The notes under the pieces: model-generated
Databases searched by the model: none
Told to the model about the DNA's origin: nothing
The model's input: only the letters and a program-made list of their open reading frames with translations
Part shown: one piece after another, positions 1 through 64,000 of the stretch
How the letters are laid out: each line of letters begins with the position of its first letter
How positions within the stretch are numbered: position 1 is the stretch's first letter
Position numbers and translations under genes: made by a program
Origin: Methanomassiliicoccales archaeon
GTDB lineage: Archaea > Thermoplasmatota > Thermoplasmata > Methanomassiliicoccales > JAAEEP01
Length of the DNA stretch: 64,000 nucleotides
Assembly (NCBI GenBank): GCA_013415695.1
Contig: JAAEEP010000007.1
Location: forward strand, 38,088-102,087
Direction of reading: 5' to 3'

Positions 1-1088
1 ATTTTGGCGGCTTGATATCCACAATACTGGATGCAGGCCCCTATGGATATCGTGCTCTGGCAGAACATCTGGGTGTCACTGATTATGAAAAGCCTGCTGT
101 GGCTTACATCTTGAACAGCGTGGCCAATATTGATGAGAGGATCTATCAGAGATTGCACTCTGATTTCAGGCACGTTTTCCCTCCGAACGCCGAGGGACCC
201 ATCACCGTCCACGAGGACGGAACGATGACCGTTGTGCATGGAATCAGATTCAAGCCCCTTGGCAACTGGTATAACCCCTTCGACTTCCCTCTGGGAAATG
301 CGACCACCATCGAGGATATACAGAATTACGGCAAGTGGGCGAACCCCAACGATCCATACTACTTAGAGGGCACTGAGGAGACCCTGAGGCACCTCAAGGA
401 GGATACGGATTGGTCGGTTTACGCTCTCTGCGGATACTGGGGAATGCTGGGACACGCATACGCGTTCGTCGCAGGATTCGATAAGTTCCTGTCCGACATG
501 ATCGTTAACCCGGAATTCTACCACGCCATGATGGAGCACATCCTGGACCTGAACGTGCAGTGGATAGAGAACTACTGGGGGAAGCTTGGTGACTACCCCG
601 ATGTGATCCTGATCGGTGATGATATGGGAGCTCAGGACGGGCCATTTATGCCACCGAGGATGTTCCAGGAATTCGTCAAGCCCTACATGGGCAAGCTGAT
701 CAAGACCATAAAAAAGAACAGCAAGGCCAAGCTCAAACTGCACTCATGTGGCTCGGTATACCAGCTCATCCCTGATCTGATCGACATCGGCGTGGACATA
801 CTGAACCCCATTCAACCTCTGGCCAAGGATATGGCTCCGGCGAAGCTCAAGAAGGAGTTCGGAAGGGACATCGTTCTGCACGGCGGAATCGACGAGCAGA
901 GGATGCTGGCATTCGGCACCAAGGAGGAGGTCATCGAGGGCACCAAGGAGTACCTGAAGATCCTGGCTCCGGGTGGCGGATACATCGCAGCAGCGTCCCA
1001 CAACATCGAGCCCGAGACCGCACCTGAGGTCGCGGTGGCGATGTATGACACCTGCTACGAGTTCGGAAGGTATCCGATACCTCAGTGA
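1..1088 (+). CDS. Uroporphyrinogen decarboxylase-family (MtaA/MtbA/CmuA-like) methyltransferase, 5' end cut by window edge
   Basis: The family covers uroporphyrinogen decarboxylase and the zinc enzymes that move methyl groups between corrinoid proteins and thiols such as coenzyme M. The reading frame is open to the left edge (codons for F-G-G precede the first possible start, TTG at 12), matching the family's N-terminal D-x-G-G segment, so the true start lies outside the window. Visible features are the TIM-barrel core, a KLHSCGS segment at about residues 244-250 (the usual zinc-ligand His/Cys region of the methyltransferase branch), and an LHGGID segment near 295. No other heme genes are near, and DUF1638 follows after a terminator-like hairpin, which favours the methyltransferase branch over heme synthesis. 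Substrate cannot be read from the sequence. Confidence 0.82.
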   Translation, partial: FGGLISTILDAGPYGYRALAEHLGVTDYEKPAVAYILNSVANIDERIYQRLHSDFRHVFPPNAEGPITVHEDGTMTVVHGIRFKPLGNWYNPFDFPLGNATTIEDIQNYGKWANPNDPYYLEGTEETLRHLKEDTDWSVYALCGYWGMLGHAYAFVAGFDKFLSDMIVNPEFYHAMMEHILDLNVQWIENYWGKLGDYPDVILIGDDMGAQDGPFMPPRMFQEFVKPYMGKLIKTIKKNSKAKLKLHSCGSVYQLIPDLIDIGVDILNPIQPLAKDMAPAKLKKEFGRDIVLHGGIDEQRMLAFGTKEEVIEGTKEYLKILAPGGGYIAAASHNIEPETAPEVAVAMYDTCYEFGRYPIPQ

Positions 1089-1108
1089 AGGATTAAGAAA
1101 CGAATTCA

Positions 1109-1135
1109 GGGAGGTCAACCTCCCTTTCAATTTTT
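1109..1135 (+). terminator. Hairpin plus T-rich tail after the methyltransferase gene
   Basis: GGGAGG and CCTCCC pair around a four-base loop (1109-1124), followed by a T-rich run to 1135. It lies 20 bases after the stop codon and about 80 bases before the next start, so it probably ends or attenuates the upstream transcript. Confidence 0.5.
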
Positions 1136-1217
1136 ACATTCCAGGTGGAGCCGAAAACATGATATTCGAAATGTTGTGGTATATGAGCAAGACCTTCGAA
1201 TTACAGGAGGTGATTTC

Positions 1218-2018
1218 GTGGAAGAGAACGGCACACTAGCTATCATCGGCTGCCTCCTCATGGAGGACGAGATGGTTCACGTCATTACTCATGATTCCAG
1301 TATCAAGAGCGTCCTCGTTATAGAGAACGAGGTGAATGACAGCATACTGTCCAAACTCAATGACGGGCTTGAAGGGGTTCCCATCGGGCTGTTGAACGAG
1401 GATGAACTCCAATCACTTCCCAAGAATGATGGGTTCTCGATCCTTGTCTGGATGAAGGACATGGCGCTCCATGAGAGCCCCGAGATACTGAAGAAGGACA
1501 TGATAGAGACCATTCGGAAGCTCAGGGGAACCTGCGATGCCGCCATGCTGTTCTACGGGCTATGCGGGAACGCGCTCAAGGATATTGGCGGCCTATCCAA
1601 AGAAGCGGGGATGCCGGTCACCATACTCAGGGATTCGAGGGGAGAGATCGTGGACGATTGCATCGCTGCTGTCATAGGTGGAAGAGAAGCTTACCAGAAG
1701 ATCGTCAGCAGGGATCTGGGTGTTTTCTTTCTGACACCGATGTGGGCGGAGGTCTGGAGGGAGATGGCAGTGAGAACGAGGGTGGTTCCACCGGGATACG
1801 ATATCAGCCTCTACAAGATGGTACTCCAGAGCTCTGGATACACGAAGGTCATCAAGATCGACACGGGATTGAATGACGCCGAGAAGTTCGAAGATCAAGC
1901 GGTGGAGTTCGCTGAGATATTCGAACTCGAGAAGGTGGACATGAATGGAGATCTGGACCTCGTGAAGGAATCCTACGAGAAGGCGAAGGCCACTATCAAA
2001 GATGAAGTATCCACCTGA
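1218..2018 (+). CDS. DUF1638 family protein
   Basis: About 266 residues. The motif YGLCGNAL and a later DDCIAAVIGG segment are typical of DUF1638, whose members often sit beside corrinoid methyltransferases in methylotrophic archaea and bacteria; no reaction is established. I chose the GTG at 1218 because GGAGGTG lies at 1206-1212 with good spacing, and the protein then begins directly at its conserved TLAIIGC strand; an in-frame ATG at 1176 lacks such a site. Its place after a UroD-like methyltransferase suggests a shared role in methyl or corrinoid metabolism, which is inference from context. Confidence 0.75.
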   Translation: MEENGTLAIIGCLLMEDEMVHVITHDSSIKSVLVIENEVNDSILSKLNDGLEGVPIGLLNEDELQSLPKNDGFSILVWMKDMALHESPEILKKDMIETIRKLRGTCDAAMLFYGLCGNALKDIGGLSKEAGMPVTILRDSRGEIVDDCIAAVIGGREAYQKIVSRDLGVFFLTPMWAEVWREMAVRTRVVPPGYDISLYKMVLQSSGYTKVIKIDTGLNDAEKFEDQAVEFAEIFELEKVDMNGDLDLVKESYEKAKATIKDEVST

Positions 2019-2024
2019 AACATT

Positions 2025-2051
2025 TTGAACGGCACAATCGAAGCCGTTCAA
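2025..2051 (+). terminator. 9-bp stem hairpin downstream of DUF1638
   Basis: TTGAACGGC (2025-2033) and GCCGTTCAA (2043-2051) form a perfect 9-bp stem with a 9-base loop, seven bases after the stop codon. The following bases are AT-rich but not a clean T-run. It separates the methyltransferase/DUF1638 unit from the Fe-S locus. Confidence 0.55.
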
Positions 2052-2186
2052 TTATCATTCTGATTACTCATTGTCGTTATTTTATCTTTCCTTCTATCGA
2101 CCCTCGTTCTTTATCCCGTACATGTACGTCGATGAGATAATGCTGAAAGGCGTCATGTATCATTCGAGACGAAGAGGCTGAAGCAA

Positions 2187-3020
2187 ATGGCAGAGGAAGC
2201 AACAATACCCATGGCTAACGAAGAGGACCTGAAGGTCTTGAGCAATTTGAAGCGAATAAAGCACGTTATCATAGTCATGAGCGGCAAGGGCGGTGTGGGA
2301 AAAAGCACGGTTGCCGCCAACCTTGCGGTCGCACTTTCAATGAAGGGATATGAAACGGGTCTGATGGACGTGGACATTCACGGGCCCAACATCCCAAAGA
2401 TGCTCAAGATAGAGGACGCCGTCATTACTGGAGATAAAACAGGGTTGTACCCTGTTCAGGTACCCCCACACCTAAAGGTGATGTCCATGGCGTTCCTCCT
2501 CCAGGACAGAGACGCCCCTATCATCTGGAGGGGACCCATGAAGATGGGAGCTATAAGGCAGTTCATTGGGGATGTGAAATGGGGTGATCTGGACTACCTC
2601 ATAGTAGACCTTCCCCCAGGTACTGGTGATGAGCCATTGAGCATCGCTCAGCTAATCCCAAAGGCTGATGGCTCCATCGTCGTGACCACCCCGCAGGACG
2701 TGGCACTGCTCGATTCCAGGAAATCGGTCAACTTCTCACGATCGCTCAAGCTGCCCGTAATCGGAATAATCGAGAACATGAGCGGCATGGTCTGCCCTCA
2801 CTGTGGAGAACACATTGACCTGTTCAAGATCGGAGGGGGTAAGAGATCCGCTGAGGAACTTGGCGTTCCCTACTTGGGTGGTGTTCCAATAGATCCCAAG
2901 GTAGTACACTCAGGAGACGATGGCATGCCTATCGTGCTGTACGATTCTGGCTCTCAGGCAGCGAGTGCCTTCATGGAAATCGTGGACAAGATCACCGACA
3001 AACTGAAAAAGAATGATTAA
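2187..3020 (+). CDS. Mrp/ApbC/NBP35-type P-loop ATPase, Fe-S cluster carrier
   Basis: 277 residues. It has the deviant Walker A MSGKGGVGKST (about residues 31-41), the Mrp signatures MDVDIHGPNIP and DLPPGTGDEP, and a C-terminal CPHC pair (near 199-202) that in this family binds a bridging 4Fe-4S cluster at the dimer interface. Mrp/NBP35 proteins hold clusters and hand them to apo-proteins in the cytoplasm, using ATP. It heads a plus-strand series of NifX-like, MinD-ferredoxin, IscU-like and MIP18 genes, all fitting cluster assembly and delivery. Start ATG at 2187; the short N-terminal extension before the P-loop is common in archaeal members. Confidence 0.93.
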   Translation: MAEEATIPMANEEDLKVLSNLKRIKHVIIVMSGKGGVGKSTVAANLAVALSMKGYETGLMDVDIHGPNIPKMLKIEDAVITGDKTGLYPVQVPPHLKVMSMAFLLQDRDAPIIWRGPMKMGAIRQFIGDVKWGDLDYLIVDLPPGTGDEPLSIAQLIPKADGSIVVTTPQDVALLDSRKSVNFSRSLKLPVIGIIENMSGMVCPHCGEHIDLFKIGGGKRSAEELGVPYLGGVPIDPKVVHSGDDGMPIVLYDSGSQAASAFMEIVDKITDKLKKND

Positions 3021-3021
3021 G

Positions 3022-3051
3022 AAAGAGGGGGGGCCCCTTGGCCCCCTCTTT
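3022..3051 (+). terminator. Strong GC-rich hairpin after mrp
   Basis: AAAGAGGGGG and CCCCCTCTTT pair around a GC-rich centre, immediately after the mrp stop codon. It may be a true terminator or a processing signal that sets mrp expression apart from the NifX/MinD genes beginning at 3093. Confidence 0.65.
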
Positions 3052-3092
3052 ACCCAGGAATGGACTTCTGGGATGAAAGGAGGAAATCAAAC

Positions 3093-3479
3093 ATGAAATT
3101 ATGCGTGACATCACAGGGCGACGATCTCGATTCAGAGGTCGACCCCCGGTTCGGAAGATGCGCCTACTTCTTGATAGTGGACACCGTGAGCATGGAGTTC
3201 GAGGCCGTCTTGAACGGGGGAGTGGGCGCGGCAGGCGGTGCTGGTGTCCAGGCCGCACAGGCAGTAGCTGGACTAGGCGCTGAGGCAGTGGCCACCGGCA
3301 ATATTGGACCAAACGCTTTCGAGGCTCTGAGTGCGGCGGGGATTCGCATGTTCACCGGAGCTTCCGGGACGGTGAGAAGAACGGTGGAGGCTTTCAAAAC
3401 GGGCGCACTCAAGGAGACGACCGCTGGCCCTACTACAGGCTCGCACTCAGGAATGAGAGGTGGAAGAGGAAGGATGTGA
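3093..3479 (+). CDS. NifX/NifB-C-terminal-like (dinitrogenase Fe-Mo cofactor biosynthesis domain) protein
   Basis: 128 residues. It starts with the family strand MKLCVTSQG, then DPRFGRCAYFLIVD and a GAEAVATGNIGPNA segment, the fold that binds Fe-S or FeMo-cofactor precursors. ATG at 3093 follows AAAGGAGG at 3077-3083; a longer frame from 3060 is not supported. The C-terminus is a low-complexity Gly/Arg/Met tail. No nif structural genes are visible, so this is likely one of the non-nitrogenase copies that accompany Mrp and MinD-ferredoxin proteins in anaerobes. The bound ligand is unknown. Confidence 0.88.
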   Translation: MKLCVTSQGDDLDSEVDPRFGRCAYFLIVDTVSMEFEAVLNGGVGAAGGAGVQAAQAVAGLGAEAVATGNIGPNAFEALSAAGIRMFTGASGTVRRTVEAFKTGALKETTAGPTTGSHSGMRGGRGRM

Positions 3480-3516
3480 TACTGGGAGGCCCAGATCAAC
3501 TGAAGGAGAGATTCGA

Positions 3517-3876
3517 ATGAAGGTAGCAGTACCGACCAATGGAGAGCGGGGGCTGGACGAAGAGGTTGGCCTCCATTTCGGCAAGGTACCCACATACACA
3601 ATCGTTGACACCCAGACCAACCTTGTCAAGATAGTTGAGAACACCAGCGAACATCGTGGAGGGGTGGGGCTTCCACCGGACCTGATCGCGAAAACCGGTG
3701 CCGATGTCATGATAGTCTTCAATGCGGGAATGAGGGCTATAAATCGACTGCAGGAGCTGGGAATCGATGTCTACACCGGAGCCCAAGGCACGGTGAGGGA
3801 GGCAATAGAAGCGCTCCAGGATGGTAGATTGGAACCTGCAAACGCCCAGAATGCCTGTAAAGAGCATGAGCACTAG
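3517..3876 (+). CDS. NifX-like (dinitrogenase Fe-Mo cofactor biosynthesis domain) protein
   Basis: 119 residues. MKVAVPTNGERGL opens the domain and GLHFGKVPTYTIVD is the ligand-side loop; the C-terminus is short and polar, ending in His/Glu/Cys residues (NACKEHEH) that could bind metal. ATG at 3517 has GAAGGAGAG just upstream. It lies 37 bases after the first NifX-like gene, and the stop nearly touches the next MinD gene, so the three are probably co-transcribed. It resembles its upstream neighbour only at domain level, so this is an old paralogue rather than a recent duplicate. Confidence 0.87.
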   Translation: MKVAVPTNGERGLDEEVGLHFGKVPTYTIVDTQTNLVKIVENTSEHRGGVGLPPDLIAKTGADVMIVFNAGMRAINRLQELGIDVYTGAQGTVREAIEALQDGRLEPANAQNACKEHEH

Positions 3877-3884
3877 TGATAATG

Positions 3885-4727
3885 ATGAAGATAGCCGTCG
3901 CAAGCGGGAAAGGCGGCACGGGAAAGACCACGGTGGCTGTGAACCTCGCCTTGTCCCTCAAGAAGTGTACCCTCGTTGATTGCGATGTGGAGGAGCCAAA
4001 TTGTGCCATTTTCCTCAACACGTCCATGCAGAAATTGGAGGAAGTGAGACTTCCTGTCCCGGTATTCGATCTGGATAGGTGTACCTACTGTGGCAAATGT
4101 GCTGATTTCTGCATGTACAATGCCATCGCGGTCTTTCCCGAAAAGCTGCTGTTCTTCCAAGACATGTGCCATTCTTGTGGTGGATGTGCGATCCTGTGTC
4201 CAGAGAACGCAGTTACCGAATCCACGAGGAAAATTGGTGAGATAGACCACGCCCGCATTGCCGAACTGGACATCTACCAGGGAAAGCTGGAGGTAGGGGA
4301 ACCCCTTGCAGTGCCCATCATCAGGAGAGTCAAGGAGTACGCCAAAGATCATTCCGTGGTGATTTACGATGCCCCTCCCGGGACGGCATGTCCCGTGATT
4401 GACACCCTGAAGGATGCTGACATAGCCCTGCTGGTCACAGAGCCAACGCCGTTCGGCCTACACGATCTGAAGCTTGCCGTCGATGTCGTCAGGAAGATGA
4501 ACATCCCTTTAGGGGTGATAATCAACCGGGATGGAGTGGGCAATGATTGTGTGGATCGCTATTGTGAAGAGGAGGGCATAGAGATCGTCATGCGCATCCC
4601 CAATGATCGCAGGATCGCAGAGATGTACTCGAATGGGATACCTTTCATCTTTGAGTTACAAGAGTACAGGGAGATCATGCTCCAGTCCTATTGGAGGATA
4701 TATCAGATAGCGGAGGCGGGACCGTGA
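3885..4727 (+). CDS. MinD-superfamily P-loop ATPase with inserted 2x[4Fe-4S] ferredoxin domain (first copy)
   Basis: About 280 residues. Walker A is ASGKGGTGKTT at the N-terminus. An inserted bacterial-type ferredoxin (about residues 65-120) carries CTYCGKCADFC and CHSCGGCAILCP, ligands for two 4Fe-4S clusters; DAPPGTACP and VTEPTPFG follow. These paired ATPases are common in anaerobes next to NifX and Mrp genes and are thought to act in cluster assembly or electron-coupled metal insertion; the reaction is not established. Starts at 3876 (GTG), 3882 or 3885 (ATG) are possible; ATG-AAG at 3885 matches the family start. Translation is coupled to the next gene (TGATG overlap). Confidence 0.9.
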   Translation: MKIAVASGKGGTGKTTVAVNLALSLKKCTLVDCDVEEPNCAIFLNTSMQKLEEVRLPVPVFDLDRCTYCGKCADFCMYNAIAVFPEKLLFFQDMCHSCGGCAILCPENAVTESTRKIGEIDHARIAELDIYQGKLEVGEPLAVPIIRRVKEYAKDHSVVIYDAPPGTACPVIDTLKDADIALLVTEPTPFGLHDLKLAVDVVRKMNIPLGVIINRDGVGNDCVDRYCEEEGIEIVMRIPNDRRIAEMYSNGIPFIFELQEYREIMLQSYWRIYQIAEAGP

Positions 4728-5587
4728 TGGAAGTCACTGTGATAAGCGGGAAAGGCGGCACGGGAAAGACCACGCTGGCTGCCGCTTTCGCCTCCCTTGC
4801 CCAGAACGCCGTTCTTGCGGACTGCGACGTGGACGCGGCTGACCTGCACCTTATACTCGATCCACTTGTGGAGGAGCGGAGGGACTTCCTGGGACTGAAG
4901 CTAGCGATCAAGGACGAGGATAAGTGCATCGACTGCGGTCGCTGCCTGGATCACTGCCGATTCTCGGCCATCAGTGAAGATTTCGAGATAATACGCGACA
5001 GCTGTGAGGGATGCGCCGTCTGCCAGCTGGTTTGCCCGGAGGACGCCATCTCGATGGTAGACCGCATATCTGGAGAAGCTTTCATCTCAAGCACTAGGTT
5101 CGGGCCCATGGTGCACGCATCGCTGATGGCTGGAGAGGAGGCATCGGGGAAGCTGGTGGCCATGGTGCGAGAGATGGCAAGGAAGGTCGCTAAGAATAGT
5201 GAGAAGGATCTCGTACTCATAGATGGTCCTCCTGGAATAGGATGCCCGGTGATCGCCGCCATCTCCGGCGTTTCTATGGTCCTTGTGGTTACTGAACCAA
5301 CCCTGTCGGGAATGCACGATCTGGAAAGAGTGCTTGGGGTCGCCGAACACTTCAAAATCCCTTCCGCGGTCATCGTCAACAAGGCCGACATAAATGAGGA
5401 CAACACCAACAAGATAAGGACCTACTGCTCTGAGCGGGATGTACCATTCTTGGGCCGGCTGCCCTACCATGACTCGGCCACGGAATCCATGATCAAGGGA
5501 CAAACACTGATCGAGCATGTCGATAATCCCCTGGCTCCGATCATCAAGGATATGTGGAACAAGATGGAGGAGATCCTGAGTGAGTGA
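4727..5587 (+). CDS. MinD-superfamily P-loop ATPase with inserted 2x[4Fe-4S] ferredoxin domain (second copy)
   Basis: 286 residues, same architecture as the preceding gene: SGKGGTGKTT, a ferredoxin insert with CIDCGRCLDHC and CEGCAVCQLVCP, then DGPPGIGCP and VTEPTLSG. The two are clearly paralogous and probably form a heterodimer, because such genes almost always come as adjacent pairs. ATG at 4727 overlaps the previous stop (TGATG) and follows GGAGGCGGG at 4712-4720. The 3' end overlaps the scaffold gene by 8 bases, so translation is probably coupled through three genes. Confidence 0.9.
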   Translation: MEVTVISGKGGTGKTTLAAAFASLAQNAVLADCDVDAADLHLILDPLVEERRDFLGLKLAIKDEDKCIDCGRCLDHCRFSAISEDFEIIRDSCEGCAVCQLVCPEDAISMVDRISGEAFISSTRFGPMVHASLMAGEEASGKLVAMVREMARKVAKNSEKDLVLIDGPPGIGCPVIAAISGVSMVLVVTEPTLSGMHDLERVLGVAEHFKIPSAVIVNKADINEDNTNKIRTYCSERDVPFLGRLPYHDSATESMIKGQTLIEHVDNPLAPIIKDMWNKMEEILSE

Positions 5588-6023
5588 GAAGGACCCGTTC
5601 GAGAAGGCCATTGAGGAGATACAGGCCAGGATAGTCGAAGATGAGGAACGCCTCTACTCGCCGATCGTATTGAAGGAATCACGGAACCCCTACCACATGT
5701 GGAAGATGGAGGACGCTCATGGCCGGGCCCAGGTTCAGGGGATCTGCGGGGACACCATGTGGATCTACCTGAAGGTCGATGGAAAGACTATCCTGGAGGC
5801 GAGCTTTGAGACCGATGGTTGCGGGGCAACCATGGCCGTGGGGAGCAGGTTGATGAAGATGGTCGAGGGCTTGGAACTCGCAGATGTGCTGATGATGACC
5901 GATGACGATCTAATTGATGAGTTGGGAGGCCTTCCAGAGGACAGCCTGCACTGCGCAGGTCTCGCCGTCTCGACCCTATATAAGGCGGTTGATGACCTAT
6001 ACGCTAAGGGCGTAGTAGGGTAA
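5580..6023 (+). CDS. IscU/NifU-N-like Fe-S cluster scaffold
   Basis: 147 residues. The three scaffold cysteines are visible: GICGDTMWIYLK, TDGCGATMAVGS and LPEDSLHCAGLA. In IscU/NifU these hold the nascent 2Fe-2S or 4Fe-4S cluster. The first motif has G-D-T where IscU usually has an aspartate near the cysteine. Start GTG at 5580 overlaps the upstream gene by 8 bases, with GGAGGAG about 10 bases ahead. No IscS cysteine desulfurase is in the window, so sulfur must come from elsewhere, as in many anaerobic archaea. Confidence 0.88.
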   Translation: MSEKDPFEKAIEEIQARIVEDEERLYSPIVLKESRNPYHMWKMEDAHGRAQVQGICGDTMWIYLKVDGKTILEASFETDGCGATMAVGSRLMKMVEGLELADVLMMTDDDLIDELGGLPEDSLHCAGLAVSTLYKAVDDLYAKGVVG

Positions 6024-6065
6024 AGTTATACTATCCCGCATTCTTACGGTATATAGAGGATAAAA

Positions 6066-6350
6066 TTGAGACGTACGGAGGACGTTCTAAGGACTGAGAT
6101 CATAGAATCCCTGCGTGGGGTGATGATTCCCGAGAGCAACGCCTCTGTCTATGACCTAGATCTGGTTCATGATGTGCAAATCAAGGATGGGCATGTCCGG
6201 TTGATCTTCTCTCCCGGGGCAATGCTGTGTTCCAGCGTTCAGGTAGCCTTCAGCATTAAACAAGCGGTGGGATCCGTTTCCGGAGTTCGCAAGGTCGAAA
6301 TTCACGTGGCGGACTACGAGAGGGTAGTTCTATCAAAGAATGTTGATTGA
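6066..6350 (+). CDS. MIP18/DUF59-family Fe-S assembly protein
   Basis: 94 residues. The fold pattern (N-terminal helix with RTEIIESLRGV, a YDLDLVHDVQIKDGHVRL strand pair, then a single cysteine in LCSSVQVAFSIKQAV) matches DUF59/SufT-type proteins that help deliver clusters to target proteins. TTG at 6066 with GAGGA at 6056-6060 is the only good start. It stands 42 bases after the scaffold gene and probably belongs to the same transcript. Assigned by overall pattern rather than by a unique motif. Confidence 0.72.
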   Translation: MRRTEDVLRTEIIESLRGVMIPESNASVYDLDLVHDVQIKDGHVRLIFSPGAMLCSSVQVAFSIKQAVGSVSGVRKVEIHVADYERVVLSKNVD

Positions 6351-6402
6351 GAGTCCTTCCCTGGTTCTTCATATAGGGCGCTGTCCATTCCTTTTTGATA
6401 TC

Positions 6403-6726
6403 ATGAGGATAGCAGTCTCTGCTGAGGAACCATCACTTGACTCGGAGATAGGGGAGGATCTTGGCCACTCCCCTTATTTCCTGGTTGTGGACACTGAAAC
6501 CATGGAGTTCGAGTCAGTGGAGAATGAGGCGGTCACCTGGGACATGGGAGCCGGTATGAAGGCTGCGGACATCGTCATTTCATTGGGTGTGGAGGCACTT
6601 ATCACCGGCGCCATAGGAATGCACGGCTACTCCAAGCTATCCAAGGCCAATATCATGGTGGCCAGTGAGGATGAGGGCAAGATAAGGGATCTGATAGAGA
6701 TTTTCAAGAGAAGGCACGGCCTCTGA
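6403..6726 (+). CDS. NifX-like (dinitrogenase Fe-Mo cofactor biosynthesis domain) protein, third copy
   Basis: 107 residues from MRIAVSAEEPSL. EDLGHSPYFLVVD and GVEALITGAIGMHGYSKL match the NifX/NifB C-terminal fold. An upstream in-frame ATG at 6340 overlaps the preceding gene, but the family start is at 6403. No clear Shine-Dalgarno sequence precedes it, so it may depend on reinitiation after the MIP18 gene. It closes the plus-strand Fe-S locus; convergent with the glycosyltransferase that follows. Confidence 0.85.
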   Translation: MRIAVSAEEPSLDSEIGEDLGHSPYFLVVDTETMEFESVENEAVTWDMGAGMKAADIVISLGVEALITGAIGMHGYSKLSKANIMVASEDEGKIRDLIEIFKRRHGL

Positions 6727-6758
6727 AGAATAGAAATGAACTTAGAGTGTGTCAGAGA

Positions 6759-7832
6759 TCAGTTGTTGATCTCCTTCATCACAGCGTTCTCCAGAGCGAT
6801 ATCTGGTATATGGCCTTGAGCCGAGGATACATTCTGTGAAAGGATGTTCCTTGTCTCGGGCGGCATTTCTCCAAGGAAATCATCCGCACCACGACATTGG
6901 GGCTTCACATCCTGTTTTTCCAGGTAATTCTTGATGCCTCTCAGAAGATCCGAGAGCGAGTTCAGCACAAGTGCACAGATGCACATGACGAATCCGAGGG
7001 TGAACAGGAAAGCAGCAACCACGGTCTGGAAAAGCCACCCCATGCCCCAAATGGTCAACTCAAATAGTGAGAGGAAACCCAATATCAGTCCAACGCATGC
7101 GATAACGAAACCAGGAACGCCAATCATGAGCAGGGGCCTGTTCTTGCTGACCGTGTTGATTATCCTGCCCATCACGGACAGGCCATGGGTCACTGGGTGC
7201 TTCTTGTGTTTGTTTGGCACATCATAGATAGCGGTAATAGGGACCTCCCTGACTCTGAGCCCCTTCTCCGCGAAATTGCAGATCATATCGGATTCGATAT
7301 TGTACCCCTTCGAATGAAAGTCAAGGTTGGAAATGGCAGTCTTGCTGAGAGCGCGGAAACCGGATTGGGAATCGGTTATGTCGAGCTCACATGCAGCGTT
7401 GGTCAGTCCGTTGAGCACCTTTTGGCCTGCTTTCCGGTAGGCTGGTATTCGATGCTTACTCTCCAGAAAGCGAGAGCCAATTACTAGATCGGATTCCCCA
7501 TTCAGAACGGGAGCGGCAAGTGACGATATCTGTCCCGGATCGTGCTGACCATCCCCATCCATTGTGACAATGGCCTTGAAGCCATTGGTACCAGCATGTC
7601 TGAGTCCAGTCAGCAGTGCGTTTGCCTTCCCAGTGTTCCTTGACATGTCGATGATCTCGGCCCCTGCAAGCCGGGCTATCTCTGATGTCTTGTCAACGGA
7701 TCCATCATTGACTACGATGACGTGCTCACAATGCTTTCTCGCCTCGAGAACCACGCTGCCGATGGAAACCTCCTCGTTGAAAGCAGGTATGACGCAGACT
7801 ATCCCATTCCCTCTGTCACTAATATTGATCAC
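6759..7832 (-). CDS. Family 2 glycosyltransferase with C-terminal membrane segments (polyprenyl-phosphate sugar transferase-like)
   Basis: 357 residues. An N-terminal GT-A domain has IPAFNEEVSIGSVV, VVNDGSVDKT and MDGDGQHDP, with the acceptor-side motif DSQSGFRAL; two hydrophobic segments follow at about residues 232-255 and 265-292. This layout is that of dolichol-phosphate-sugar synthases and their relatives, which build lipid-linked sugars for glycosylation at the cytoplasmic face of the membrane. The start is GTG at 7832. It is divergent from the cupin gene and belongs functionally with the deoxysugar genes at 14-21 kb. Donor sugar is unknown. Confidence 0.88.
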   Translation of the reverse strand: MINISDRGNGIVCVIPAFNEEVSIGSVVLEARKHCEHVIVVNDGSVDKTSEIARLAGAEIIDMSRNTGKANALLTGLRHAGTNGFKAIVTMDGDGQHDPGQISSLAAPVLNGESDLVIGSRFLESKHRIPAYRKAGQKVLNGLTNAACELDITDSQSGFRALSKTAISNLDFHSKGYNIESDMICNFAEKGLRVREVPITAIYDVPNKHKKHPVTHGLSVMGRIINTVSKNRPLLMIGVPGFVIACVGLILGFLSLFELTIWGMGWLFQTVVAAFLFTLGFVMCICALVLNSLSDLLRGIKNYLEKQDVKPQCRGADDFLGEMPPETRNILSQNVSSAQGHIPDIALENAVMKEINN

Positions 7833-8063
7833 CTAGACTTCAGGCTCCCCCCGAAAATTAACAATGACCTCCCATATATCTTTTGTGTTCGTTATCAAGA
7901 TTGGTAATTATGACGGGAACTTGTCAGTTGGATTTCATTATTCCATTTGATAAAAATCAAGATTGATACATTCATTTTACACAAGGGGAATGAGGTCGGA
8001 TCAAGAACACTCATCTCATGAATATGAAAAGGTAAATATCATCTCGGGACTCATGACGGGGAT

Positions 8064-8411
8064 ATGGGATTCAAGGCCGTTCCCTACACTGACGTTGAGC
8101 TTGAGAATGTCACCGAAGAGGGTGCCGAAGGTGCAAAGATCCGGTGGTTGATCTCGAAGAAAGATCAAGCGACAAGATTCGCCATGCGGTATTTCGAGAT
8201 CGCTGAGGGAGGGCACTCCCCCCTTCACACCCATCCTTGGGAGCACGAGGTCTTCGTGATGAAAGGTAAGTGCAAGGTTGTCTGTGACGGTGAGGAGTCC
8301 GTTTTGACCGAGGGAGGTGTGATCTTCGTACCGGAGAACACCAAGCACAACTTCCAGAACATTGGAGAAGGGGAGCTGCACTTCATCTGTGTCGTGCCCA
8401 TGATGGATTAG
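8064..8411 (+). CDS. Single-domain cupin protein
   Basis: 115 residues, one cupin-2 barrel. Motif 1 contains HTHPWEHEVFVMKG (two His and a Glu as metal ligands) and motif 2 contains PENTKHNFQNIG. Such small cupins bind Fe, Mn, Zn or Ni and may be isomerases, dioxygenases or sensors; the sequence alone does not decide. ATG at 8064 follows GGGGAT. The gene is alone on the plus strand, convergent with the DtxR/zinc-ribbon pair. Confidence 0.85.
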   Translation: MGFKAVPYTDVELENVTEEGAEGAKIRWLISKKDQATRFAMRYFEIAEGGHSPLHTHPWEHEVFVMKGKCKVVCDGEESVLTEGGVIFVPENTKHNFQNIGEGELHFICVVPMMD

Positions 8412-8490
8412 AGGGCGGGGCTGAGCGTAAAAGTCGTAGCAGCTTGAACGATAGTTCTTGAGAAAGTCACCTGCGACATGTCAGTTCATG

Positions 8491-8673
8491 TCAGCCAGAC
8501 CTGAATTCCTCCATGACGCTGTTATCGAAAAGGATACCGTGAAGGCTTCGTTTGATCTCGGTACAACCGCACTCAGGGCATTCATTTGGCTTGGGTTCTC
8601 CGTATGGTACCTCGAATAGCTCGCCGCAATTGACGCATTCGAACCATCTTGTTGCGAAGATACTTTCACCCCG
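8491..8673 (-). CDS. Rubredoxin-like zinc-ribbon segment in frame after the DtxR-like gene's TAA stop
   Basis: Directly after the TAA stop of the regulator gene (8674-8676) the same frame stays open for 60 codons to a TGA at 8491. It contains two CxxC-type knuckles, ECVNCGELFEVPYGEPKPN and CPECGCTEI, the spacing of a rubredoxin/zinc-ribbon fold. There is no ATG, GTG or TTG between the TAA and the first cysteine pair; the GTG near 8667 is in another frame. So this is either the C-terminal domain of a fusion cut by one stop mutation (or base error), a readthrough product, or a separate protein with a non-standard start such as ATC. The coding character is clear; the expression mode is not. Confidence 0.55.
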   Translation of the reverse strand, partial: RGESIFATRWFECVNCGELFEVPYGEPKPNECPECGCTEIKRSLHGILFDNSVMEEFRSG

Positions 8674-9060
8674 TTAATACTTAGGTGGCAATACTAAATC
8701 AATTTTGCCTATGAGGTTCTGAAGCCTTTCTGCAGAATCGTCGCTGATCTCATGCTCAAGTCTACATGCCTGGATGATCGCTTCATCCTCCTCCACGCCG
8801 AGTAAGATGAGGAATCTGAGAATGGCCTGGTACCTCTGTTCCACCCTGGTAGCGATCTCCTTTCCCCTCTCGGTCAGCCGGGCGCCCTGATAGGGCTTCC
8901 AGGCAATGTATCCCTTGTTGTTGAGCTTTCTGCAGAACTCGCTCACCGAGGATGGTCTGATCCCCAAACGCTTTGCGATAAGGGAAGTACACACCCGATC
9001 GTTCCTTTCCTGAAGGGATTTGATGGTCTTGAGGTACTGCTCGACCGAAGATCGCCTCAT
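8674..9060 (-). CDS. DtxR/MntR-like metal-dependent transcriptional regulator
   Basis: 128 residues. An N-terminal winged helix (SSVEQYLKTIKSLQ, then RLGIRPSSVSEFCRKLN as recognition region) is followed by the dimerisation helices with CRLEHEISDDSAERL, where C, E and H are metal-site residues in DtxR/MntR proteins. The family senses Fe2+ or Mn2+. There is no SH3/FeoA domain before the TAA stop; instead the same frame continues into a zinc ribbon. ATG at 9060 has TTGGAGGTTTC upstream. Its position behind two DUF5320 genes and near redox-stress genes suggests local metal control. Confidence 0.85.
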   Translation of the reverse strand: MRRSSVEQYLKTIKSLQERNDRVCTSLIAKRLGIRPSSVSEFCRKLNNKGYIAWKPYQGARLTERGKEIATRVEQRYQAILRFLILLGVEEDEAIIQACRLEHEISDDSAERLQNLIGKIDLVLPPKY

Positions 9061-9099
9061 GAAACCTCCAATAAAAGGAGGGCACTAGGGCCCTTTCAT

Positions 9100-9414
9100 T
9101 CACCAGCGATACCAGGACCCGCGCCTTGGGGGCATGTAGTATGGGTCATAGTACGGGTCGTAGGGTTGGTCAAAGTAAGGGTCGTAGCACTGACCCCAAC
9201 CATAGAATCGGCCGTACCCCCTACCGGGACCTCTGCCGTATCCCATGCCAAGGCCTCTTCCCCTTCCGAAGCCACGCCTTCTGCCCCATCCCATTCCCAT
9301 TCTGGGAACTTCTGGGTTGGCGAAACCCGGCATGGGATACCCGACACACAATCCGGCCCTTCTACCTGTCATGGGACCTGCTCCCATGGGGCCCGTTCCA
9401 TCTCCTCTGGGCAT
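9100..9414 (-). CDS. DUF5320-type Gly/Arg/Tyr-rich protein
   Basis: 104 residues. It begins PRGDGTGPMGAGPMTGR with a nearby GLCVG, the start typical of DUF5320 proteins found beside NifX/MinD genes in anaerobes. The remainder is low-complexity: repeated GRG/GMG stretches and then DPYYDPYY-type tyrosine/aspartate repeats. ATG at 9414 is preceded by GGTGGTGAT, which also contains the end of the previous gene, so the two are translationally coupled. Function is unknown; the Tyr/Asp-rich tail could bind metal. Confidence 0.75.
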   Translation of the reverse strand: MPRGDGTGPMGAGPMTGRRAGLCVGYPMPGFANPEVPRMGMGWGRRRGFGRGRGLGMGYGRGPGRGYGRFYGWGQCYDPYFDQPYDPYYDPYYMPPRRGSWYRW

Positions 9415-9415
9415 C

Positions 9416-9721
9416 TCAATCACCACCTTTCTTTCTTTTCTCTATCTCCTTCCTCAGGGACTCGATCTCCTCGGAGATGTCATCACGCTCCATCTCCATC
9501 ATCTCGAGCTCCTGCTCCATCATCCTGATCTCCTCTTCCGGATCGATCCGCATCCGTTGTGGGTACTGGTATGGCACCATCCCTGGTTCGGGATAGGGAT
9601 ACATCACTTCCGGAGGCTGACCCAGACCGTAGATCTGATATCTACCCCTGGCCCACCCAGGGACCCCGGTCTGCCTGTATATCCACCTATATCGATTTCC
9701 TCTTCCATATCCGCCTGGCAT
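9416..9721 (-). CDS. DUF5320-related protein with Tyr/Pro-rich N-terminus and coiled-coil C-terminus
   Basis: 101 residues. It starts with PGGYGRGNRYRW, passes through a Tyr/Pro-rich middle (PYPEPGMVPYQYPQ), and ends in a charged heptad region (about residues 60-100, rich in Glu/Met/Lys) that should form a coiled coil. ATG at 9721 follows AGGTGAT. It is first in the minus-strand unit DUF5320 pair, DtxR-like regulator, zinc ribbon. Its leader carries the inverted repeat described at 9745-9812. Confidence 0.7.
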   Translation of the reverse strand: MPGGYGRGNRYRWIYRQTGVPGWARGRYQIYGLGQPPEVMYPYPEPGMVPYQYPQRMRIDPEEEIRMMEQELEMMEMERDDISEEIESLRKEIEKRKKGGD

Positions 9722-9744
9722 CTCAATCACCTATATGAGGGGGG

Positions 9745-9812
9745 ATGGAGTGTCATCATTTTCCCGCGGGTCCGGAGCTTGTGCAAGCCAAGGAGGTCGT
9801 ATGACACTCCAT
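9745..9812 (-). promoter_or_regulatory. Structured leader closed by a 12-bp inverted repeat
   Basis: ATGGAGTGTCAT (9745-9756) and ATGACACTCCAT (9801-9812) are perfect inverted repeats 44 bases apart, with an inner hairpin GCTTGTGCAAGC at 9778-9787 and the palindrome CCCGCGGG. A TATA box centred near 9837 would start the minus-strand transcript close to 9810, so the stem would begin at the RNA 5' end and finish before the Shine-Dalgarno sequence of the 9721 start. On the same strand an 18-codon frame runs exactly from 9812 to 9756. Either a folding leader or a leader peptide is possible. Confidence 0.5.
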
Positions 9813-9832
9813 ATATGAACTATGTAGAAGTA

Positions 9833-9892
9833 ATATAAATAGTTTATGAATTATTGCGCATATCTTTATGTATAAATGCGCAATTGTGCAAT
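9833..9892 (-). promoter_or_regulatory. Promoter (TATA box) with clustered TTGYGCAW operator-like sites
   Basis: On the minus strand CTATTTATAT (9833-9842) is a good archaeal TATA box. Upstream lie ATTGCGCAT (9853-9861), its inverted copy ATGCGCAAT (9876-9884) and ATTGTGCAAT (9883-9892); a fourth TTGTGCAA is in the leader at 9779-9786. The spacing suggests binding of a dimeric regulator, perhaps the DtxR-like protein of the same operon. Confidence 0.45.
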
Positions 9893-9900
9893 TTAACGAA

Positions 9901-11028
9901 CTACTCCTTCAACCGGGCCAGCTTCTCCGCCCAGGTTCCAGTGAGTCCAGAGACCTCCTCCCTGGGTTCGTTCATTGGGTTTGGACCCAGCTTCACCACC
10001 TCTTCTATGAAGCTGTCCACGACATTGGCGTACTCCTCGGCCTGATCTGCGTCTATCCAAGCTACGCTGAACCGCCCCCTGTCGAAGCCGAACTGTGCAA
10101 GCAGCTTTCCAAGCAAGGTCATTCTCTTTCTGGTGCGAAGGGAGCCAACCTCAAAGTGACAATGTCCTGGTTTTCCACCAATTATCATGACTCCATCAGC
10201 TCCATTGGAAAGCGCCCTCAGTATCCATTCGGGATCGACCCTGGCTGAGCAGAGTGTTCTGACGACCCGAAACCTTGGATCCATCTGGATGCGCTTGATG
10301 CCAGCCATGTCACCCGCCGCGTAGCCGCACCAGTGGCAGGCGAATATCACGATGTGAGGAAATCCATTGCTTCCCTCGGTAGCGGCGTCAACCTCTGCAA
10401 GGATTTCATCGTTGGAGAAGAGCTCCATGTCCATAGCACCGCTGGGGCATGAGGAGACACAGACACCGCAGCCCTCGCAGATCTTGGGATCCACATTGGA
10501 TAGCAGCCCCTCTGCATCCTTACGGGAGACAATGGATATCGCGTCAGCCTCACAGACGGTCTTGCACACACCGCATCCGTCGCAGAGTTCGGCATCGACC
10601 GAAGCGATCGTGCCGTGGATCGAGGGAGTCATCCTTCTTGATCTCGCGATGGCCATGAGCATCTGGTCCTTGGCCTTCTCTGTTGCCCCCTTGCCATCGC
10701 AGGTGTGTATCCAAGCGCACTGCTCTCGTAGGTTGGCCATCTCGACCATATAGCGATTCATCCCAGAACTCTCGATGATATCCCGAAAGTGATCCATGTA
10801 GATTCTCGGTGAGCAGGCTCCTATCACGATCCTCTCGAGATCATAATCTCTGATGGTCTGACCCATGGACTCGCTCATGCTGGGAGAACAGAGGAAATCG
10901 TACATCTCAACATGGATCACATCATCTATCTTCCTGCAATGATCCGCCACCTCAAGGAGGTCTATGCTGTCAATAGTACCACCGCAATTGCAGAGAAAAA
11001 CTCCAATTCTGCAGCCATTTTCGCCCAT
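9901..11028 (-). CDS. HdrA-like / MvhD fusion: ferredoxin electron-transfer protein without the flavin domain
   Basis: 375 residues. The N-terminal ~130 residues match the N-terminal part of heterodisulfide reductase HdrA (GVFLCNCGGTID, FLCSPSM, GACSPR, ANLREQCAW). Two 4Fe-4S ferredoxin motifs follow at about 149-160 and 184-194. The C-terminal part is MvhD/FrhD-like (CHWCGYAAGD at 231, RVVRTLCSARVDP at 255, GGKPGHCHF at 285). The FAD domain that makes HdrA a bifurcating subunit is absent. It could pass electrons between a hydrogenase or dehydrogenase and another Fe-S partner. ATG at 11028 follows GGAGTG; a minus-strand TATA box lies near 11100. Confidence 0.85.
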   Translation of the reverse strand: MGENGCRIGVFLCNCGGTIDSIDLLEVADHCRKIDDVIHVEMYDFLCSPSMSESMGQTIRDYDLERIVIGACSPRIYMDHFRDIIESSGMNRYMVEMANLREQCAWIHTCDGKGATEKAKDQMLMAIARSRRMTPSIHGTIASVDAELCDGCGVCKTVCEADAISIVSRKDAEGLLSNVDPKICEGCGVCVSSCPSGAMDMELFSNDEILAEVDAATEGSNGFPHIVIFACHWCGYAAGDMAGIKRIQMDPRFRVVRTLCSARVDPEWILRALSNGADGVMIIGGKPGHCHFEVGSLRTRKRMTLLGKLLAQFGFDRGRFSVAWIDADQAEEYANVVDSFIEEVVKLGPNPMNEPREEVSGLTGTWAEKLARLKE

Positions 11029-11093
11029 GTATTACACTCCTTGGCCTATATTTCAGGAAGACCTGCCTATAAGGAGGTACGGTATCTACTGAA

Positions 11094-11107
11094 TCATATA
11101 TTTAATG
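11094..11107 (-). promoter_or_regulatory. TATA box for the HdrA-MvhD gene
   Basis: On the minus strand ATTAAATATATG (about 11095-11106) matches the archaeal TATA element; initiation about 25 bases on would give a leader of some 45 bases carrying the GGAGTG ribosome site. Confidence 0.45.
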
Positions 11108-11164
11108 GTGTTAAGAATCTATAGAAAATGAAAAATTAGGAGGGGGAAATGGTTTCTGCGAAAT

Positions 11165-11548
11165 TCACTCCTCGCCCCACCAAAGACCGTGGATATTGCA
11201 GTGTTCCCGGGCTTTGATCTTGTCCGCGGGGACACAGAATTCGGTCTCGGGCGCATCGCCTGCCTTTAGGAATTTTCTCTGAGACAGACCAGCTCCCCAG
11301 CAGACCTCGATCCACTCGATGTGGTGCTCCTCCAGCATCGGATGGGGGTTGGCACCAACCTTGACCTTTACTCCTTTTGATGTGCGTTCGATTACTGGCA
11401 CATGTTTTTCGTAACCCTGATCAGAGCTGTGTACCTCCAAGAGGATCATGGGCTCGCCACAGCAGATCAGCTGTCCCACGCCCTCTCTCAATACCTCAAT
11501 GATGTTACCACAGACCTCGCACTCGTAAACCTGCATACTCTTAGTCAT
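11165..11548 (-). CDS. dfx: Desulfoferrodoxin-type superoxide reductase (two-iron)
   Basis: 127 residues. The N-terminal desulforedoxin centre has C10, C13 and the C29-C30 pair. The catalytic centre II is present: EKH at 47-49, H69, H75/H76, and CNIHGLW with C117 and H120. The enzyme reduces superoxide to peroxide in the cytoplasm without producing oxygen, typical for anaerobes. It lies 17 bases after rubrerythrin, which can use the peroxide, so the two form a detoxification operon. Start ATG follows AGGAAATGATGAT. Confidence 0.95.
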   Translation of the reverse strand: MTKSMQVYECEVCGNIIEVLREGVGQLICCGEPMILLEVHSSDQGYEKHVPVIERTSKGVKVKVGANPHPMLEEHHIEWIEVCWGAGLSQRKFLKAGDAPETEFCVPADKIKAREHCNIHGLWWGEE

Positions 11549-11565
11549 ATCATCATTTCCTAGTT

Positions 11566-12147
11566 TCAGAACTCCTCACACATCAGCTGGTAGTACGACC
11601 TGGAGTGATCGCATGAAGGGCACTTTTCCGGCGGCTCTTTGCCGAAGTGCTTGTATCCGCACTCCCGGCAGAACCACCAGACTTCCTTTTCCTTCTTGAA
11701 GAGCGTGCCAGCCTCCAGCTGCTTGAGGAGCTTCATGTACCTCTCCTCGTGATGCTCCTCCGCTCTGGCAATGTTCAGTAGCCTTTCCGCAACCTCAGGG
11801 AAGCCCTCCTTCCTGGCGATCTCCGCGAACTCCGGGTACATTCTGGTATGTTCGTAGTTCTCCCCTGTAATTGCGGATTTGAGGTTGGCGATGGTGTCAC
11901 CACATATGGTGGGAACATCGGCCGGAACATCGATGTCATCGAAGTTGGGGTCCCCCTTCTTCAACCGGTTCATGAGCTTGAAGAGCCACTCGGCGTGCTC
12001 CTTCTCATTGTCTGCTGTGATCCTGAATATCTCGGCGATCTGCTCGTAACCTTCTTTCTTGGCCACTTTCGAATAGAAGGTGTATCGGTTCCTCGCCTGA
12101 CTTTCGCCAATAAACGCTTTCGCTAGGCTTTCAATTGTCCCTTTCAA
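11566..12147 (-). CDS. rbr: Rubrerythrin
   Basis: 193 residues. A ferritin-like four-helix domain with the diiron Glu/His set ([41 protein letters not shown]) is followed by a C-terminal rubredoxin domain ([21 protein letters not shown]). It reduces hydrogen peroxide using electrons from rubredoxin-type donors. The start is TTG at 12147, with AGGAGG eight bases upstream; no ATG is available near it. Promoter sequences should lie in 12150-12240, which is AT-rich near the gene. Confidence 0.96.
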
Positions 12148-12240
12148 ATGGATAGCCTCCTAAACAAATTAATTTCTACCCTTGGTATTTCACGATTTCG
12201 GTAATACCCTGTGTAAGCGTTGAAGGCGGAGGTTGAAACC

Positions 12241-12282
12241 CCCGGAAAAGCCATTCCCGAATCGAAAATCGAGCTTTCCGGG
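12241..12282 (-). terminator. Hairpin between ferritin-like and rubrerythrin genes
   Basis: CCCGGAAA (12241-12248) pairs with TTTCCGGG (12275-12282), extended by GC pairs past a single bulged A, 15 bases after the ferritin-like stop codon. There is no strong T-run, so it may stabilise the upstream mRNA or end transcription weakly. Confidence 0.4.
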
Positions 12283-12297
12283 CAAGCGCCGAAGGGG

Positions 12298-12582
12298 TCA
12301 CTCCTCCAACATCTCCTCGACTTCCTCCCTGCCGGCTTCGAGCTCCTTCACCTGCTCTTCATCTTTCATCAAGAGCATGGTCTGGAACTCACCGACGTGT
12401 GTCTTCTCCTCGCCCGCAATTTCCATCAGGACCTTCTTGATGTTCACATCCTTGGCCAAGGCGGCCATCTGCTCATAGAGGTTAATGGCATCCAGCTCAG
12501 CGATGATTGCCGTTCTTAGAATCTCACGGTCGATGTCCTCTTGCTTGACCCTATTAAGATCGATCGGTATTGTATGCATCAT
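12298..12582 (-). CDS. Small ferritin-like protein of the encapsulin-cargo type
   Basis: 94 residues from MMHTIPIDL. Two predicted helices carry RTAIIAELDAINLYEQMA and IAGEEKTHVGEFQ, the E-x(n)-ExxH pattern of encapsulated ferritin-like proteins (EncFtn), which assemble as rings and oxidise iron. A Glu-rich end (EAGREEVEEMLEE) follows. No encapsulin shell gene is in the window. ATG at 12582 (or 12579) follows GGGAGGAG; a longer upstream frame is unlikely. Likely role: iron handling alongside rubrerythrin and superoxide reductase. Confidence 0.78.
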   Translation of the reverse strand: MMHTIPIDLNRVKQEDIDREILRTAIIAELDAINLYEQMAALAKDVNIKKVLMEIAGEEKTHVGEFQTMLLMKDEEQVKELEAGREEVEEMLEE

Positions 12583-12963
12583 GATATTTCTCCTCCCGGG
12601 GTTTTCCACCCCTGGATAATATTCCGACCTCATTCCCTTAAATCTTTCTAGAGAGTGAGAAGGCTGACCGGAAAAAGAGGGGGGATGGCCATTTGGCCAC
12701 CGTAGCAAAAGGGGTTTCGAGATTACGCAATATCGACTGTCTTTCCAGGCCCTTCTTATTCACCCAAGAAGGATCTGAATCTTCTAAAGCTGTTTTCTGC
12801 CGTCAGATGACCTAATCTAATGATCAGGAATGACGAAGTAATCCGCTGGATATTCTCATATTCGTTTTCTTCCAAAGGATTACTAATAAAGGATTGAGCT
12901 GATACTATTTATTTATTATCTTTGATGATAACAATTCAAATTGACCAAGAACTTGGACGATTG
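12583..12963. other. Intergenic region
   Basis: Contains the 5' leader of the ferritin-like gene, a short palindromic hairpin (TGGCCATTTGGCCA at 12686-12699) and AT-rich sequence toward the hydrolase stop. A 25-codon frame at 12820 has no ribosome site and I do not regard it as a gene. Confidence 0.5.
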
Positions 12964-14235
12964 TCAAACACCATCCGGTAACAAGCTCCCTATCCAGTCA
13001 ACGATGTCCTCTACAACCTCTTGGGCCAGATGTCCAGGCAGAGTATATTCCTGCGGGGTGGAAGGACCCTCACCTTCTATCATCATATGGTTCAAAGTGG
13101 GGTAGCTGATGAACTTGACGATCTTGCCAGAGAGCGCCTTCTTCCAGAGATCGTAGTCCTCCATGGTGACCTGGTAATCCCTCTCGCCCTGGAGGATGAG
13201 CATGGGCACCTTGAGGGAAGAGGCGACCTTCATCTGGTCATAAGAAGCAAGGTCATCCCAGTAGCTCCTTCCAGCGCCCAGCACCATCTCTCCATCGCCG
13301 ATGTCAAGTTCCTTTATCTTGGTGACGGTCTCCCTTGCCTCCACCAGGAGGGCGGCCTCGTTCTCATCGATGATCCCATCCAAGTTGACTAAGTACTCAA
13401 TCTGCTCGAGGAAGGCATCCTCCAGCTTGGCTGCATCGCCTGCCATCATGACGATCCCTGCTACTCGATCGTCGAGCGATGCGATACGCGGAGCCATCAT
13501 TCCTCCAAGACTGTGTCCCAGCACGAAGATCCTGGAAGGGTCCACCTCCTTGGTTTGGGTAAGCAGTTCCACTCCAGCCAAGGCGTCTTCGATCACCTCG
13601 TCCATTATTGTGAACGGGATTGATGAATCAAAGAGGTCCGGGCGGGCCTTGGGTCGCTTGTCGTAGCGAAGGACCGCAATCCCATCACTGGAAAGACCCC
13701 AGGCCAGGTCCCGGAACACCTTGGTCTCCCAGAGAGTCTCGTCCATGTCGTTGGGACCGGAACCATGTACCAGAACCACCGCCGGGAAAGGTCCTTTCCC
13801 CGTGGGGATGGTCGTCTTCCCTGGAAGACCGCAGTTACCCACCGTGCAGTCTTTCTCCTCGAACGCTGTTGGATCTGCGTATTCCGGAGGCTTGAAATCA
13901 GATTGGGCGGGGACGAACCAGACTCCGGCGATCTCGCAGGCCTCGTTGAACACGACCTTCACATCCAGAATAGAACCTGAGGCGAAGACGCCGGTAACAT
14001 ACAGGATATTGTAGGGTCCCTCTCTCTCGAGCCGGGATCCATTCAACCTCAGGAGCAATCCGAACTTTTGTATCACACCCTTCCAGGCCGCTTCCAGGTC
14101 ATGGGGAGTCATGGCTGCCTTCATTTCCGTAGCAAAAAGAGTGTGAGCTCTCTCGAAGTTTCCGTTCGCGAGAAAGCCTACCAGCTGCATTCCGATGATT
14201 GTGAGCGTCTGATCATTGCACTCTTCCGATCCCAT
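12964..14235 (-). CDS. Alpha/beta hydrolase with N-terminal DUF3887-like domain
   Basis: About 423 residues from the ATG at 14235. The first ~110 residues (LVGFLANGNFERAHTLF onward) look like DUF3887. The hydrolase part has the oxyanion region VLVHGSGPNDMDE, the nucleophile elbow GHSLGG and a late Asp/His pair (GERDYQV, TLNHMM). These enzymes act as esterases or peptidases of unknown substrate. A frame extension to GTG 14358 would add a hydrophobic stretch resembling a signal peptide (VTVIAISIYTCFMG) but would overlap the rfbC start region, so export is uncertain. Confidence 0.82.
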   Translation of the reverse strand: MGSEECNDQTLTIIGMQLVGFLANGNFERAHTLFATEMKAAMTPHDLEAAWKGVIQKFGLLLRLNGSRLEREGPYNILYVTGVFASGSILDVKVVFNEACEIAGVWFVPAQSDFKPPEYADPTAFEEKDCTVGNCGLPGKTTIPTGKGPFPAVVLVHGSGPNDMDETLWETKVFRDLAWGLSSDGIAVLRYDKRPKARPDLFDSSIPFTIMDEVIEDALAGVELLTQTKEVDPSRIFVLGHSLGGMMAPRIASLDDRVAGIVMMAGDAAKLEDAFLEQIEYLVNLDGIIDENEAALLVEARETVTKIKELDIGDGEMVLGAGRSYWDDLASYDQMKVASSLKVPMLILQGERDYQVTMEDYDLWKKALSGKIVKFISYPTLNHMMIEGEGPSTPQEYTLPGHLAQEVVEDIVDWIGSLLPDGV

Positions 14236-14378
14236 GAAACACGTATAGATCGAAATGGCAATAACCGTAACCCATCGAGATAGTTGATTTCTAAGATTAA
14301 AACCCGAAAAATGGGGTTTTCGTTGAGAAAGGGCACGAAAGGATAATGGTGTTCCCACGAGATTCGGGACTGATAAGG

Positions 14379-14912
14379 ATGAAGTTCATCGAGACCGCGA
14401 TAGCCGGCGTCTACATCATCGAGCTGGAGCGTTTCTATGATGAGAGGGGTTTCTTTGCGGAGGCATTTCAGACTGAGAAGTTCCGTGCCTTGGGTCTGGA
14501 GGCCGAGGTGGCCCAGACCAATTTGTCCTACAATATCAATCGGGGTGTGATAAGAGGACTTCATTTCCAGCGGCCTCCGAAAGCCCAGGCCAAGCTCATC
14601 AGGTGCACTAGGGGTTCGATATTCGATGTCGCTGTCGACCTGAGGAAGGGATCCCCAACCTACAGGAGATGGGTCGGGGAGCTACTATCTGAAGAGAATA
14701 GAACGATGCTTTTCATACCGGCGGAGGGAATGGCTCATGGATATCAGGCTTTAGAGAATCAGACCGAAGTGGAGTATATGGCATTCGAGCTCTGGGCTCC
14801 CGAGACCGAGGGAGGATACAGGTACGACGATCCAGCCTTCGGGATAGAATGGCCTCTGAAAGATGTGATAGTGTCCGAAAAGGATGGAACATGGGCTCCA
14901 TTCCAGGAGTGA
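14379..14912 (+). CDS. rfbC: dTDP-4-dehydrorhamnose 3,5-epimerase (RmlC)
   Basis: 177 residues. MKFIETAIAGVYIIELE, DERGFFAEAF, and the catalytic-histidine motif GVIRGLHFQ are all RmlC signatures, with the conserved FIPAEGMAHGYQ barrel strand. It epimerises C3 and C5 of dTDP-4-keto-6-deoxyglucose in dTDP-L-rhamnose synthesis. ATG 14379 is the family start; an in-frame ATG at 14346 with GAAAGGA upstream is a real alternative. Coupled to rfbD, whose ribosome site lies in its last codons. No rfbB dehydratase is in the window. Confidence 0.93.
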   Translation: MKFIETAIAGVYIIELERFYDERGFFAEAFQTEKFRALGLEAEVAQTNLSYNINRGVIRGLHFQRPPKAQAKLIRCTRGSIFDVAVDLRKGSPTYRRWVGELLSEENRTMLFIPAEGMAHGYQALENQTEVEYMAFELWAPETEGGYRYDDPAFGIEWPLKDVIVSEKDGTWAPFQE

Positions 14913-14917
14913 TCATC

Positions 14918-15769
14918 TTGAAGGTTGCTGTTATAGGAGCTGGAGGGCAGCTGGGATCTGATCTGGTCAAGGTTTTCGAGGATGTCGTTGCTCTAGGTCA
15001 CAAGGATATCGAGGTCACTGACCCTTCGAGTTGTGAGGTCCTGCAGAAGATCGCTCCAGATGCGGTGATCAATACCGCCGCATTCCACCGAACCGATGGC
15101 TGCGAGAACGAGCCTGAGAAAGCCTTTGAGGTCAATGCCATAGGTGCATTGAACGTGGCGAGGATCTGTTCCTCGATCGGAGCGGTGAACGTTTACATCA
15201 GCACCGACTACGTATTCAGCGGGACAAGTGGTCACTATTACGAGGAGGATCCGGTTCGACCCATCAATGTGTACGGATCGAGCAAGCTCGCAGGCGAGGT
15301 TCTAACCCGGGCATACTCTCCCGAACATTACATTCTGAGGGTCTCGTCCCTCTTCGGAACCGCCGGAGCCAGCGGAAAGGGGGGCAACTTCATCGAGACA
15401 ATGATTCGGAATGTGAACAAGGAGGATGGGCTCAAAGTAGTCGATGATGTTGTCATGTCACCCACATACACACTGGATGCCGCAGAGGCCATAAGAGCTG
15501 TTCTAGAGAGAGGGTTAAGGTTTGACACCTATCATGTCACCAACTACGGATCTTGCTCCTGGTTCGAGTTTGCCCAGGCGATATTCCAACTGCTCGGAAA
15601 GACCCCCGCAATTCATCCGATCATCTCATCGGAATACCCCACGCTCGCAAGAAGACCCAGCGATTCGTCCCTTTCCAATCATAGATTGCGGGAGGCGGGT
15701 ATAGAGATGCGATTCTGGAAGGACGCACTCAAGGCCTATTTGGTGGAAAAAGGCCATATTCAAGAATGA
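14918..15769 (+). CDS. rfbD: dTDP-4-dehydrorhamnose reductase (RmlD)
   Basis: 283 residues. Rossmann motif GAGGQLGSDL, the short-chain dehydrogenase motif STDYVFSG and active-site YGSSKLAGE are clear. It reduces the 4-keto sugar with NAD(P)H to finish dTDP-L-rhamnose. The start is TTG at 14918, seen from GGAGTGAT at 14906-14913 and from alignment of the first strand KVAVIGAGG; upstream ATGs in this frame overlap rfbC. Expected products feed surface glycans together with the glycosyltransferase at 6.8 kb. Confidence 0.92.
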   Translation: MKVAVIGAGGQLGSDLVKVFEDVVALGHKDIEVTDPSSCEVLQKIAPDAVINTAAFHRTDGCENEPEKAFEVNAIGALNVARICSSIGAVNVYISTDYVFSGTSGHYYEEDPVRPINVYGSSKLAGEVLTRAYSPEHYILRVSSLFGTAGASGKGGNFIETMIRNVNKEDGLKVVDDVVMSPTYTLDAAEAIRAVLERGLRFDTYHVTNYGSCSWFEFAQAIFQLLGKTPAIHPIISSEYPTLARRPSDSSLSNHRLREAGIEMRFWKDALKAYLVEKGHIQE

Positions 15770-15912
15770 ATATGGATCCATCATAGAATTGTTCTGATAG
15801 GGGTAAGGTAAAAATACCTATTCCAATATTTCGTAATACGATTCAGAAATAAGTGTTACGATTGTATACCGTAATTATTATCGGATCGAAGGAAACCGCG
15901 GGCGGAAGAAGC

Positions 15913-16626
15913 ATGGCTATTCACAAGGTAACATATAACCCCGACTATCGGAGAGGGAATGTCCACAATCACGGTTGCGGCTTCAAGTGTACATGGTGTT
16001 CCTACCGATTGAAGGAAAGGGAGATGCCCTGTAGGTTCCTCCACGATGATGAGGTCAAGACAGCACTGTCCAATCTCGATGTGGACCGGGTGCATTTCAT
16101 AGGAGGGGAGCCCACCACGTATCCTGGACTTGCCGAACTGGCGAGTTTTGCTCATGACGAGATGGGGGTTGTCACCAAGTTAGGCCACTCAAATGGAGCT
16201 AGAGTTCCCCCTGAGGGCATCGACGAGGCGAACATCAGCATCAAGACACTCAAGGAAAACATCCATGTGGACCACTGCGGGGTACCGAGCAGCATGGTCC
16301 AGAGCAACTTCAGGACCGCATACGAGAACGGTGTGAAGCTGGACGCGAGTTCGGTGCTCATTCCAGGCTTGATCGATGTCGAGGAGATATTGAGGATCGC
16401 CGAGTTCGTGTCTTCGATTGACGATACCATCCCGTACCACATCATAGGCTACATCCCGGTCCCTGACGCACCATGGAGAAGACCAAGTTTCGAAGAGGTG
16501 CAGAGGGCCGAAGCCGGCGCAAAACAATGGCTAAAGACTGTCACACTATCCTGCTGGTCAGAGAAAGAATGGAGCATGGATCCCGCGGAAAGGGACCAGA
16601 GATACAGGAAGATAAGGGTGGCCTGA
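15913..16626 (+). CDS. Radical SAM protein, compact (238 residues)
   Basis: The SAM/4Fe-4S motif is CGFKCTWC in HNHGCGFKCTWCSYRL, followed by GGEPTTYPG as the second radical SAM motif. No SPASM or extra cluster domain is visible. It resembles pyruvate-formate-lyase activase-like enzymes in size. ATG at 15913 has GGCGGAAGAAG just before it. The upstream region (15810-15900) has repeated TACG/CGTA palindromic elements that may be operator sites. Substrate is unknown; convergent with a second radical SAM gene. Confidence 0.82.
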   Translation: MAIHKVTYNPDYRRGNVHNHGCGFKCTWCSYRLKEREMPCRFLHDDEVKTALSNLDVDRVHFIGGEPTTYPGLAELASFAHDEMGVVTKLGHSNGARVPPEGIDEANISIKTLKENIHVDHCGVPSSMVQSNFRTAYENGVKLDASSVLIPGLIDVEEILRIAEFVSSIDDTIPYHIIGYIPVPDAPWRRPSFEEVQRAEAGAKQWLKTVTLSCWSEKEWSMDPAERDQRYRKIRVA

Positions 16627-16661
16627 GTCTCAATTGGGTTGATCATATTCCTAGTGGCAAC

Positions 16662-17774
16662 CTAGAAGAAGTCGGGATCGCTCCTGGGATTCGGATTCTG
16701 GATGAAATATAGAAGCTTGTTAAGCTCGTGCCCCTTGCAGCAGACCTGGCATTCGGAGAAGTCCAGTAGATTGCAGTACTCTGTCGTTCTTTTCCTCATG
16801 TCCGATTCCCAGATCTCTTTCACCGAGTTATCGTGAATATTGCCAAAGGTGAATCTCTCGTCGTCAAGATGGTGGGTGCAGACGCACAGATCTCCGTTGG
16901 CGTTGAGCACCAGAATGAACTGGTGATACTGACATTTGTCATATGGCCGAAGGTAGACATCACCCGACACCATGTCCATGAACTTGTCGTAGGAGAAGAA
17001 CACCTGGAATCCTTCGCGCTCGTGCTTCTTGAGCGCTTCCAGCTTTGCGACCACGTCGCGGTAGAAGTCGATCTCCTCCTCGCTCACAAGCTCGCCTGGC
17101 TGTGGAAGTACCGGCCTCACTTGAAAGCCGTCGATGCCCTGCTCTCTCGCGTCTATCACTGTCTGTTCAAGATGAGGGTAGTTCCACATCGAGAGGTTCA
17201 CGTTGGCGACGACTCGAGGACGAATTTCGGACTCGCACATCGAGCACATGTTCTCCAGTACGCGCTTCATGGCTCCCTGGCCCACGCCCTTCATCTCGCA
17301 GTACGAATCATTATCCGTCGAATCGAGGGAGAAGCGAACCCAGGTCATGTTCTCGACGAGAATGTCGACCAGGCTCGACTTGAACAGACCGTTGGTCATC
17401 ATGCCCTGTTTCAATCCCATTTCGGACGCGTACTCGATCGCCTCGTCGATGTGCGGGTAGATAGAGGGCTCACCTCCCCCAGTCCAGTCTATGGATTTCC
17501 CCCCGAGCTCGGCGAACTCCTTGAGAAATTTCCTAAGCGCGTCCATGTCGATATCCTCTTTCTTGCGCGCGTATTCGGTCAAGCACCACTTGCAGGCCAT
17601 GTTGCAGTTGTTTGTCGGATTCAGTTCCACCTGGATGGGGAAAGTCGATCCCGTATTCAGGAACTCACATATCCTGGGCATGTGCCATAGAAGCTTGTTC
17701 TGATTACCATACGGATTGCTTCCGGATATCTTATCGAAGCGCTTCTCCGCATCGGAATCCCCTTTGGAGGACAT
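16662..17774 (-). CDS. Radical SAM protein with C-terminal SPASM-like cluster domain
   Basis: 370 residues. The radical SAM motif is CNMACKWC (about residues 57-64) with TGGGEPSIYP following. The C-terminal third contains CQYHQF, LCVCTHH, FGNIHDNSVKEIW and CQVCCKGHE, the cysteine spacing and the GNI..S..EIW signature of SPASM/twitch domains that hold auxiliary clusters. Such enzymes modify peptides, proteins or cofactors. No obvious precursor peptide gene lies beside it. Its start at 17774 has no good Shine-Dalgarno sequence, so it may be leaderless. Confidence 0.88.
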   Translation of the reverse strand: MSSKGDSDAEKRFDKISGSNPYGNQNKLLWHMPRICEFLNTGSTFPIQVELNPTNNCNMACKWCLTEYARKKEDIDMDALRKFLKEFAELGGKSIDWTGGGEPSIYPHIDEAIEYASEMGLKQGMMTNGLFKSSLVDILVENMTWVRFSLDSTDNDSYCEMKGVGQGAMKRVLENMCSMCESEIRPRVVANVNLSMWNYPHLEQTVIDAREQGIDGFQVRPVLPQPGELVSEEEIDFYRDVVAKLEALKKHEREGFQVFFSYDKFMDMVSGDVYLRPYDKCQYHQFILVLNANGDLCVCTHHLDDERFTFGNIHDNSVKEIWESDMRKRTTEYCNLLDFSECQVCCKGHELNKLLYFIQNPNPRSDPDFF

Positions 17775-17844
17775 CCAGGCTAAATATCATTGTCAAATAA
17801 GAAATTTTGCGGTCGGCTTTGCTACAGAATAATGCAGTCCAGGA

Positions 17845-19062
17845 TCAATCCAGGAAGTTTCCCTCGTACATTCTCTCCAGGATCCAGAGATAGTCTTTCT
17901 CGGTGTTTATCTTCCTGCAGCAGCTCGCCGCGGTGGTGATGAAGTAGGGCTGCGTGGCTATCGCACTGGCCATCTCGGGAAGATCGTCCCTGTTGACACC
18001 TTCTATCTGCCGTAGATTCCATGGCATCCCCAGCTCCTTGAGCAGGTCCACACTCGCCTTGATCAGTTCTAGACCCGCCTCCTTGATATCAAGGCCGGAG
18101 ATGTCAATGCCCCACCAATTGGCAAGGTTTGCCAGCCCTTCTGGGAATATGTCCAGGGAGTACCTCAAGCAGTATGGTAAGGCAATCCCCTGTGAGACCC
18201 CATGAGGGATGTGGTATCTTCCCCCCACCATCTGTCCTATGAGATGCCCCTCACTCACGCCTCCGTAGTTGAGGGTAAGCCCACCCAAAGTGGCCTGCAT
18301 CATCATCTGGAACCTCGCCTCCTTTTCCTTTCCATCCTTGAAAGCCCTAGGGAGAAAAACCGGCACAATCCTCACTGCCTGCAACGCCAGCGCCTCTGTG
18401 AATGGGTTGGTGTTGGCGTTGAGGTATGGCTCAAGAATGTGGGTAAGGGCATCAATTCCCGTGGAAGCGGTGATTCCAGGCGGGAGAGCCATGGTAAGCC
18501 CAGGATCCACCAGAGCCCTGGGTGGGATTATCTTGGGATCGGCGAAGCCAACCTTTCCCTCCACATCGTCCAGTGATGTGATGGCAAGCCAAGTGTTTTC
18601 CGCACCAGTCCCGGCGGTGGTGGGAACTGCAAGCAGGGGTTTCGAAGGATTCTCGAACCTCCCAACCCCCAGATCCTTCATGAAGTAATCATGCAGATCC
18701 TTTGGATTCGTCATCAGTCCAGCGACGATCTTCGCCACGTCGATGCTGCTTCCTCCCCCAAATCCCACAAAGACATCTGGAGCAAAGTTCTCGATGTCCT
18801 TTCTACATTCCTCGATCAAGCCTTGCGTTGGCTCTCCGGCGACGCCAGCCCAGACCTCGGTCTCAAGCCCGGCGGCCTTCAGAGCCTCTATCACAGGTTC
18901 CACAAGACCCAGTTCCATGAGCTTACTGTCCGTGATGACCTGGGCTCTTGGACCCCCTGCAAGAGATCGAGCCTCCTTTCCCACCCTTGATATCGTTCCA
19001 AAGCCGAAGACTATTCTCCCGGGTTGGGAGAAAGTGAACATCTTATCGAAATTGATGGTCAA
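17845..19062 (-). CDS. Iron-containing alcohol dehydrogenase
   Basis: 405 residues. The NAD(P)-binding GFGGGSSIDVAK and PTTAGTGAE motifs and the metal ligands in GIDALTHILEPYL and SEGHLIGQMVGGRYHIPHG are those of group III Fe-dependent alcohol dehydrogenases. It interconverts an alcohol and an aldehyde or ketone in the cytoplasm; butanol-dehydrogenase-like or similar substrates are possible. The cysteine-rich near-C-terminal segment (AASCCRKINTE) is unusual. Monocistronic by spacing; start ATG at 19062. Confidence 0.92.
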   Translation of the reverse strand: MTINFDKMFTFSQPGRIVFGFGTISRVGKEARSLAGGPRAQVITDSKLMELGLVEPVIEALKAAGLETEVWAGVAGEPTQGLIEECRKDIENFAPDVFVGFGGGSSIDVAKIVAGLMTNPKDLHDYFMKDLGVGRFENPSKPLLAVPTTAGTGAENTWLAITSLDDVEGKVGFADPKIIPPRALVDPGLTMALPPGITASTGIDALTHILEPYLNANTNPFTEALALQAVRIVPVFLPRAFKDGKEKEARFQMMMQATLGGLTLNYGGVSEGHLIGQMVGGRYHIPHGVSQGIALPYCLRYSLDIFPEGLANLANWWGIDISGLDIKEAGLELIKASVDLLKELGMPWNLRQIEGVNRDDLPEMASAIATQPYFITTAASCCRKINTEKDYLWILERMYEGNFLD

Positions 19063-19218
19063 GCGAGTACCCCTGATTGAGAATGTCAGGTAGAGTTGAA
19101 AATATTTCCGTATGTCAGTCGATCGATGGACGGAATCCAGCGATCATTGAGAGAAATGCATAGGTGAAATGAATTCCAATTCAATCGATTGGAATGGCAT
19201 GCACGAGGCTTGGTCCTA

Positions 19219-19497
19219 TCATCCTCCGGCCACGGGTGGGAAAACCGCGATTCTGTCTTTGGCATCGACCTTTGTGTCCAGGCCATCCAAGAAATCGATG
19301 TTCCTGCCATTCACCATTACCTTGACTCTCGGTCGAAGTTCCTCTCTGGCAGAAGAGGTGAACATCTCCCCTTCCATGGCTGGAAAAAGGTCCGCGATCT
19401 GGTTCATGATTCCCCTGACATCATTGACTTCCAGCTCTACCTCCTTGATTCCGGTGATCTCCTGGAAGGACGCGAACAGTTTGACTCGTACTCTCAT
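19219..19497 (-). CDS. MoaD/ThiS-type ubiquitin-like small archaeal modifier protein
   Basis: 92 residues from MRVRVKLFASFQEITG. The beta-grasp fold ends in VFPPVAGG, giving the C-terminal Gly-Gly needed for adenylation by an E1-like enzyme. MoaD supplies sulfur for molybdopterin; archaeal SAMPs also tag proteins or thiolate tRNA. No moaE or E1 gene is adjacent. A longer upstream frame to 19545 is AT-rich and not conserved-looking. A second member is at 34.7 kb. Confidence 0.85.
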   Translation of the reverse strand: MRVRVKLFASFQEITGIKEVELEVNDVRGIMNQIADLFPAMEGEMFTSSAREELRPRVKVMVNGRNIDFLDGLDTKVDAKDRIAVFPPVAGG

Positions 19498-19560
19498 TTC
19501 AATTGAACCAAGGAAACTGAAGAAGGAAAAACCTTTTGGAACCACCAGGATAGATGGTCA

Positions 19561-20634
19561 CTACAAAATCACCTGACAATTCTCACCTATCACGAAACGA
19601 TAGCCCTTTGGAAGACGGCCGTTTGAGGAGACTATTGTCGATGCACTACCGATGAGAGAGTCTACGATCTTAACTTGACAATCTATCATAGTACCCTCTA
19701 TCACAATGGATGACTCAATCTCCCCGCCTTTGATGATCACCCTATCTCCTATGGAGGTGTATGGCCCGATATAACTGTCTGGACCTATCACGCAACCGCT
19801 ACCTATGCTGACGGGGCCCCTGATCACGGTTCCCTTCTTGATCAAGGTATCGCCCCCAATGGAAACGCGTCCGCGAATCATCACCCCATCCTCTATCCTT
19901 CCGTTTATCTCTCCCTCAAGATCTTCAAGCACCAGGTGATTCGCAAAAAGGATGTCTTCCGGTTTGCCAGTGTCCTTCCACCAACCCTTGACCCTCATCG
20001 CTTCTACACGACCGTATTTCGTCCTGATACCATCTATGGCCTCGGTGATCTCCAGCTCGTTTCTCCAAGAGGGTTTCAGGCTGTCAATGATGGGGAAGAT
20101 GCTCTTTCTGAGGAAGTAGATGCCTATCATGGCGAGATTGCTCTTAGGGTCCTTAGGCTTCTCCACTATGGACTTGATCTCACCGTTCTCGTCCAACTCG
20201 GCAATACCGAACTTCTGTGGCTGATCCACTTCGCAGAGGGCCACCAGTGCCTCAAGGTCCGAGTGCTCGAACCGCTCCTTCATGTAGCGTATTCCGCCCT
20301 TGAGTATGTTGTCACCCAGGTAGACGCAGAATGGCTCGCCACCGATGAACTCCTCTGCACATCCCACGGCGTGGGCGATTCCCATCGGTTCTCCTTGGGT
20401 GATGTAGGTCATCCTCACCCCGTATTCCGAGCCGTCACCCAGCAGCGCCTTGACCTTGTCTGGCATGTTCTGGCCCAGTATGACGCCGATTTCAGTTATT
20501 CCCGCCTCTCTAAGATCCTCTAAGCAGTACAGGATGTTCGGCTTGTTGGCAATTGGAATGAGCTGCTTTGGCCCTGTGTGTGTGAGCGGCCTGAGCCTCG
20601 TTCCACTCCCGCCGGCGAGTATGAGTCCCTTCAG
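19561..20634 (-). CDS. rfbA: Glucose-1-phosphate thymidylyltransferase, long archaeal type (RmlA), CTG start
   Basis: 357 residues. Starting at CTG 20634, the protein begins LKGLILAGGSGTRLRP and GPKQLIPIANKP, the nucleotide-binding signature of sugar-phosphate nucleotidyltransferases, then YLGDNIL and KGWWKDTGKPED, and a C-terminal left-handed beta-helix of hexapeptide repeats. It makes dTDP-glucose (or a related nucleotide sugar). The first ATG (20466) would remove the whole active-site P-loop, so it cannot be the start. CTG overlaps the previous gene's TGA (CTGA) and has GGGAGGGAG in ideal position. Forms an operon with the RmlD-like gene. Confidence 0.88.
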   Translation of the reverse strand: MKGLILAGGSGTRLRPLTHTGPKQLIPIANKPNILYCLEDLREAGITEIGVILGQNMPDKVKALLGDGSEYGVRMTYITQGEPMGIAHAVGCAEEFIGGEPFCVYLGDNILKGGIRYMKERFEHSDLEALVALCEVDQPQKFGIAELDENGEIKSIVEKPKDPKSNLAMIGIYFLRKSIFPIIDSLKPSWRNELEITEAIDGIRTKYGRVEAMRVKGWWKDTGKPEDILFANHLVLEDLEGEINGRIEDGVMIRGRVSIGGDTLIKKGTVIRGPVSIGSGCVIGPDSYIGPYTSIGDRVIIKGGEIESSIVIEGTMIDCQVKIVDSLIGSASTIVSSNGRLPKGYRFVIGENCQVIL

Positions 20635-21554
20635 CTCTCTCCCTCCCTAGAACGCATATCCTCAAGTGCTTCCCTCAACGAGGTGATACTCGTATTTAAT
20701 TCTGCTTCCACCTTTACTACCGAAAGACAGGAGATTCTGGGCCTTGGTGCTGACATACCGGCTTTCTCCATGCTCAAGGGCCGTATCAGATTGTGATCAA
20801 GATCAAAAACATCAGCTACCAGCATACCCAGCTCGTAGCGTGAGACGCACTCTCTTCCAGACAAATGGAAGATGCCTCTACCCTCACCCTCGAACATCGA
20901 GATCGTTCCTCTATCCTTGGACAACAGGTCAAGCATGAGGGAGGCGGCCTCCGGAGCGTAGGTAGGAGTGTTCCACTGGTCATTGAAGAGTGATACTTCC
21001 TCATTAGCTTTCAACCTGCGAAGGACCTTGAGGACGATGTTGTCCCGAACTGAAGTGCCCTGCCATCCAAAGACCACTGAGACTCTACAGACAATATTTT
21101 GGACTGACGCTTCAAGCACAAGCCGTTCTCCTTCCAGTTTAGTTCGTCCATATATGTTGAGGGGATCCGGTAAATCCTCTTCACGATACGGGGAGTCCTT
21201 CAACCCGTTGAATACGTAGTCAGAAGAGATGAAGAGCATGGGGCACCCAAGTCTCGCACAGACCTCGGCCACATTCAGTGTTCCCTCCACGTTGACATTC
21301 CAAGCCACCCCCGGATTTCGCTCACACTCATCGACATCGCTGACAGCAGCCGCTAGGATTACACCTTCTGGTTGGAATCGACTCAACAGATCATTCACCC
21401 CCTCCGGGTCCAGTATGTCCAGGCTTGAGCATGATATGACTCCGGGATCATTCGTCAGAAAGGTACCCAGTACATTCCAGCCTCTGGACTCTGCTTCTTT
21501 AATGATGTGGTAGCCGACCAGCCCAGAGGAGCCCACCACTGCCACTCTCCTCAT
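20631..21554 (-). CDS. RmlD-like NAD-dependent sugar epimerase/reductase
   Basis: 307 residues. GSSGLVGYHI binds the cofactor, SSDYVFNG and YGRTKLEGE are the short-chain dehydrogenase active-site motifs, and FHLSGRE is an RmlD-like C-terminal strand. It is distinct from the rfbD gene at 14.9 kb and could act on another nucleotide sugar, or as a methionine adenosyltransferase beta-like protein. ATG at 21554 has no ribosome site but a TATA-like TTTTTTATC about 30 bases upstream, suggesting a leaderless transcript. It is followed, with overlap, by the CTG-started rfbA. Confidence 0.87.
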   Translation of the reverse strand: MRRVAVVGSSGLVGYHIIKEAESRGWNVLGTFLTNDPGVISCSSLDILDPEGVNDLLSRFQPEGVILAAAVSDVDECERNPGVAWNVNVEGTLNVAEVCARLGCPMLFISSDYVFNGLKDSPYREEDLPDPLNIYGRTKLEGERLVLEASVQNIVCRVSVVFGWQGTSVRDNIVLKVLRRLKANEEVSLFNDQWNTPTYAPEAASLMLDLLSKDRGTISMFEGEGRGIFHLSGRECVSRYELGMLVADVFDLDHNLIRPLSMEKAGMSAPRPRISCLSVVKVEAELNTSITSLREALEDMRSREGES

Positions 21555-21671
21555 GAGGAAAGAAATGGCCACTGATTGATAAAAAATTTCGTGGAGCCGT
21601 TGTGATCCCACATCGATTTAGAGAACTCAACAGGATTATATTGGATATCGCTTCTTAGGGTCTGGAGTTAG

Positions 21672-22514
21672 ATGAATATCCTGGCCATCAACGGAAGCCC
21701 TCGAAAGGATGGGAGAACGAGCGCCCTCCTGAAATTCCTCATGGAGACCGGGGTAGAAATGGGCTGCTCATGCGAGTTCATACATCTGATCGATCTGGAC
21801 ATCGAAGACTGCAGGGCTTGCATGGTCTGCAAGGAATCGGGAGAGTGCGCGGTCGACGACGATATGAAATCTCTCTATGACAGGATCAGGGAGGCCGACA
21901 TCCTCATGTTGGGCTCTCCGATCTACATGGGCGCGGAATCGGGGAGAATGAAATGCTTCCTGGACCGGTTGTATGCCTTCCTGGTCAGGAAAGAGGGAAA
22001 TGGAGCCCCCTTCAACACCACCATGCCCCCTAGTAAGGGGATGCTGGCGGTGTTCACATGCAATAACGACCAAGGTTGCATTGTCTATGACGAGACTGCT
22101 TCAAGATACTCCAGGTTCTTCAGCGACCTGCTCCGTTTCCAGAAGACCATGGCCTTTGTGGTGCCAGTCGCAGACAACAAGGATATTGCAGAAAGTTGCT
22201 ACGCCAGGAACCTCACCTCAGCAATAGCCAGCCTGATCCTGGGAGAGGATATGGTCTCAGAACAGCAGGTTGAGGAGAGGACGATTGAAGGTCGAGGGGT
22301 GGAGGTCTGGGGAAAGGACTTGATGTATTCTAATGAGGATGAAGAGGACCTTCTCTTCTCGGAAGATGAGATCCATCCTGCCCTTGAAGGACATCATGAG
22401 GTACAGGACGGTAGGGAAAAGAAGCATCCTCTCCGATGCCCACGCAGTCTGGCGAGGGAGAGATACCCTATGGAAGATGAGGAAGACGATCTATTCTCCG
22501 AGGATGACCCCTAG
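21672..22514 (+). CDS. NADPH-dependent FMN reductase-like flavodoxin-fold protein with repeated acidic tail
   Basis: 280 residues. The flavin phosphate loop INGSPRKDGRT, the cysteine cluster DCRACMVCKESGEC (possible 4Fe-4S or zinc site, as in iron-sulfur flavoproteins) and LGSPIYMGAESGRMKCFLDR are clear. The last ~55 residues are an acidic, basic-patch-bearing tail in which DLLFSEDE (near 233) recurs as DDLFSEDD at the very end. The tail is not part of the family. The zinc-ribbon HisA-like gene follows after 42 bases, so the two may work together. Confidence 0.83.
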   Translation: MNILAINGSPRKDGRTSALLKFLMETGVEMGCSCEFIHLIDLDIEDCRACMVCKESGECAVDDDMKSLYDRIREADILMLGSPIYMGAESGRMKCFLDRLYAFLVRKEGNGAPFNTTMPPSKGMLAVFTCNNDQGCIVYDETASRYSRFFSDLLRFQKTMAFVVPVADNKDIAESCYARNLTSAIASLILGEDMVSEQQVEERTIEGRGVEVWGKDLMYSNEDEEDLLFSEDEIHPALEGHHEVQDGREKKHPLRCPRSLARERYPMEDEEDDLFSEDDP

Positions 22515-22556
22515 CTTCGAAAGGATTATCTGAGGTGTCTTCCTTCGCTGAAGTGG

Positions 22557-23603
22557 ATGGAAGAAAAGGAACAGAGGATCAGGGCCTGCTCATACTGTGG
22601 CTCCACAAGGATCGAGCCTAAGATTCTATTTGGAGGACCGATGGCCCAACTGGACCACAAGGACGGTAAGTACTGGTGCCTTGATTGCGGGAAGGAGTCT
22701 GTCCCACTTGATTTTCATTCAAGCTACGAGGTCCAGGACTTTAGAGAATCTGCCGAATCGCAAACCCAGGATCTACCCGTGGAGGACTTCCTTAGAGTGC
22801 CCATCGTGCCCCTGAACACTGGACCCCTATTCAGGATGGGTCCTATGGAGCTCCCGATAGGAAAGGTGGCCAGAGTCGTCAATGTGAACTGGAATGAGAA
22901 TCGACTCGAACCTTTGGAATTCAGCGTTCCCTTCCTTGATTACTGGAGAGCCGTCTCTGGAAAGAGGTATAACGCCCGCGAGATGTTCCTGATGGACCTC
23001 TCTGGTATGAACGATGGTAAACCGAATTTCATGGCTCTCAAGAAGCTCATCAAACACCGCTATGAAATGTGGCTCGACATTGGAATAAGAGATGTGCAGG
23101 ACCTGTTTGATAGCTTCGCCATGGACATCTCCTGGGCTGTCGCAGGTACCCTCAGTTGCCCTTCCACGAAGCTCTTCGAAGAGATATTCGATCTATCCGA
23201 TCGATGTGTCCCCTGCATATACATCGACAGGGAGGTGAGATGGGATCGATCTGATGCTGGGCCTACGGACCTAGGTCGACTCGTGCGGTTTCTATTCGAC
23301 ACTGGTTTTGAACGATTGGCCATCATTGATCTCCCTAGACTAGGAAAGAGAGAAGGATATTCGGAGCATCTGGTGGACTATCTTGAAGGATATGAAGGTG
23401 AGATATTGATCGGTGGAGGAGTGCGCGAGACGGATTTCGAAACCCTCCAAGAGCGGGGATTCAAAGGAGCCTTGGTTGATCCTTTCACTCCAGTAATCGA
23501 GAGCATCATCGAAGAGCCAGAGGATGCTGAGCCAACCGAGGATTCCATGCCATCTTCGGATTATTCAGAGCGAAGGATGCCGGAGGCCCTACCCCATCAC
23601 TAG
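22557..23603 (+). CDS. HisA/HisF-family TIM-barrel protein with N-terminal zinc ribbon
   Basis: 348 residues. The first ~45 residues form a zinc ribbon (ACSYCGSTRI, WCLDCGKES). A HisA-like barrel follows: FLMDLSGMNDGKPN is the first catalytic-strand equivalent, then VAGTLSCPS, LAIIDLPRLGKREG and EILIGGGVRETDF with the phosphate-binding Gly-Gly-Gly. No other histidine genes are near. Archaea carry HisA-like paralogues of unknown role in coenzyme pathways; this looks like one. The C-terminus is an acidic/Pro-rich tail. Start ATG at 22557. Confidence 0.75.
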   Translation: MEEKEQRIRACSYCGSTRIEPKILFGGPMAQLDHKDGKYWCLDCGKESVPLDFHSSYEVQDFRESAESQTQDLPVEDFLRVPIVPLNTGPLFRMGPMELPIGKVARVVNVNWNENRLEPLEFSVPFLDYWRAVSGKRYNAREMFLMDLSGMNDGKPNFMALKKLIKHRYEMWLDIGIRDVQDLFDSFAMDISWAVAGTLSCPSTKLFEEIFDLSDRCVPCIYIDREVRWDRSDAGPTDLGRLVRFLFDTGFERLAIIDLPRLGKREGYSEHLVDYLEGYEGEILIGGGVRETDFETLQERGFKGALVDPFTPVIESIIEEPEDAEPTEDSMPSSDYSERRMPEALPHH

Positions 23604-23605
23604 AT

Positions 23606-24349
23606 TCAATCTGACGATAGGATCCGTATGAATATCGCAGTTATTAGGGACATCAATACCCACCCCAGCATTGATTCGAATATCGCCAATGCCTTGCCTA
23701 TTCCTGAAGGGATGAAGTCGCCGTAGCCCACTGTTGTCCATGTGACTCCGCTGAAGTAGAAAACGTCGTAGAATGAAGCGAAATCGCCGGTATTGGAAAC
23801 GACCAGATTATTCATATAAAGTATGGTGGCGAAGGTGTACATCATGAGGAAGATGGAGATGAATGCAAAAGCCATCAGGAGGAGAGGTTCCCTTGCCCGG
23901 TTATGATAGTGGAGCACCCCTTCAAAGAGGATTGTCACCATGAAGATGAGTGGGATTATGATGAGTGCGGATGACGCCGCTCTCAACACAGGGACACCGG
24001 TAATTCCTGCCAGCGTGCTTACCAATATGGAGATAGCAAGGACGGTGAGAGGTGAGACCATGATCAGGAAAACCGCCATTCCGACCATCCTTTGCTTGCC
24101 AAAGAGTGAACGGTTGAAAATGAGGATGGCCAACGCAGCAAAAAGTAGAACTGCACTCAGTATCCCAAAACCGACTCCGGATATCAATTCAGCTGAGGAC
24201 CCACCTGGATTGGCAAAGAGTGGAGTGAAAAGATAGAGAGCGAAATAGAGAACGAGCATTGCCCTGGAAGGCAATGGTGCAGTATTGAAGAATGCTGTGA
24301 AGTACCCATATAATGAAGAGGGTTCCCTTCCAAAGCTAGTGGGAGACAT
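23606..24349 (-). CDS. Potassium-channel-like membrane protein
   Basis: 247 residues. About six hydrophobic segments precede a re-entrant pore loop with WTTVGYGDFIP, the K+ selectivity filter, and a final transmembrane helix (ALAIFESMLGWVLMSLITAI). There is no cytoplasmic RCK or cyclic-nucleotide domain, and no regular S4 voltage-sensor arginine ladder is visible. It should form tetramers that let K+ cross the cell membrane. It converges with the HisA-like gene with two bases between the stop codons. Confidence 0.85.
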   Translation of the reverse strand: MSPTSFGREPSSLYGYFTAFFNTAPLPSRAMLVLYFALYLFTPLFANPGGSSAELISGVGFGILSAVLLFAALAILIFNRSLFGKQRMVGMAVFLIMVSPLTVLAISILVSTLAGITGVPVLRAASSALIIIPLIFMVTILFEGVLHYHNRAREPLLLMAFAFISIFLMMYTFATILYMNNLVVSNTGDFASFYDVFYFSGVTWTTVGYGDFIPSGIGKALAIFESMLGWVLMSLITAIFIRILSSD

Positions 24350-24548
24350 GATCTCAACCTTTGGCTCGCCATTTTAATGATATAATAGGTAAAATAAGTT
24401 CTGCCACACTTGATATGTTAAGGTAACTTTGGATAGGACTTCCGGTATTTTCCTTGTTCCAAAAACGAAAAACCCGATATTTCGATAAAATGGTTCCTTC
24501 CGAACAGATTTAGGATAATTTTAAAGAGATTGTCGGCAGTATATACAA

Positions 24549-24635
24549 ATGATAAACGCAAGAAGGAGGATTGATTTCAAGAGTGGGGCGTTTCTGATAA
24601 TCTTAGGAGCCTGGGTAACACTGATTAGGACTTGA
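24549..24635 (+). CDS. Possible small membrane peptide (28 residues)
   Basis: ATG frame with a basic N-terminus (INARRRIDFKSG) and a hydrophobic end (AFLIILGAWVTLI). There is no Shine-Dalgarno sequence; TATA-like TTTTAAAG lies about 30 bases upstream, which would suit a leaderless message. Chance occurrence in AT-rich DNA is equally possible. Confidence 0.22.
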   Translation: MINARRRIDFKSGAFLIILGAWVTLIRT

Positions 24636-24902
24636 AATTCCTATTTTACAAATGTAAAGGTATTTTCTAGACTGCGAAAAAATTCCCCCATATTGAACAG
24701 AGTTAAGATTCATTGTATTTTCTTGTATATTACACTGAATTTCTTTACATTTAGACAAAATTTTATTCACACTGGCTTAAAAATAAGAAATGATTATCGA
24801 AATTCGATAATAATGAACCACATCTAATGACCTCGTGGGCCGCTTATAGCTGTAAATTATCCATATAAAATGATACCCAGATACTTTAGATTTCATAAAT
24901 CC

Positions 24903-25010
24903 ATGAAATCCGAAAAGAGCTTCGATAAAAAGAATATAAATATTAAATTACTAATAAATATTACTACTCTTATCTTGATATGCTGGCTACTCATTTCATG
25001 GTCTCCCTGA
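24903..25010 (+). CDS. Possible small membrane peptide (35 residues)
   Basis: ATG frame starting MKSEKSFDKKNINIK and then a hydrophobic run LLINITTLILICWLLISW, a single predicted membrane helix with positive inside end. CATATAAAATG about 40 bases upstream could be a TATA box. No ribosome site. Its resemblance in layout to the frame at 24549 is suggestive but could be chance in AT-rich sequence. Confidence 0.25.
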   Translation: MKSEKSFDKKNINIKLLINITTLILICWLLISWSP

Positions 25011-25221
25011 TAGATTATGACAGGGAAGATTTAATTATCGAAAAAGATAGTATATTAGTTCAAAAATTAGGGTACTGGCCAATATCTTACATCTAACATA
25101 TATTAAACGCCTTGAAGGTATGCTTTACCTTAGTAAGGGGCAATATCGCTACCTTTAAGTATCAAGAAACAAGTAACCTATTGCTATGGCCGTCTGAGGA
25201 CGACCACTTAGGGGGAAAACT

Positions 25222-25947
25222 ATGGCAAACCCAGCAATAGTTTTCGGTATGATGGGACTAGTCTATGGTCTCTGTCACTGGATATTCTATACCAGTGGCG
25301 TCCGAGCTGGATCTGCATGGTGGGGATCTAAACCCGCCGAAGGGGAACTTGTTCCCGAGCAGGCCATCGGAGCCATGGGTTGTCTTGCTGCAGCTATCGC
25401 ACTGCTAACAATGGCAGTGTGGCACTTCGCAGCTGACCCGTTCGGCCCACTGGGCCTTAGCAGCTGGTCTTTGATGTTCTCCGTTGTCCCCGCGCTGTAT
25501 GGTTTCCTATTCTTGGGAACATTCTTCTGTGCAACACGGGGCTGGGACTGGAGACCCATTGGAGACGCTGCTCTATGGGGTGCGACAACCCAGTTTATAT
25601 TGATACCATTCGCAGCTAACATGGGAGTCACATGGGACTTCAACCTTGGGCTGTGGGTTTATGGTATCACGGCTACGACTTGGGGCCTGTTGATCCACGG
25701 TAAGTGCAGTGCGAGAATACACCAGATCAACCTCATTCTATCCATGATTACCACTTGGTACTACATGATCATGGGAGGAATCTTTGTTGGAGCTGCTTCG
25801 ACATCATGGGGCAATTTCGTCAGTGATGTTCAGGGAGCTCTAACCCAAGATGAGTGGGTCTGGCTGTGGATCATCGTTGGTATCGTCAACATGATAATGA
25901 TGATCTGGACCTACAAAGCTGGTCCCGAGCGCGCATTTGTCTGGTAA
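25222..25947 (+). CDS. Polytopic membrane protein of unknown family, about seven helices
   Basis: 241 residues, almost all hydrophobic, many Trp. It opens MANPAIVFGMMGLVYGLCHW; the NPA near the N-terminus and the general helix count faintly recall GPR1/FUN34/YaaH acetate channels or AmiS/UreI channels, but I cannot confirm either. Segments near 50-70, 80-105, 115-135, 140-157, 165-195 and 205-230 look membrane-spanning. GGGGGAAAACT lies directly before ATG at 25222, and a good terminator follows, so it is a single, probably well-expressed gene. Confidence 0.7.
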   Translation: MANPAIVFGMMGLVYGLCHWIFYTSGVRAGSAWWGSKPAEGELVPEQAIGAMGCLAAAIALLTMAVWHFAADPFGPLGLSSWSLMFSVVPALYGFLFLGTFFCATRGWDWRPIGDAALWGATTQFILIPFAANMGVTWDFNLGLWVYGITATTWGLLIHGKCSARIHQINLILSMITTWYYMIMGGIFVGAASTSWGNFVSDVQGALTQDEWVWLWIIVGIVNMIMMIWTYKAGPERAFVW

Positions 25948-25963
25948 AGACTCAAGTGAAAGC

Positions 25964-25998
25964 AAGGAAAACCCTTTTCGTTTTTCCTTTTCTTTTTC
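25964..25998 (+). terminator. Terminator after the membrane protein gene
   Basis: AAGGAAAA (25964-25971) and TTTTCCTT (25982-25989) form an 8-bp stem with a 9-base loop, followed by a T-rich run to 25998. It is 17 bases after the stop codon. Confidence 0.7.
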
Positions 25999-26182
25999 TA
26001 ACATCTTATCCTGATTCTAACTAGCCAGTATGAGAATCTGTTTTGTAACGGGACAGTTTTTATACCTAGCTTAATATCCAGTTTTAATATGATTTCCGGC
26101 TCCTCCAGACAGCCGGAAAGAGGGAAGGTCATATTCGGGGTATCCAATAGATTGCTTAGAATCAAACGGAGTTGAGAGTGAG

Positions 26183-27865
26183 ATGCCCTCCAAGAGACTG
26201 ATGGTTATCGACGACGAAAAGGGTATCCAGGAGATACTCAGAGAAGTTTTGACCTCGAAAGGATACGAGGTCGACATTGCAGGTAGCGGAGAGGAAGGTC
26301 TCAAGAGGATCTCTGAAGATTTCTACAATGTGGCCATTATCGATGTGCAACTTCAGGACATGACTGGAATCGAAGTAATGGAGAAGATCGAGGAGATCAG
26401 CCCAGATACGGAGGTCATCATCATGACGGCCTATGCTTCGGTGGATACTGCGATAAAGGCCATCAAAGGAAAGGCTTTTGATTATATTGCCAAACCATTC
26501 AAAGCAGAAAAGCTACTGGATGCGCTGAACGGGGCAATCCATTACCAGGAGCTGAAGATGCAGAACCGAAGTATGCTGGAGCAGATCACCTTCCTCAATG
26601 ACATTTCCAATGAGATGGTCAAGACATTCAATATCGATACCATCCTCAATCTTGTGCTAAGCAGAACATTGGAATTCTTCAACATCAAATCCGGAGCGAT
26701 CTACACCAAGGAGGATGGAGAGTGGATCCTTAGGAGATGGAACGGAGTGACAGATAAGTTCAAAAATGACTTCGCCAGACTCTCACCAGAACATCCGATC
26801 GTCAGAGAGGCCACTGATATGCAGCTGACGGTATTGAGGAAGACCAACTCCAACCACGGAGGGGCGATGTGGGCGGCAGTACCCTTCCTTTTCGGGAATA
26901 ACGTCATGGGCATCCTCGTACTAGCCGGGAAAGGATCGGAATTCCTAGACGAAGAGGATAGGAGACTCCTGACCATAATGGGTGCTCAGGTGGGAACCAT
27001 ACTCAATAACGCTATGACCTTCGAGAACATCGAAGCGACCAGGAGCTATCTACAAAACCTTGTGGAGAATACGGCTGATGCGATAATCACCTACGATCTC
27101 AAAGGGTGCGTAATAGGGTGGAATCCAGCTGCCACGGCCATATACGGGTGGGAGGCGGAGGAGGCCATGGGGAAAACACTAGTCAATGTACCGCAAGACA
27201 GAAGGGGTGAATCCAAGGCCATGTTCGATGAGGTTAGGAACGGGGGAATAGTCAGTAATTTTGAGACTTTCCGACAAAACAAGGAAGGAAGGTTGGTTGA
27301 GGTAGCAATCACTCTTTCCCCTCTCAAGGATGCCTCTGAACGGCTTATTGGATATTCTTGCATTTCCAGAGATCTCACCACCAAGAAAGAGGTCGAAAAA
27401 GAAAGGATCCGTTCTGAGGTTCTTGAAGCCCAAGGTAGGATCAGGGACGTACTCATCGATGTGATACCGCTCCTGCTGAAGCGAAAACTCCCCCAAGAGG
27501 ATAAGAACGAGTTCATACTGATACTATCCAGGAAGCTTGAGGAGGCTCTGTATGACAACTATGTCAGAGAGGGAGAGGATACTCCCGACGGCATCGCCAG
27601 GAGCATCGCTGCCGTGCTGAACGAGATGGGCGGGAAGTTCGATTACACTATTGAAGATGACATTATCACCATCTGCGGGTACAAGTGTCCTTGGCAGAAC
27701 GAGACAAGGAAGAATCCCGTTATATGCATGCTCACAAAGAGCATCTCGGCCCGTTTTGCCAAAAGGGCTCTCGGCGAGGTGAGAGTCTCTCAGGAAAGTA
27801 CCCTGGCCAATGAGGATGAGAAGTGTCTCATCACCATAATGAGAGGTGATCCGGTAGATTCCTGA
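26183..27865 (+). CDS. Response-regulator hybrid: REC-GAF-PAS with C-terminal archaeal output domain
   Basis: 560 residues. REC (about 5-120) has DDEKG, phospho-acceptor D in IIDVQLQDMTG, and KPF. GAF (about 140-275) follows, then PAS (about 285-405: NTADAIITYDLKG, GWNPAATAIYGW). The last ~150 residues include ICGYKCPW and NPVICMLTKSISARFAKRALG, resembling the methanogen output domain or V4R-type domains. No kinase or DNA-binding domain is seen, so it likely senses ligands and signals through protein contact. Its histidine kinase partner may be the one at 29.0 kb. Confidence 0.87.
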   Translation: MPSKRLMVIDDEKGIQEILREVLTSKGYEVDIAGSGEEGLKRISEDFYNVAIIDVQLQDMTGIEVMEKIEEISPDTEVIIMTAYASVDTAIKAIKGKAFDYIAKPFKAEKLLDALNGAIHYQELKMQNRSMLEQITFLNDISNEMVKTFNIDTILNLVLSRTLEFFNIKSGAIYTKEDGEWILRRWNGVTDKFKNDFARLSPEHPIVREATDMQLTVLRKTNSNHGGAMWAAVPFLFGNNVMGILVLAGKGSEFLDEEDRRLLTIMGAQVGTILNNAMTFENIEATRSYLQNLVENTADAIITYDLKGCVIGWNPAATAIYGWEAEEAMGKTLVNVPQDRRGESKAMFDEVRNGGIVSNFETFRQNKEGRLVEVAITLSPLKDASERLIGYSCISRDLTTKKEVEKERIRSEVLEAQGRIRDVLIDVIPLLLKRKLPQEDKNEFILILSRKLEEALYDNYVREGEDTPDGIARSIAAVLNEMGGKFDYTIEDDIITICGYKCPWQNETRKNPVICMLTKSISARFAKRALGEVRVSQESTLANEDEKCLITIMRGDPVDS

Positions 27866-27871
27866 AACAGC

Positions 27872-28447
27872 TCATTTATTGGATAATACCAGTTTCTTTC
27901 CAAGAATAAGAGCTTCATCCATTGCGGATGGATGCTCGTTGATCTGGCCCTTGTAGTCGATGCCCGGAAATGTGAGTTCTCCAATGTATTTTATATCGAT
28001 GCTAGTGAAGAACACCTTAATAGTTGAAATCGCGCCTGAGAAGTCCGACCTCTTCATTCCCCCGACTGAGAGGAATGCTCCCCGCCTCCTTCCATCGGTA
28101 GCTATTGGATTGTTGAGCCTGTACTTGCGGGCCCAGAGGCTCTGGCAACGGTCTATCATCATCTTGGTCTGACTACTTAATCCAGAGAAGAATACCGGAG
28201 ACGCGATGATGAGGACATCAAGCTCCTCTAGGAGGCGATATAGCTTCTGCATATCATCATCCAGCACGCACTTTCCCGTTGTCTGACAGGCTCCGCACTC
28301 CTGACATCCCTTCATAGAGAGATCATTCAACCGTATCTTCAGTACCTCCCCACCAACCTCTCTCGCGCCCTCGAGCGCTTTGTCCAGAAGGATGTCCGTA
28401 TTGCCTCCCTTCCTTGGTGATCCGGATATTCCCACTACCCTGACCAT
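27872..28447 (-). CDS. Iron-sulfur flavoprotein / NADPH-dependent FMN reductase family
   Basis: 191 residues. Flavin loop SGSPRKGGNTDIL, then the compact cysteine motif CQECGACQTTGKC (C-x2-C-x2-C-x5-C) that binds a 4Fe-4S cluster in archaeal iron-sulfur flavoproteins, and SPVFFSGLSSQTK. These dimers pass electrons from ferredoxin to oxygen, peroxide or other acceptors. ATG at 28447 has GAGGAG upstream. It lies 77 bases after the stand-alone receiver gene on the same strand; convergent with the REC-GAF-PAS gene with six bases between stops. Confidence 0.88.
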   Translation of the reverse strand: MVRVVGISGSPRKGGNTDILLDKALEGAREVGGEVLKIRLNDLSMKGCQECGACQTTGKCVLDDDMQKLYRLLEELDVLIIASPVFFSGLSSQTKMMIDRCQSLWARKYRLNNPIATDGRRRGAFLSVGGMKRSDFSGAISTIKVFFTSIDIKYIGELTFPGIDYKGQINEHPSAMDEALILGKKLVLSNK

Positions 28448-28524
28448 TGCTCTCCTCTTGCCTGAATTATGAATAAAATGGTACAATATCATTTGCATTG
28501 CGTAACATAGGGAGATTGAGAAAC

Positions 28525-28908
28525 TCAGAGGTCACTGCTATCGATGCTCTCAAGGATACGCTCCCTCAGCTGGGTGAAATATTGGTATCCCTTTACCCAG
28601 TAATCAACGGCGCCCAGTTTTCGAGCTTCGAAGCTCAGGTCAGGTTCATCATAATTGGTGAGTAAGATTACTGGTACATCGATTCCCAGGGATTTCATCT
28701 CAATCAAGAGCTCAATGCCGTTGCCATCAGGTAACTGATAGTCCAATACCACTAAGTCATAGCTCTTATTCTTGAGCTTCTGTAAGGCCGTGTGCTTATC
28801 CGGAGCCGAATCCACATAGAATTCATTCTCTGGAAGGTATTCTCTATCGAGAGCGACATGTTCCTCATTGTCCTCGACTATCAATATCCTGTGGAGATCT
28901 TTGTTCAT
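28525..28908 (-). CDS. Single-domain response regulator (REC)
   Basis: 127 residues from MNKDLHRIL. Acidic pair in VEDNEEH, phospho-acceptor Asp in VVLDYQLPDGNG, then LLTNYDEPD and a degenerate switch-lysine region (DYWVKGYQY). No output domain, so it acts by protein contact, like CheY. The upstream histidine kinase (29003-31381) is 94 bases away on the same strand and is the likely phosphodonor. ATG at 28908 follows AGAAGGA. Confidence 0.9.
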   Translation of the reverse strand: MNKDLHRILIVEDNEEHVALDREYLPENEFYVDSAPDKHTALQKLKNKSYDLVVLDYQLPDGNGIELLIEMKSLGIDVPVILLTNYDEPDLSFEARKLGAVDYWVKGYQYFTQLRERILESIDSSDL

Positions 28909-29002
28909 GAGTCCTTCTCTTATAGTGAAAAGTGTCAAAGATATATTGCTTTATCTTCTCCTATCAGGGAAAGGATTGCTAGAAAGCATGCCGAACCAAC
29001 GA

Positions 29003-31381
29003 TCAGCTAGGATTCATTGCTATGGGAAGAATGACAGAGAAAACAGATCCGGAGGATGGTTTTCCCTCGACTCTGTCACTAACCCAGACCATTCCTCCAT
29101 AGTATTGGCATAATGCTTGGACTACACATAGCCCCAAACCCTTGGTCTCGGCCCGGCGATCAGAATCTGTTTCCCAGAATCGTTGGAATATCCTCTTCTT
29201 CCATTCGTCAGGTATTCCCTTGCCTTGGTCCGAGAAGTCCACCTTCCAGTAGGCCATTCCATCTTCAAGGTGTCTCGAAACCGATATCTCAACAATTGAA
29301 CCTCCTCCATACTGACAAGCGTTCTTGAGCAGGTTCATAAAGATATCCCTGACTTCTTCGTCACCTTTCACCATTGCGCTCTCAATCGATGGTTCGAATC
29401 GGATGACCGTGCCCTCGCATATGGTGTTTGAATGGTCAGCTATGATCTGGGATAGGATGGGGACTATGTCCACCGGTTTCATCTCTTTGCTTCTCTCTCT
29501 CAGCCTGATCTCTGCCAACCTTCTCACATTCGAAACGAGAGATGTGATGTTATCTGACTGCTTCAAGGCCTTCCAGACATAACCCTTTTGTTTCTCATCG
29601 AGGCAGGGGTTCGATAAAAGTATCTCGAGATAGCCATGAATGGGCACATTGTAGTTGGCCACGTCATGGGCAAGAAAATCATTGTAGGCTTGAAGCTCCA
29701 GGGCGGTTCCGTTCAACTTCTCGTAAAGGCTTGCATTCCTCAGCGCTAGGGCGGTAGCGGTGGCAAACAATTCCATTACTTTGAGGTCCCTTTCAGTGAA
29801 CTGCGAAGCACACCTGTAAAGGGCCATCGCTCCTGCTACCTCTCCCGCAACGATAAGAGGAACACCAATCATAGAACTCTTTATGCTGAATGGGTTATTT
29901 TCTTCAGCCACCTCGTTATTAACGATGCTCTTGCCAGTCTTCGTAACTTCCAATATGGTCAGATCGTCTAACTCAGATCCTGAGAGGCCTTCATCTAAAA
30001 CATGGCTCTTCAACAACACAGGTAGATCAGTTCTCTCATCTGTGCGATATACATCACATCTGTTGGCGTTAGCTAAAGAACATCCTTTTTCCACCACTTC
30101 CTGCAAGAGGGTCTCAATATCAAGCGTCGAGGTAAGAATATGGGATACCTCATAGAGGCTTTGAAGCTCCATGGTTCTGCTAGCGAGCATCTTGATCAGT
30201 CCCGAATGTCTCAGGGATGCCAAGATCTGATTGCAGAATATTTGCAGAATGGGAGTTCGAGATTCCCAGCGCCTCAGTGAGCCCTCGGTCCCAAATATCG
30301 CAAATCCCCTTGATGAGGTCCCAGAACCTATTGGAATATATAGGATCGAATTGACCGCTTGTGGCATTTTTCCTCTGTGAGCCCAAGGGTCTAGCTCTAC
30401 GACGACGGGCTTCTCCATTCTTGAAAGTTCTTCTAGATCGAGCAATGGTGAATCGAGAATGCCCTCGGCTCTAGCCCTGTCCGCACCTGCGTGGAAGATC
30501 ATGGTTCCATTGTCCAGACCATCCACATGAATTATCCCGAAATGAAGCGACTGTGCCTCTACCAGGCGAATGAGGTCTTCATCTACCTTCCCTGAAGGAT
30601 CAAGAGCCCCTGCGAGATCCGCTGACCTGGAGACAAGCAATGAAAGATTATCTTCGAATTCTGCAACTGAATCAACGTTTTTGGGGACCTTCTGAGGATC
30701 ATAGCCGAATGCCATCAGTATACCTTCTCCCTCCTCCCCGATCACAGCATATGTGATTCTCCAGGATTGATCAATTATCTTACCCGCCTTGGTTTGGAGA
30801 GGGGCATTGATATTCCTAACGTCCCCTTTCATAACAGCTTCAAGTGCTTTTTTAAAATCATCCGAGGACCCCGCTTCAAGAGTAAAGAGAGTGCTGATGT
30901 TCTTTCCCAGAACCTCTCGGGTGGTGAAACCCGAAAGCTCCTCAGCAGCCAGGTTGAGCATCAGTATTCTTGCATGCTGATCGGCAGAGATTACCGGGGA
31001 TTGGACCTTGTCCATGGCCTCGTCAACAGTAAGGACAAATGAGTGGAGGTCCATGAATTCCAGATCGGATTCGGAAGTGGGTCTGGAGATGACCACGGTG
31101 CATAGATTATCATTGCCTTCAAGAGGATCTATCCAGAGCGTGACATCGATTTGGCCAGACGAAGTTTTCAAAAGCCGGGCTGAGGTTCTCTCCTCCCTTC
31201 CACTGTCCATCGCTACTGCGAGAGCCATCTCAACGGTGGAATGGTCCTGCTCCTGAAGAATATCGAAGATAGACAGACTTCCTTGAATCCCATCTGGGAT
31301 TAGGTTCTTGGAGTTTCTGTCCATCCAAGTTATTCTTCCCTTTATATCCACGATGATGATGAAATGCTCAACAGCTCTCAA
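29003..31381 (-). CDS. Soluble multi-sensor histidine kinase (PAS-PAS-GAF-GAF-HisKA-HATPase)
   Basis: 792 residues, no membrane segments. Two PAS-like domains (about 1-110 and 115-240), two GAF-like regions (about 245-395 and 405-555), a phospho-acceptor helix with AHDVANYNVPIHGYLE (near 575) and an ATPase domain with NLLKNACQYGGG, DQGKGIP and KGLGLCVVQAL. It should autophosphorylate on His after sensing cytoplasmic signals and pass phosphate to the adjacent receiver. The start is TTG at 31381, supported by AAAGGTGAT upstream. Confidence 0.92.
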   Translation of the reverse strand: MRAVEHFIIIVDIKGRITWMDRNSKNLIPDGIQGSLSIFDILQEQDHSTVEMALAVAMDSGREERTSARLLKTSSGQIDVTLWIDPLEGNDNLCTVVISRPTSESDLEFMDLHSFVLTVDEAMDKVQSPVISADQHARILMLNLAAEELSGFTTREVLGKNISTLFTLEAGSSDDFKKALEAVMKGDVRNINAPLQTKAGKIIDQSWRITYAVIGEEGEGILMAFGYDPQKVPKNVDSVAEFEDNLSLLVSRSADLAGALDPSGKVDEDLIRLVEAQSLHFGIIHVDGLDNGTMIFHAGADRARAEGILDSPLLDLEELSRMEKPVVVELDPWAHRGKMPQAVNSILYIPIGSGTSSRGFAIFGTEGSLRRWESRTPILQIFCNQILASLRHSGLIKMLASRTMELQSLYEVSHILTSTLDIETLLQEVVEKGCSLANANRCDVYRTDERTDLPVLLKSHVLDEGLSGSELDDLTILEVTKTGKSIVNNEVAEENNPFSIKSSMIGVPLIVAGEVAGAMALYRCASQFTERDLKVMELFATATALALRNASLYEKLNGTALELQAYNDFLAHDVANYNVPIHGYLEILLSNPCLDEKQKGYVWKALKQSDNITSLVSNVRRLAEIRLRERSKEMKPVDIVPILSQIIADHSNTICEGTVIRFEPSIESAMVKGDEEVRDIFMNLLKNACQYGGGSIVEISVSRHLEDGMAYWKVDFSDQGKGIPDEWKKRIFQRFWETDSDRRAETKGLGLCVVQALCQYYGGMVWVSDRVEGKPSSGSVFSVILPIAMNPS

Positions 31382-31779
31382 TGGGAATCACCTTTTTCGG
31401 TCAGAGGACCTTCCCCCGATCCACCTGAAGCGCACTGGCAACGTCCCGATGCTGTTATTGTAATCTTGAGCCACTATATAAGAGTTGGAGGATGAAAACC
31501 GAAGTCTGCATTTTATGAGACGATGAGAAATATCTTTTTGGTATCCTGAAAGAGGGATTCTTTACGAAGTATCGATTTTTCCAATCAAATTCATACTAAT
31601 AATGGTAAAAAATTGTCAAAAATGGATTGGGGGGAGTATAATTCAATATAAAATACTTTCTATTTTTTAGTTTGAAAAACCTCCGTTATTCGCTGGTAGA
31701 AAAGAGCTATAGAGAAAATACTCGAAAAAAGTTCATTATGACAGGAATCATTAAATATGAAATCCTCATTCCCATTTTC
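31382..31779. other. Intergenic region upstream of the histidine kinase
   Basis: About 400 bases, AT-rich beyond 31500. It holds the kinase promoter on the minus strand and, near its right end, a TATA box for the ncRNA candidate. No coding frame longer than about 30 codons looks real. Confidence 0.5.
31751..31759 (+). promoter_or_regulatory. TATA box for the ncRNA candidate
   Basis: TTAAATATG, 26-30 bases before the base of the hairpin stem at about 31780, the correct distance for an archaeal start site. Confidence 0.5.
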
Positions 31780-31872
31780 CGGAGCGCTCGGGAAAGGCTC
31801 ACCCCCCCCCTATTCTCCTCCTAATCGGTCGTACTCAGTTACGCCTTGCAACCGCCTTCCCGAGCGTTTTTT
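31780..31872 (+). ncRNA. Candidate structured small RNA with hairpin-closing stem and T-tract
   Basis: CGCTCGGGAA (31785-31794) pairs perfectly with TTCCCGAGCG (31857-31866); past one bulged A the stem extends by three more pairs (GGC with GCC). TTTTTT (31867-31872) follows at once, as at an archaeal terminator, and a TATA box sits about 28 bases before the stem. The ~55-base apical region is pyrimidine-rich and carries a C-run and CTCCTCC, complementary to Shine-Dalgarno sequences. Neighbouring genes are both on the minus strand, so this is not an obvious leader or trailer. No known RNA family was recognised. Confidence 0.5.
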
Positions 31873-31940
31873 ACTATTCCCTACGGCATTCTATCTCGTC
31901 ATTGAGAGGAAAACATCTAATTTGGAACCAAGCAATCCTC

Positions 31941-33140
31941 TCAGACTCCAAGTGAGATTCTCACCAGATCCCTGGTCCCTGGAGCCATCCCTAAGAAAAT
32001 TACCGCGAACTTCATTATATTGGCGAGCCCTGGATAGGACTTCAAATCTTCCCTGAAGAGAACATCAACCAGGATGATAATGGCCAGGACAAGTAAGAAC
32101 TTGAACAGAAGCATCACGGCGGCTGACCCCGCTAGGTCAATGAGCAAGGTGGGAAGAACATGCTTCTCTCCGTACCCGTATAGATCTATACCCCTGAAAG
32201 TTGCGGTACCATCTAGGAAATGAGCCAGGAACATAAGGAAACTGGTTGGAGCGGCAAGGACGCCTAGCTTGCTTGGTGCCGCCTTGCCTACCGCCCATAG
32301 CATGGCCGATAAGACGATGGCTATTCCAGGTATGATTATTGCTTCCATTGGTCTTAAGGTAGGCGAGTGGCCTTCGATCAATGAGAATATTCTCTGCCAT
32401 TCGGGATCGAAAGCGAATGAGATAGCGTATGAGATTGCGATCAGTAGAACAAGAAGGCCGGTGCATAGAATGAAGGACCTTAGGGGATCCTTCTCTTTTG
32501 AGGCGAGGACATATAACGTAAACACTGAGAGTAAGGCTATGAAGAATGGGATGTAGGGTGGTAATGTATATGCAAGATTTCCACTCCAGATGATAGTCAC
32601 CGAGTAGTATATGACCAAGATGATTGCGACTTGGACAATGTAGAGTAGGGTTCTCCCCTTCACATCCGATGTTCTCTTGTGAGCAAGATATCCAAAGATT
32701 CCCGAGAAGATGAAAAGGGTGGCAATGAGTACATAGATCAGTGGGGAAATGAACCAGTAACCCAGCCCTCCTCGGAAAAGAACTGCGTCTTCCAAAGCTC
32801 GGGAGACTCCTCCAAAAAGGAAGAAAGGAATCGATGCTACAATCAGGCCAATGTCCATGTTTATGCGGAACCTCTTGAAGGCTTTGTACATGGCCAGCAG
32901 GGCAAGTGCAAGGGTGAGGGCATAGATGATCGTGTTCACAACGTTATACCCCTCGGTTATACCCTCGATCGGCCTTCCCTCAAGGTCTGATACAATGGGA
33001 CCCCAGAAATACTTGTATAGGAAACCATCCCAGAAGATTTCTGGTGCCAGAATGCACCCCAATACGAGGATCACCAGGGGGATGATCGCGATGAGCCCCC
33101 AAAAGAGGATTTTATGCCTCTCGTAGAATCTGGTAAGCAT
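31941..33140 (-). CDS. DUF63 family polytopic membrane protein
   Basis: 399 residues with about ten hydrophobic segments. GGVSRALEDA and AHFLDGTATFRGIDLYGYGEKHVLP are the DUF63 signatures; the charged and polar residues inside membrane segments hint at a catalytic or transport role, but none is known. DUF63 is found almost only in euryarchaea. Start ATG at 33140. It diverges from egsA, the archaeal lipid backbone enzyme, across 71 bases; conserved neighbourhood with lipid genes would be worth noting but is not shown here. Confidence 0.88.
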   Translation of the reverse strand: MLTRFYERHKILFWGLIAIIPLVILVLGCILAPEIFWDGFLYKYFWGPIVSDLEGRPIEGITEGYNVVNTIIYALTLALALLAMYKAFKRFRINMDIGLIVASIPFFLFGGVSRALEDAVLFRGGLGYWFISPLIYVLIATLFIFSGIFGYLAHKRTSDVKGRTLLYIVQVAIILVIYYSVTIIWSGNLAYTLPPYIPFFIALLSVFTLYVLASKEKDPLRSFILCTGLLVLLIAISYAISFAFDPEWQRIFSLIEGHSPTLRPMEAIIIPGIAIVLSAMLWAVGKAAPSKLGVLAAPTSFLMFLAHFLDGTATFRGIDLYGYGEKHVLPTLLIDLAGSAAVMLLFKFLLVLAIIILVDVLFREDLKSYPGLANIMKFAVIFLGMAPGTRDLVRISLGV

Positions 33141-33211
33141 ACATCGAACCTTCAGAACCGGAAAATAGAAAAAGAGAGTGATATATATTGGCCTTCACTT
33201 AGGGTGCTTGG

Positions 33212-34279
33212 ATGGACGAAGGTGACTTCACCAAGGCTCGCTCGATGCTTTTTCCCCGAAATGTTCTGGCTGGTCATGGCGTGCTTGACAGCATCCCGGA
33301 GGTCTGCCAGGACTTCGGGCTCAGAGGCACCGGCGTCATAGTCACAGGAAACCTCACGAAGAAGCTTGCGGGCGACAAGGTCGCTAATGTAATGAACGAC
33401 GCAGGCTTCGAGGTCCAGTTCGCCATTGTAGGAGAGGCGAACTACTCCAATGTAGAGCAGGTGGAGGAGATCTGTAAAGAGGTTGACGCTGGCTTCATTC
33501 TGGGAGTAGGCGGTGGCAGCAAGATCGACCTATGCAAGCTTGCGGCCAAGGATCTCGGTCTCGCCTTCCTGAGCATTCCAACATCGGCATCGCATGATGG
33601 GATCGCTTCGGGCAGGGCATCTATTAGGAACGAAAATGGATCGAGGTCTCTGGAGGCAAAGGTCCCACTGGGAGTGGTGGCGGACACCAGCGTAATCGTG
33701 AAAGCGCCTTACAGACTTCTTGCCGCGGGCTGCGCCGACGTCATATCCAATACCACGGCTTTGATGGATTGGGAATTCGCCCGAAGAATGAGGAACGTGG
33801 AATTCAGCCGATCGGCACACGCCCTGGCAAGCTACACCTCGCAGACGATCATTGAGAGCGCCGACCTCATAAGGCCTAACTTGGAGGAAAGCGTGTGGGT
33901 GGCCATCCGCCCGATCATAATCTCCGGAATATCGATGAGTGTTGCAGGAAGCTCCCGGCCAACAAGCGGATCGGAGCACATGTTCTCCCATGCGCTTGAT
34001 CTCATAGCCCCGGGTTCCGCACTACACGGCGAACAGTGCGGGGTGGGGGCCGTCATGATGATGTACCTACACGGAGGGGACTGGAAGCGGATCAGAGGCG
34101 CCCTTAGAAAGATAGGGGCACCGGTCAACGCCAGGGCACTGGGAGTAAAGGAAGAGCAGATCATCGACGCGCTCCTAATGGCCCATACCATAAGGGAGGA
34201 TCGTTTCACGATCCTTGGTCACTCGGGTCTCACCCGGGAGGCCGCCGAGAGGATCGCAGCCATAACAGAGGTCATCTAG
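33212..34279 (+). CDS. egsA: sn-Glycerol-1-phosphate dehydrogenase
   Basis: 355 residues. NAD(P)-binding GVGGGSKIDLCKLAA, substrate-side SIPTSASHDGIAS and the zinc-ligand histidines in SGSEHMFSHALD and GHSGLTREAAE identify G1PDH. It reduces dihydroxyacetone phosphate to sn-glycerol-1-phosphate, the backbone of all archaeal membrane lipids. A TATA box (GATATATATTGG, about 33180-33190) lies about 25 bases before the ATG, so the leader is very short. UPF0179 follows 12 bases later in the same operon. Confidence 0.96.
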   Translation: MDEGDFTKARSMLFPRNVLAGHGVLDSIPEVCQDFGLRGTGVIVTGNLTKKLAGDKVANVMNDAGFEVQFAIVGEANYSNVEQVEEICKEVDAGFILGVGGGSKIDLCKLAAKDLGLAFLSIPTSASHDGIASGRASIRNENGSRSLEAKVPLGVVADTSVIVKAPYRLLAAGCADVISNTTALMDWEFARRMRNVEFSRSAHALASYTSQTIIESADLIRPNLEESVWVAIRPIIISGISMSVAGSSRPTSGSEHMFSHALDLIAPGSALHGEQCGVGAVMMMYLHGGDWKRIRGALRKIGAPVNARALGVKEEQIIDALLMAHTIREDRFTILGHSGLTREAAERIAAITEVI

Positions 34280-34291
34280 GGAGGTGTCGCA

Positions 34292-34717
34292 ATGGTGATA
34301 ATCACACTTATCGGTGAACATCAGGCCAAGGAAGGCGAGGAATTCGTGTACAGAGGTCCTCTGACCGATTGCCGGGAATGTCGATTGAAGGCTGTTTGCT
34401 TCAACCTAGATCCTGGATGCGCATACAAGATCAAGGGAATCAGGGAAGTGAAACACGAATGCCGAATTCACGAGGATGGTGTCCGGGTTGTGGAAGTAGA
34501 AAAGATACCTGTCCAATGCGCTATCGCCTCTAAGTTCGCCATAGAGGGATCGATGATAACCCTGGGAGAGTCCAAGTGCGAGAACATTAGCTGTGCCCAA
34601 TACAGGCTCTGTCATCCACATGGAATGCTCAAGAATTCCAAGTGGAGGGTGGCGTCAATATATGGCGACATAGATTGCCCGGATAAGATGAAGATGATAA
34701 AGGTGGATCTAGAGTGA
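34292..34717 (+). CDS. UPF0179 family protein
   Basis: 141 residues with conserved cysteines: DCRECRLKAVCFNLDPG, HECRIHEDGVRVVEVE, and later CENISCAQYRLCHPHG. The arrangement suggests bound zinc or a Fe-S cluster. The family is confined to euryarchaea and has no known function. ATG at 34292 follows AGGGAGGTG, and the 12-base gap to egsA implies co-transcription. Its stop codon directly abuts the stop codon of the convergent MoaD-like gene. Confidence 0.9.
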   Translation: MVIITLIGEHQAKEGEEFVYRGPLTDCRECRLKAVCFNLDPGCAYKIKGIREVKHECRIHEDGVRVVEVEKIPVQCAIASKFAIEGSMITLGESKCENISCAQYRLCHPHGMLKNSKWRVASIYGDIDCPDKMKMIKVDLE

Positions 34718-34963
34718 TCACCCACCAGTGACCGGGGGGAGAAAAGAGACCTCATCGCCCTCTTTCAGGATCGAGTCCATTGGTACGCTCCTCTTGTTGA
34801 GAGAAACGACTATTTCATCGCTCTGCAACCTCAATTTTGGGAACATATTCAAGAGCTTGGCCACGAGATCATTCACAGTCGAATCCATGGACATGTCCAA
34901 ATACATCTCGGGGGTACCTGTAACCTCTCTGAAAGAGGAATAGAACTTCACCCGTACGCGCAC
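34718..34963 (-). CDS. MoaD/ThiS-type ubiquitin-like small archaeal modifier protein (second copy)
   Basis: 81 residues starting VRVKFYSSFREVTG and ending FLPPVTGG, the same fold and Gly-Gly tail as the protein at 19.2 kb. I chose GTG 34963; GTG 34993 would overlap the end of purC by 17 bases, and CAGGTGATC lies between the two. It follows purC on the same strand and is probably co-transcribed with it. Role may be molybdopterin sulfur supply, tRNA thiolation or protein tagging. Confidence 0.82.
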   Translation of the reverse strand: MRVRVKFYSSFREVTGTPEMYLDMSMDSTVNDLVAKLLNMFPKLRLQSDEIVVSLNKRSVPMDSILKEGDEVSFLPPVTGG

Positions 34964-34976
34964 GATAATCCCCAGA

Positions 34977-35918
34977 TCACCTGAAGCTCTCACCGGTGAT
35001 CCGCTCGAACATTTCGATGTAGAGTTCGCTGAACTCCTCCACCTTTCCCTCGGGTAGTGGAGGGATCTCTGGTTCTGTAAGCCCCGCCCTTCGAGCGTTC
35101 ATTAGTTCATCGTAGTAGCCGATCTCCTTGTAGTACTTCCTAACCGACTCCTTGCTGAGTTCTAGAAACTCGTTCCCGTGGTAGCAGTCCTCGTCCCACC
35201 ACCTATCCTCGTCAGCAGTACCGAAGGTATCGACCACCATGAGTCGACGCTTCTCATCGAATCCGAATTCCTTCTTTCCATCAACGTGGATGAGGCAACG
35301 CTCCTCCGACTCCTCCATGATCAAGTCGTCGATGCGCTTCGTGATGTCCAAAACCCTCTCGTACTCCTCCTGGGTTAGTCCTGAGATATCAATGGCCTCA
35401 TCACGAGAGAGCAGACGGTCTACCTTCTCCAACTTCGTCGTGGTCTCGTAGAATGTCTTGGGAAGCCTCTCACCGTACTTCACCTTGTGATTGGGAGAGA
35501 AACCCAGTTCTTCCGCGGTGATCTCTCCTCCCTTCACCCTCTCGAACAGCGAACCTGCCACATATTGTCTGGAGATGAACTCGAGCGGTATGAGATAGTT
35601 GGTAGAGGAGCAGGTCAGGGAATCATAATCGTCAATGACCTCGACTTTCTTCACCCTCATGCGATTGGGTGGGACCAGCTCAGTGAAATGCGTGCGGATT
35701 CCATTCTTCCTGAGAAGCTGGAACCAGAAAGCGGCGGTCCTGCAGAGGGTCTCTCCCTTGAAAGGGATGGTCGTGGGTATGATCTTATCGAATACGGAGA
35801 TACTGTCGGTGAAAACGAACTCCAAGGTATTCTCATCGACCTCGTAAACCTCTTTGACTTTTCCCGTCCTAACCAGCTTCATCAGATTACCGTCGAAAGT
35901 AAACGGATATGCGTTCAT
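34977..35918 (-). CDS. purC: Phosphoribosylaminoimidazole-succinocarboxamide synthase (SAICAR synthetase)
   Basis: About 313 residues. RTGKVKEVYEVDE, DSISVFDKIIP, FISRQYVAGSLFERV and the substrate region LIHVDGKKEFG followed by VVDTFGTADEDRWW are PurC signatures. It joins aspartate to CAIR in purine synthesis. The start is unsure: ATG 35918 or ATG 35882 (MKLVRTGKVK, the usual family start); neither has a clear ribosome site, so the message may be leaderless. Confidence 0.93.
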   Translation of the reverse strand: MNAYPFTFDGNLMKLVRTGKVKEVYEVDENTLEFVFTDSISVFDKIIPTTIPFKGETLCRTAAFWFQLLRKNGIRTHFTELVPPNRMRVKKVEVIDDYDSLTCSSTNYLIPLEFISRQYVAGSLFERVKGGEITAEELGFSPNHKVKYGERLPKTFYETTTKLEKVDRLLSRDEAIDISGLTQEEYERVLDITKRIDDLIMEESEERCLIHVDGKKEFGFDEKRRLMVVDTFGTADEDRWWDEDCYHGNEFLELSKESVRKYYKEIGYYDELMNARRAGLTEPEIPPLPEGKVEEFSELYIEMFERITGESFR

Positions 35919-36081
35919 ATTTCTTTTGGTAACCCGGAAACGGAAATACCGGCCATCGCCGATGATTGAAATGACCCAGTTCAATCATGACAGCAGAGAT
36001 GTCGTCACTATTGTGAAGCTCTAAGTATGTAGGAACAATTGAAATATCGGTAACTCAAGATTGTTTTGATTGGAGATTCAA

Positions 36082-36957
36082 GTGAGCAAAATCTATCCGT
36101 ATCCTTCTGGAAAGGGAAAGGTAAAGTGGGTATCTACCGACTGGCTCGATGAGCATCTGGACGATGACATCCTCATCATGGACGTGCAGCCCAACGTACA
36201 CGACTATCTCCAGGAACACATTCCTGGGGCGGTCTACTTGAATGAGAATTTCATCCGTGCATACGGCGTCACCAAACCTGCTGTCTTCCTTCCCCCTGAT
36301 GTTGTAGGGCCGTACTTCAGGAGGGCAGGTGTGACCAATGATCGACCTGTGGTGGTCTACACCGGAAAGGGACCATTCAAGGGATGGGGCGATGGTTTGG
36401 AACAGACCATGATGTCCTACTCTCTTGCTAGGTACGGTCACGACAATGTTCTCCTCTTGGATGGGGGCATCGACAAGTGGAAGACCGAAGGTCGTGAGAT
36501 TGATCAGCTGTTCCCGGTGATCGAAACGGGCGACTTCATGCCCACAGTCCGCAAAGAGTACTTCATTGAATATGAGGAATTCAAAGTGGCAAAAGACAGG
36601 GATGATGTGATCCTATTGGACGCCAGACCACCCGCGTTCTATGAAGGGGGCGGACCCTGGGGCAGACCAGGCCACATTCCTGGAGCTATCAGCTTACCTT
36701 GGTCATCGCTCATGACCAAGGAGAACACTAGGAAGCTCAAGCCCGATGATGAGATACTCTCAATCCTTGAGGAGAAGGGAGTTACCAATGACAAAATGAT
36801 CATCTGCTCCTGCGGTACTGGAAGGGAAGCCACCAACGAGTTCACATTGCTGAAGTGGTACCTTGGCCATCCTAAGGTCAAGATCTACGAGGGCAGCTTC
36901 ACGGAGTGGATCTCTTACCTGGACAACCCGACGGTGATAGGCAAAAATCCCAGGTGA
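36082..36957 (+). CDS. Two-domain rhodanese-type sulfurtransferase
   Basis: 291 residues. The N-terminal rhodanese domain has VVVYTGKGPFKG in the active-site loop and lacks the cysteine; the C-terminal domain has ICSCGTGREATNEF with the persulfide cysteine. This is the thiosulfate/3-mercaptopyruvate sulfurtransferase layout. GTG 36082 has GGAGAT upstream. It ends four bases from the convergent SoxB-like gene, so the two neighbours may both handle reduced sulfur compounds, though they are on opposite strands. Confidence 0.92.
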   Translation: MSKIYPYPSGKGKVKWVSTDWLDEHLDDDILIMDVQPNVHDYLQEHIPGAVYLNENFIRAYGVTKPAVFLPPDVVGPYFRRAGVTNDRPVVVYTGKGPFKGWGDGLEQTMMSYSLARYGHDNVLLLDGGIDKWKTEGREIDQLFPVIETGDFMPTVRKEYFIEYEEFKVAKDRDDVILLDARPPAFYEGGGPWGRPGHIPGAISLPWSSLMTKENTRKLKPDDEILSILEEKGVTNDKMIICSCGTGREATNEFTLLKWYLGHPKVKIYEGSFTEWISYLDNPTVIGKNPR

Positions 36958-36960
36958 GGA

Positions 36961-38406
36961 TTAGACGGCCACAACAGTCCCGGTGAGTTCAGCGGAGACC
37001 GCATCCCTGGACGAAAGGTAGCCCTTCAGAGCGTCTATAGCGCTCACTCCCAGGTCGATCCTCCGCATTCCGTAACCAAGTGGGATTCCCTGGGTGGTCA
37101 TGAATGCGGCCGAATATGAGCGATTGAGGTCCATGTGTTCGCCCTCCACGAAAATATCCTGGATGCGGTGACCCCTGGGATTCTCGACCTTGAAGTAGAT
37201 GTTGAGGCCTATACATCTTTTAACGTAGCCACCTTGCTGGTCGAATGGGTTCCGGGCAAAGGTTCTATCCAGGCTATCCTCCATCAAGTCCCAGATATCC
37301 TTTCCGGATAGGTCGACCGTGGAAACTGAGGGGTTAGTGGGAACAATGTTCCACAGATCGTTGAGAGTGATCTTACCGGGAGGGACCGGGGATCCGTAAC
37401 GCCATCCGTTGGAGAACGCTAGCTGCGTTCCAGCTGCCTCGCGGATCGCCTGCAGGAGAAGGTTGTCCATGGTCGCCTCCAGAACGGTGTTGCGGTTCAA
37501 GGTAGTGGTGCAATGTCCGACCTCCTCCGATATGAGGTCCTTGCATGGGCCTACTGCATCCTGGACCAACCCTTCTACCTGCTCATCCTGCGGGATGTCA
37601 GGAGTTATAGTTATAAGGCTATGATCGTAACTCCTTATCCTGCCCCTTTCGATATTCACATCCAATCTTCCCAGGAATGAACCATGGCACCCCGATTGGA
37701 TGATGATGGTATCTTTGACTTTCACTGGATGACTGAGCCTGTTGTGAGTATGGCCGCTCAACAACACATCGATGCCCACCACCTCTTCCGCGATCATCAT
37801 GTCCTGAGGGAAGCCCAGGTGTGAGATGAGGATCACAAGGTCCGCCTTGCTTTCCTTACGAAGCCTGCCTATTATGCTGGGAAGCTCGAACCTCCCCAGG
37901 GTGAACCTCAGTCCCTCGCTGAACGAGGAGGGCATGGTCTTGTCCACAATGTTGGATGCCAGTCCCACGATTGCTACATTGAGTCCGTCCATCTCCTTGA
38001 CGATATACGGATCCAAGAATGGTCGGCGAGTCTTCCTGTCGTAGCAGTTTATGCCCAGGACAGGAAAATCCAGTTTCTGGGATAATTTCTTGAGCTGTTT
38101 GGGACCATAGGCGAACTCCCAGTGGGCGGTCATGGCATCGAACTCCATTGCGTTTAGAATCGGTACGACCGCCTCCCCCTGGGTCGTGACCGCGGGATAG
38201 GTCCCATGAATGGTATCGCCGCAGTCCAACGCGAGCACGGAATCTGGTCGCTCGTCCTTGGCCTCCTTGATCAAATGACCTATGCGGGAGAATCCTCCTA
38301 CGGTGTGATATTCCGCCTTGTCGCCGTGCCAGAAGAATTCATTGTGCTCTTCGATATAGGCATGGCTATCATTCATTTGGAATATGGTCAGTTTCTTGTC
38401 CGTCAT
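36961..38406 (-). CDS. SoxB/5'-nucleotidase-like metallophosphoesterase
   Basis: 481 residues. Metal motifs: MNDSHAYIE (11-19), DCGDTIHG (61-68), AHWEFAYG (94-101), ISHLGFPQD, SGHTHN. The third motif is the SoxB form (x-HWEFxYG) rather than the GNHEFD of nucleotidases, and SoxB cleaves sulfate from a carrier-bound thiosulfonate. The C-terminal 5'-nucleotidase-like domain is present. There is no signal peptide, unlike SoxB and UshA, so it would act in the cytoplasm, and no other sox genes are seen. It may have another phosphoester or sulfur ester substrate. Confidence 0.85.
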   Translation of the reverse strand: MTDKKLTIFQMNDSHAYIEEHNEFFWHGDKAEYHTVGGFSRIGHLIKEAKDERPDSVLALDCGDTIHGTYPAVTTQGEAVVPILNAMEFDAMTAHWEFAYGPKQLKKLSQKLDFPVLGINCYDRKTRRPFLDPYIVKEMDGLNVAIVGLASNIVDKTMPSSFSEGLRFTLGRFELPSIIGRLRKESKADLVILISHLGFPQDMMIAEEVVGIDVLLSGHTHNRLSHPVKVKDTIIIQSGCHGSFLGRLDVNIERGRIRSYDHSLITITPDIPQDEQVEGLVQDAVGPCKDLISEEVGHCTTTLNRNTVLEATMDNLLLQAIREAAGTQLAFSNGWRYGSPVPPGKITLNDLWNIVPTNPSVSTVDLSGKDIWDLMEDSLDRTFARNPFDQQGGYVKRCIGLNIYFKVENPRGHRIQDIFVEGEHMDLNRSYSAAFMTTQGIPLGYGMRRIDLGVSAIDALKGYLSSRDAVSAELTGTVVAV

Positions 38407-38505
38407 TCAATCGGTCCCCACTCTTCTACTGTCCGATGAATATTGGATTCTGAATCTCATTAGTTTTTCTGAATGATGAATGATTATCAGATCTCAGGGA
38501 TCTAT

Positions 38506-38859
38506 TCATCCCAGAGGGGAGAAGATGAGCATGCCATCAAGTGAGATCAGGGTAAGCCTGTCGCCTTGTATCTGGTATGAATGTGTCGCCTCTATGAGCT
38601 GAAGGAAATGATCGTGAAGGGATTCACCACCGCAATAGGCCCTGGTCGCTGCCAACGGTCCAAAAGAGAGTGAGTCTTTTCTCAACCTATAGGAACCATG
38701 GGCTCGGTTGCAGTCCACTCTCATCCTGGCATTGCCATCGACCTCTAGAAAGAGCGTGAACAGTCCTTTTTCGGCTTTCAAGGTCCTTTTCCCCAGAACC
38801 ATCTCCTCCAGGCTCCAGATGCGATCGATCACTGGGAGGCTGCTCTTATTCGAATTCAT
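38506..38859 (-). CDS. META (HslJ-like) domain protein
   Basis: 117 residues. One META domain: WSLEEMVLG, VDCNRAHGSYRL (conserved cysteine and Asn) and LSFGPLAATRAYC, SLDGMLIF. Bacterial HslJ is a periplasmic stress lipoprotein; this copy has no signal sequence and so is likely cytoplasmic. Start ATG at 38859 with GGAGCTTCC. It lies between the SoxB-like and KaiC-like genes on the same strand; a link to either is not shown. Confidence 0.85.
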   Translation of the reverse strand: MNSNKSSLPVIDRIWSLEEMVLGKRTLKAEKGLFTLFLEVDGNARMRVDCNRAHGSYRLRKDSLSFGPLAATRAYCGGESLHDHFLQLIEATHSYQIQGDRLTLISLDGMLIFSPLG

Positions 38860-38911
38860 GGAAGCTCCAACTTATTTCGATTGGGAGCTAGACCGATATC
38901 ATATTTCCTAT

Positions 38912-39607
38912 TCAGAAGACCTCAGCCCCAGTGTGAACGAGTATTCCCCCATCACCGATAGAATAGGGCCGTATCCTGCGAGAGTGGTCGGTGCGTCGCA
39001 TCTTGACTACCCTGAGGGTCAGGAGTATCTCCCCCTTGTCCTCAGGTTCCTCATACTGGAGCACCACCACACCGTCCGCGGTGTATTCGACCAAACCGTC
39101 CCTGGAGGCATTGGGGTTCTTGTCGTTCACCTCAGCGGTCATCAGACAAGTCGCGTTCGTCTCCTTTATCATCTGGGTGAGGGCAAAGAGATTGGCGCGT
39201 TTCTCGTGCTCGGTCTCGAAAAGCATGTTGAGTAGCGAGATGGAATCGATGACAATCCTGGAAGCACCGAAGGACTTGATGAACTTGGGAAGATCACTCT
39301 TGATTCTTGATATCGTGGATAGGGCATCCGTAGGTTCCAGCTTGACTATTACCAGCTGTTCCCCCTCGACGGCCGGTCTAAGATCCCAGCCGAATGACTG
39401 GCCATCCATGATGATGGATTCTTCGTCCTCCTCGAGGGTGATGAATATGCCCTTGTCACCCTCCTTGATTCCCTGGAACAGGAACTGCAACCCGAAGGTG
39501 GTCTTTCCCGTACCGAACGATCCCATCACCACAATATTGTGTGATTTGGGGAAACCTCCCCCCAGCATCTCATCGAGTCCAGATATTCCAGTCTTTACCC
39601 TCTCCAC
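38912..39607 (-). CDS. KaiC/RadA-like ATPase
   Basis: 231 residues, one RecA-fold domain. TGISGLDEMLGGGFPKSH, intact Walker A GSFGTGKTT (about 29-37), ITLEEDEES and Walker B IVIDSISLL are typical of archaeal KaiC-like proteins, which are often regulators of motility or signalling. GTG at 39607 lies four bases after the previous stop, so it is translated together with the degenerate partner. Role unknown. Confidence 0.88.
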   Translation of the reverse strand: MERVKTGISGLDEMLGGGFPKSHNIVVMGSFGTGKTTFGLQFLFQGIKEGDKGIFITLEEDEESIIMDGQSFGWDLRPAVEGEQLVIVKLEPTDALSTISRIKSDLPKFIKSFGASRIVIDSISLLNMLFETEHEKRANLFALTQMIKETNATCLMTAEVNDKNPNASRDGLVEYTADGVVVLQYEEPEDKGEILLTLRVVKMRRTDHSRRIRPYSIGDGGILVHTGAEVF

Positions 39608-39611
39608 GATA

Positions 39612-40448
39612 TCACCCTATCCTCTCTGTGTCGATGACCACCAGGCCACTCTGTGAGGTGACCACAGTCGCGAACCTAGCTATCCTCTCTTTGTCGAGAT
39701 GGGGCAGAATGCTCATGAACTTCTCCACATACAGGTAGCGCTGCCTCTTCGAGGATTGCTGGAACTTGCTCCACTCAAACACTAGGGAACCGTCCACCGA
39801 GTCCATGATCATCTTCTGCAGCTTCTTCTCCAGTATATCAACTGCGAGAATGAGATAGATAACCCCGCCCCACCTCTTGGCCATGCGCTGCATGCCTCGA
39901 AGAACGGAGATCAGGTCATTGATCTCTATCTTGGCATTGACTACAAGATCAGTGATCGAATCGATGATGATCAGGCTCTCCGGGGCGTTCTCATCCAGGA
40001 ATTCTACCAGTCCCTCCAGCACATTGTCCTCGGCCTTTGTACCGAAGAGGGACATTTCCCCAGTCCAGCTGCTTGGCACCAGTGTGTGCTTGAAATAGCT
40101 GGCGGAGAAGTCCTTGAAGATCACATTATTCTTGAAAGCCTCGTAGAACTCATCGTTGAAGGAGATTGATATCTCCTGAAGGATGTCCTCCTCGGACCGG
40201 GCAAAGGTCACATAGCAGAGCTTCTCAGGCAGCTTCCGGTTTTTCAGACTCCTACCCAGGAAATAGTCCATGGATTCTGGGTGGTCCTTCACCAGGGCCA
40301 GCTTTGCAGCGGAAGTAAGCGAGAACTCGACCTGCCCAGCTCCCAGTTCTCCAAGTAGGAGCACTACCGAGCCGGCAGGAAATCCTCCGTTGATTATGGA
40401 ATCAAAATCAGCTACCCCAGTGGGGATTCTCTTGATTGGCGCACCCAT
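39612..40448 (-). CDS. KaiC-like ATPase homologue with degenerate P-loop
   Basis: 278 residues. The N-terminus IKRIPTGVADFDSIINGGFPAGS and the Walker B-type strand LIIIDSITDLVV match KaiC-like proteins, but the P-loop is GELGAGQVEF: the Lys-Ser/Thr pair needed for phosphate binding is gone. It is therefore probably not an active ATPase, and its adjacent, intact partner (38912-39607) may form a hetero-oligomer with it. ATG at 40448. Confidence 0.82.
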   Translation of the reverse strand: MGAPIKRIPTGVADFDSIINGGFPAGSVVLLLGELGAGQVEFSLTSAAKLALVKDHPESMDYFLGRSLKNRKLPEKLCYVTFARSEEDILQEISISFNDEFYEAFKNNVIFKDFSASYFKHTLVPSSWTGEMSLFGTKAEDNVLEGLVEFLDENAPESLIIIDSITDLVVNAKIEINDLISVLRGMQRMAKRWGGVIYLILAVDILEKKLQKMIMDSVDGSLVFEWSKFQQSSKRQRYLYVEKFMSILPHLDKERIARFATVVTSQSGLVVIDTERIG

Positions 40449-40560
40449 CCCAACACCTGACTCCGGGTGTATCCTACTCGCTATTTAAAGACCTTTTCTT
40501 TGATTTACATGAACTGGCCTTGCCTTAGAATCTGCTAACGGTGGATAACGGTAATATATC

Positions 40561-40737
40561 TCAGTTATCAATTTCGGAGGTCGTCTCGGTTCCCACCATC
40601 GTTTCCGAGTTTATACGCCTCTTGACAAAATAGAATATGGCATAGGCGAACCCGAAGAATGTGGAAGAACCATTGCTGTACAGCCCGTTGATCAATAACT
40701 CCTCCGCCCTGTCCATTGCCTTGGATATATCCTTCAC
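40561..40737 (-). CDS. Small hypothetical protein (58 residues)
   Basis: GTG at 40737 opens a frame that ends at TGA 40561. The product begins MKDISKAMDRAEELLING, has a short aromatic hydrophobic stretch (TFFGFAYAIFYFV) that could touch or cross the membrane, then a basic patch KRR and a Thr/Glu-rich end. There is no ribosome site, but a TATA-like TATTAAAATC lies about 28 bases before the GTG, as expected for a leaderless gene. Codon use looks like that of neighbours. Confidence 0.5.
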   Translation of the reverse strand: MKDISKAMDRAEELLINGLYSNGSSTFFGFAYAIFYFVKRRINSETMVGTETTSEIDN

Positions 40738-40806
40738 TGAGCAATTATACTTGAGTTTATGATTTTAATATTTTCCGTCCGAGAGAATTCCGAGACTAAC
40801 TTCCTA

Positions 40807-41280
40807 TCATTCGTCACATTCAATGACTTGTAAGATTTTGTCCAGCGCATGAATTGCCGCTGCCCTCTTAATCTCCTCCCGACTTCCAGGAAGGATCATT
40901 TTCTCTACGAACATCTCACTCCGATAGGACAATCCGATATAAGTCAAGCCAACTGGCTTTTCCTCCGTGCCTCCGGAAGGTCCTGCGATGCCCGTGGTGG
41001 AGAGCCCCATATCAGCACCCGCGATCTCCTTCACTCCGATTGCCATCTCCCTGGCGACCTCCTCGCTCACCGTGCCGTACTCGATCATGGTCGATTCTTT
41101 CACACCCAGAAGGGATTTCTTTGAATCGTTGCTGTAAGTCACAAGGCCAACAAGAAAGTACTCGGAGGAGCCCGGTGCATCGGTGATCATATTCGAAACA
41201 AGTCCGCCGGTGAATGATTCTGCCACCGCAAGGGTGATGCTCTTAGCCCTTAGCAGTTCCCCAACCTTCTCTGCGATCAT
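40807..41280 (-). CDS. pncC: Nicotinamide-nucleotide amidohydrolase (CinA C-terminal type)
   Basis: 157 residues. AESFTGGLVSNMITDAPGSS, YSNDSKKSLLGV and TTGIAGPSGGTEEKPVG are the PncC/CinA-C motifs, with catalytic Ser in the first. It deamidates NMN to nicotinate mononucleotide, recycling NAD breakdown products. ATG 41280 follows AGGTGCG. It starts eight bases after nadM, so the two NAD-salvage enzymes are in one operon. Confidence 0.92.
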   Translation of the reverse strand: MIAEKVGELLRAKSITLAVAESFTGGLVSNMITDAPGSSEYFLVGLVTYSNDSKKSLLGVKESTMIEYGTVSEEVAREMAIGVKEIAGADMGLSTTGIAGPSGGTEEKPVGLTYIGLSYRSEMFVEKMILPGSREEIKRAAAIHALDKILQVIECDE

Positions 41281-41288
41281 GAACGCAC

Positions 41289-41855
<567 letters not shown>

Positions 41856-41904
41856 TTAAGAGATTCGCTGAGAAACAAGAATGAATTGAGAATTGGAAGG
41901 TGTT

Positions 41905-43869
41905 TCATGCGGTAGGCATGCGTGATGCAGGACCCGGTCCAAGCTCTACCAGCTTGGTGAGCTTGTTCATGAGGCCTTCTTTCTTCTTGCCGCTCACCAG
42001 GGCGTATCTAAGGACCTCGTTGAGATTCTCTACCGGAATGACCTCGATCACGTCGCGATAGCGGTCTTCAAGCACAACATCCTTGAGGTTGTCCTTGGGA
42101 ATGAGAACCTTCTTCAGTCCGGTCTCCGCCGCCGCTTCTATCTTTGCGGTAACTCCGCCCACGGGCAGCACCACTCCCCTCACGCTCAGCGAGCCGGTCA
42201 TGGCCACTGTCTGATCCACTGGGACGTCCTCGAAAGCAGAGATAACGGCCGTCGCTACCGATATGGAAGCGGAATCTCCCTCCACTCCCTCGTAGGTGCC
42301 CACGAACTGGACATGAACATCGTGGTTGCTAATGTCCTCACCCGTGTATTTCTTGATCAGAGCGGATACGTTCTGGACCGCCTCCTTAGCGATGTCGCCG
42401 AGCTGGCCCGTAGCTATGATCCTGCCGCCGCTCTTTGTCTGAGCGGGCGTCACCTCAGCGACTATGGGCAGGACGATACCCGAATACTCAGACATGCTGC
42501 TGTCTGCGTTAAGCGCGGCCAATCCGTTCACGGAGCCCACTGCCTCACCATCGATGGAGAATGTGCGGTAGAGCTTGCGCATCTCGATGTAGCGGTCCGC
42601 GATCTGCTGCTCCAGGGACTTGGCTATCAACTTCGCCTTTAGCACATGCTCGGCATTCACCATGGAGCAATGCTCTTCCCTGGCTATGTCTCCTGCAACG
42701 CGAACCAGACCCCCGAGCTCCCTCAGTCTGAGGGTCAGCGTTCCCCTGCGACCAGCGCGGCGCTGAGCCTCCTTCAGGATCTCACTCACCGCGGTGCGGT
42801 CGAAGTGCGGGATCTTCTTGTCCTTTGCGACTTCCTGTGCGACGAATCGTATGAGCTTGGTCCTGTTCTCGTGGGTATCGGGCATGGTGGACTTCATGTA
42901 CACCTCGTAGCCGTAACCGCGAATCCTTGAACGCAGGGCGGGGTGCATTCCCCTGATAGCGTCGAGGTTTCCAGCGCAAACCAGCACGAAATCGCAGGGA
43001 ACGGCCTCGCTCTTCACCATGGCGCCCGATGATCGCTCACTCTGTCCAGTGATGGAGAACTTGTGCTCCTGAAGAGCGGTAAGCAGTGACTGCTGGCTCT
43101 CCATGCGAAGCATGTTGATCTCATCTATGAACAGCACGCCCTTGTTGGCCTTGTGAATGGCTCCGACCTCCAACCGCTCGTGGGCTGGTGTCTCCAGACC
43201 CCCGCTTTGGAATGGGTCGTGTTTCACATCTCCCAGCAGCGAACCGGCGTGAGCGCCGGTCGCATCAATAAATGGAGGAATATCACCGTCTTCGTGCGCT
43301 ACTAGCAGCTTCGGGACCATGAAGTTCTCAGATCTATTGCCTGAGTATCTCATTGCGAAGAAGATGATGGCCGCAGCGACGATGCCCATGAGGATTATGG
43401 TAGGATCGTTCATCCCAGATTGGATGTATAGAACCACGGTGAGGGCCACGATCATGAACAATATTGCCGTCATCATGGAGGCTTTCTGCTGCTTTCGCTG
43501 CATGGCCTCTCTCTTCTGGGCATTTACGATCTCCCTGCCTTTTCCAGCAGGAACGACCCTAACCTTAGGCTCGTTGGGATCCTCCGAGTTGTGATAGGCA
43601 ATTACATCCTGTAACTCCTCCCTGGGGAGGAACTCCGTCATTGAATTTGCGAGCATCGACTTCCCAGTGCCCGGGTCGCCGATGAGCATGACATGACGCT
43701 TCTGCTCTGCCGCTTTCTTGATCACCTCAACGGCAGAATCCTGACCGATAACCTGGTCAGCCAGCTTGTCGGGAATCTTGATATCCGCAGTGGTCTGAAA
43801 ATCTTGAGTTGGAATCCAATCCTCGATATTTGCCAGAGATTCATCGATTCCCGAGTCTTCATTACTCAT
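41905..43869 (-). CDS. lonB: Membrane-anchored archaeal Lon protease (LonB)
   Basis: 654 residues. Walker [10 protein letters not shown] at about 58-66, two transmembrane helices inserted in the AAA+ domain (about 129-175), Walker [11 protein letters not shown], and a C-terminal protease domain with catalytic Ser in [10 protein letters not shown] and Lys in [10 protein letters not shown]. It degrades abnormal and regulatory proteins at the membrane. ATG at 43869 follows GAAGGTGAT. Full length for the family. Confidence 0.97.
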
Positions 43870-44012
43870 AGATCACCTTCACTGTTCATTACTAATTCGT
43901 CTCATAAAGCTACCACTAATTAAGCTTTCCCATATAGATATGTTTTTAGTCAAAGTAGCCAGATGAGAAAAAAGATCTGGTTCTGAAGGGCCGTTAATCC
44001 TACTTCGAATTC

Positions 44013-44993
44013 ATGACTGCTAGTACTCTGCCAGCACTTAGGTTAATTAAACCGAACTTCTTTCTGGAAAGCGTGTCCGAAAATCGGTACTCGCCAATTG
44101 CCGTGACCGCGGTCCTGCTGGCGGTTTTGATGTGGGCTTCATCGTTCGCATTGATCAAGATGGGGTTGGATTATCTCCCCCCCATCGGTTTCGCTGCCAT
44201 AAGATTCGGGATCGGGGCCGTCATCATGGTGGTCGTACTGTTCTTACGCCAATCACCTCGAGAGTCACTGAGGGAGTTCCGGAATGACTGGAAGGTCCTC
44301 ACTTTCATCGGAATTATAGGACTGGCGCTCCCCAATGCCCTTCTTAATGTGGGTCTGCAGTTCACCACAGCCTCACTCTCCTCTATCATTCAGGCCGCGG
44401 GACCGGTGTTCACCCTCATCTTCGCGGTCCTACTCTTAGGTGAAGGGCTTGGCCCGGACAAGATCCTGGGCAGCATCGTAGCGATCATAGGGACCTTCCT
44501 ACTCATCGCCCAGGACGGCATAGATTTTTCGAATTCCACCTTCGTGGGGAATCTCGTGGTCGTGCTCTCATCAATATGCTACTCCCTATCGGGAGTGGCG
44601 ACGAAGGTGGCACTGAGAAAGCACAACCCAGTTGAGATTGTGGGTTGGATGTTGATAATCGGGTCCATTCTATTGCTACTTATGGCAACTCTTGAACCCG
44701 GAGCCTCGTACCAGTTCGATACTCAGATCGTGATCGTTATACTGTTCCTTGCCGTATTCCCTGGATGCCTTGCTTTCATCCTCTACAATTGGGTCCTGAA
44801 GACAAAAGAGGTATCTCAGCTGGCTTTCTTCATATACTTGATTCCAGTGTTCGCCATCATCATCTCCTACCTCATCATAGAGGAGATCCTTCCTCTCCAG
44901 ACTTTCCTGCTTGGCGGGGTTGTGATCCTGGGGGTGGCGATCGCTCAATATCGATTGGTAAGCCGTTTACGAGGTGCCCCTCATGAGGCTTGA
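44013..44993 (+). CDS. DMT-superfamily (EamA) transporter
   Basis: 326 residues with about ten membrane helices in two EamA repeats (first about 30-150, second about 175-315; the second contains LSGVATKVAL and PVFAIIISYLIIEE). These carry metabolites such as amino acids or nucleotide sugars. The N-terminal ~28 residues are polar and unusual for the family, so a later start is possible. Its end overlaps the Hel308 start by 11 bases. Confidence 0.9.
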   Translation: MTASTLPALRLIKPNFFLESVSENRYSPIAVTAVLLAVLMWASSFALIKMGLDYLPPIGFAAIRFGIGAVIMVVVLFLRQSPRESLREFRNDWKVLTFIGIIGLALPNALLNVGLQFTTASLSSIIQAAGPVFTLIFAVLLLGEGLGPDKILGSIVAIIGTFLLIAQDGIDFSNSTFVGNLVVVLSSICYSLSGVATKVALRKHNPVEIVGWMLIIGSILLLLMATLEPGASYQFDTQIVIVILFLAVFPGCLAFILYNWVLKTKEVSQLAFFIYLIPVFAIIISYLIIEEILPLQTFLLGGVVILGVAIAQYRLVSRLRGAPHEA

Positions 44994-47163
44994 CCAGCTG
45001 GACATACCTGATGGGGTCTCTGAAATACTCGCTCAACATGGTATCGAGGAACTCTATCCCCCACAGGAGAGATCAGCACCCCTCGCCCTTTCCGGAAAGA
45101 ATCTGGTCGTCGCCGTTCCAACGGCCTCTGGAAAATCGCTGATCGCTTACCTAGCGGCCCTAAGACACGTTCTTGACCAAGGGGGTAAGGTTCTCTACAT
45201 AGTCCCCCTGAAGGCCCTTGCTTCAGAGAAGGTCGATGACCTGGAGATGTTCAGACCACTAGGGGTGAGGACCGCCATATCCGTGGGTGAGTACGATACT
45301 CCTGACCCAAGGCTCGAGGACTTCGATATAATAGTCGCGACCTCCGAGAAGGCTGATTCGCTCCTCCGTCACAGGAGCGGATGGCTCTCCTCGATATCCT
45401 TGGTGGTGGCTGACGAGGTTCACCTCATCCATGATCCTGGAAGGGGGCCAACCCTGGAGGTCACCCTGGCCAAGTTCAGAAAGTTCAATCCTTCCCTGCA
45501 GATAATCGCACTCTCCGCCACCATTAAGAACGCGGCCGAGCTGGCGGAATGGCTCGAAGCCGAACTGGTGGCAGATGACTGGAGGCCAGTCCCTCTCAAG
45601 GAGGGGGTTTTCCTTGAGGGCACCATACACTTCACGGACAACACGTCCCGCGAGATAGAATGCATAGACGATCCAGTATGGAGCCTGGTCAGGGACGTAG
45701 TGCAAGAGGGAGGTCAGTGCCTGGTTTTCGTGAACACACGCCGTTCCACGGAGTCGCTAGCCTCTAAATACGCGGCTCGGATGAGGAAGCTCATCGGGGG
45801 TGGGATGGGAGAGGCCGAAGAGCTGGACGAAGAGACCACCATGGCCAGGAGATTGAAGTCCTGCGTCCGGAAGGGGATCGCATTCCACAACGCGGGCCTG
45901 ACCAACGAGCAGAGGAGAGGAGTGGAAAGAGCGTTCAAAAAGGGGGATATCAAGTGCATCGTGGCCACCCCTACCCTTGCAGCGGGTATCAATTTGCCAG
46001 CAAGGAGGGTCTTGATAAGGGATGTATACCGCTACGAAGGAGGCTACGGCCATGTCTCGATCCCAGTCCTTGAGATCAAGCAGATGTGCGGGCGTGCCGG
46101 TAGGCCAAGGTACGATCCCTGGGGGGAGGCCATACTCCTGGCAAAGGATGAGGGGGAGAAGCAGTTCCTCATGGAGAATTACCTCCTGAACGATACTGAG
46201 GAGATCTACTCAAAGCTTGGAAGCGAGCCTGTCATGAGGAGCCACATACTTGCCACGGTGGCCACGGGCACCGCTAGCTCCAGGGAGTCCCTCCTGGATT
46301 TCATGGGGACCACCTTTTTCGCACACCAGACGGAGCTCTATCATCTGGAGAGTTCTATGGATAATGTTCTCGATTTTCTTCAGAGAGAGGAGATGATATT
46401 TGGGAAAATGGAACTGAGAGCCACCTTCTATGGCAAGCGGGTGTCTGACCTATACATCGATCCCCTGTCAGCGGTGCAGCTCAGGGACGCGCTCCGTAAA
46501 ATGAGAGGAGAGAATCATTCTCTTGGCATTTTGCATGCGATCTGCTCTGCACCAGACATGCTCTCGATGTACCTGAGGCGTAACGATTACGAAAGGGTGG
46601 AGGAGGTCCTTCTCACCAGGGGGGAGGAGATGCTTCTGCCCATCCCCGACGATCTCACCGAGTACGAGTTCTACCTGTCAGATCTCAAAACCGCACTGCT
46701 GCTGGAGAACTGGATAGATGAGATGGACGAGGACGACATTCTCAAGCAATATGGCATCGGCCCTGGAGATCTCCGCAACAAGGTGGAAACGGCGGACTGG
46801 TTGTTGTACTCGATGAGGGAGATGGCCAACATCTTCAACAAGGACGCCTACCCTGAGATCACGGAGATGATCTCTAGGGTCAGGTACGGTGTGAAGAAGG
46901 AGCTCCTGGAGCTCACATCTCTGAGGGGTGTTGGAAGGGCACGCGCAAGGGCGCTATTCGACCGCGGCCTGAAGAGCGCGGCTGATCTCAAGAAAGCTGA
47001 CGTCGGGGTGATCTCAAGGATACCGGGCATAGGAGATGCTCTGGCAATCAAGATCAAGGAACAGGTAGGCGGCGTGATCGATATCGTCGCGGACGAATCC
47101 GGAGGAGAAACCAAAGAGGAGGATTCTTCCCAGGGTGGGCAGCTCAGGCTCGATGATTTTTAG
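44983..47163 (+). CDS. hel308: Hel308-type ATP-dependent DNA helicase
   Basis: 726 residues. Q-motif region YPPQERSA, Walker A PTASGKS, motif Ib PLKALASEK, DEVHLIHD (DExH), SATIKN, motif IV-VI FVNTRRSTE, ATPTLAAGINLPA and QMCGRAGRP. The C-terminal part holds the winged helix, ratchet and a helix-hairpin-helix (LRGVGRARARALFDRG). It unwinds lagging strands at blocked forks with 3'-5' polarity. ATG 44983 has GAGGTG upstream. Convergent with the KaiC-like gene, overlapping by four bases. Confidence 0.96.
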   Translation: MRLDQLDIPDGVSEILAQHGIEELYPPQERSAPLALSGKNLVVAVPTASGKSLIAYLAALRHVLDQGGKVLYIVPLKALASEKVDDLEMFRPLGVRTAISVGEYDTPDPRLEDFDIIVATSEKADSLLRHRSGWLSSISLVVADEVHLIHDPGRGPTLEVTLAKFRKFNPSLQIIALSATIKNAAELAEWLEAELVADDWRPVPLKEGVFLEGTIHFTDNTSREIECIDDPVWSLVRDVVQEGGQCLVFVNTRRSTESLASKYAARMRKLIGGGMGEAEELDEETTMARRLKSCVRKGIAFHNAGLTNEQRRGVERAFKKGDIKCIVATPTLAAGINLPARRVLIRDVYRYEGGYGHVSIPVLEIKQMCGRAGRPRYDPWGEAILLAKDEGEKQFLMENYLLNDTEEIYSKLGSEPVMRSHILATVATGTASSRESLLDFMGTTFFAHQTELYHLESSMDNVLDFLQREEMIFGKMELRATFYGKRVSDLYIDPLSAVQLRDALRKMRGENHSLGILHAICSAPDMLSMYLRRNDYERVEEVLLTRGEEMLLPIPDDLTEYEFYLSDLKTALLLENWIDEMDEDDILKQYGIGPGDLRNKVETADWLLYSMREMANIFNKDAYPEITEMISRVRYGVKKELLELTSLRGVGRARARALFDRGLKSAADLKKADVGVISRIPGIGDALAIKIKEQVGGVIDIVADESGGETKEEDSSQGGQLRLDDF

Positions 47164-47924
47164 AACTCTGATATGGCTCTCGTGACAGAGAATCCGGACT
47201 TGCTCTTAAGGAAGGAGAAGTAGGAGTTTGCGTGGTCGGTGTCCCTCATCTTCACACACCGTATGCGGCGGTGGACCTCAGTGTCCCCCACCTGCGCCAT
47301 GGACATGTGTATGATGCCGTCCGATAGGAAATCGGTGTCCATGGTACCGTAGCACGAATAAGGCCCGACCGGCATCTCGGAAATGATGAAGGTCGTGATC
47401 TTGAGTGAGCGCAACCATTCAAAGAATCGGAAGATGTCCTCCCTCGGGCTCTGGAACCTGGACATAATCTGCAGCGCCCCCAAGGAGTCGATGATCAGAA
47501 GTTCGTAGTTGAGACGTCGCTTGGTCTCCCCCACGGCGAAACGGAAGGTGTCGAACCAGTCAGGGCTCTCCGAGGAGAGTCGAATCTCCCCTAGGTCCAA
47601 GACTTCCAATCGACCCAGGGTCTCTCCAATGAATCCCATGCCCTCCATCTGACGAACCAGTGTGGCTCTGCTCTGCTCCAGAGAGATGTAGAGTCCGTTC
47701 ACCCCTTCGTTCTTGGCGTTGTTGAACAGAATGGAGTACGCAAGTGACGATTTCATTGAGCCAGTGACGCCTGCGATGAAAACGATATGCCCTTGTGGAA
47801 TGCCTCCACCGATGTTCTCATCGAAGCCGCTCACATAAGTCTTGTGTCTCTTCAGCGGTTCAGATTCCATCGGGACGCCCGGCTCTAGATTGTCAGGCTG
47901 AGATAAAATCGTTTGCACTCCCAT
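47160..47924 (-). CDS. KaiC/RadA-like ATPase
   Basis: 254 residues from MGVQTILSQ. TYVSGFDENIGGGIPQGH, P-loop GVTGSMKSS (Lys-Ser kept), ISLEQSRATLV, Walker B LLIIDSLGAL. It closely follows thrC (TGATATG at the junction) and is probably co-transcribed with it. It differs in P-loop sequence from the KaiC-like gene at 38.9 kb, so they are not recent duplicates. Function unknown; archaeal relatives act in signalling or DNA metabolism. Confidence 0.87.
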   Translation of the reverse strand: MGVQTILSQPDNLEPGVPMESEPLKRHKTYVSGFDENIGGGIPQGHIVFIAGVTGSMKSSLAYSILFNNAKNEGVNGLYISLEQSRATLVRQMEGMGFIGETLGRLEVLDLGEIRLSSESPDWFDTFRFAVGETKRRLNYELLIIDSLGALQIMSRFQSPREDIFRFFEWLRSLKITTFIISEMPVGPYSCYGTMDTDFLSDGIIHMSMAQVGDTEVHRRIRCVKMRDTDHANSYFSFLKSKSGFSVTRAISEF

Positions 47925-47925
47925 A

Positions 47926-49152
47926 TCACTTGCTGCTGGAATTGGTGAGGAACTTGGCCACAGCATCAACATCTGCGGGCATCTGGGCCACCTCCCCAAA
48001 GGACGAGATGATGACATCGGGGTCCTTGAGCAGGTTCCCAGTGCATATGCAGACGACCCTCTCGTCTCTGTCGATGAGCCCATCGCTCACCATCTTCTGC
48101 ACTCCTGCCACAGATGCGGCGCTCGCGGGTTCCACCCCCACGCCCTCGGTCCTCCCGAGCATCCTCTGGGCAGACAGTATCTCCGCGTCCGAGACCTCCA
48201 GTGCGCAGCCGCCGCTCTCGTAGATGGCGGTGAGAGCTTTCTTTCCTGAGACTGGATTGCCGATCCTGATGGCGGTTGCCACGGTCTCAGGTTGCTCGAC
48301 CGGATCGAAATCCCGTCTACCCTCGCGGAAAGCGTTGGTGATCGGTTTCGAACCGGATGCCTGCACCCCGGTCAGCATGGGAACATGATCTATCCAGCCG
48401 ATCGCCTCCCATTCTCTGAGAGCCTTGTAGACTGCCCATATGTTCGCTGCGTTGCCTACTGGAAGGACTATGCGGTCCGGTAGCTGGAAACCAAGCTGAT
48501 CGATGATCTCGAAGGCCACCGATTTCTGACCCTCCGGACGAAATGGATTGATTGAGTTCAGTAGGTAAAGATGACCTTTGGCACTCAGCTCCCTCACCAC
48601 CCTCAGCGCATCGTCGAAGTTACCCTCGATGCTCACGATTCGGGCTCCATAGAACATCGCCTGGGCCAGCTTGCCAGCCGCCACCTTTCCTTCCGGGAGA
48701 AGGACCACGCAATCCAGTCCGGCCTTGGCCGCGTATGCGGACAGGGAGGCTGAGGTGTTTCCTGTTGAGGCGCATCCAACGCTTTTCGCCCCAAGCTCAA
48801 CGGCCTTGCTCACCCCCACCGTCATTCCCCTGTCCTTGAAGGAGCCCGTGGGATTGGCGCCGTCATACTTCACCCTGAGGTCCTTGACTCCAATCTTGGA
48901 TGCCAGGGATTCACACCTGTAAAGCGGGGTGCCTCCTTCCTGAAGTGAGATGGCGTTCTCCTCCTCTACTGGTAAGAAGGGAGCGTATCTCCAAACACCG
49001 AGGGGCTTGTTCCGGAGATCAAATGGCTGAAGCTCCTTCAGCTTCTCCAGATCCAGGTCAATTGTGAGCAGACCATCGCAGGCAGGGCAGGTGCTAAGCC
49101 ACTCATCCTCGATCTTGCGTCCGCACTCCCAGCACCTCAATTCATAGTCCAT
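47926..49152 (-). CDS. thrC: Threonine synthase
   Basis: 408 residues. An N-terminal zinc ribbon (LRCWECGRKI, TCPACDG) precedes the PLP fold: pyridoxal lysine in GSFKDRGM, phosphate loop in STGNTSASL, and PVGNAANIWA. It turns O-phosphohomoserine into threonine. ATG 49152 follows GAGGAGATTGATGAG; a longer frame to 49218 is not needed. It heads an operon with the KaiC-like ATPase. Confidence 0.94.
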   Translation of the reverse strand: MDYELRCWECGRKIEDEWLSTCPACDGLLTIDLDLEKLKELQPFDLRNKPLGVWRYAPFLPVEEENAISLQEGGTPLYRCESLASKIGVKDLRVKYDGANPTGSFKDRGMTVGVSKAVELGAKSVGCASTGNTSASLSAYAAKAGLDCVVLLPEGKVAAGKLAQAMFYGARIVSIEGNFDDALRVVRELSAKGHLYLLNSINPFRPEGQKSVAFEIIDQLGFQLPDRIVLPVGNAANIWAVYKALREWEAIGWIDHVPMLTGVQASGSKPITNAFREGRRDFDPVEQPETVATAIRIGNPVSGKKALTAIYESGGCALEVSDAEILSAQRMLGRTEGVGVEPASAASVAGVQKMVSDGLIDRDERVVCICTGNLLKDPDVIISSFGEVAQMPADVDAVAKFLTNSSSK

Positions 49153-49325
49153 CTCATCAATCTCCTCTGTAGGCTGCCCCTTAGACAGCATCCAGGACAG
49201 ATCTGCGTTCGAACGCAACGATGATGCTCCGGCATAAATGTTTCGTCAGATCGAATTAGAAAAAAGATCCGGGCGATCTTGGGTTGCGATAATGGAATAA
49301 ATATCCATCCCGATAACGGGTGCGA

Positions 49326-49814
49326 ATGTCCGGCATAGAGGTAGCGGGTGCTAAGGGAAATATCCCTGATCCTGAAGAGCTGTACGGAAGGCTCAACAGT
49401 ATCGGAGAGGGATCTGTCGTGGCCCTGAATCCCGAGCTGGTCTGCGGAATTGACCATCTCCTCGCCGCCGCTGTCCATGCCATGCGGGCGTTCGAACAAG
49501 GGACGAACTCCTCCTCATCACTAGGGTTGGAGACTATACTCTACGCCTCTGGCGAGAGGCAGATAGTAAAGGCACTGGACAAGATGGGCATCCCCCCTGG
49601 ATCCCAGACAGTAGCACTGGTACTTTTCGATCTAGATCCGGATTCGATAATCGAAGACCTGGGCTTGAAAAGAGATGATTGTGTCCTTGAATGCACACGT
49701 ATGAAATTGATAGCGTATGGCATCCCCGAAGAGGAACTGGACGCAATTCCATTGGATATGGCTATCGACCTTGTACTTGAAAGAGTGGCTTTCGTAGAGT
49801 TGATCAAGAGATGA
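49326..49814 (+). CDS. cgi121: KEOPS complex subunit Cgi121
   Basis: 162 residues. ALNPELVCGIDHLLAAAVHA, LETILYASGERQIVKALDKMGI are the conserved Cgi121/TPRKB segments. The protein binds the CCA end of tRNA and joins Bud32-Kae1-Pcc1 to make t6A at position 37. Start ATG 49326 (GGGTG just upstream); GTG 49320 is possible. It is followed on the same strand by the giant repeat protein, 113 bases on. Confidence 0.88.
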   Translation: MSGIEVAGAKGNIPDPEELYGRLNSIGEGSVVALNPELVCGIDHLLAAAVHAMRAFEQGTNSSSSLGLETILYASGERQIVKALDKMGIPPGSQTVALVLFDLDPDSIIEDLGLKRDDCVLECTRMKLIAYGIPEEELDAIPLDMAIDLVLERVAFVELIKR

Positions 49815-49927
49815 GGTTCGTTTAAGCGTTGCGAATGGGATAATCACGTGAAAAGATTAATGTGGACCACACTGAATAGAATGCTCCCCCATCTGATTCA
49901 GGTATCGCGCGATTGGAGTGTAAATGA

Positions 49928-52900
49928 GTGACGGGTGGATACATCAAGCAGCTCGAGCTTACCAAACAGCTTGAGAAGCAGGCCAAGAAGGCCGCGGCGA
50001 ACCGCGAGGCGGCGGAGAAGAAAATCGAGGAGTCAGAGGAACTCATAGCATCCGCCAAGAGGATGGGGGCGAACGCGGCCGGGGCAGAGAAGCTGCTCGT
50101 GGAAGCGAGTGAGGCATTTTCCAGGAAGGATTACAAGGGAGCACTGAGTCTCGCCATCAAATCAATTGAGGTATCTGGTGAGGCCAAAGCAAACGAGATC
50201 GAGAACATTATCAAAACCACGAGGGAACTGCTTAGCAACATGGGAGAGCTGGCTACCGATGCAAAGGAACCTACAGCCGCAATAGAGCAGGCTGTTGGGC
50301 TCCTTGAGAAGGGGGATCTTGACGATGCCTACGCAGAGGCTAACATCGCTTGGGATGTGGCCGAGAGATTCATAAACGCCAGGATGGCGGATGAATTCGA
50401 AAGAGCCCAGTCCCTGCTGCTCCTGGCCGAGAACGAGAACATCAATACCGACAGTGAAAGGGAGCAGCTCTCTCAGGCAAGAAGGTCACTTGAGAGCGGG
50501 GACTTCGTGGAATCAATTGACCTGCTCACCTCTTGCCTGGAATCGGTGAGCGATGGTCTCATCAATCTTTACCACAAGAGGAAGCTTGAACTCCAGAAAG
50601 GAATGGAAGAATCCAAGTCCGTTTCCATCGAGCTTTCCAGGGTCTCCGACCAGATCCAGAAAGCAGACGAGCGGATAGCTCAGGCTGACATGGAGGAGGG
50701 TCTTTCTGACTTGACAATCGCGGAGGGGGAGTTCCGCAAGTCATTCTCAAGGGCTTTGTTGAAGGAATTCGACTCTCTCGAGAGCAGGCTGGAACTGCTC
50801 TCACGTTATGAGGAGGAAGTTTCCGAGCTGGGGTCCCCCATAGCCAGGGGGAGAGGACTGACCAGGGATGGAGAGTACCTGAACGCTTTGGAGATATGCC
50901 GCGATGTAATCGACAAAGTGAACGAGAACGAGCTGAATGTGCTGGCCACGCAGATCTACAATCTCAAGCCCAAGCTTCAGATAGCCAAGAGAACCGGCAA
51001 TGACACCAAGAAGGCGATCGGACTTATCGAGGAATCCAAGGTGACCATTCAAGGTGGGGACTTCCAGGGGGCTTTGGACCTTATCCATCAGGCGGACATT
51101 GTTCTAGAAAGGGAGCTCGAAGGATTCCGTGAAGTGGAGATGGAACTGGTGAAGACTGAGAATCTGATGATCCGGGCCGATCGGTACGGTTTGGACTGCT
51201 CCCGAGCGGAAGACTCTATGAGATCGGCAAGGACTCTGGCTCTAAAGGCGGAATTGGGTGAATCAGTAGAGCAGATGAAGGCAGCCCAGAAAGAGCTGGA
51301 CAAAGAGATTCAGCAGTACCTTGGTAGCGAGATAATGAGAGCTGAGTTGATGCTCGCCTCCGCCATGAGGATGGGCTCTGATGTTACCAAGGAGAGTGCG
51401 ATGATCGATGATATCATGGCACGGGTCCGCAGTGGTGACTACACCGATGTAGACGATCCCCTCGAGAAATGCAGAATGTACATCAGGGAATTCCTTGAGA
51501 TAAACTCTGAGAAGACCATCGATCATGCGAGAAATCTTCTAGAGAAGTACGAAGGCATGGCTAATATCACCTCTTCCAGATTGATGCTGGAAGACGCCAT
51601 GTCGGCCTTCGACGGAAAGGACTTCGACAAGGCATTCAAGATGGCCAACAAGGCCATTCAAGAACTGGAGAAACAGGAGAACGCGGTCTTGGAGAACCAA
51701 CTAAATGAAGCTCGAAGACTGCTCGAGATCAACAAGGGGCTGGGAGCGGAGAGCGCCACCATAAATGAAAGGGTGGCAGAAGCGGAGGCTTTGAGACTTG
51801 ACGGAAGGACCAAAGAGGGCATCCTGGCTGCCAGCGAGGTTCTTCAACTTGCTGGATCAGTTGTCAGGGAACATATCAGAAAGGGAATGAATTCCCTCTC
51901 AAGATCGATTTCTGCCGCCCGAAAGAAAGGCGTGGAGATCCTGAGGGTAGAGAAACTTGCCCAGCGCGTATCCAGTTCCCTGGAGAATGACCAAGTCGCG
52001 GATGCCTATGATATCCTCCAGGAGGCGGACGAGGAACTCAGAGGCCTGCTTAATAAGCACGAGGAAGTGAGCGAGTACCTCCAGGACATCGAAGGACTGA
52101 TCGAGGAAGCAAAGGCAAACGGAGTCGATGTGAACAGCTCCGAGCAGTTCCTACAGCAGACCAGGGTGCTATTCGACGCAGGTGAGTACGATAAGGCTAG
52201 TGAGCTTGCCAGGAAGACCTTAGGCGAGGCGGAGTCCAAGACGGCCCTCCTGATGGCGCCAAGAAGGATACAGGAGGTCAAGAACCTGATCGCCACTGGA
52301 AAGAGGCTGGACCTGGATGTTTCCAAAGAGGAAGTGGAACTGAGTAAGGCCCAGTCCCTCCTGGACATGGGACAGCATATCCAGGCACTCGCGTCCACCA
52401 AGAATATCAGACGGGATATGAGGGATCGGATCGTGCAGGGATTGAAAGGTGAGATATCCAGGGCTCGTGAGATGATCACCAGGGCAAGAGAGCTGGGCGC
52501 GGATGTCTCCGCCATTGGTAACATAGTCGATAGGGCTGAGAAGCTGCTGGGCGAGGACAGGGTTAACGATGCCCTGAGGGCTGTGGACCTTGTCAAGAAA
52601 GAACTGGATCAGGGCCTCATCATCGAGAGGAAGGCCTCTGAAGGGATAGCCAGGGCTTCGGCTGTCATCTCGAACGTACGCAAGGCGGGAATGGAGCCTG
52701 CCGGTGCGGTGGAGATCCTGAGACAAGCAAAGGATCAGGCCCAGGCTGGAAGGGGCGGAATCGCCATGGAGCTCGCCAAGAAGTCGGCAGACCAGGCTGC
52801 TGAGACCGCCCGCACGAAGCTCATGGAGAGGTTCAAGAACCTGGAGATCACCCAGAGGGCCATGGAGGTTGAGGGCTCGGATCTGAATCAGGCCAATAGG

Positions 52901-54259
52901 ATGAAGTCGGACTTCCGGAAGATGCTGGAGGAATGGAAGTTCACCCACGCATTGACGCTTCTCGATAATCTAGAGGAGGAGCTGGAGCGCCTAGACAAGC
53001 AGAAGAAACTGGCCACGGGCACTCTGGAGGAAACAAGGGCCAAGGTAACGAAGGCAAAGGACCGTGGCCTGATATCGCAGAAAGTGGAGGACCTGCTTGA
53101 CAGCGCCATTTCTCGCTTGGAGGAGGGAGCTTACACGGCGGCTTTCTCCGATGCCATACGGTGCAGGGACGAGCTCAGGTCCTTGGAGGAACTGTACGAT
53201 CGTAGGATGGGAGACCTCGGTAAGCTCAGGAAGAGAATGGAAGCTGCTTCGAATGAAGGCGTGGACATCTCTTCAGTATCTGGCTACTTCGACGAGGCTG
53301 AGCGTTCACTGAGACAGCTGGACTTCGAGGAAGCGAGTCTCAATCTGAGTCGGGGAGATACCGCATTGGGCAAGAAAATCGAAAATAAGATGGAGTCCCG
53401 ACAGCAGGATATGCGCGCTCTATACCGCCTATACTGCGATCTTGGACTGAACGAAAGCGATCCCCTGGAGAAGGTCGTTCGCCAAACGGAGATGAAACGA
53501 CTGAAGCCTGATGAATTCAAGACCCTGAATCAGAATCTCGACCAGCTCAGGGAGATCATCGAGAAAAGGATGGAGACGACGCTGGGAGAGATCTCTGGAA
53601 GGATCCAGGTGGCCAGCAAATCCGGGGCGGATGTTTCTACTAGTGAATACCTGCTCTCCCAGGGAAGGGAACTGCTGGGAACTGGCAATCTGAACGAGGC
53701 CTTCTTCATGATCAAGGAGGCAGAGGACAGTATAGGAGTGGCCATGGATGAACGGCGCGAGTTCATGGAGCTGAAGATGCGCTGCGAGAGCCTCATAGAA
53801 AATGCCCGACGCAACGGACTGGTGATGGAATGGGTGATAAGCCTGGTCGCTAAAGCGGATGGGGAGAGGAAGAGCGACTACAAGGCTGCGATCGAGACAA
53901 TGAAAGAGGCTCTATCAAGGGCGGAGGAAGAGGCTGCATCATATCTACCAGAGCTGGCAATAGACATCAACTTCCTTGACCCGGCAGCGTCAGACCAGTG
54001 GATGAGGGCCAGAGTTGTGATCTCCAATGAGAGCAAGGCCATGGCAAGAGACGTTCGCATCGAGCTTTCCGGCGAGATAGAGGTGAGAGGTCTGGAAAGC
54101 ATTAAGAAGCTTAGGAGCAACGAGAGCAGGGAGATTGAATTCGAAATAATGCCCCTTAGGAAGGGGGACATCGAGGTCAATTTCAGCCTTTCCTGTCGTC
54201 CGGTACTATCTGAGGACACCTTCGGTCTGGAGTCCTCATTCCAGCTGGAAGCCGAGTAA
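49928..54259 (+). CDS. Giant (1443-residue) alpha-helical tandem-repeat protein with C-terminal beta domain
   Basis: No enzyme motif is visible. Residues ~35-1330 consist of roughly 21 degenerate repeats of about 60-66 residues, each a pair of long helices with a turn of the type AK-x2-G-x-D-V-S followed by L-x2-G-D/E-Y-x2-A. Examples lie near residues 44, 363, 451, 646, 712, 840, 1225. The last ~100 residues (from LAIDINFLDP) look like an Ig/CARDB-type beta domain. No signal peptide or membrane helix, so it is cytoplasmic. GTG 49928 has TTGGAGTG upstream. A scaffold or cytoskeletal role is inference. Such proteins occur in related archaea as unnamed coiled-coil proteins. Confidence 0.8.
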   Translation: MTGGYIKQLELTKQLEKQAKKAAANREAAEKKIEESEELIASAKRMGANAAGAEKLLVEASEAFSRKDYKGALSLAIKSIEVSGEAKANEIENIIKTTRELLSNMGELATDAKEPTAAIEQAVGLLEKGDLDDAYAEANIAWDVAERFINARMADEFERAQSLLLLAENENINTDSEREQLSQARRSLESGDFVESIDLLTSCLESVSDGLINLYHKRKLELQKGMEESKSVSIELSRVSDQIQKADERIAQADMEEGLSDLTIAEGEFRKSFSRALLKEFDSLESRLELLSRYEEEVSELGSPIARGRGLTRDGEYLNALEICRDVIDKVNENELNVLATQIYNLKPKLQIAKRTGNDTKKAIGLIEESKVTIQGGDFQGALDLIHQADIVLERELEGFREVEMELVKTENLMIRADRYGLDCSRAEDSMRSARTLALKAELGESVEQMKAAQKELDKEIQQYLGSEIMRAELMLASAMRMGSDVTKESAMIDDIMARVRSGDYTDVDDPLEKCRMYIREFLEINSEKTIDHARNLLEKYEGMANITSSRLMLEDAMSAFDGKDFDKAFKMANKAIQELEKQENAVLENQLNEARRLLEINKGLGAESATINERVAEAEALRLDGRTKEGILAASEVLQLAGSVVREHIRKGMNSLSRSISAARKKGVEILRVEKLAQRVSSSLENDQVADAYDILQEADEELRGLLNKHEEVSEYLQDIEGLIEEAKANGVDVNSSEQFLQQTRVLFDAGEYDKASELARKTLGEAESKTALLMAPRRIQEVKNLIATGKRLDLDVSKEEVELSKAQSLLDMGQHIQALASTKNIRRDMRDRIVQGLKGEISRAREMITRARELGADVSAIGNIVDRAEKLLGEDRVNDALRAVDLVKKELDQGLIIERKASEGIARASAVISNVRKAGMEPAGAVEILRQAKDQAQAGRGGIAMELAKKSADQAAETARTKLMERFKNLEITQRAMEVEGSDLNQANRMKSDFRKMLEEWKFTHALTLLDNLEEELERLDKQKKLATGTLEETRAKVTKAKDRGLISQKVEDLLDSAISRLEEGAYTAAFSDAIRCRDELRSLEELYDRRMGDLGKLRKRMEAASNEGVDISSVSGYFDEAERSLRQLDFEEASLNLSRGDTALGKKIENKMESRQQDMRALYRLYCDLGLNESDPLEKVVRQTEMKRLKPDEFKTLNQNLDQLREIIEKRMETTLGEISGRIQVASKSGADVSTSEYLLSQGRELLGTGNLNEAFFMIKEAEDSIGVAMDERREFMELKMRCESLIENARRNGLVMEWVISLVAKADGERKSDYKAAIETMKEALSRAEEEAASYLPELAIDINFLDPAASDQWMRARVVISNESKAMARDVRIELSGEIEVRGLESIKKLRSNESREIEFEIMPLRKGDIEVNFSLSCRPVLSEDTFGLESSFQLEAE

Positions 54260-55783
54260 CTACTCCAGAGAGCTGGGTAGCGTTTCTTCCACACTTTTGA
54301 CAAGACGACCGTTAATGATCATGTCCCTTATCCATTCGATTTCCTTGCTCAAGGGACGGTCTTCTATCACCCTTTCAACACCACTCCTGATGAATGAAAG
54401 TGCCTCTCTGGAACCAAGGCCGGGCCTCATGCTGTGAAATTCCAGGGCTTGGGCAGCACACAGAAGCTCGATAGCGACCACCAACTCGGCGTTTCCCGTT
54501 ATCCTCTCCAGCTTCTCGGCGGCGATGGACCCCATGCTGTTGAAATCCTCCTGATTGGCACTGGTAGGAATTGAATCCGCCGAGGCGCTGTTCGCCATAA
54601 GCTTGCTCTCGCTGGTGAGAGCGGCCGCGACATACTGGGTTATCATCAATCCCGAGTCCGCACCTTCATCGCGGGTTAGGAAGCGAGGCAGACCGCTCAA
54701 CTTGCCGTCCAGCAACCGCGCGATCCTCCTCTCGGAAAAGGAAGCGATCTCGTGGACCGCTAGGCCCATTGCATCAAGGGGGAGGGCAAGTGGCTCGCCA
54801 TGGAAGTTACCTCCTGAGAGAGCCTCCCCATCGAAGATCAGCGGATTGTCCGTGGCGCTGTTCATCTCGATCTCCAGTACCTCTTTCCCTCTTGCGAGGG
54901 AATCCATCACGGCACCTAGCACCTGGGGTCCGCACCTCAAGGTGTAGGCGTCCTGCACCTTGAGGCATTCCCTATGGGATGCGACGATCTCGCTCTCCTC
55001 AAGAAGCAAACGGAGATTCCGGGCTACCGCTAACGGTCCAGGGTGTGGCCTCACCTTGAATAGACGCTCGTCGAAGGCGTGGTCCGTTCCGGAAAGTGAT
55101 TCCAGGGACATGGCAAGGGCGATCTGGGCCGCCTTCAGGAGCAGAAGGGCCCTATTCAAACAAATGCATCCTATGGCACACATGAACTGGGTCCCGTTGA
55201 TGAGAGCCAAGCCCTCCTTTGCCTGCAACTCAATTGGATTCAGTCCTACAGTCTCAAGGGCTTGGCCACCGAGGAGCCTCTCACCCTCCGCCCAGGCTTC
55301 ACCCTCGCCCATTATCACCAACGCGATGTGAGCCAGTGGAACCAGGTCCCCAGAAGACCCAACTGATCCCTTTCGAGGGACAAAGGGTATCACATCCCTG
55401 TTGATCATCTCCACTATGAGATCGACGAGTTCAAGCCTCACCCCTGAGTAACCCTTTGCCAGTGCGTTGGCTCTGAGAAGCATCATGGCCTTCGTGGTCT
55501 CCTTGGGTAGCGGTTCGCCAACACCAGCTGCGGTTGACCGAACCAGATTCCTCTGGAGTGTTGTGATCAGATCTCTCGGGATCACCACATTCTCGAACTC
55601 GCCCACACCCGTGTTCACGCCGTACGCGATCTCTCCGCTTTCCAGGATACTATCAAGGCTTTTCCTGCTTCTCGCGATTCTTGTTCTGGCCTCATCTGAG
55701 ACAAGGACGGTCGCCTCTCCCCTAGAGACCATTATTAACATCTCTAGAGTGAGATTCTCCCCGTCGATCACCACAGTGTCCAT
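54260..55783 (-). CDS. hutH: Histidine ammonia-lyase family enzyme with Ser-Ser-Gly in the MIO site
   Basis: 507 residues. Tyr54 in AYGVNTGVGEF, the prosthetic-group site GSVGSSGDLVPLAH (residues 139-152), NGTQFMCA and the C-terminal ANQEDFNSMG are family features. The autocatalytic MIO group normally forms from Ala-Ser-Gly; here it is Ser143-Ser144-Gly145. HAL removes ammonia from histidine to give urocanate, but no hutU/I/F genes are in the window, so another aromatic substrate is possible. ATG at 55783 has no ribosome site. Its stop abuts the stop of the repeat protein. Confidence 0.9.
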   Translation of the reverse strand: MDTVVIDGENLTLEMLIMVSRGEATVLVSDEARTRIARSRKSLDSILESGEIAYGVNTGVGEFENVVIPRDLITTLQRNLVRSTAAGVGEPLPKETTKAMMLLRANALAKGYSGVRLELVDLIVEMINRDVIPFVPRKGSVGSSGDLVPLAHIALVIMGEGEAWAEGERLLGGQALETVGLNPIELQAKEGLALINGTQFMCAIGCICLNRALLLLKAAQIALAMSLESLSGTDHAFDERLFKVRPHPGPLAVARNLRLLLEESEIVASHRECLKVQDAYTLRCGPQVLGAVMDSLARGKEVLEIEMNSATDNPLIFDGEALSGGNFHGEPLALPLDAMGLAVHEIASFSERRIARLLDGKLSGLPRFLTRDEGADSGLMITQYVAAALTSESKLMANSASADSIPTSANQEDFNSMGSIAAEKLERITGNAELVVAIELLCAAQALEFHSMRPGLGSREALSFIRSGVERVIEDRPLSKEIEWIRDMIINGRLVKSVEETLPSSLE

Positions 55784-55819
55784 GGTAACACGTAATGATT
55801 AGGGAGAAAGAGAAGAAAA

Positions 55820-55846
55820 AACAATCGGGGGCATTGGCCCCTTCGG
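55820..55846 (-). terminator. Terminator after the mevalonate-entry operon
   Basis: On the minus strand GGGGCCAATGCCCC forms a GC-rich hairpin followed by GATTGTTTTTT, four bases after the DUF35 stop codon. It separates the operon from hutH downstream. Confidence 0.65.
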
Positions 55847-55849
55847 GTT

Positions 55850-56266
55850 TCACTCGCTGGGCCGGGTGTTAACGGGCACGAACTTGTAGCCGTAGTGGAT
55901 CACACCGCCGGGACCCTCGTCCCCCAGCTTGCGCAGTGTGGACCTAACCCTCATCCCGATGTCAACTTCCGTTGGTTCGCAGTCGATGACCTGGGCTGTG
56001 ATCATGATGCCCTCGTCCAGCTTGATCATGGCCATGACGTAAGGCTTCAGTATCTCCAGCTGCGACGGTGCATCATGCACCACCGAGTACGAGAAGATCT
56101 CCCCTTCGCCCTTGAGGCGGACCTTCTCCATCTTCCCGATGGATTTTCGACGACAGTCGGGGCATACGGACCGTGGAGGGAAGAACATCTTGCCGCAACT
56201 CCCGCATCTCGAACCCATTAGGTTGTACCTGCTGGGGTTGTCCCTCCAGTATCTTGGTGCTGGCAT
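55850..56266 (-). CDS. DUF35 OB-fold protein with zinc ribbon (HMG-CoA synthase/thiolase partner)
   Basis: 138 residues. A rubredoxin-like zinc ribbon (RCGSCGKMFFPPRSVCPDC) and an OB fold (GEGEIFSYSVVHDAP, DIGMRVRSTL). In archaea this protein bridges thiolase and HMG-CoA synthase so that acetoacetyl-CoA can pass between them in a shared CoA site. It ends the operon HMG-CoA synthase, thiolase, DUF35; the ATG lies directly after the thiolase stop. All expected zinc cysteines are present. Confidence 0.93.
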   Translation of the reverse strand: MPAPRYWRDNPSRYNLMGSRCGSCGKMFFPPRSVCPDCRRKSIGKMEKVRLKGEGEIFSYSVVHDAPSQLEILKPYVMAMIKLDEGIMITAQVIDCEPTEVDIGMRVRSTLRKLGDEGPGGVIHYGYKFVPVNTRPSE

Positions 56267-57433
56267 CTAGACCACCCCCAATATGTGAACAACGACTGTC
56301 GACCCCGTTCCTCCCACGTTCTGGGCGAGGCCGATCTTCGCACCATCGACCTGACGCTTGTCCGCCTCTCCTCTGAGCTGGGCGACTATCTCCACCGCTT
56401 GGGCCACGCCTGTCGCGCCAATAGGATCTCCGCGCGCTTTAAGTCCACCTGAGGTGTTGATCGGAATCTTACCACCAAGCTCGGTCTGACCTTCCTCAGT
56501 CGCCTGGCCTCCCTTGCCCTTCTTAAAGAATCCAAGGTCCTCGATCGCCAGGATCTCAGAGATGGTGAAGTTGTCGTTGACCTCCGCCACATCGATATCA
56601 CTTGCTTTGATACCCGCCATCTCGTAGGCATTCCTTGCGGCCACGGCTGTCGCTTCGAAACTGCAGATGTCCTTCCGATGGTGCAGGGCGAGAGTGTCAC
56701 TTGCCTGAGCTGATGAGAGTATCTTGACTGGTTTATCGGTGTATTTCTCGGCGGTCTCCATGGCACACAGGACCACGGCAGCCGCACCGTCGGAGTTCGG
56801 AGCGCAGTCGAACATGCCTAGAGGCTCGGCCACGGGGGACGAGTGAAGGACCGTCCCGAGCTTGATCTCCCGCCTGAACTGGGCTTTGGGGTTCAACGAG
56901 CCGTGCTTGTGATTCTTTACCGCAACTTGGGCTATCTGCTCCCTGGTGGTACCGTACTCGAACATGTGCCGGCGGGCGATGATGGCGTGAAGCGAGGCAA
57001 AGGTGGCCCCCATGATGGACTCCCACTGCTGATCCGCAGCCGTAGCCTGGATGGCATTGGAAGCCACGTCCCCTACGTCGGTCATCTTCTCCGCACCGCC
57101 AACCACCACAATATCGTGAATGCCTGAAGCGACGGCCATGTATCCCTGCCTGAGAGCTAGCCCACCAGATGCTCCAGCCGCCTCGATCCGGGTGGCCGGG
57201 ATGTGATCCCTGGCCATGCCAGAGTAGTCGGCTATCAGCGCACCTATGTGCTCTTGATCGATGAATCTCCCGGCGGACATGTTGCCCACATAGAGGGCAT
57301 CGATCTCCTCCCCCGAGAGGTTAGCGTCGTAGACCGCAGCGAGACCGGCCTCGATACCGATGTCTCTAAATGATCTATCCCAGACCTCGCCAAACCTTGT
57401 TATGCCGATTCCAATAATCGCGACCTCTCTCAT
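56267..57433 (-). CDS. Archaeal thiolase-family protein of the mevalonate operon, catalytic residues replaced
   Basis: 388 residues, full length. It aligns along its length with archaeal acetoacetyl-CoA thiolase ([26 protein letters not shown]), but the nucleophile position in IEAAGASGG is Gly87 instead of Cys, the histidine of the EVHD motif is Asn286 (EVNDNF), and the histidine of the GHP motif is Asp336 (GDPIGATG). With these changes it cannot do normal thiolase chemistry. It may be a structural partner, or use another reaction. Start ATG 57433 overlaps the HMG-CoA synthase stop; the operon order is otherwise standard. Confidence 0.88.
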
Positions 57434-58488
57434 CAGATCACTCCCTTCATTAGGATCTTGCCGCGGAACTTGGCGTAAGTTGCGTAATCTATGAACTTCT
57501 TGTTCTCCACCAGTTCCCTCACGGTGGGAGCGGCGGTCTTGCGGATACGCTTTATCCCAGGGGTAACGGTTATATCGAAGCCATCGGCCCCCGCCCCAGA
57601 ACCGTATGCCATCGCCATGATACGCTCATTGGGCTTGGCCACGTCGAGAATTGCCGACAGCCCCAGGGGGACGCATCCGGAATAGGTGTTCCCGATGAAG
57701 GGCGTTAGCAGACCAACCTCGATCTGGTCCTCTGTGAATCCCAGCTGCTTGGCCACCCTCAATGGGAACTTGCCGTTGGGCTGGTGGAATACCGCATAAT
57801 CGTAATCTTCGGGTTTTGACTTCGCCATCTCCATCAAGGACTTGGCGTTGGCTATGATGTGCTTGAAGTAAGCGGGCTCTCCCGTGAAGCGCCCCTCGTG
57901 GGATGGATAGGGCTGGCCCTCCCTCCTCCAGAAGTCCGGGGTGTCGGTGGTGTACGAAGAGGTGTGATTGATCTTCGCAATGAGCTTCTGCGACCCTATC
58001 AGGAAGGCCGCTCCACCCGCTGAAGCTGAATACTCCAGCGGGTCGCCGGGAGCTCCCTGGGAGGTGTCCGCCCCAATGGCAACACCGTACTTCACCATTC
58101 CAGAGCCGACAAGGCCCATACATGTCTGTATGGCCGCTGTTCCGGCCTTACAGGCGAATTCGAAGTCAGCGACGGTCAGGTTGGGCGAGGCCTCGATCGC
58201 CTCCGCCACTATCGTCCCGCTGGGCTTGACAGCGTAAGGGTGCGACTCCGATCCCACATAGATCGCTCCGATCTCCTGTGGATCGATGTTGACCCTTTTC
58301 ATCATGTTCCGGGCGGCCTCCACCGAAATGGTGATGACATCCTCATCCGGAGATGGGACCGACTTGCTGAAAATGAGCAACCCCCGGCTCAGAGCCTCCC
58401 CATCGGTACCCCATACCTTTCCAATTTCTTGGGGGGCGATCCGGTACCTTGGGATATATGCTCCGTAACTTACAATTCCTACATCCAT
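57433..58488 (-). CDS. Archaeal hydroxymethylglutaryl-CoA synthase
   Basis: 351 residues. The catalytic triad is intact: Glu81 in [16 protein letters not shown], Cys113 in [10 protein letters not shown] and His235 in VFHQPNGK. It condenses acetyl-CoA with acetoacetyl-CoA as the first committed step to isoprenoid lipids. ATG 58488 has AGGAGGAGGATC upstream. It lies 13 bases after the HTH regulator gene, and its end overlaps the thiolase start. Unlike its thiolase neighbour, it appears fully active. Confidence 0.95.
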
Positions 58489-58501
58489 TAAGATCCTCCT
58501 C

Positions 58502-59185
58502 CTAGTCAATGCTCTCGAGTTTCTCAACGAGTGTCTTGACTGGCATATCGATTCTTATCAATGGAATTCCCTCAAGGGTGGCAAGACGGATAGCTAGATC
58601 ATCCACGTGTTCCGGTTTGTGATAGGCGACCAGGGCCGGTTTGAGTGGATGGGCCCTTATCGCTATCATCGGTGATCGTCCGAACTTGACTCCAGTGAAG
58701 ATCAAAGCCCTCTCGCTGCTCCACCCATAGATCTTGAGGTAATCAAGAGATGAGAGTGATGTGATGGCCTTCATCGAGTCTATCACAGTGAATCCGTGGA
58801 TATCACGGTTGAGCGAGACGGTGTGGGTGAGATTATCACCATTCACCAATCTCATGAACTTCTCGGCCGACATGCTGGTCTTGAATTCCTTGATGCTGAT
58901 GATGCAATCGCTCTTCTCCCCCAGGTTGTATTTCTTGATCGTTGGCGAACCGTGCTCTTCATCTATTGTGATAAGTCCATTCACGATGCGCCTGACGATC
59001 ACGATGCCGGGGGACTTCCTCCTTCCAGACTCGTAATCGCTGATGACCGAGGGGGAAACCCTGAGCTTCCTCGCCAGCTCCTGCTGGGAGATCGCGAACT
59101 CCTCCCTCCATTTCCTTATGGTCTTTCCAGCGTCGTCCGAGAGAGTGATTTCTCCTGCGATCTTTTCCCTCAGCTCTTCACGCAT
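58502..59185 (-). CDS. HTH (Cro/C1-type) regulator of the mevalonate operon
   Basis: 227 residues. An XRE-type HTH at about 24-58 ([30 protein letters not shown]) is followed by a C-terminal domain of about 140 residues with [17 protein letters not shown], conserved with this operon in many archaea; it may sense an isoprenoid intermediate, though that is inference. ATG 59185 has no ribosome site, but a TATA box (AAATTTAAATATAC) lies 20-30 bases before it, so the transcript is leaderless. First gene of the operon. Confidence 0.92.
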
Positions 59186-59202
59186 GTTGGATGGTAGATT
59201 CT

Positions 59203-59250
59203 AAGTATATTTAAATTTGTCGAATTCCGAATACGACATAATTCGAATTC
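59203..59250 (-). promoter_or_regulatory. Promoter of the mevalonate operon with palindromic operator-like sites
   Basis: Minus-strand TATA box at about 59203-59216. Directly upstream GTCG at 59219 and CGAC at 59234 flank AATTCCGAATA, and a perfect palindrome AATTCGAATT is at 59241-59250. The nearness to the HTH gene suggests autoregulation. Confidence 0.4.
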
Positions 59251-59287
59251 ATGTGAAAAACGACATTGTCCAGGCATTAACCGCAAA

Positions 59288-59791
59288 TCAACGATTCACA
59301 TCCGTTTTTCGATCGAGAGATGCGATGATCTCCGTTAGATCAGGGCTGACGGCGGGTTGGTCCGCCACCCACTTGTATGTGATGCATCCATCCTTCTGTA
59401 TCACGAATATCGCCCTGTTCGAAAATCTCTTGAGAAGTCCGTTCTCGTTCTCTATGAAGACCCCGAAGAGCTTTGACGCCTTACCGTTGGCATCGCTGAG
59501 CATGCGGAATGGGACCTTCATCTTGCCCCCCCATCCTCTATGGGAGCGTATCGAATCGGTGTTTATCCAGACAACCCTGTAGCCGCGCGAATCGAACTCT
59601 TTCTTGGCCTCCTTGAACTCCCTCATCTCGATTGAGCATACCACTCCAAAATCCGCTGGGTAGAATACCAGAACTATGGGGCCCGACTTAAGCTCCTCGC
59701 CCAGGTTGAACCATTGCTCATTGGCATCCATGACCCTGAAATCCGGAGCTTCCTCTCCGGTGCATAGGTGGGAGTCGGGCCTTTGGCGCAT
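59288..59791 (-). CDS. Peroxiredoxin-like (AhpC/TSA family) protein
   Basis: 167 residues. FYPADFGVVCSIEMREF holds the peroxidatic cysteine (Cys52). The usual Thr three residues before the cysteine (TxxC) is Gly here. A cysteine near the C-terminus is present only in QKDGCITYKW, so the enzyme may be of 1-Cys type or use another resolving thiol. Start ATG 59791 after GAGGT. A paralogue lies directly upstream on the same strand; together they look like a tandem duplication. Confidence 0.85.
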   Translation of the reverse strand: MRQRPDSHLCTGEEAPDFRVMDANEQWFNLGEELKSGPIVLVFYPADFGVVCSIEMREFKEAKKEFDSRGYRVVWINTDSIRSHRGWGGKMKVPFRMLSDANGKASKLFGVFIENENGLLKRFSNRAIFVIQKDGCITYKWVADQPAVSPDLTEIIASLDRKTDVNR

Positions 59792-59840
59792 GATACCTCA
59801 AAAGGAGCAAGAGGTAGATAACTTCAATCCCCCGACATGA

Positions 59841-60338
59841 TTACGGGTGACCTTTTACCAGGTCACGGACGGCCTCCATGACCTCCTCGTAATTGGGTTC
59901 GTAAGCGGGATCATGAGCGACCCAGCGAAATCTTATCTCCATTTCCTTATCGACCAGGAAGACAGCTCGATTTGCCAGTTTGAAGTACAGCTCGTCCTCC
60001 ATAAGCACCCCGTACTCCTTAGCAACCTTGCCTTCCTCATCGCTGAGCAATTTGAAGGGGATCTTCAGCTTTCCCTTCCATACTCCATGCAGGGGGGGAT
60101 CGTCGACGCTAATGCCTACGAATTGCACTCCCAGGTCATCGAACTCGTCCTTGTACTTCACGAACGTCTTCATCACGATGTTGCACATGATGCCGAAGTC
60201 CGAAACATAGAAGTGCACGACCACCGGACCATTCTTGACTTCTTGGCTCAATCTGAAATCGCAAGTTGGCGAACCAGGAAGGCAGAAATCTGGAGCTTTC
60301 ATTCCAACCTTGAGGTGAGAATCTGGCTGGATGGTCAT
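59841..60338 (-). CDS. Peroxiredoxin-like protein, tandem paralogue
   Basis: 165 residues. VHFYVSDFGIMCNIVMKTF keeps the peroxidatic cysteine at residue 52, but both the Pro and the Thr of the PxxxTxxC motif are replaced (Val and Gly). ATG 60338 aligns exactly with the neighbour's start (Q/R-P-D-S-H-L); an ATG at 60377 is in frame too. The replaced motif suggests lowered or changed peroxidase activity, perhaps a redox sensor. It lies 49 bases upstream of the other copy. Confidence 0.8.
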   Translation of the reverse strand: MTIQPDSHLKVGMKAPDFCLPGSPTCDFRLSQEVKNGPVVVHFYVSDFGIMCNIVMKTFVKYKDEFDDLGVQFVGISVDDPPLHGVWKGKLKIPFKLLSDEEGKVAKEYGVLMEDELYFKLANRAVFLVDKEMEIRFRWVAHDPAYEPNYEEVMEAVRDLVKGHP

Positions 60339-60403
60339 TGGACTTGGAATACATTGCCACCTAATGAAATGCACCATTGCCGATCAGCGGAAAATGCATA
60401 CGG

Positions 60404-61081
60404 TCAATCCCTGATCCTTGGTTCGTCCCAGTAAGAGCAAGTGCCTGTCTCGCATCGGAATGACTGTTTGGAGAGACCGCTCCTGATCGCGATCAATGAG
60501 CATCCAACGATAATGATGGCTGAGATTACAACGATAATAATCGCGGTCTGGTCCGAGGCCATCATGCTCTGGGAGGGATCGAACCCAAGAAGATCCCAAA
60601 GGAAATCCAAGAGGCTCTCTCCGGTGGTGATGTGGGCACCCATCGAACCCGTGATACCGATTAGTACGATGCCGATGAGGGACAGACCGGCGTAGAGTCC
60701 AGCCATAGCGGGACAGGTCCACAATCCCCTGCCGAAGCGGAGGCGGATGAAGACCGCTCCTGCCCATATTGTCGTTGCTGCCGCGGTCATCACGATCTTG
60801 TTCATTGCCTCAGGAGATCCTAATAGCATATCGGTTGACCAGGCAATGGATCCGGTGATCGCGGAGAGCAGCAGTGCAACCACTCCGAGTAAAGCTGCGA
60901 CGATTCCCGCAGCTTCCAGGTAACCTCTTGTCTTCCTGGCGAAGTTCAGAAGGAACTTGGGTCGTTCCAACCAGCATACTATCTGGAGAAGGAATGTGCC
61001 CCCGATCCCGATGAAGGCAAGGACCAGGAAACCAGTGTGAAGTTCTGCGGTCATAGTGTGCAACGAGCTCATACTGACCAA
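60404..61081 (-). CDS. Polytopic membrane protein with histidines in membrane segments
   Basis: 225 residues with about five hydrophobic helices. Histidines at LHTMTAELHTGF (near 8 and 15) and in MGAHITTGE could bind heme b, which would suit a cytochrome-like role; I do not recognise the family with certainty. The C-terminus has RCETGTCSYW. TTG 61081 overlaps the end of the surface-protein gene, so the two are co-translated. The membrane/surface pair may form one complex. Confidence 0.65.
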   Translation of the reverse strand: MVSMSSLHTMTAELHTGFLVLAFIGIGGTFLLQIVCWLERPKFLLNFARKTRGYLEAAGIVAALLGVVALLLSAITGSIAWSTDMLLGSPEAMNKIVMTAAATTIWAGAVFIRLRFGRGLWTCPAMAGLYAGLSLIGIVLIGITGSMGAHITTGESLLDFLWDLLGFDPSQSMMASDQTAIIIVVISAIIIVGCSLIAIRSGLSKQSFRCETGTCSYWDEPRIRD

Positions 61082-62008
61082 TCAACCACCACCTCTGAGT
61101 CTGTCCCTGGCGTAGAGGACCAATAGGGTCAGTAAAGACACAAGAGCGAGTGAGGCCATGATCCCCGCGGTCATGTTAAGACCAAGATTGCCAAGCACAT
61201 CATCGTCGCCCAAATTGTTCACAGTTACATTGACTGTAGCAGAATGGGCAGCATCCATGCTGTCGTGGGCGATCACCTCGATGATGTGATTTCCATTTGC
61301 GTACTCCTTGGTGTCCAGAATCCATGAGTATGGATTCTCGTATTTCGTCGTAACTAATTCCCAGTCAACGATTAGGTTGACTGACTCTATAGTCACATCG
61401 GACCAGGAGGGAACGGTCACGATAGCGGTGATGATGATGGAGTCCCCCACGCTCGAGCCATGAACAGGCTCCAGGATTTGAACGACGACCTGTTCCGATA
61501 CAGGTTCACCCACCTGGAACAGAATCGGCCCAGCGGCCTTTGAGTATAAGGTATCGCCAGCATGCACCACCTTTGAATAAATCGGATAGGTGTCATTTTC
61601 CATGGGCGCCTCTAATACCCAAAGGAAAGAAGCCTCACCATCATACTCTGGATCCTTGTAATAGTTGTACTGGGTCTCGCCACTTGGATCCGTGAGAATT
61701 GTCCATCCATTTTCGGTGGGAAGACTTCCCTCCTCTGCGGTGTTGGAGGAGATAAGCGCTCCTAGCTCGTCACCTGAGATCTCCCCGGTAACGTTCACCC
61801 AAACCCTGACAGGCTGGTTGGGTGAAATGATGCCGCCAGTGGGATTTGATTCCATGGTAACGGTGACCGTACTCTCCACCTCGTGGCAGCTGGTTGCACC
61901 GTACTCCTGATTACCTGAGTAGGAACCATAGGAGGAGGCGAGTGGTGAGAGTGCGACCATCAATGCAATGGTCAAGATAGCCAGACCAGTGAAGAGATAT
62001 TTGCCCAT
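61082..62008 (-). CDS. Secreted surface protein with Ig-like domains and C-terminal membrane anchor
   Basis: 308 residues. Signal peptide (FTGLAILTIALMVALSPLA), then an N-terminal beta domain starting YGATSCHEVESTVTV with a single Cys-His, a second Ig-like domain (about 165-265: VVVQILEPVHGSSVGD, GNHIIEVIAHDSMDAA), and a C-terminal transmembrane helix before RDRLRGGG. It is thus displayed outside the cell. The overlapping downstream membrane gene suggests a two-protein unit, possibly an electron-transfer or sensor complex. Confidence 0.8.
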   Translation of the reverse strand: MGKYLFTGLAILTIALMVALSPLASSYGSYSGNQEYGATSCHEVESTVTVTMESNPTGGIISPNQPVRVWVNVTGEISGDELGALISSNTAEEGSLPTENGWTILTDPSGETQYNYYKDPEYDGEASFLWVLEAPMENDTYPIYSKVVHAGDTLYSKAAGPILFQVGEPVSEQVVVQILEPVHGSSVGDSIIITAIVTVPSWSDVTIESVNLIVDWELVTTKYENPYSWILDTKEYANGNHIIEVIAHDSMDAAHSATVNVTVNNLGDDDVLGNLGLNMTAGIMASLALVSLLTLLVLYARDRLRGGG

Positions 62009-62172
62009 CGTACAAAGCCCCTAGATCAGGAAGGGAAATGTGTATCTTCGGGCCTTAATGTTTTGCTGAGCATATCGCTGGAAATCCATTTGCGATGATG
62101 TTCGAGATTACAGGGTTAACGGGGTAAATAATAATCATGACCGATTCCTAGTATCATCATGGGTTGTATCAA

Positions 62173-62949
62173 ATGGATTGGGCGGTCATCCTTCTCTCCT
62201 CAGCAATCATATTCACGGCGGCATTGGTGCACGCTATCGCCGGATTCGGCTTCGCCCAGGTATCCATGGGGCTACTGCCCTTGATAAGAAGTGCCAGCTC
62301 AGCCTCTATAGTCTTCACCTTTCTGGCCATTGTCACCAACACTAGGGTGTGGTGGAGCGTCCGGGAGCATTTCAGATGGAAAGAGTGGATAGTGCCCATA
62401 GTTGGGCTTGCCGCGGGACTGCCCATAGGCGTCTTGTTCTTCAAGGAGATGAACGAGGATGCGATAAGAATGGCCATCGCCTTGGTGCTGCTCATCGGCG
62501 TGGTGCTATTGGCCACGGTGCGGCTCTCTGATAGAGCCAAGAGGAGAATCGAGGAGTCGGATTATAGGCCGGGCAAAATCACGGGTGTGATCGTGGGTTT
62601 TATCGCAGGAATACTTGGTGGGTCGGTGGCCATTCCCGGTCCGCCCATGATCCTCTATGGGGCCTTCATGGTCTACGCTGGAATATGGAAGAACGAGGAG
62701 ATGAAGGCAATATTCACCGCCTTCTTCGGAAGCTTGATGGCATACAGGGCTACCATTTTGATAGTCAGCGGTGACGTGACTCTTACCTATCTTGCGGAGG
62801 CGTTAGTGCTAGTGGTCCCGCTACTTATAGGTGCGTGGGTGGGAATCAGGATATTCGATAGGGTCCCGGCTGACAAGTTCCGCTGGTTGGTCCTGGCCAT
62901 GCTGACTATCAACGCTATAATCCTGGTGATGACCTCCCTACCTGAATGA
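62173..62949 (+). CDS. TauE/SafE-family transporter
   Basis: 258 residues with about eight membrane helices in two inverted repeats (HAIAGFGFAQVSMGLLPL in the first; IAGILGGSVAIPGPPMILY in the second). The family exports sulfite, sulfoacetate or other anions. ATG 62173 or TTG 62164. In context with the rhodanese and SoxB-like genes at 36-38 kb, an anion of sulfur is possible, though they are 24 kb apart. Confidence 0.88.
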   Translation: MDWAVILLSSAIIFTAALVHAIAGFGFAQVSMGLLPLIRSASSASIVFTFLAIVTNTRVWWSVREHFRWKEWIVPIVGLAAGLPIGVLFFKEMNEDAIRMAIALVLLIGVVLLATVRLSDRAKRRIEESDYRPGKITGVIVGFIAGILGGSVAIPGPPMILYGAFMVYAGIWKNEEMKAIFTAFFGSLMAYRATILIVSGDVTLTYLAEALVLVVPLLIGAWVGIRIFDRVPADKFRWLVLAMLTINAIILVMTSLPE

Positions 62950-62976
62950 TTGAGAGAAGACCAAATGGATGGTTGA

Positions 62977-62991
62977 CCAACATGTATATAA
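62977..62991 (+). promoter_or_regulatory. TATA box of tRNA-Pro
   Basis: GTATATAAATGG at 62979-62991, a good archaeal TATA box placed to start a transcript about 10 bases before the tRNA at 63024. Confidence 0.55.
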
Positions 62992-63023
62992 ATGGAGGCG
63001 TGATTTTGGGGGCAATCGATCAG

Positions 63024-63097
63024 GGGGCTGTGGGGTAACTTGGTTATCCTTGTGGCTTCGGGAGTCATAGATTCCGGTTCAAATCCGGGCAGCCCCA
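63024..63097 (+). tRNA. tRNA-Pro (CGG anticodon)
   Basis: Acceptor GGGGCTG pairs with CAGCCCC plus discriminator A (63097). D-arm GGGT..ATCC, anticodon loop TTCGGGA gives CGG, T-arm TCCGG TTCAAAT CCGGG. The anticodon stem GTGGC/GTCAT has two G-U pairs. CCA is not encoded, no intron is visible. Length 74 nt. Confidence 0.95.
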
Positions 63098-63294
63098 CTA
63101 GTTCACTATCCCGATCATTATTTTTCGGCAATATCACAAGGTCAAGGGTTTGAGGTCTAGAATGAAAGTCCTCATTCCTCTTTCCTCTTTCAATATCAAG
63201 ATCCAGGCTCTAATTCTCTTGAAGGTCAAGGAATATGAAGATGAAACAATCCAGAAGTTGGAATGACAGATATAAAAAAAAGAGAATAAGGTGT

Positions 63295-63849
63295 TTAGTG
63301 GGATACTACAATGCCACCGCCAAGATCATCATACCCAGATACCCATACAAGGAAATCTGGTCCGGGAAGGTCTATTTGCATTTGGACAGTGTAGTAATGA
63401 TCGCCTGAGGGATTAACCCAGTCTTCAAGTGTCATTGTGAATGCGTACTCACCAATTTTCTCTTGGTCAACGGAGACCCGGGCAATCCCATAGAGCCAGT
63501 AGAGCCCTGTGTTGGGCACTTTGACCTGACCGTCATCTATTGTCAGGATCGCCTTCAGAGTGCCATCTGAGTAGTTCTTGTCCATGAATGAACCCTGGCC
63601 TCTCCATTCCTCCTTCTTGAGGTCGTACATTCCTACGACGCCGAAGTAACATTCATGTCCTATCAAATCGAGAGTTGTGCCTGGCTTATTCTCGGAGATG
63701 AACCATCCCCCTGCCGTTACCTTGACTCCTTCATCAGGAGTATGCGTGGTCGCTGCTGCAGCTGGTGCGGCAATCGCCACGGCAAATGCCATGGCGATCA
63801 TGACCGTCGCTACAAAAGCAACGAGCAGCGTTCTCACTAATCTGGCCAT
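63295..63849 (-). CDS. Secreted protein of unknown function, post-COAP-like
   Basis: 184 residues. Signal peptide LVRTLLVAFVATVMIAMAFAVAIAAPAAA-type region (residues 5-33; Ala-rich, likely cleaved after AAA), then a beta-rich domain (GGWFISENKP, FGVVGMYDLKKEEWRG, GEYAFTMTLEDW). The pattern resembles post-COAP-1 domains seen in exported proteins. No lipobox or membrane anchor. ATG 63849 follows GGAGGAG. A TATA box on the minus strand lies near 63912. Monocistronic. Confidence 0.72.
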   Translation of the reverse strand: MARLVRTLLVAFVATVMIAMAFAVAIAAPAAAATTHTPDEGVKVTAGGWFISENKPGTTLDLIGHECYFGVVGMYDLKKEEWRGQGSFMDKNYSDGTLKAILTIDDGQVKVPNTGLYWLYGIARVSVDQEKIGEYAFTMTLEDWVNPSGDHYYTVQMQIDLPGPDFLVWVSGYDDLGGGIVVSH

Positions 63850-63905
63850 TTTACTCCTCCATTAAAAGGTCCCCCAAATTGGGACCTAAGAACACATTTT
63901 GAGTA

Positions 63906-63920
63906 AACTATATTTAAATG
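63906..63920 (-). promoter_or_regulatory. TATA box of the secreted-protein gene
   Basis: On the minus strand CATTTAAATATAG, about 60 bases before the ATG at 63849; the leader would include GGAGGAG. Confidence 0.5.
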
Positions 63921-64000
63921 TATTCACGATAGTTAACTAGATAAGAGTCCGTTGATCGTCGAACCAATCTGCTAGACAGGGCTTCTAGAGACTTGGGGAT

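Follow-up and report, generated by a model that had tools for sequence, protein, structure and literature searches.

Why would an archaeal mevalonate operon maintain, in full length and beside an apparently active HMG-CoA synthase, a thiolase homologue in which the catalytic residues have been replaced? This question is raised by a locus from a Methanomassiliicoccales archaeon, located in the 64,000 nucleotides of contig JAAEEP010000007.1 that were analysed here as a whole (the window) and that belong to a genome of 2.0 Mb in 41 contigs, 99.6% complete. The features of the window on which the argument rests are the following:

58502..59185, minus strand: HTH protein, just upstream of the HMG-CoA synthase (PF01381, weak aMBF1-like match)
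57433..58488, minus strand: HMG-CoA synthase, 351 aa from the ATG at 58488 (TIGR00748, 576 bits for a longer TTG reading)
56267..57433, minus strand: Cys-less operon thiolase (putative pseudo-thiolase), 388 aa (Pfam Thiolase_N, Thiolase_C_1)
57173..57175, minus strand: codon 87 GGA, Gly at the position of the nucleophilic Cys (EAAGASGG; 6esq alignment)
56576..56578, minus strand: codon 286 AAC, Asn at the His of HDCF (6esq alignment)
56570..56572, minus strand: codon 288 AAC, Asn at the Cys of HDCF (6esq alignment)
56426..56428, minus strand: codon 336 GAT, Asp at the His of GHP (6esq alignment)
55850..56266, minus strand: DUF35 protein, 138 aa, zinc ribbon and OB fold (PF12172, PF01796)

In SCP2-type thiolases, the catalytic residues are the Cys of CxS, the His and Cys of HDCF, and the His of GHP. 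The codons of the window gene and its alignment with the thiolase of M. thermolithotrophicus (6esq, E 2.7e-113), which has Cys, His, and His at columns 87, 286, and 336, confirm the replacements by Gly87, Asn286, and Asp336 given in the preliminary description. Its statement that the frame is intact, of full length, and in a normal operon also holds, the 388-aa frame at 56267-57433 being open, with the synthase upstream and DUF35 downstream. A fourth catalytic position, absent from that description, is replaced as well (Asn288). The protein reaches 590.6 bits against NCBIfam NF053570 (AcCoTHIOL_METTL), below the cut-off of 600, and none of the residues of that type (Cys in CxS, His in HDCF, His in GHP) is present. 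Moreover, the predicted model (pLDDT 88.9, pTM 0.92) matches 6et9 and 6esq with a TM of 0.95-0.96, corresponding to the thiolase fold of the 6ESQ type, an outcome expected with or without the Cys. The nearest named database match comes from a Methanomassiliicoccales archaeon, at 80% identity; this order belongs to Thermoplasmata, in the phylum Thermoplasmatota. Order, family (f1, f2, and so on), and phylum denote below the groups assigned by the genome search, and it is from such named matches that the order is taken to be Methanomassiliicoccales. In comparison with the M. thermolithotrophicus complex (6ESQ/6ET9), the window thiolase shows 49% identity, the same fold on the model, and the same three kinds of gene, whereas the Cys, the His and Cys of HDCF, and the His of GHP are all replaced and the genome carries a second, intact thiolase.

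On the minus strand, the gene order is HTH protein, HMG-CoA synthase, thiolase homologue, and DUF35, the last three lying side by side. The stop of the synthase and the ATG of the thiolase overlap by one base, and the DUF35 gene, rightly counted as part of the operon, starts directly after the thiolase stop (TAG, then ATG). Also, the synthase keeps Glu81, Cys113, and His235 (numbering from the ATG at 58488) and would thus be active, as had been proposed. The HTH gene overlaps the long TTG reading of the synthase and not the ATG reading, and its product is a possible regulator of the operon. Elsewhere in the window, a 1443-aa protein (49928-54259, plus strand) shows apparently repeated helical units, as judged by eye, and no Pfam match, and two tandem peroxiredoxin-like genes, also recognized by eye, occupy 59288-60377 on the minus strand.

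The spread of the Cys loss was read in 193 loci, one from each of 193 genomes spanning 43 families, among the matches listed from a 295-genome sample of the phylum; many f9 and f32 genomes of this sample lie outside the 193 loci. Nine rows were left out as likely paralogues, giving 184 loci and 40 families: six f32 genomes, L179 (G105, f25), and L182 (G303, f13), with no HMG-CoA synthase match beside their best matches (L179 and L182 nonetheless have a DUF35 match nearby), and L189 (f19) on its 31% identity alone. On the other hand, L181 (f33) was kept because it is located in the operon, and family f38, with weak matches at best (E 3.8e-6 or worse), stands outside the counts. Among these listed matches, the Cys is absent in 137 of the 184 Thermoplasmatota operon thiolases and kept in 47, and its state is uniform within every family, 30 being without it and 10 with it. 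Residue 87 in the Cys-less proteins is Gly in 89, Ser in 18, Asp in 15, Thr in 9, Glu in 4, and Ala in 2. The order Methanomassiliicoccales is Cys-less in all 66 genomes read (60 Gly, 4 Asp, 2 Ala), so the loss of Cys87 is no chance event, and 71 of the 118 genomes read from the rest of the phylum also lack it.

The other positions behave differently. At position 336, the 66 genomes of the order divide into 29 with Asp, 18 with His, 15 with Tyr, 3 with Asn, and 1 with Phe, and in the Cys-less proteins as a whole this residue varies over H/D/Y/Q/R/N/F/C. Position 286 is His in 65 of the 66, being Asn only in the window genome; Asn286 is shared by the closest database proteins (P0001-P0009, with some others) and, elsewhere within the 184, by f14, f17, and two genomes of f9. 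On the sequences compared, the change from His286 to Asn is a local one. Then, the suggestion that Gly/Asn/Asp could be a conserved trait stands for the loss of the Cys, in the order and in most of the phylum sample, and fails for the full set, whose Asn and Asp are not traits of the order. The outcome that had been named as contrary evidence, a lone decayed copy among sister genomes with Cys/His/His, is not what the order shows. Among named organisms, the thiolases of M. luminyensis and M. intestinalis have Gly/His/Asp at 87/286/336, that of Picrophilus Thr/His/Asp, and those of T. volcanium and T. acidophilum Thr/Asn/Asn; a difference of about 1% separates the Picrophilus protein from that of L171, where synthase and DUF35 lie beside the thiolase. 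The Cys and both His are kept in named contigs of Methanosarcina, Methanocellales, Methanocorpusculum, Methanosphaera, a Thorarchaeote, and others. In one sub-lineage (L057, L059, L062, L064-L067, L101, L104, L112, and L119 of G334), a Cys occurs at 89, two residues past the lost one (EGGGACG, ESAGACG, EAAGACG), together with GQP or GYP, and is possibly a shifted nucleophile.

A survey of the operon covered 212 loci, 132 from the phylum set with enough flank and 80 named contigs, with some genomes in both. Synthase and DUF35 are both adjacent to the thiolase in 139 of its 148 Cys-less loci; two of the other nine have no room for DUF35 and four no room for the synthase, due to contig ends, and the remaining three have a synthase match 344-407 bases upstream. 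The synthase Glu, Cys, and His are present in 140 of 144 cases beside Cys-less thiolases; the matches in the remaining four are cut. In the order, a thiolase match was found in 87 of the 101 genomes searched, and 12 of the 14 genomes without one are also without the synthase, the exceptions being G024 (78% complete) and G097 (86% complete). Genus g3 of family f3 presents a particular case, since no HMG-CoA synthase match was found in 8 of its 10 genomes searched (G002, G011, G023, G030, G036, G056, G058, and G062), some of them 98-99% complete; in seven of the eight there is no thiolase match either, and in G002 the match is to a terminal fragment of the thiolase. Two other members of the genus, G007 and G019, carry both genes. 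These absences could reflect either a recurrent assembly gap or a loss of the mevalonate entry step. Also, in L073, a Methanosphaera sp. MAG, thiolase and HMG-CoA synthase are adjacent with no DUF35 match within the locus.

The retained gene does not behave as a decaying one. The thiolase matches listed in the order contain no internal stops, and dN/dS was estimated for 17 loci of the order, where 18 of the 25 closest pairs listed gave a dS value and 7 were saturated; the pairs belong to families f5 and f6, with the window gene outside them. Thiolase values range over 0.017-0.169, close to the 0.005-0.143 of the synthase, which, as far as substitution rates tell, indicates that in this order the operon thiolase is under purifying selection. 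Nonetheless, its divergence relative to the synthase is somewhat higher among Cys-less proteins (ratio 1.15-1.32) than among Cys-keeping ones (0.91-1.12), the pairs being overlapping. A comparison of site entropy between Cys-keeping (29) and Cys-less (84) proteins, after an 85% identity filter, places position 336 first among 388 sites for the gain in the Cys-less set, 87 fourth, 288 17th, and 286 143rd. Among the 173 sites conserved in the Cys-keeping set, these four rank 1, 4, 14, and 76, with a p value from random draws of 0.003 for the four and of 0.0002 for the three without 286, a choice made afterwards. Moreover, 64 of 100 near-invariant sites remain so in the Cys-less lineages for the thiolase, against 95 of 110 for the synthase, and therefore the constraint is eased and far from gone. 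In the alignments compared, relaxation hits the catalytic sites and not them alone, and, with 36 of the 100 near-invariant sites showing relaxation, changes in parts of the CoA site are also possible. Some sites look tightened in the Cys-less lineages, a set that is richer in close relatives.

If the operon thiolase is inactive, acetoacetyl-CoA would have to come from elsewhere, and a search for a second thiolase, as had been advised, found one in the window genome. It is a classical thiolase of 391 aa (G000:C5:6106-7281, minus strand) with all catalytic motifs intact (CGSG, NEAFA, GHPIGCSG, CLGGG), and its relatives in the order show 59-72% identity among the matches listed. In the 166 genomes for which both facts are known (18 of the 184 fall outside the table), a classical thiolase is present in 116 of 119 Cys-less genomes vs 18 of 47 Cys-keeping ones, with a Fisher p of 7e-17 that ignores relatedness; a first version of the table, with f32 included and L181 left out, gave 116 with and 3 without vs 24 and 28. 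Counted by family, it occurs in half or more of the genomes in all 29 Cys-less families searched and in 5 of 10 Cys-keeping families. As an outgroup control, 31 of 32 named Cys-keeping contigs were entered, of which 30 were searchable, in a set rich in Methanocorpusculum and Methanosarcina and of unstated completeness; the classical thiolase was found in 2 of these 30 genomes and was absent in 28. No classical thiolase was found in the Cys-less G061 and G065 (both from this order, 96% complete) or G108 (90%), with the same result in both genome searches. Also, 18 genomes keep the Cys despite having a classical thiolase, and therefore the second enzyme is not sufficient for the loss.

Regarding what else this enzyme could do, 3-hydroxyacyl-CoA dehydrogenase was searched for in 21 genomes (the window genome and 20 of the order), with any match in 10, a match over the cut-off in 6, and strong matches in 5, all of f5. 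Acyl-CoA dehydrogenase was found in 3 of the 21, the window genome among them. As judged from these two dehydrogenases, a full beta-oxidation route thus seems absent from most of these genomes, which would make mevalonate supply the most obvious job of the second thiolase. In two f5 genomes, the classical thiolase adjoins 3-hydroxyacyl-CoA dehydrogenase (G008:C9:42599-44364 and G004:C5:124671-126433), and therefore another, butyrate-type route may be served there.

The number of times the Cys was lost was addressed with a tree of 93 rows, from which the four trait columns were removed and f32 was left out. The Cys state changes about 5 times on this tree (4-6 in bootstraps), at least 2 of them on well-supported branches, and the Cys-less state forms one clade in 0% of 200 bootstrap trees. 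The losses in the Picrophilus group (f9, f10, f15) and in the group with Methanomassiliicoccales are likely separate because f8, inside the Picrophilus group, retains the Cys and lacks a second thiolase. Over the two supported independent pairs, the second thiolase goes the same way in 1.4 on average, shows no difference in 0.6, and goes the other way in 0.0; with an earlier tree, one pair went the other way in a few of the 200 pairings. The phylogeny-corrected association (sign test on the two supported pairs) is not significant, because there are too few changes of state. In the genomes compared, the association is strong by genome count, with few independent changes under it.

The best reading of these data is that, in the archaeal thiolase/DUF35/HMG-CoA synthase complex, the thiolase partner has turned into a pseudoenzyme more than once. 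In the window, the gene likely encodes such a pseudoenzyme, retained in the HMG-CoA synthase complex as a subunit without catalysis, with acetoacetyl-CoA predicted to come from the separate, intact classical thiolase. Read directly from the genomes are the losses, their spread over the order and most of the operon-bearing families read, the persistence of the operon and of the synthase residues, the presence of a second thiolase, and, from the pairs compared, purifying selection. The window protein combines lost catalytic residues with a kept frame, fold, and purifying selection, as would be characteristic of a pseudoenzyme, the selection being taken from relatives in the order and the fold from the model. 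Of the two alternatives offered in the preliminary description, it is the pseudo-enzyme keeping its place, with acetoacetyl-CoA from outside, that fits the clade-wide trait, the second thiolase, and their co-occurrence, the Cys being lost almost only where a second thiolase is present in the genomes searched. A Cys-less subunit of the thiolase superfamily beside an active one is also known in type II polyketide synthases as the chain length factor (KS-beta); however, KS-beta is a ketosynthase paralogue, whereas in the window operon the former upstream enzyme itself has lost the residues. We know of no biochemistry or structure for a Cys-less member of the operon thiolases.

As to why the protein would be retained, in M. 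thermolithotrophicus DUF35 mediates a tight association of thiolase and synthase, which share a CoA site and do not release acetoacetyl-CoA, as stated in PMC12329534 (citing Vogeli 2018). Given this shared site, the thiolase body would still be needed to complete the CoA site of the synthase. Then, by analogy, the remaining role of the Cys-less thiolase would be that of a scaffold and of half of the shared CoA site. Once the classical thiolase could supply acetoacetyl-CoA in trans, the nucleophilic Cys would be dispensable and the subunit could be retained for its structural part, so that a channelling two-enzyme complex would become a synthase taking acetoacetyl-CoA from solution.

Another possibility, which seems rather unlikely, is that the protein is a regulatory pseudoenzyme that binds CoA or acetoacetyl-CoA without turnover and gates the synthase. 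The Trypanosoma SCP2-thiolase-like protein (TbSLP), thiolase-like and of the SCP2 group, is not known to have kept thiolase catalysis. According to the titles of its structure entries, it was crystallised with acetoacetyl-CoA and with malonyl-CoA, which, along with the fold and the many conserved sites kept in the operon thiolase, agrees with a ligand-binding role; however, the catalytic sites are among the most relaxed, and there is no pointer to a new ligand. TbSLP also differs from the window operon in having no associated DUF35, as described in PMC12329534.

The gain of another reaction, the second alternative of the preliminary description, is improbable and found no positive support. It would consist of a Cys-independent reaction on CoA thioesters, as in the thiolase-fold aldolases Ltp2 (with the DUF35 protein ChsH2) and Sal (with the DUF35 protein Shy), whose chemistry, according to PMC12329534, is not that of a thiolase and whose structures (6ok1, 9myr) are matched by the window protein. 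This precedent has the same fold and a DUF35 partner, a role for which the gene at 55850-56266 would qualify, and His286, kept in 129 of the 137 Cys-less proteins, suggests that part of the pocket is still constrained. However, the Tyr of the YDxF motif that Ltp2 and Sal need falls at window position 286, as placed by motif and not by residue alignment, where the window has Asn and the 137 proteins have H/N/F/D and never Tyr; membership in this aldolase group was rejected on the missing Tyr. Moreover, position 87 drifts over six residues (G/S/D/T/E/A) and 336 over eight, with no new fixed set, and the gene remains tied to HMG-CoA synthase, whereas the partner of Ltp2 and Sal is a hydratase. 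The PhlABC acyltransferase, with PhlA as a further subunit, and benzoylsuccinyl-CoA thiolase also combine a thiolase fold with a DUF35 protein, as described in PMC12329534, but both are catalytically active, unlike the predicted state of the window protein, which scores 204 against NF053628 (BbsB; cut-off 750).

That the protein retains thiolase activity by means of substitute residues, such as Asp87 or a Cys moved to position 89, is very improbable. The sub-lineage with Cys89 and the lineages with Asp, Glu, Ser, or Thr at 87 would be compatible with this, but the window has Gly87, Asn286, Asn288, and Asp336, residue 87 is mostly Gly, and the only candidate nearby is Ser89, which is also present in active enzymes (47 of 47 Cys-keeping). 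Finally, a lone decayed gene or an assembly error, for which no supporting point was found, can be dismissed almost entirely, as the Cys is lost throughout the order and in 30 of the 40 families read, with no stops in the matches listed and with close pairs giving dN/dS values far below 1.

The literature searched, on inactive or Cys-less thiolases of this pathway and on mevalonate in Methanomassiliicoccales, included few subscription journals and yielded no description of such a thiolase in the operon. Many of these proteins are called acetyl-CoA C-acetyltransferase by JGI and mostly thiolase domain-containing protein by NCBI; if the thiolase half is inactive, the JGI names are likely wrong.

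A broader reading, whose chances we regard as evenly balanced, is that the entry step of isoprenoid lipid synthesis was uncoupled more than once in most operon-bearing families of Thermoplasmatota, the dead thiolase becoming an obligate subunit that provides half of the CoA site of the synthase, and perhaps a gate, and the classical thiolase taking over the supply of acetoacetyl-CoA. Descriptions of the archaeal thiolase/HMG-CoA synthase complex present it as a channelling pair from which acetoacetyl-CoA is not released, and a thiolase half that is inactive yet kept in many families would represent a natural experiment on the purpose of this complex, testable in cultured organisms such as Thermoplasma, Picrophilus, and Methanomassiliicoccus. 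If this is true, the shared architecture would matter even without channelling, and these operons would provide a repeated case of an upstream enzyme becoming a subunit of the next one.
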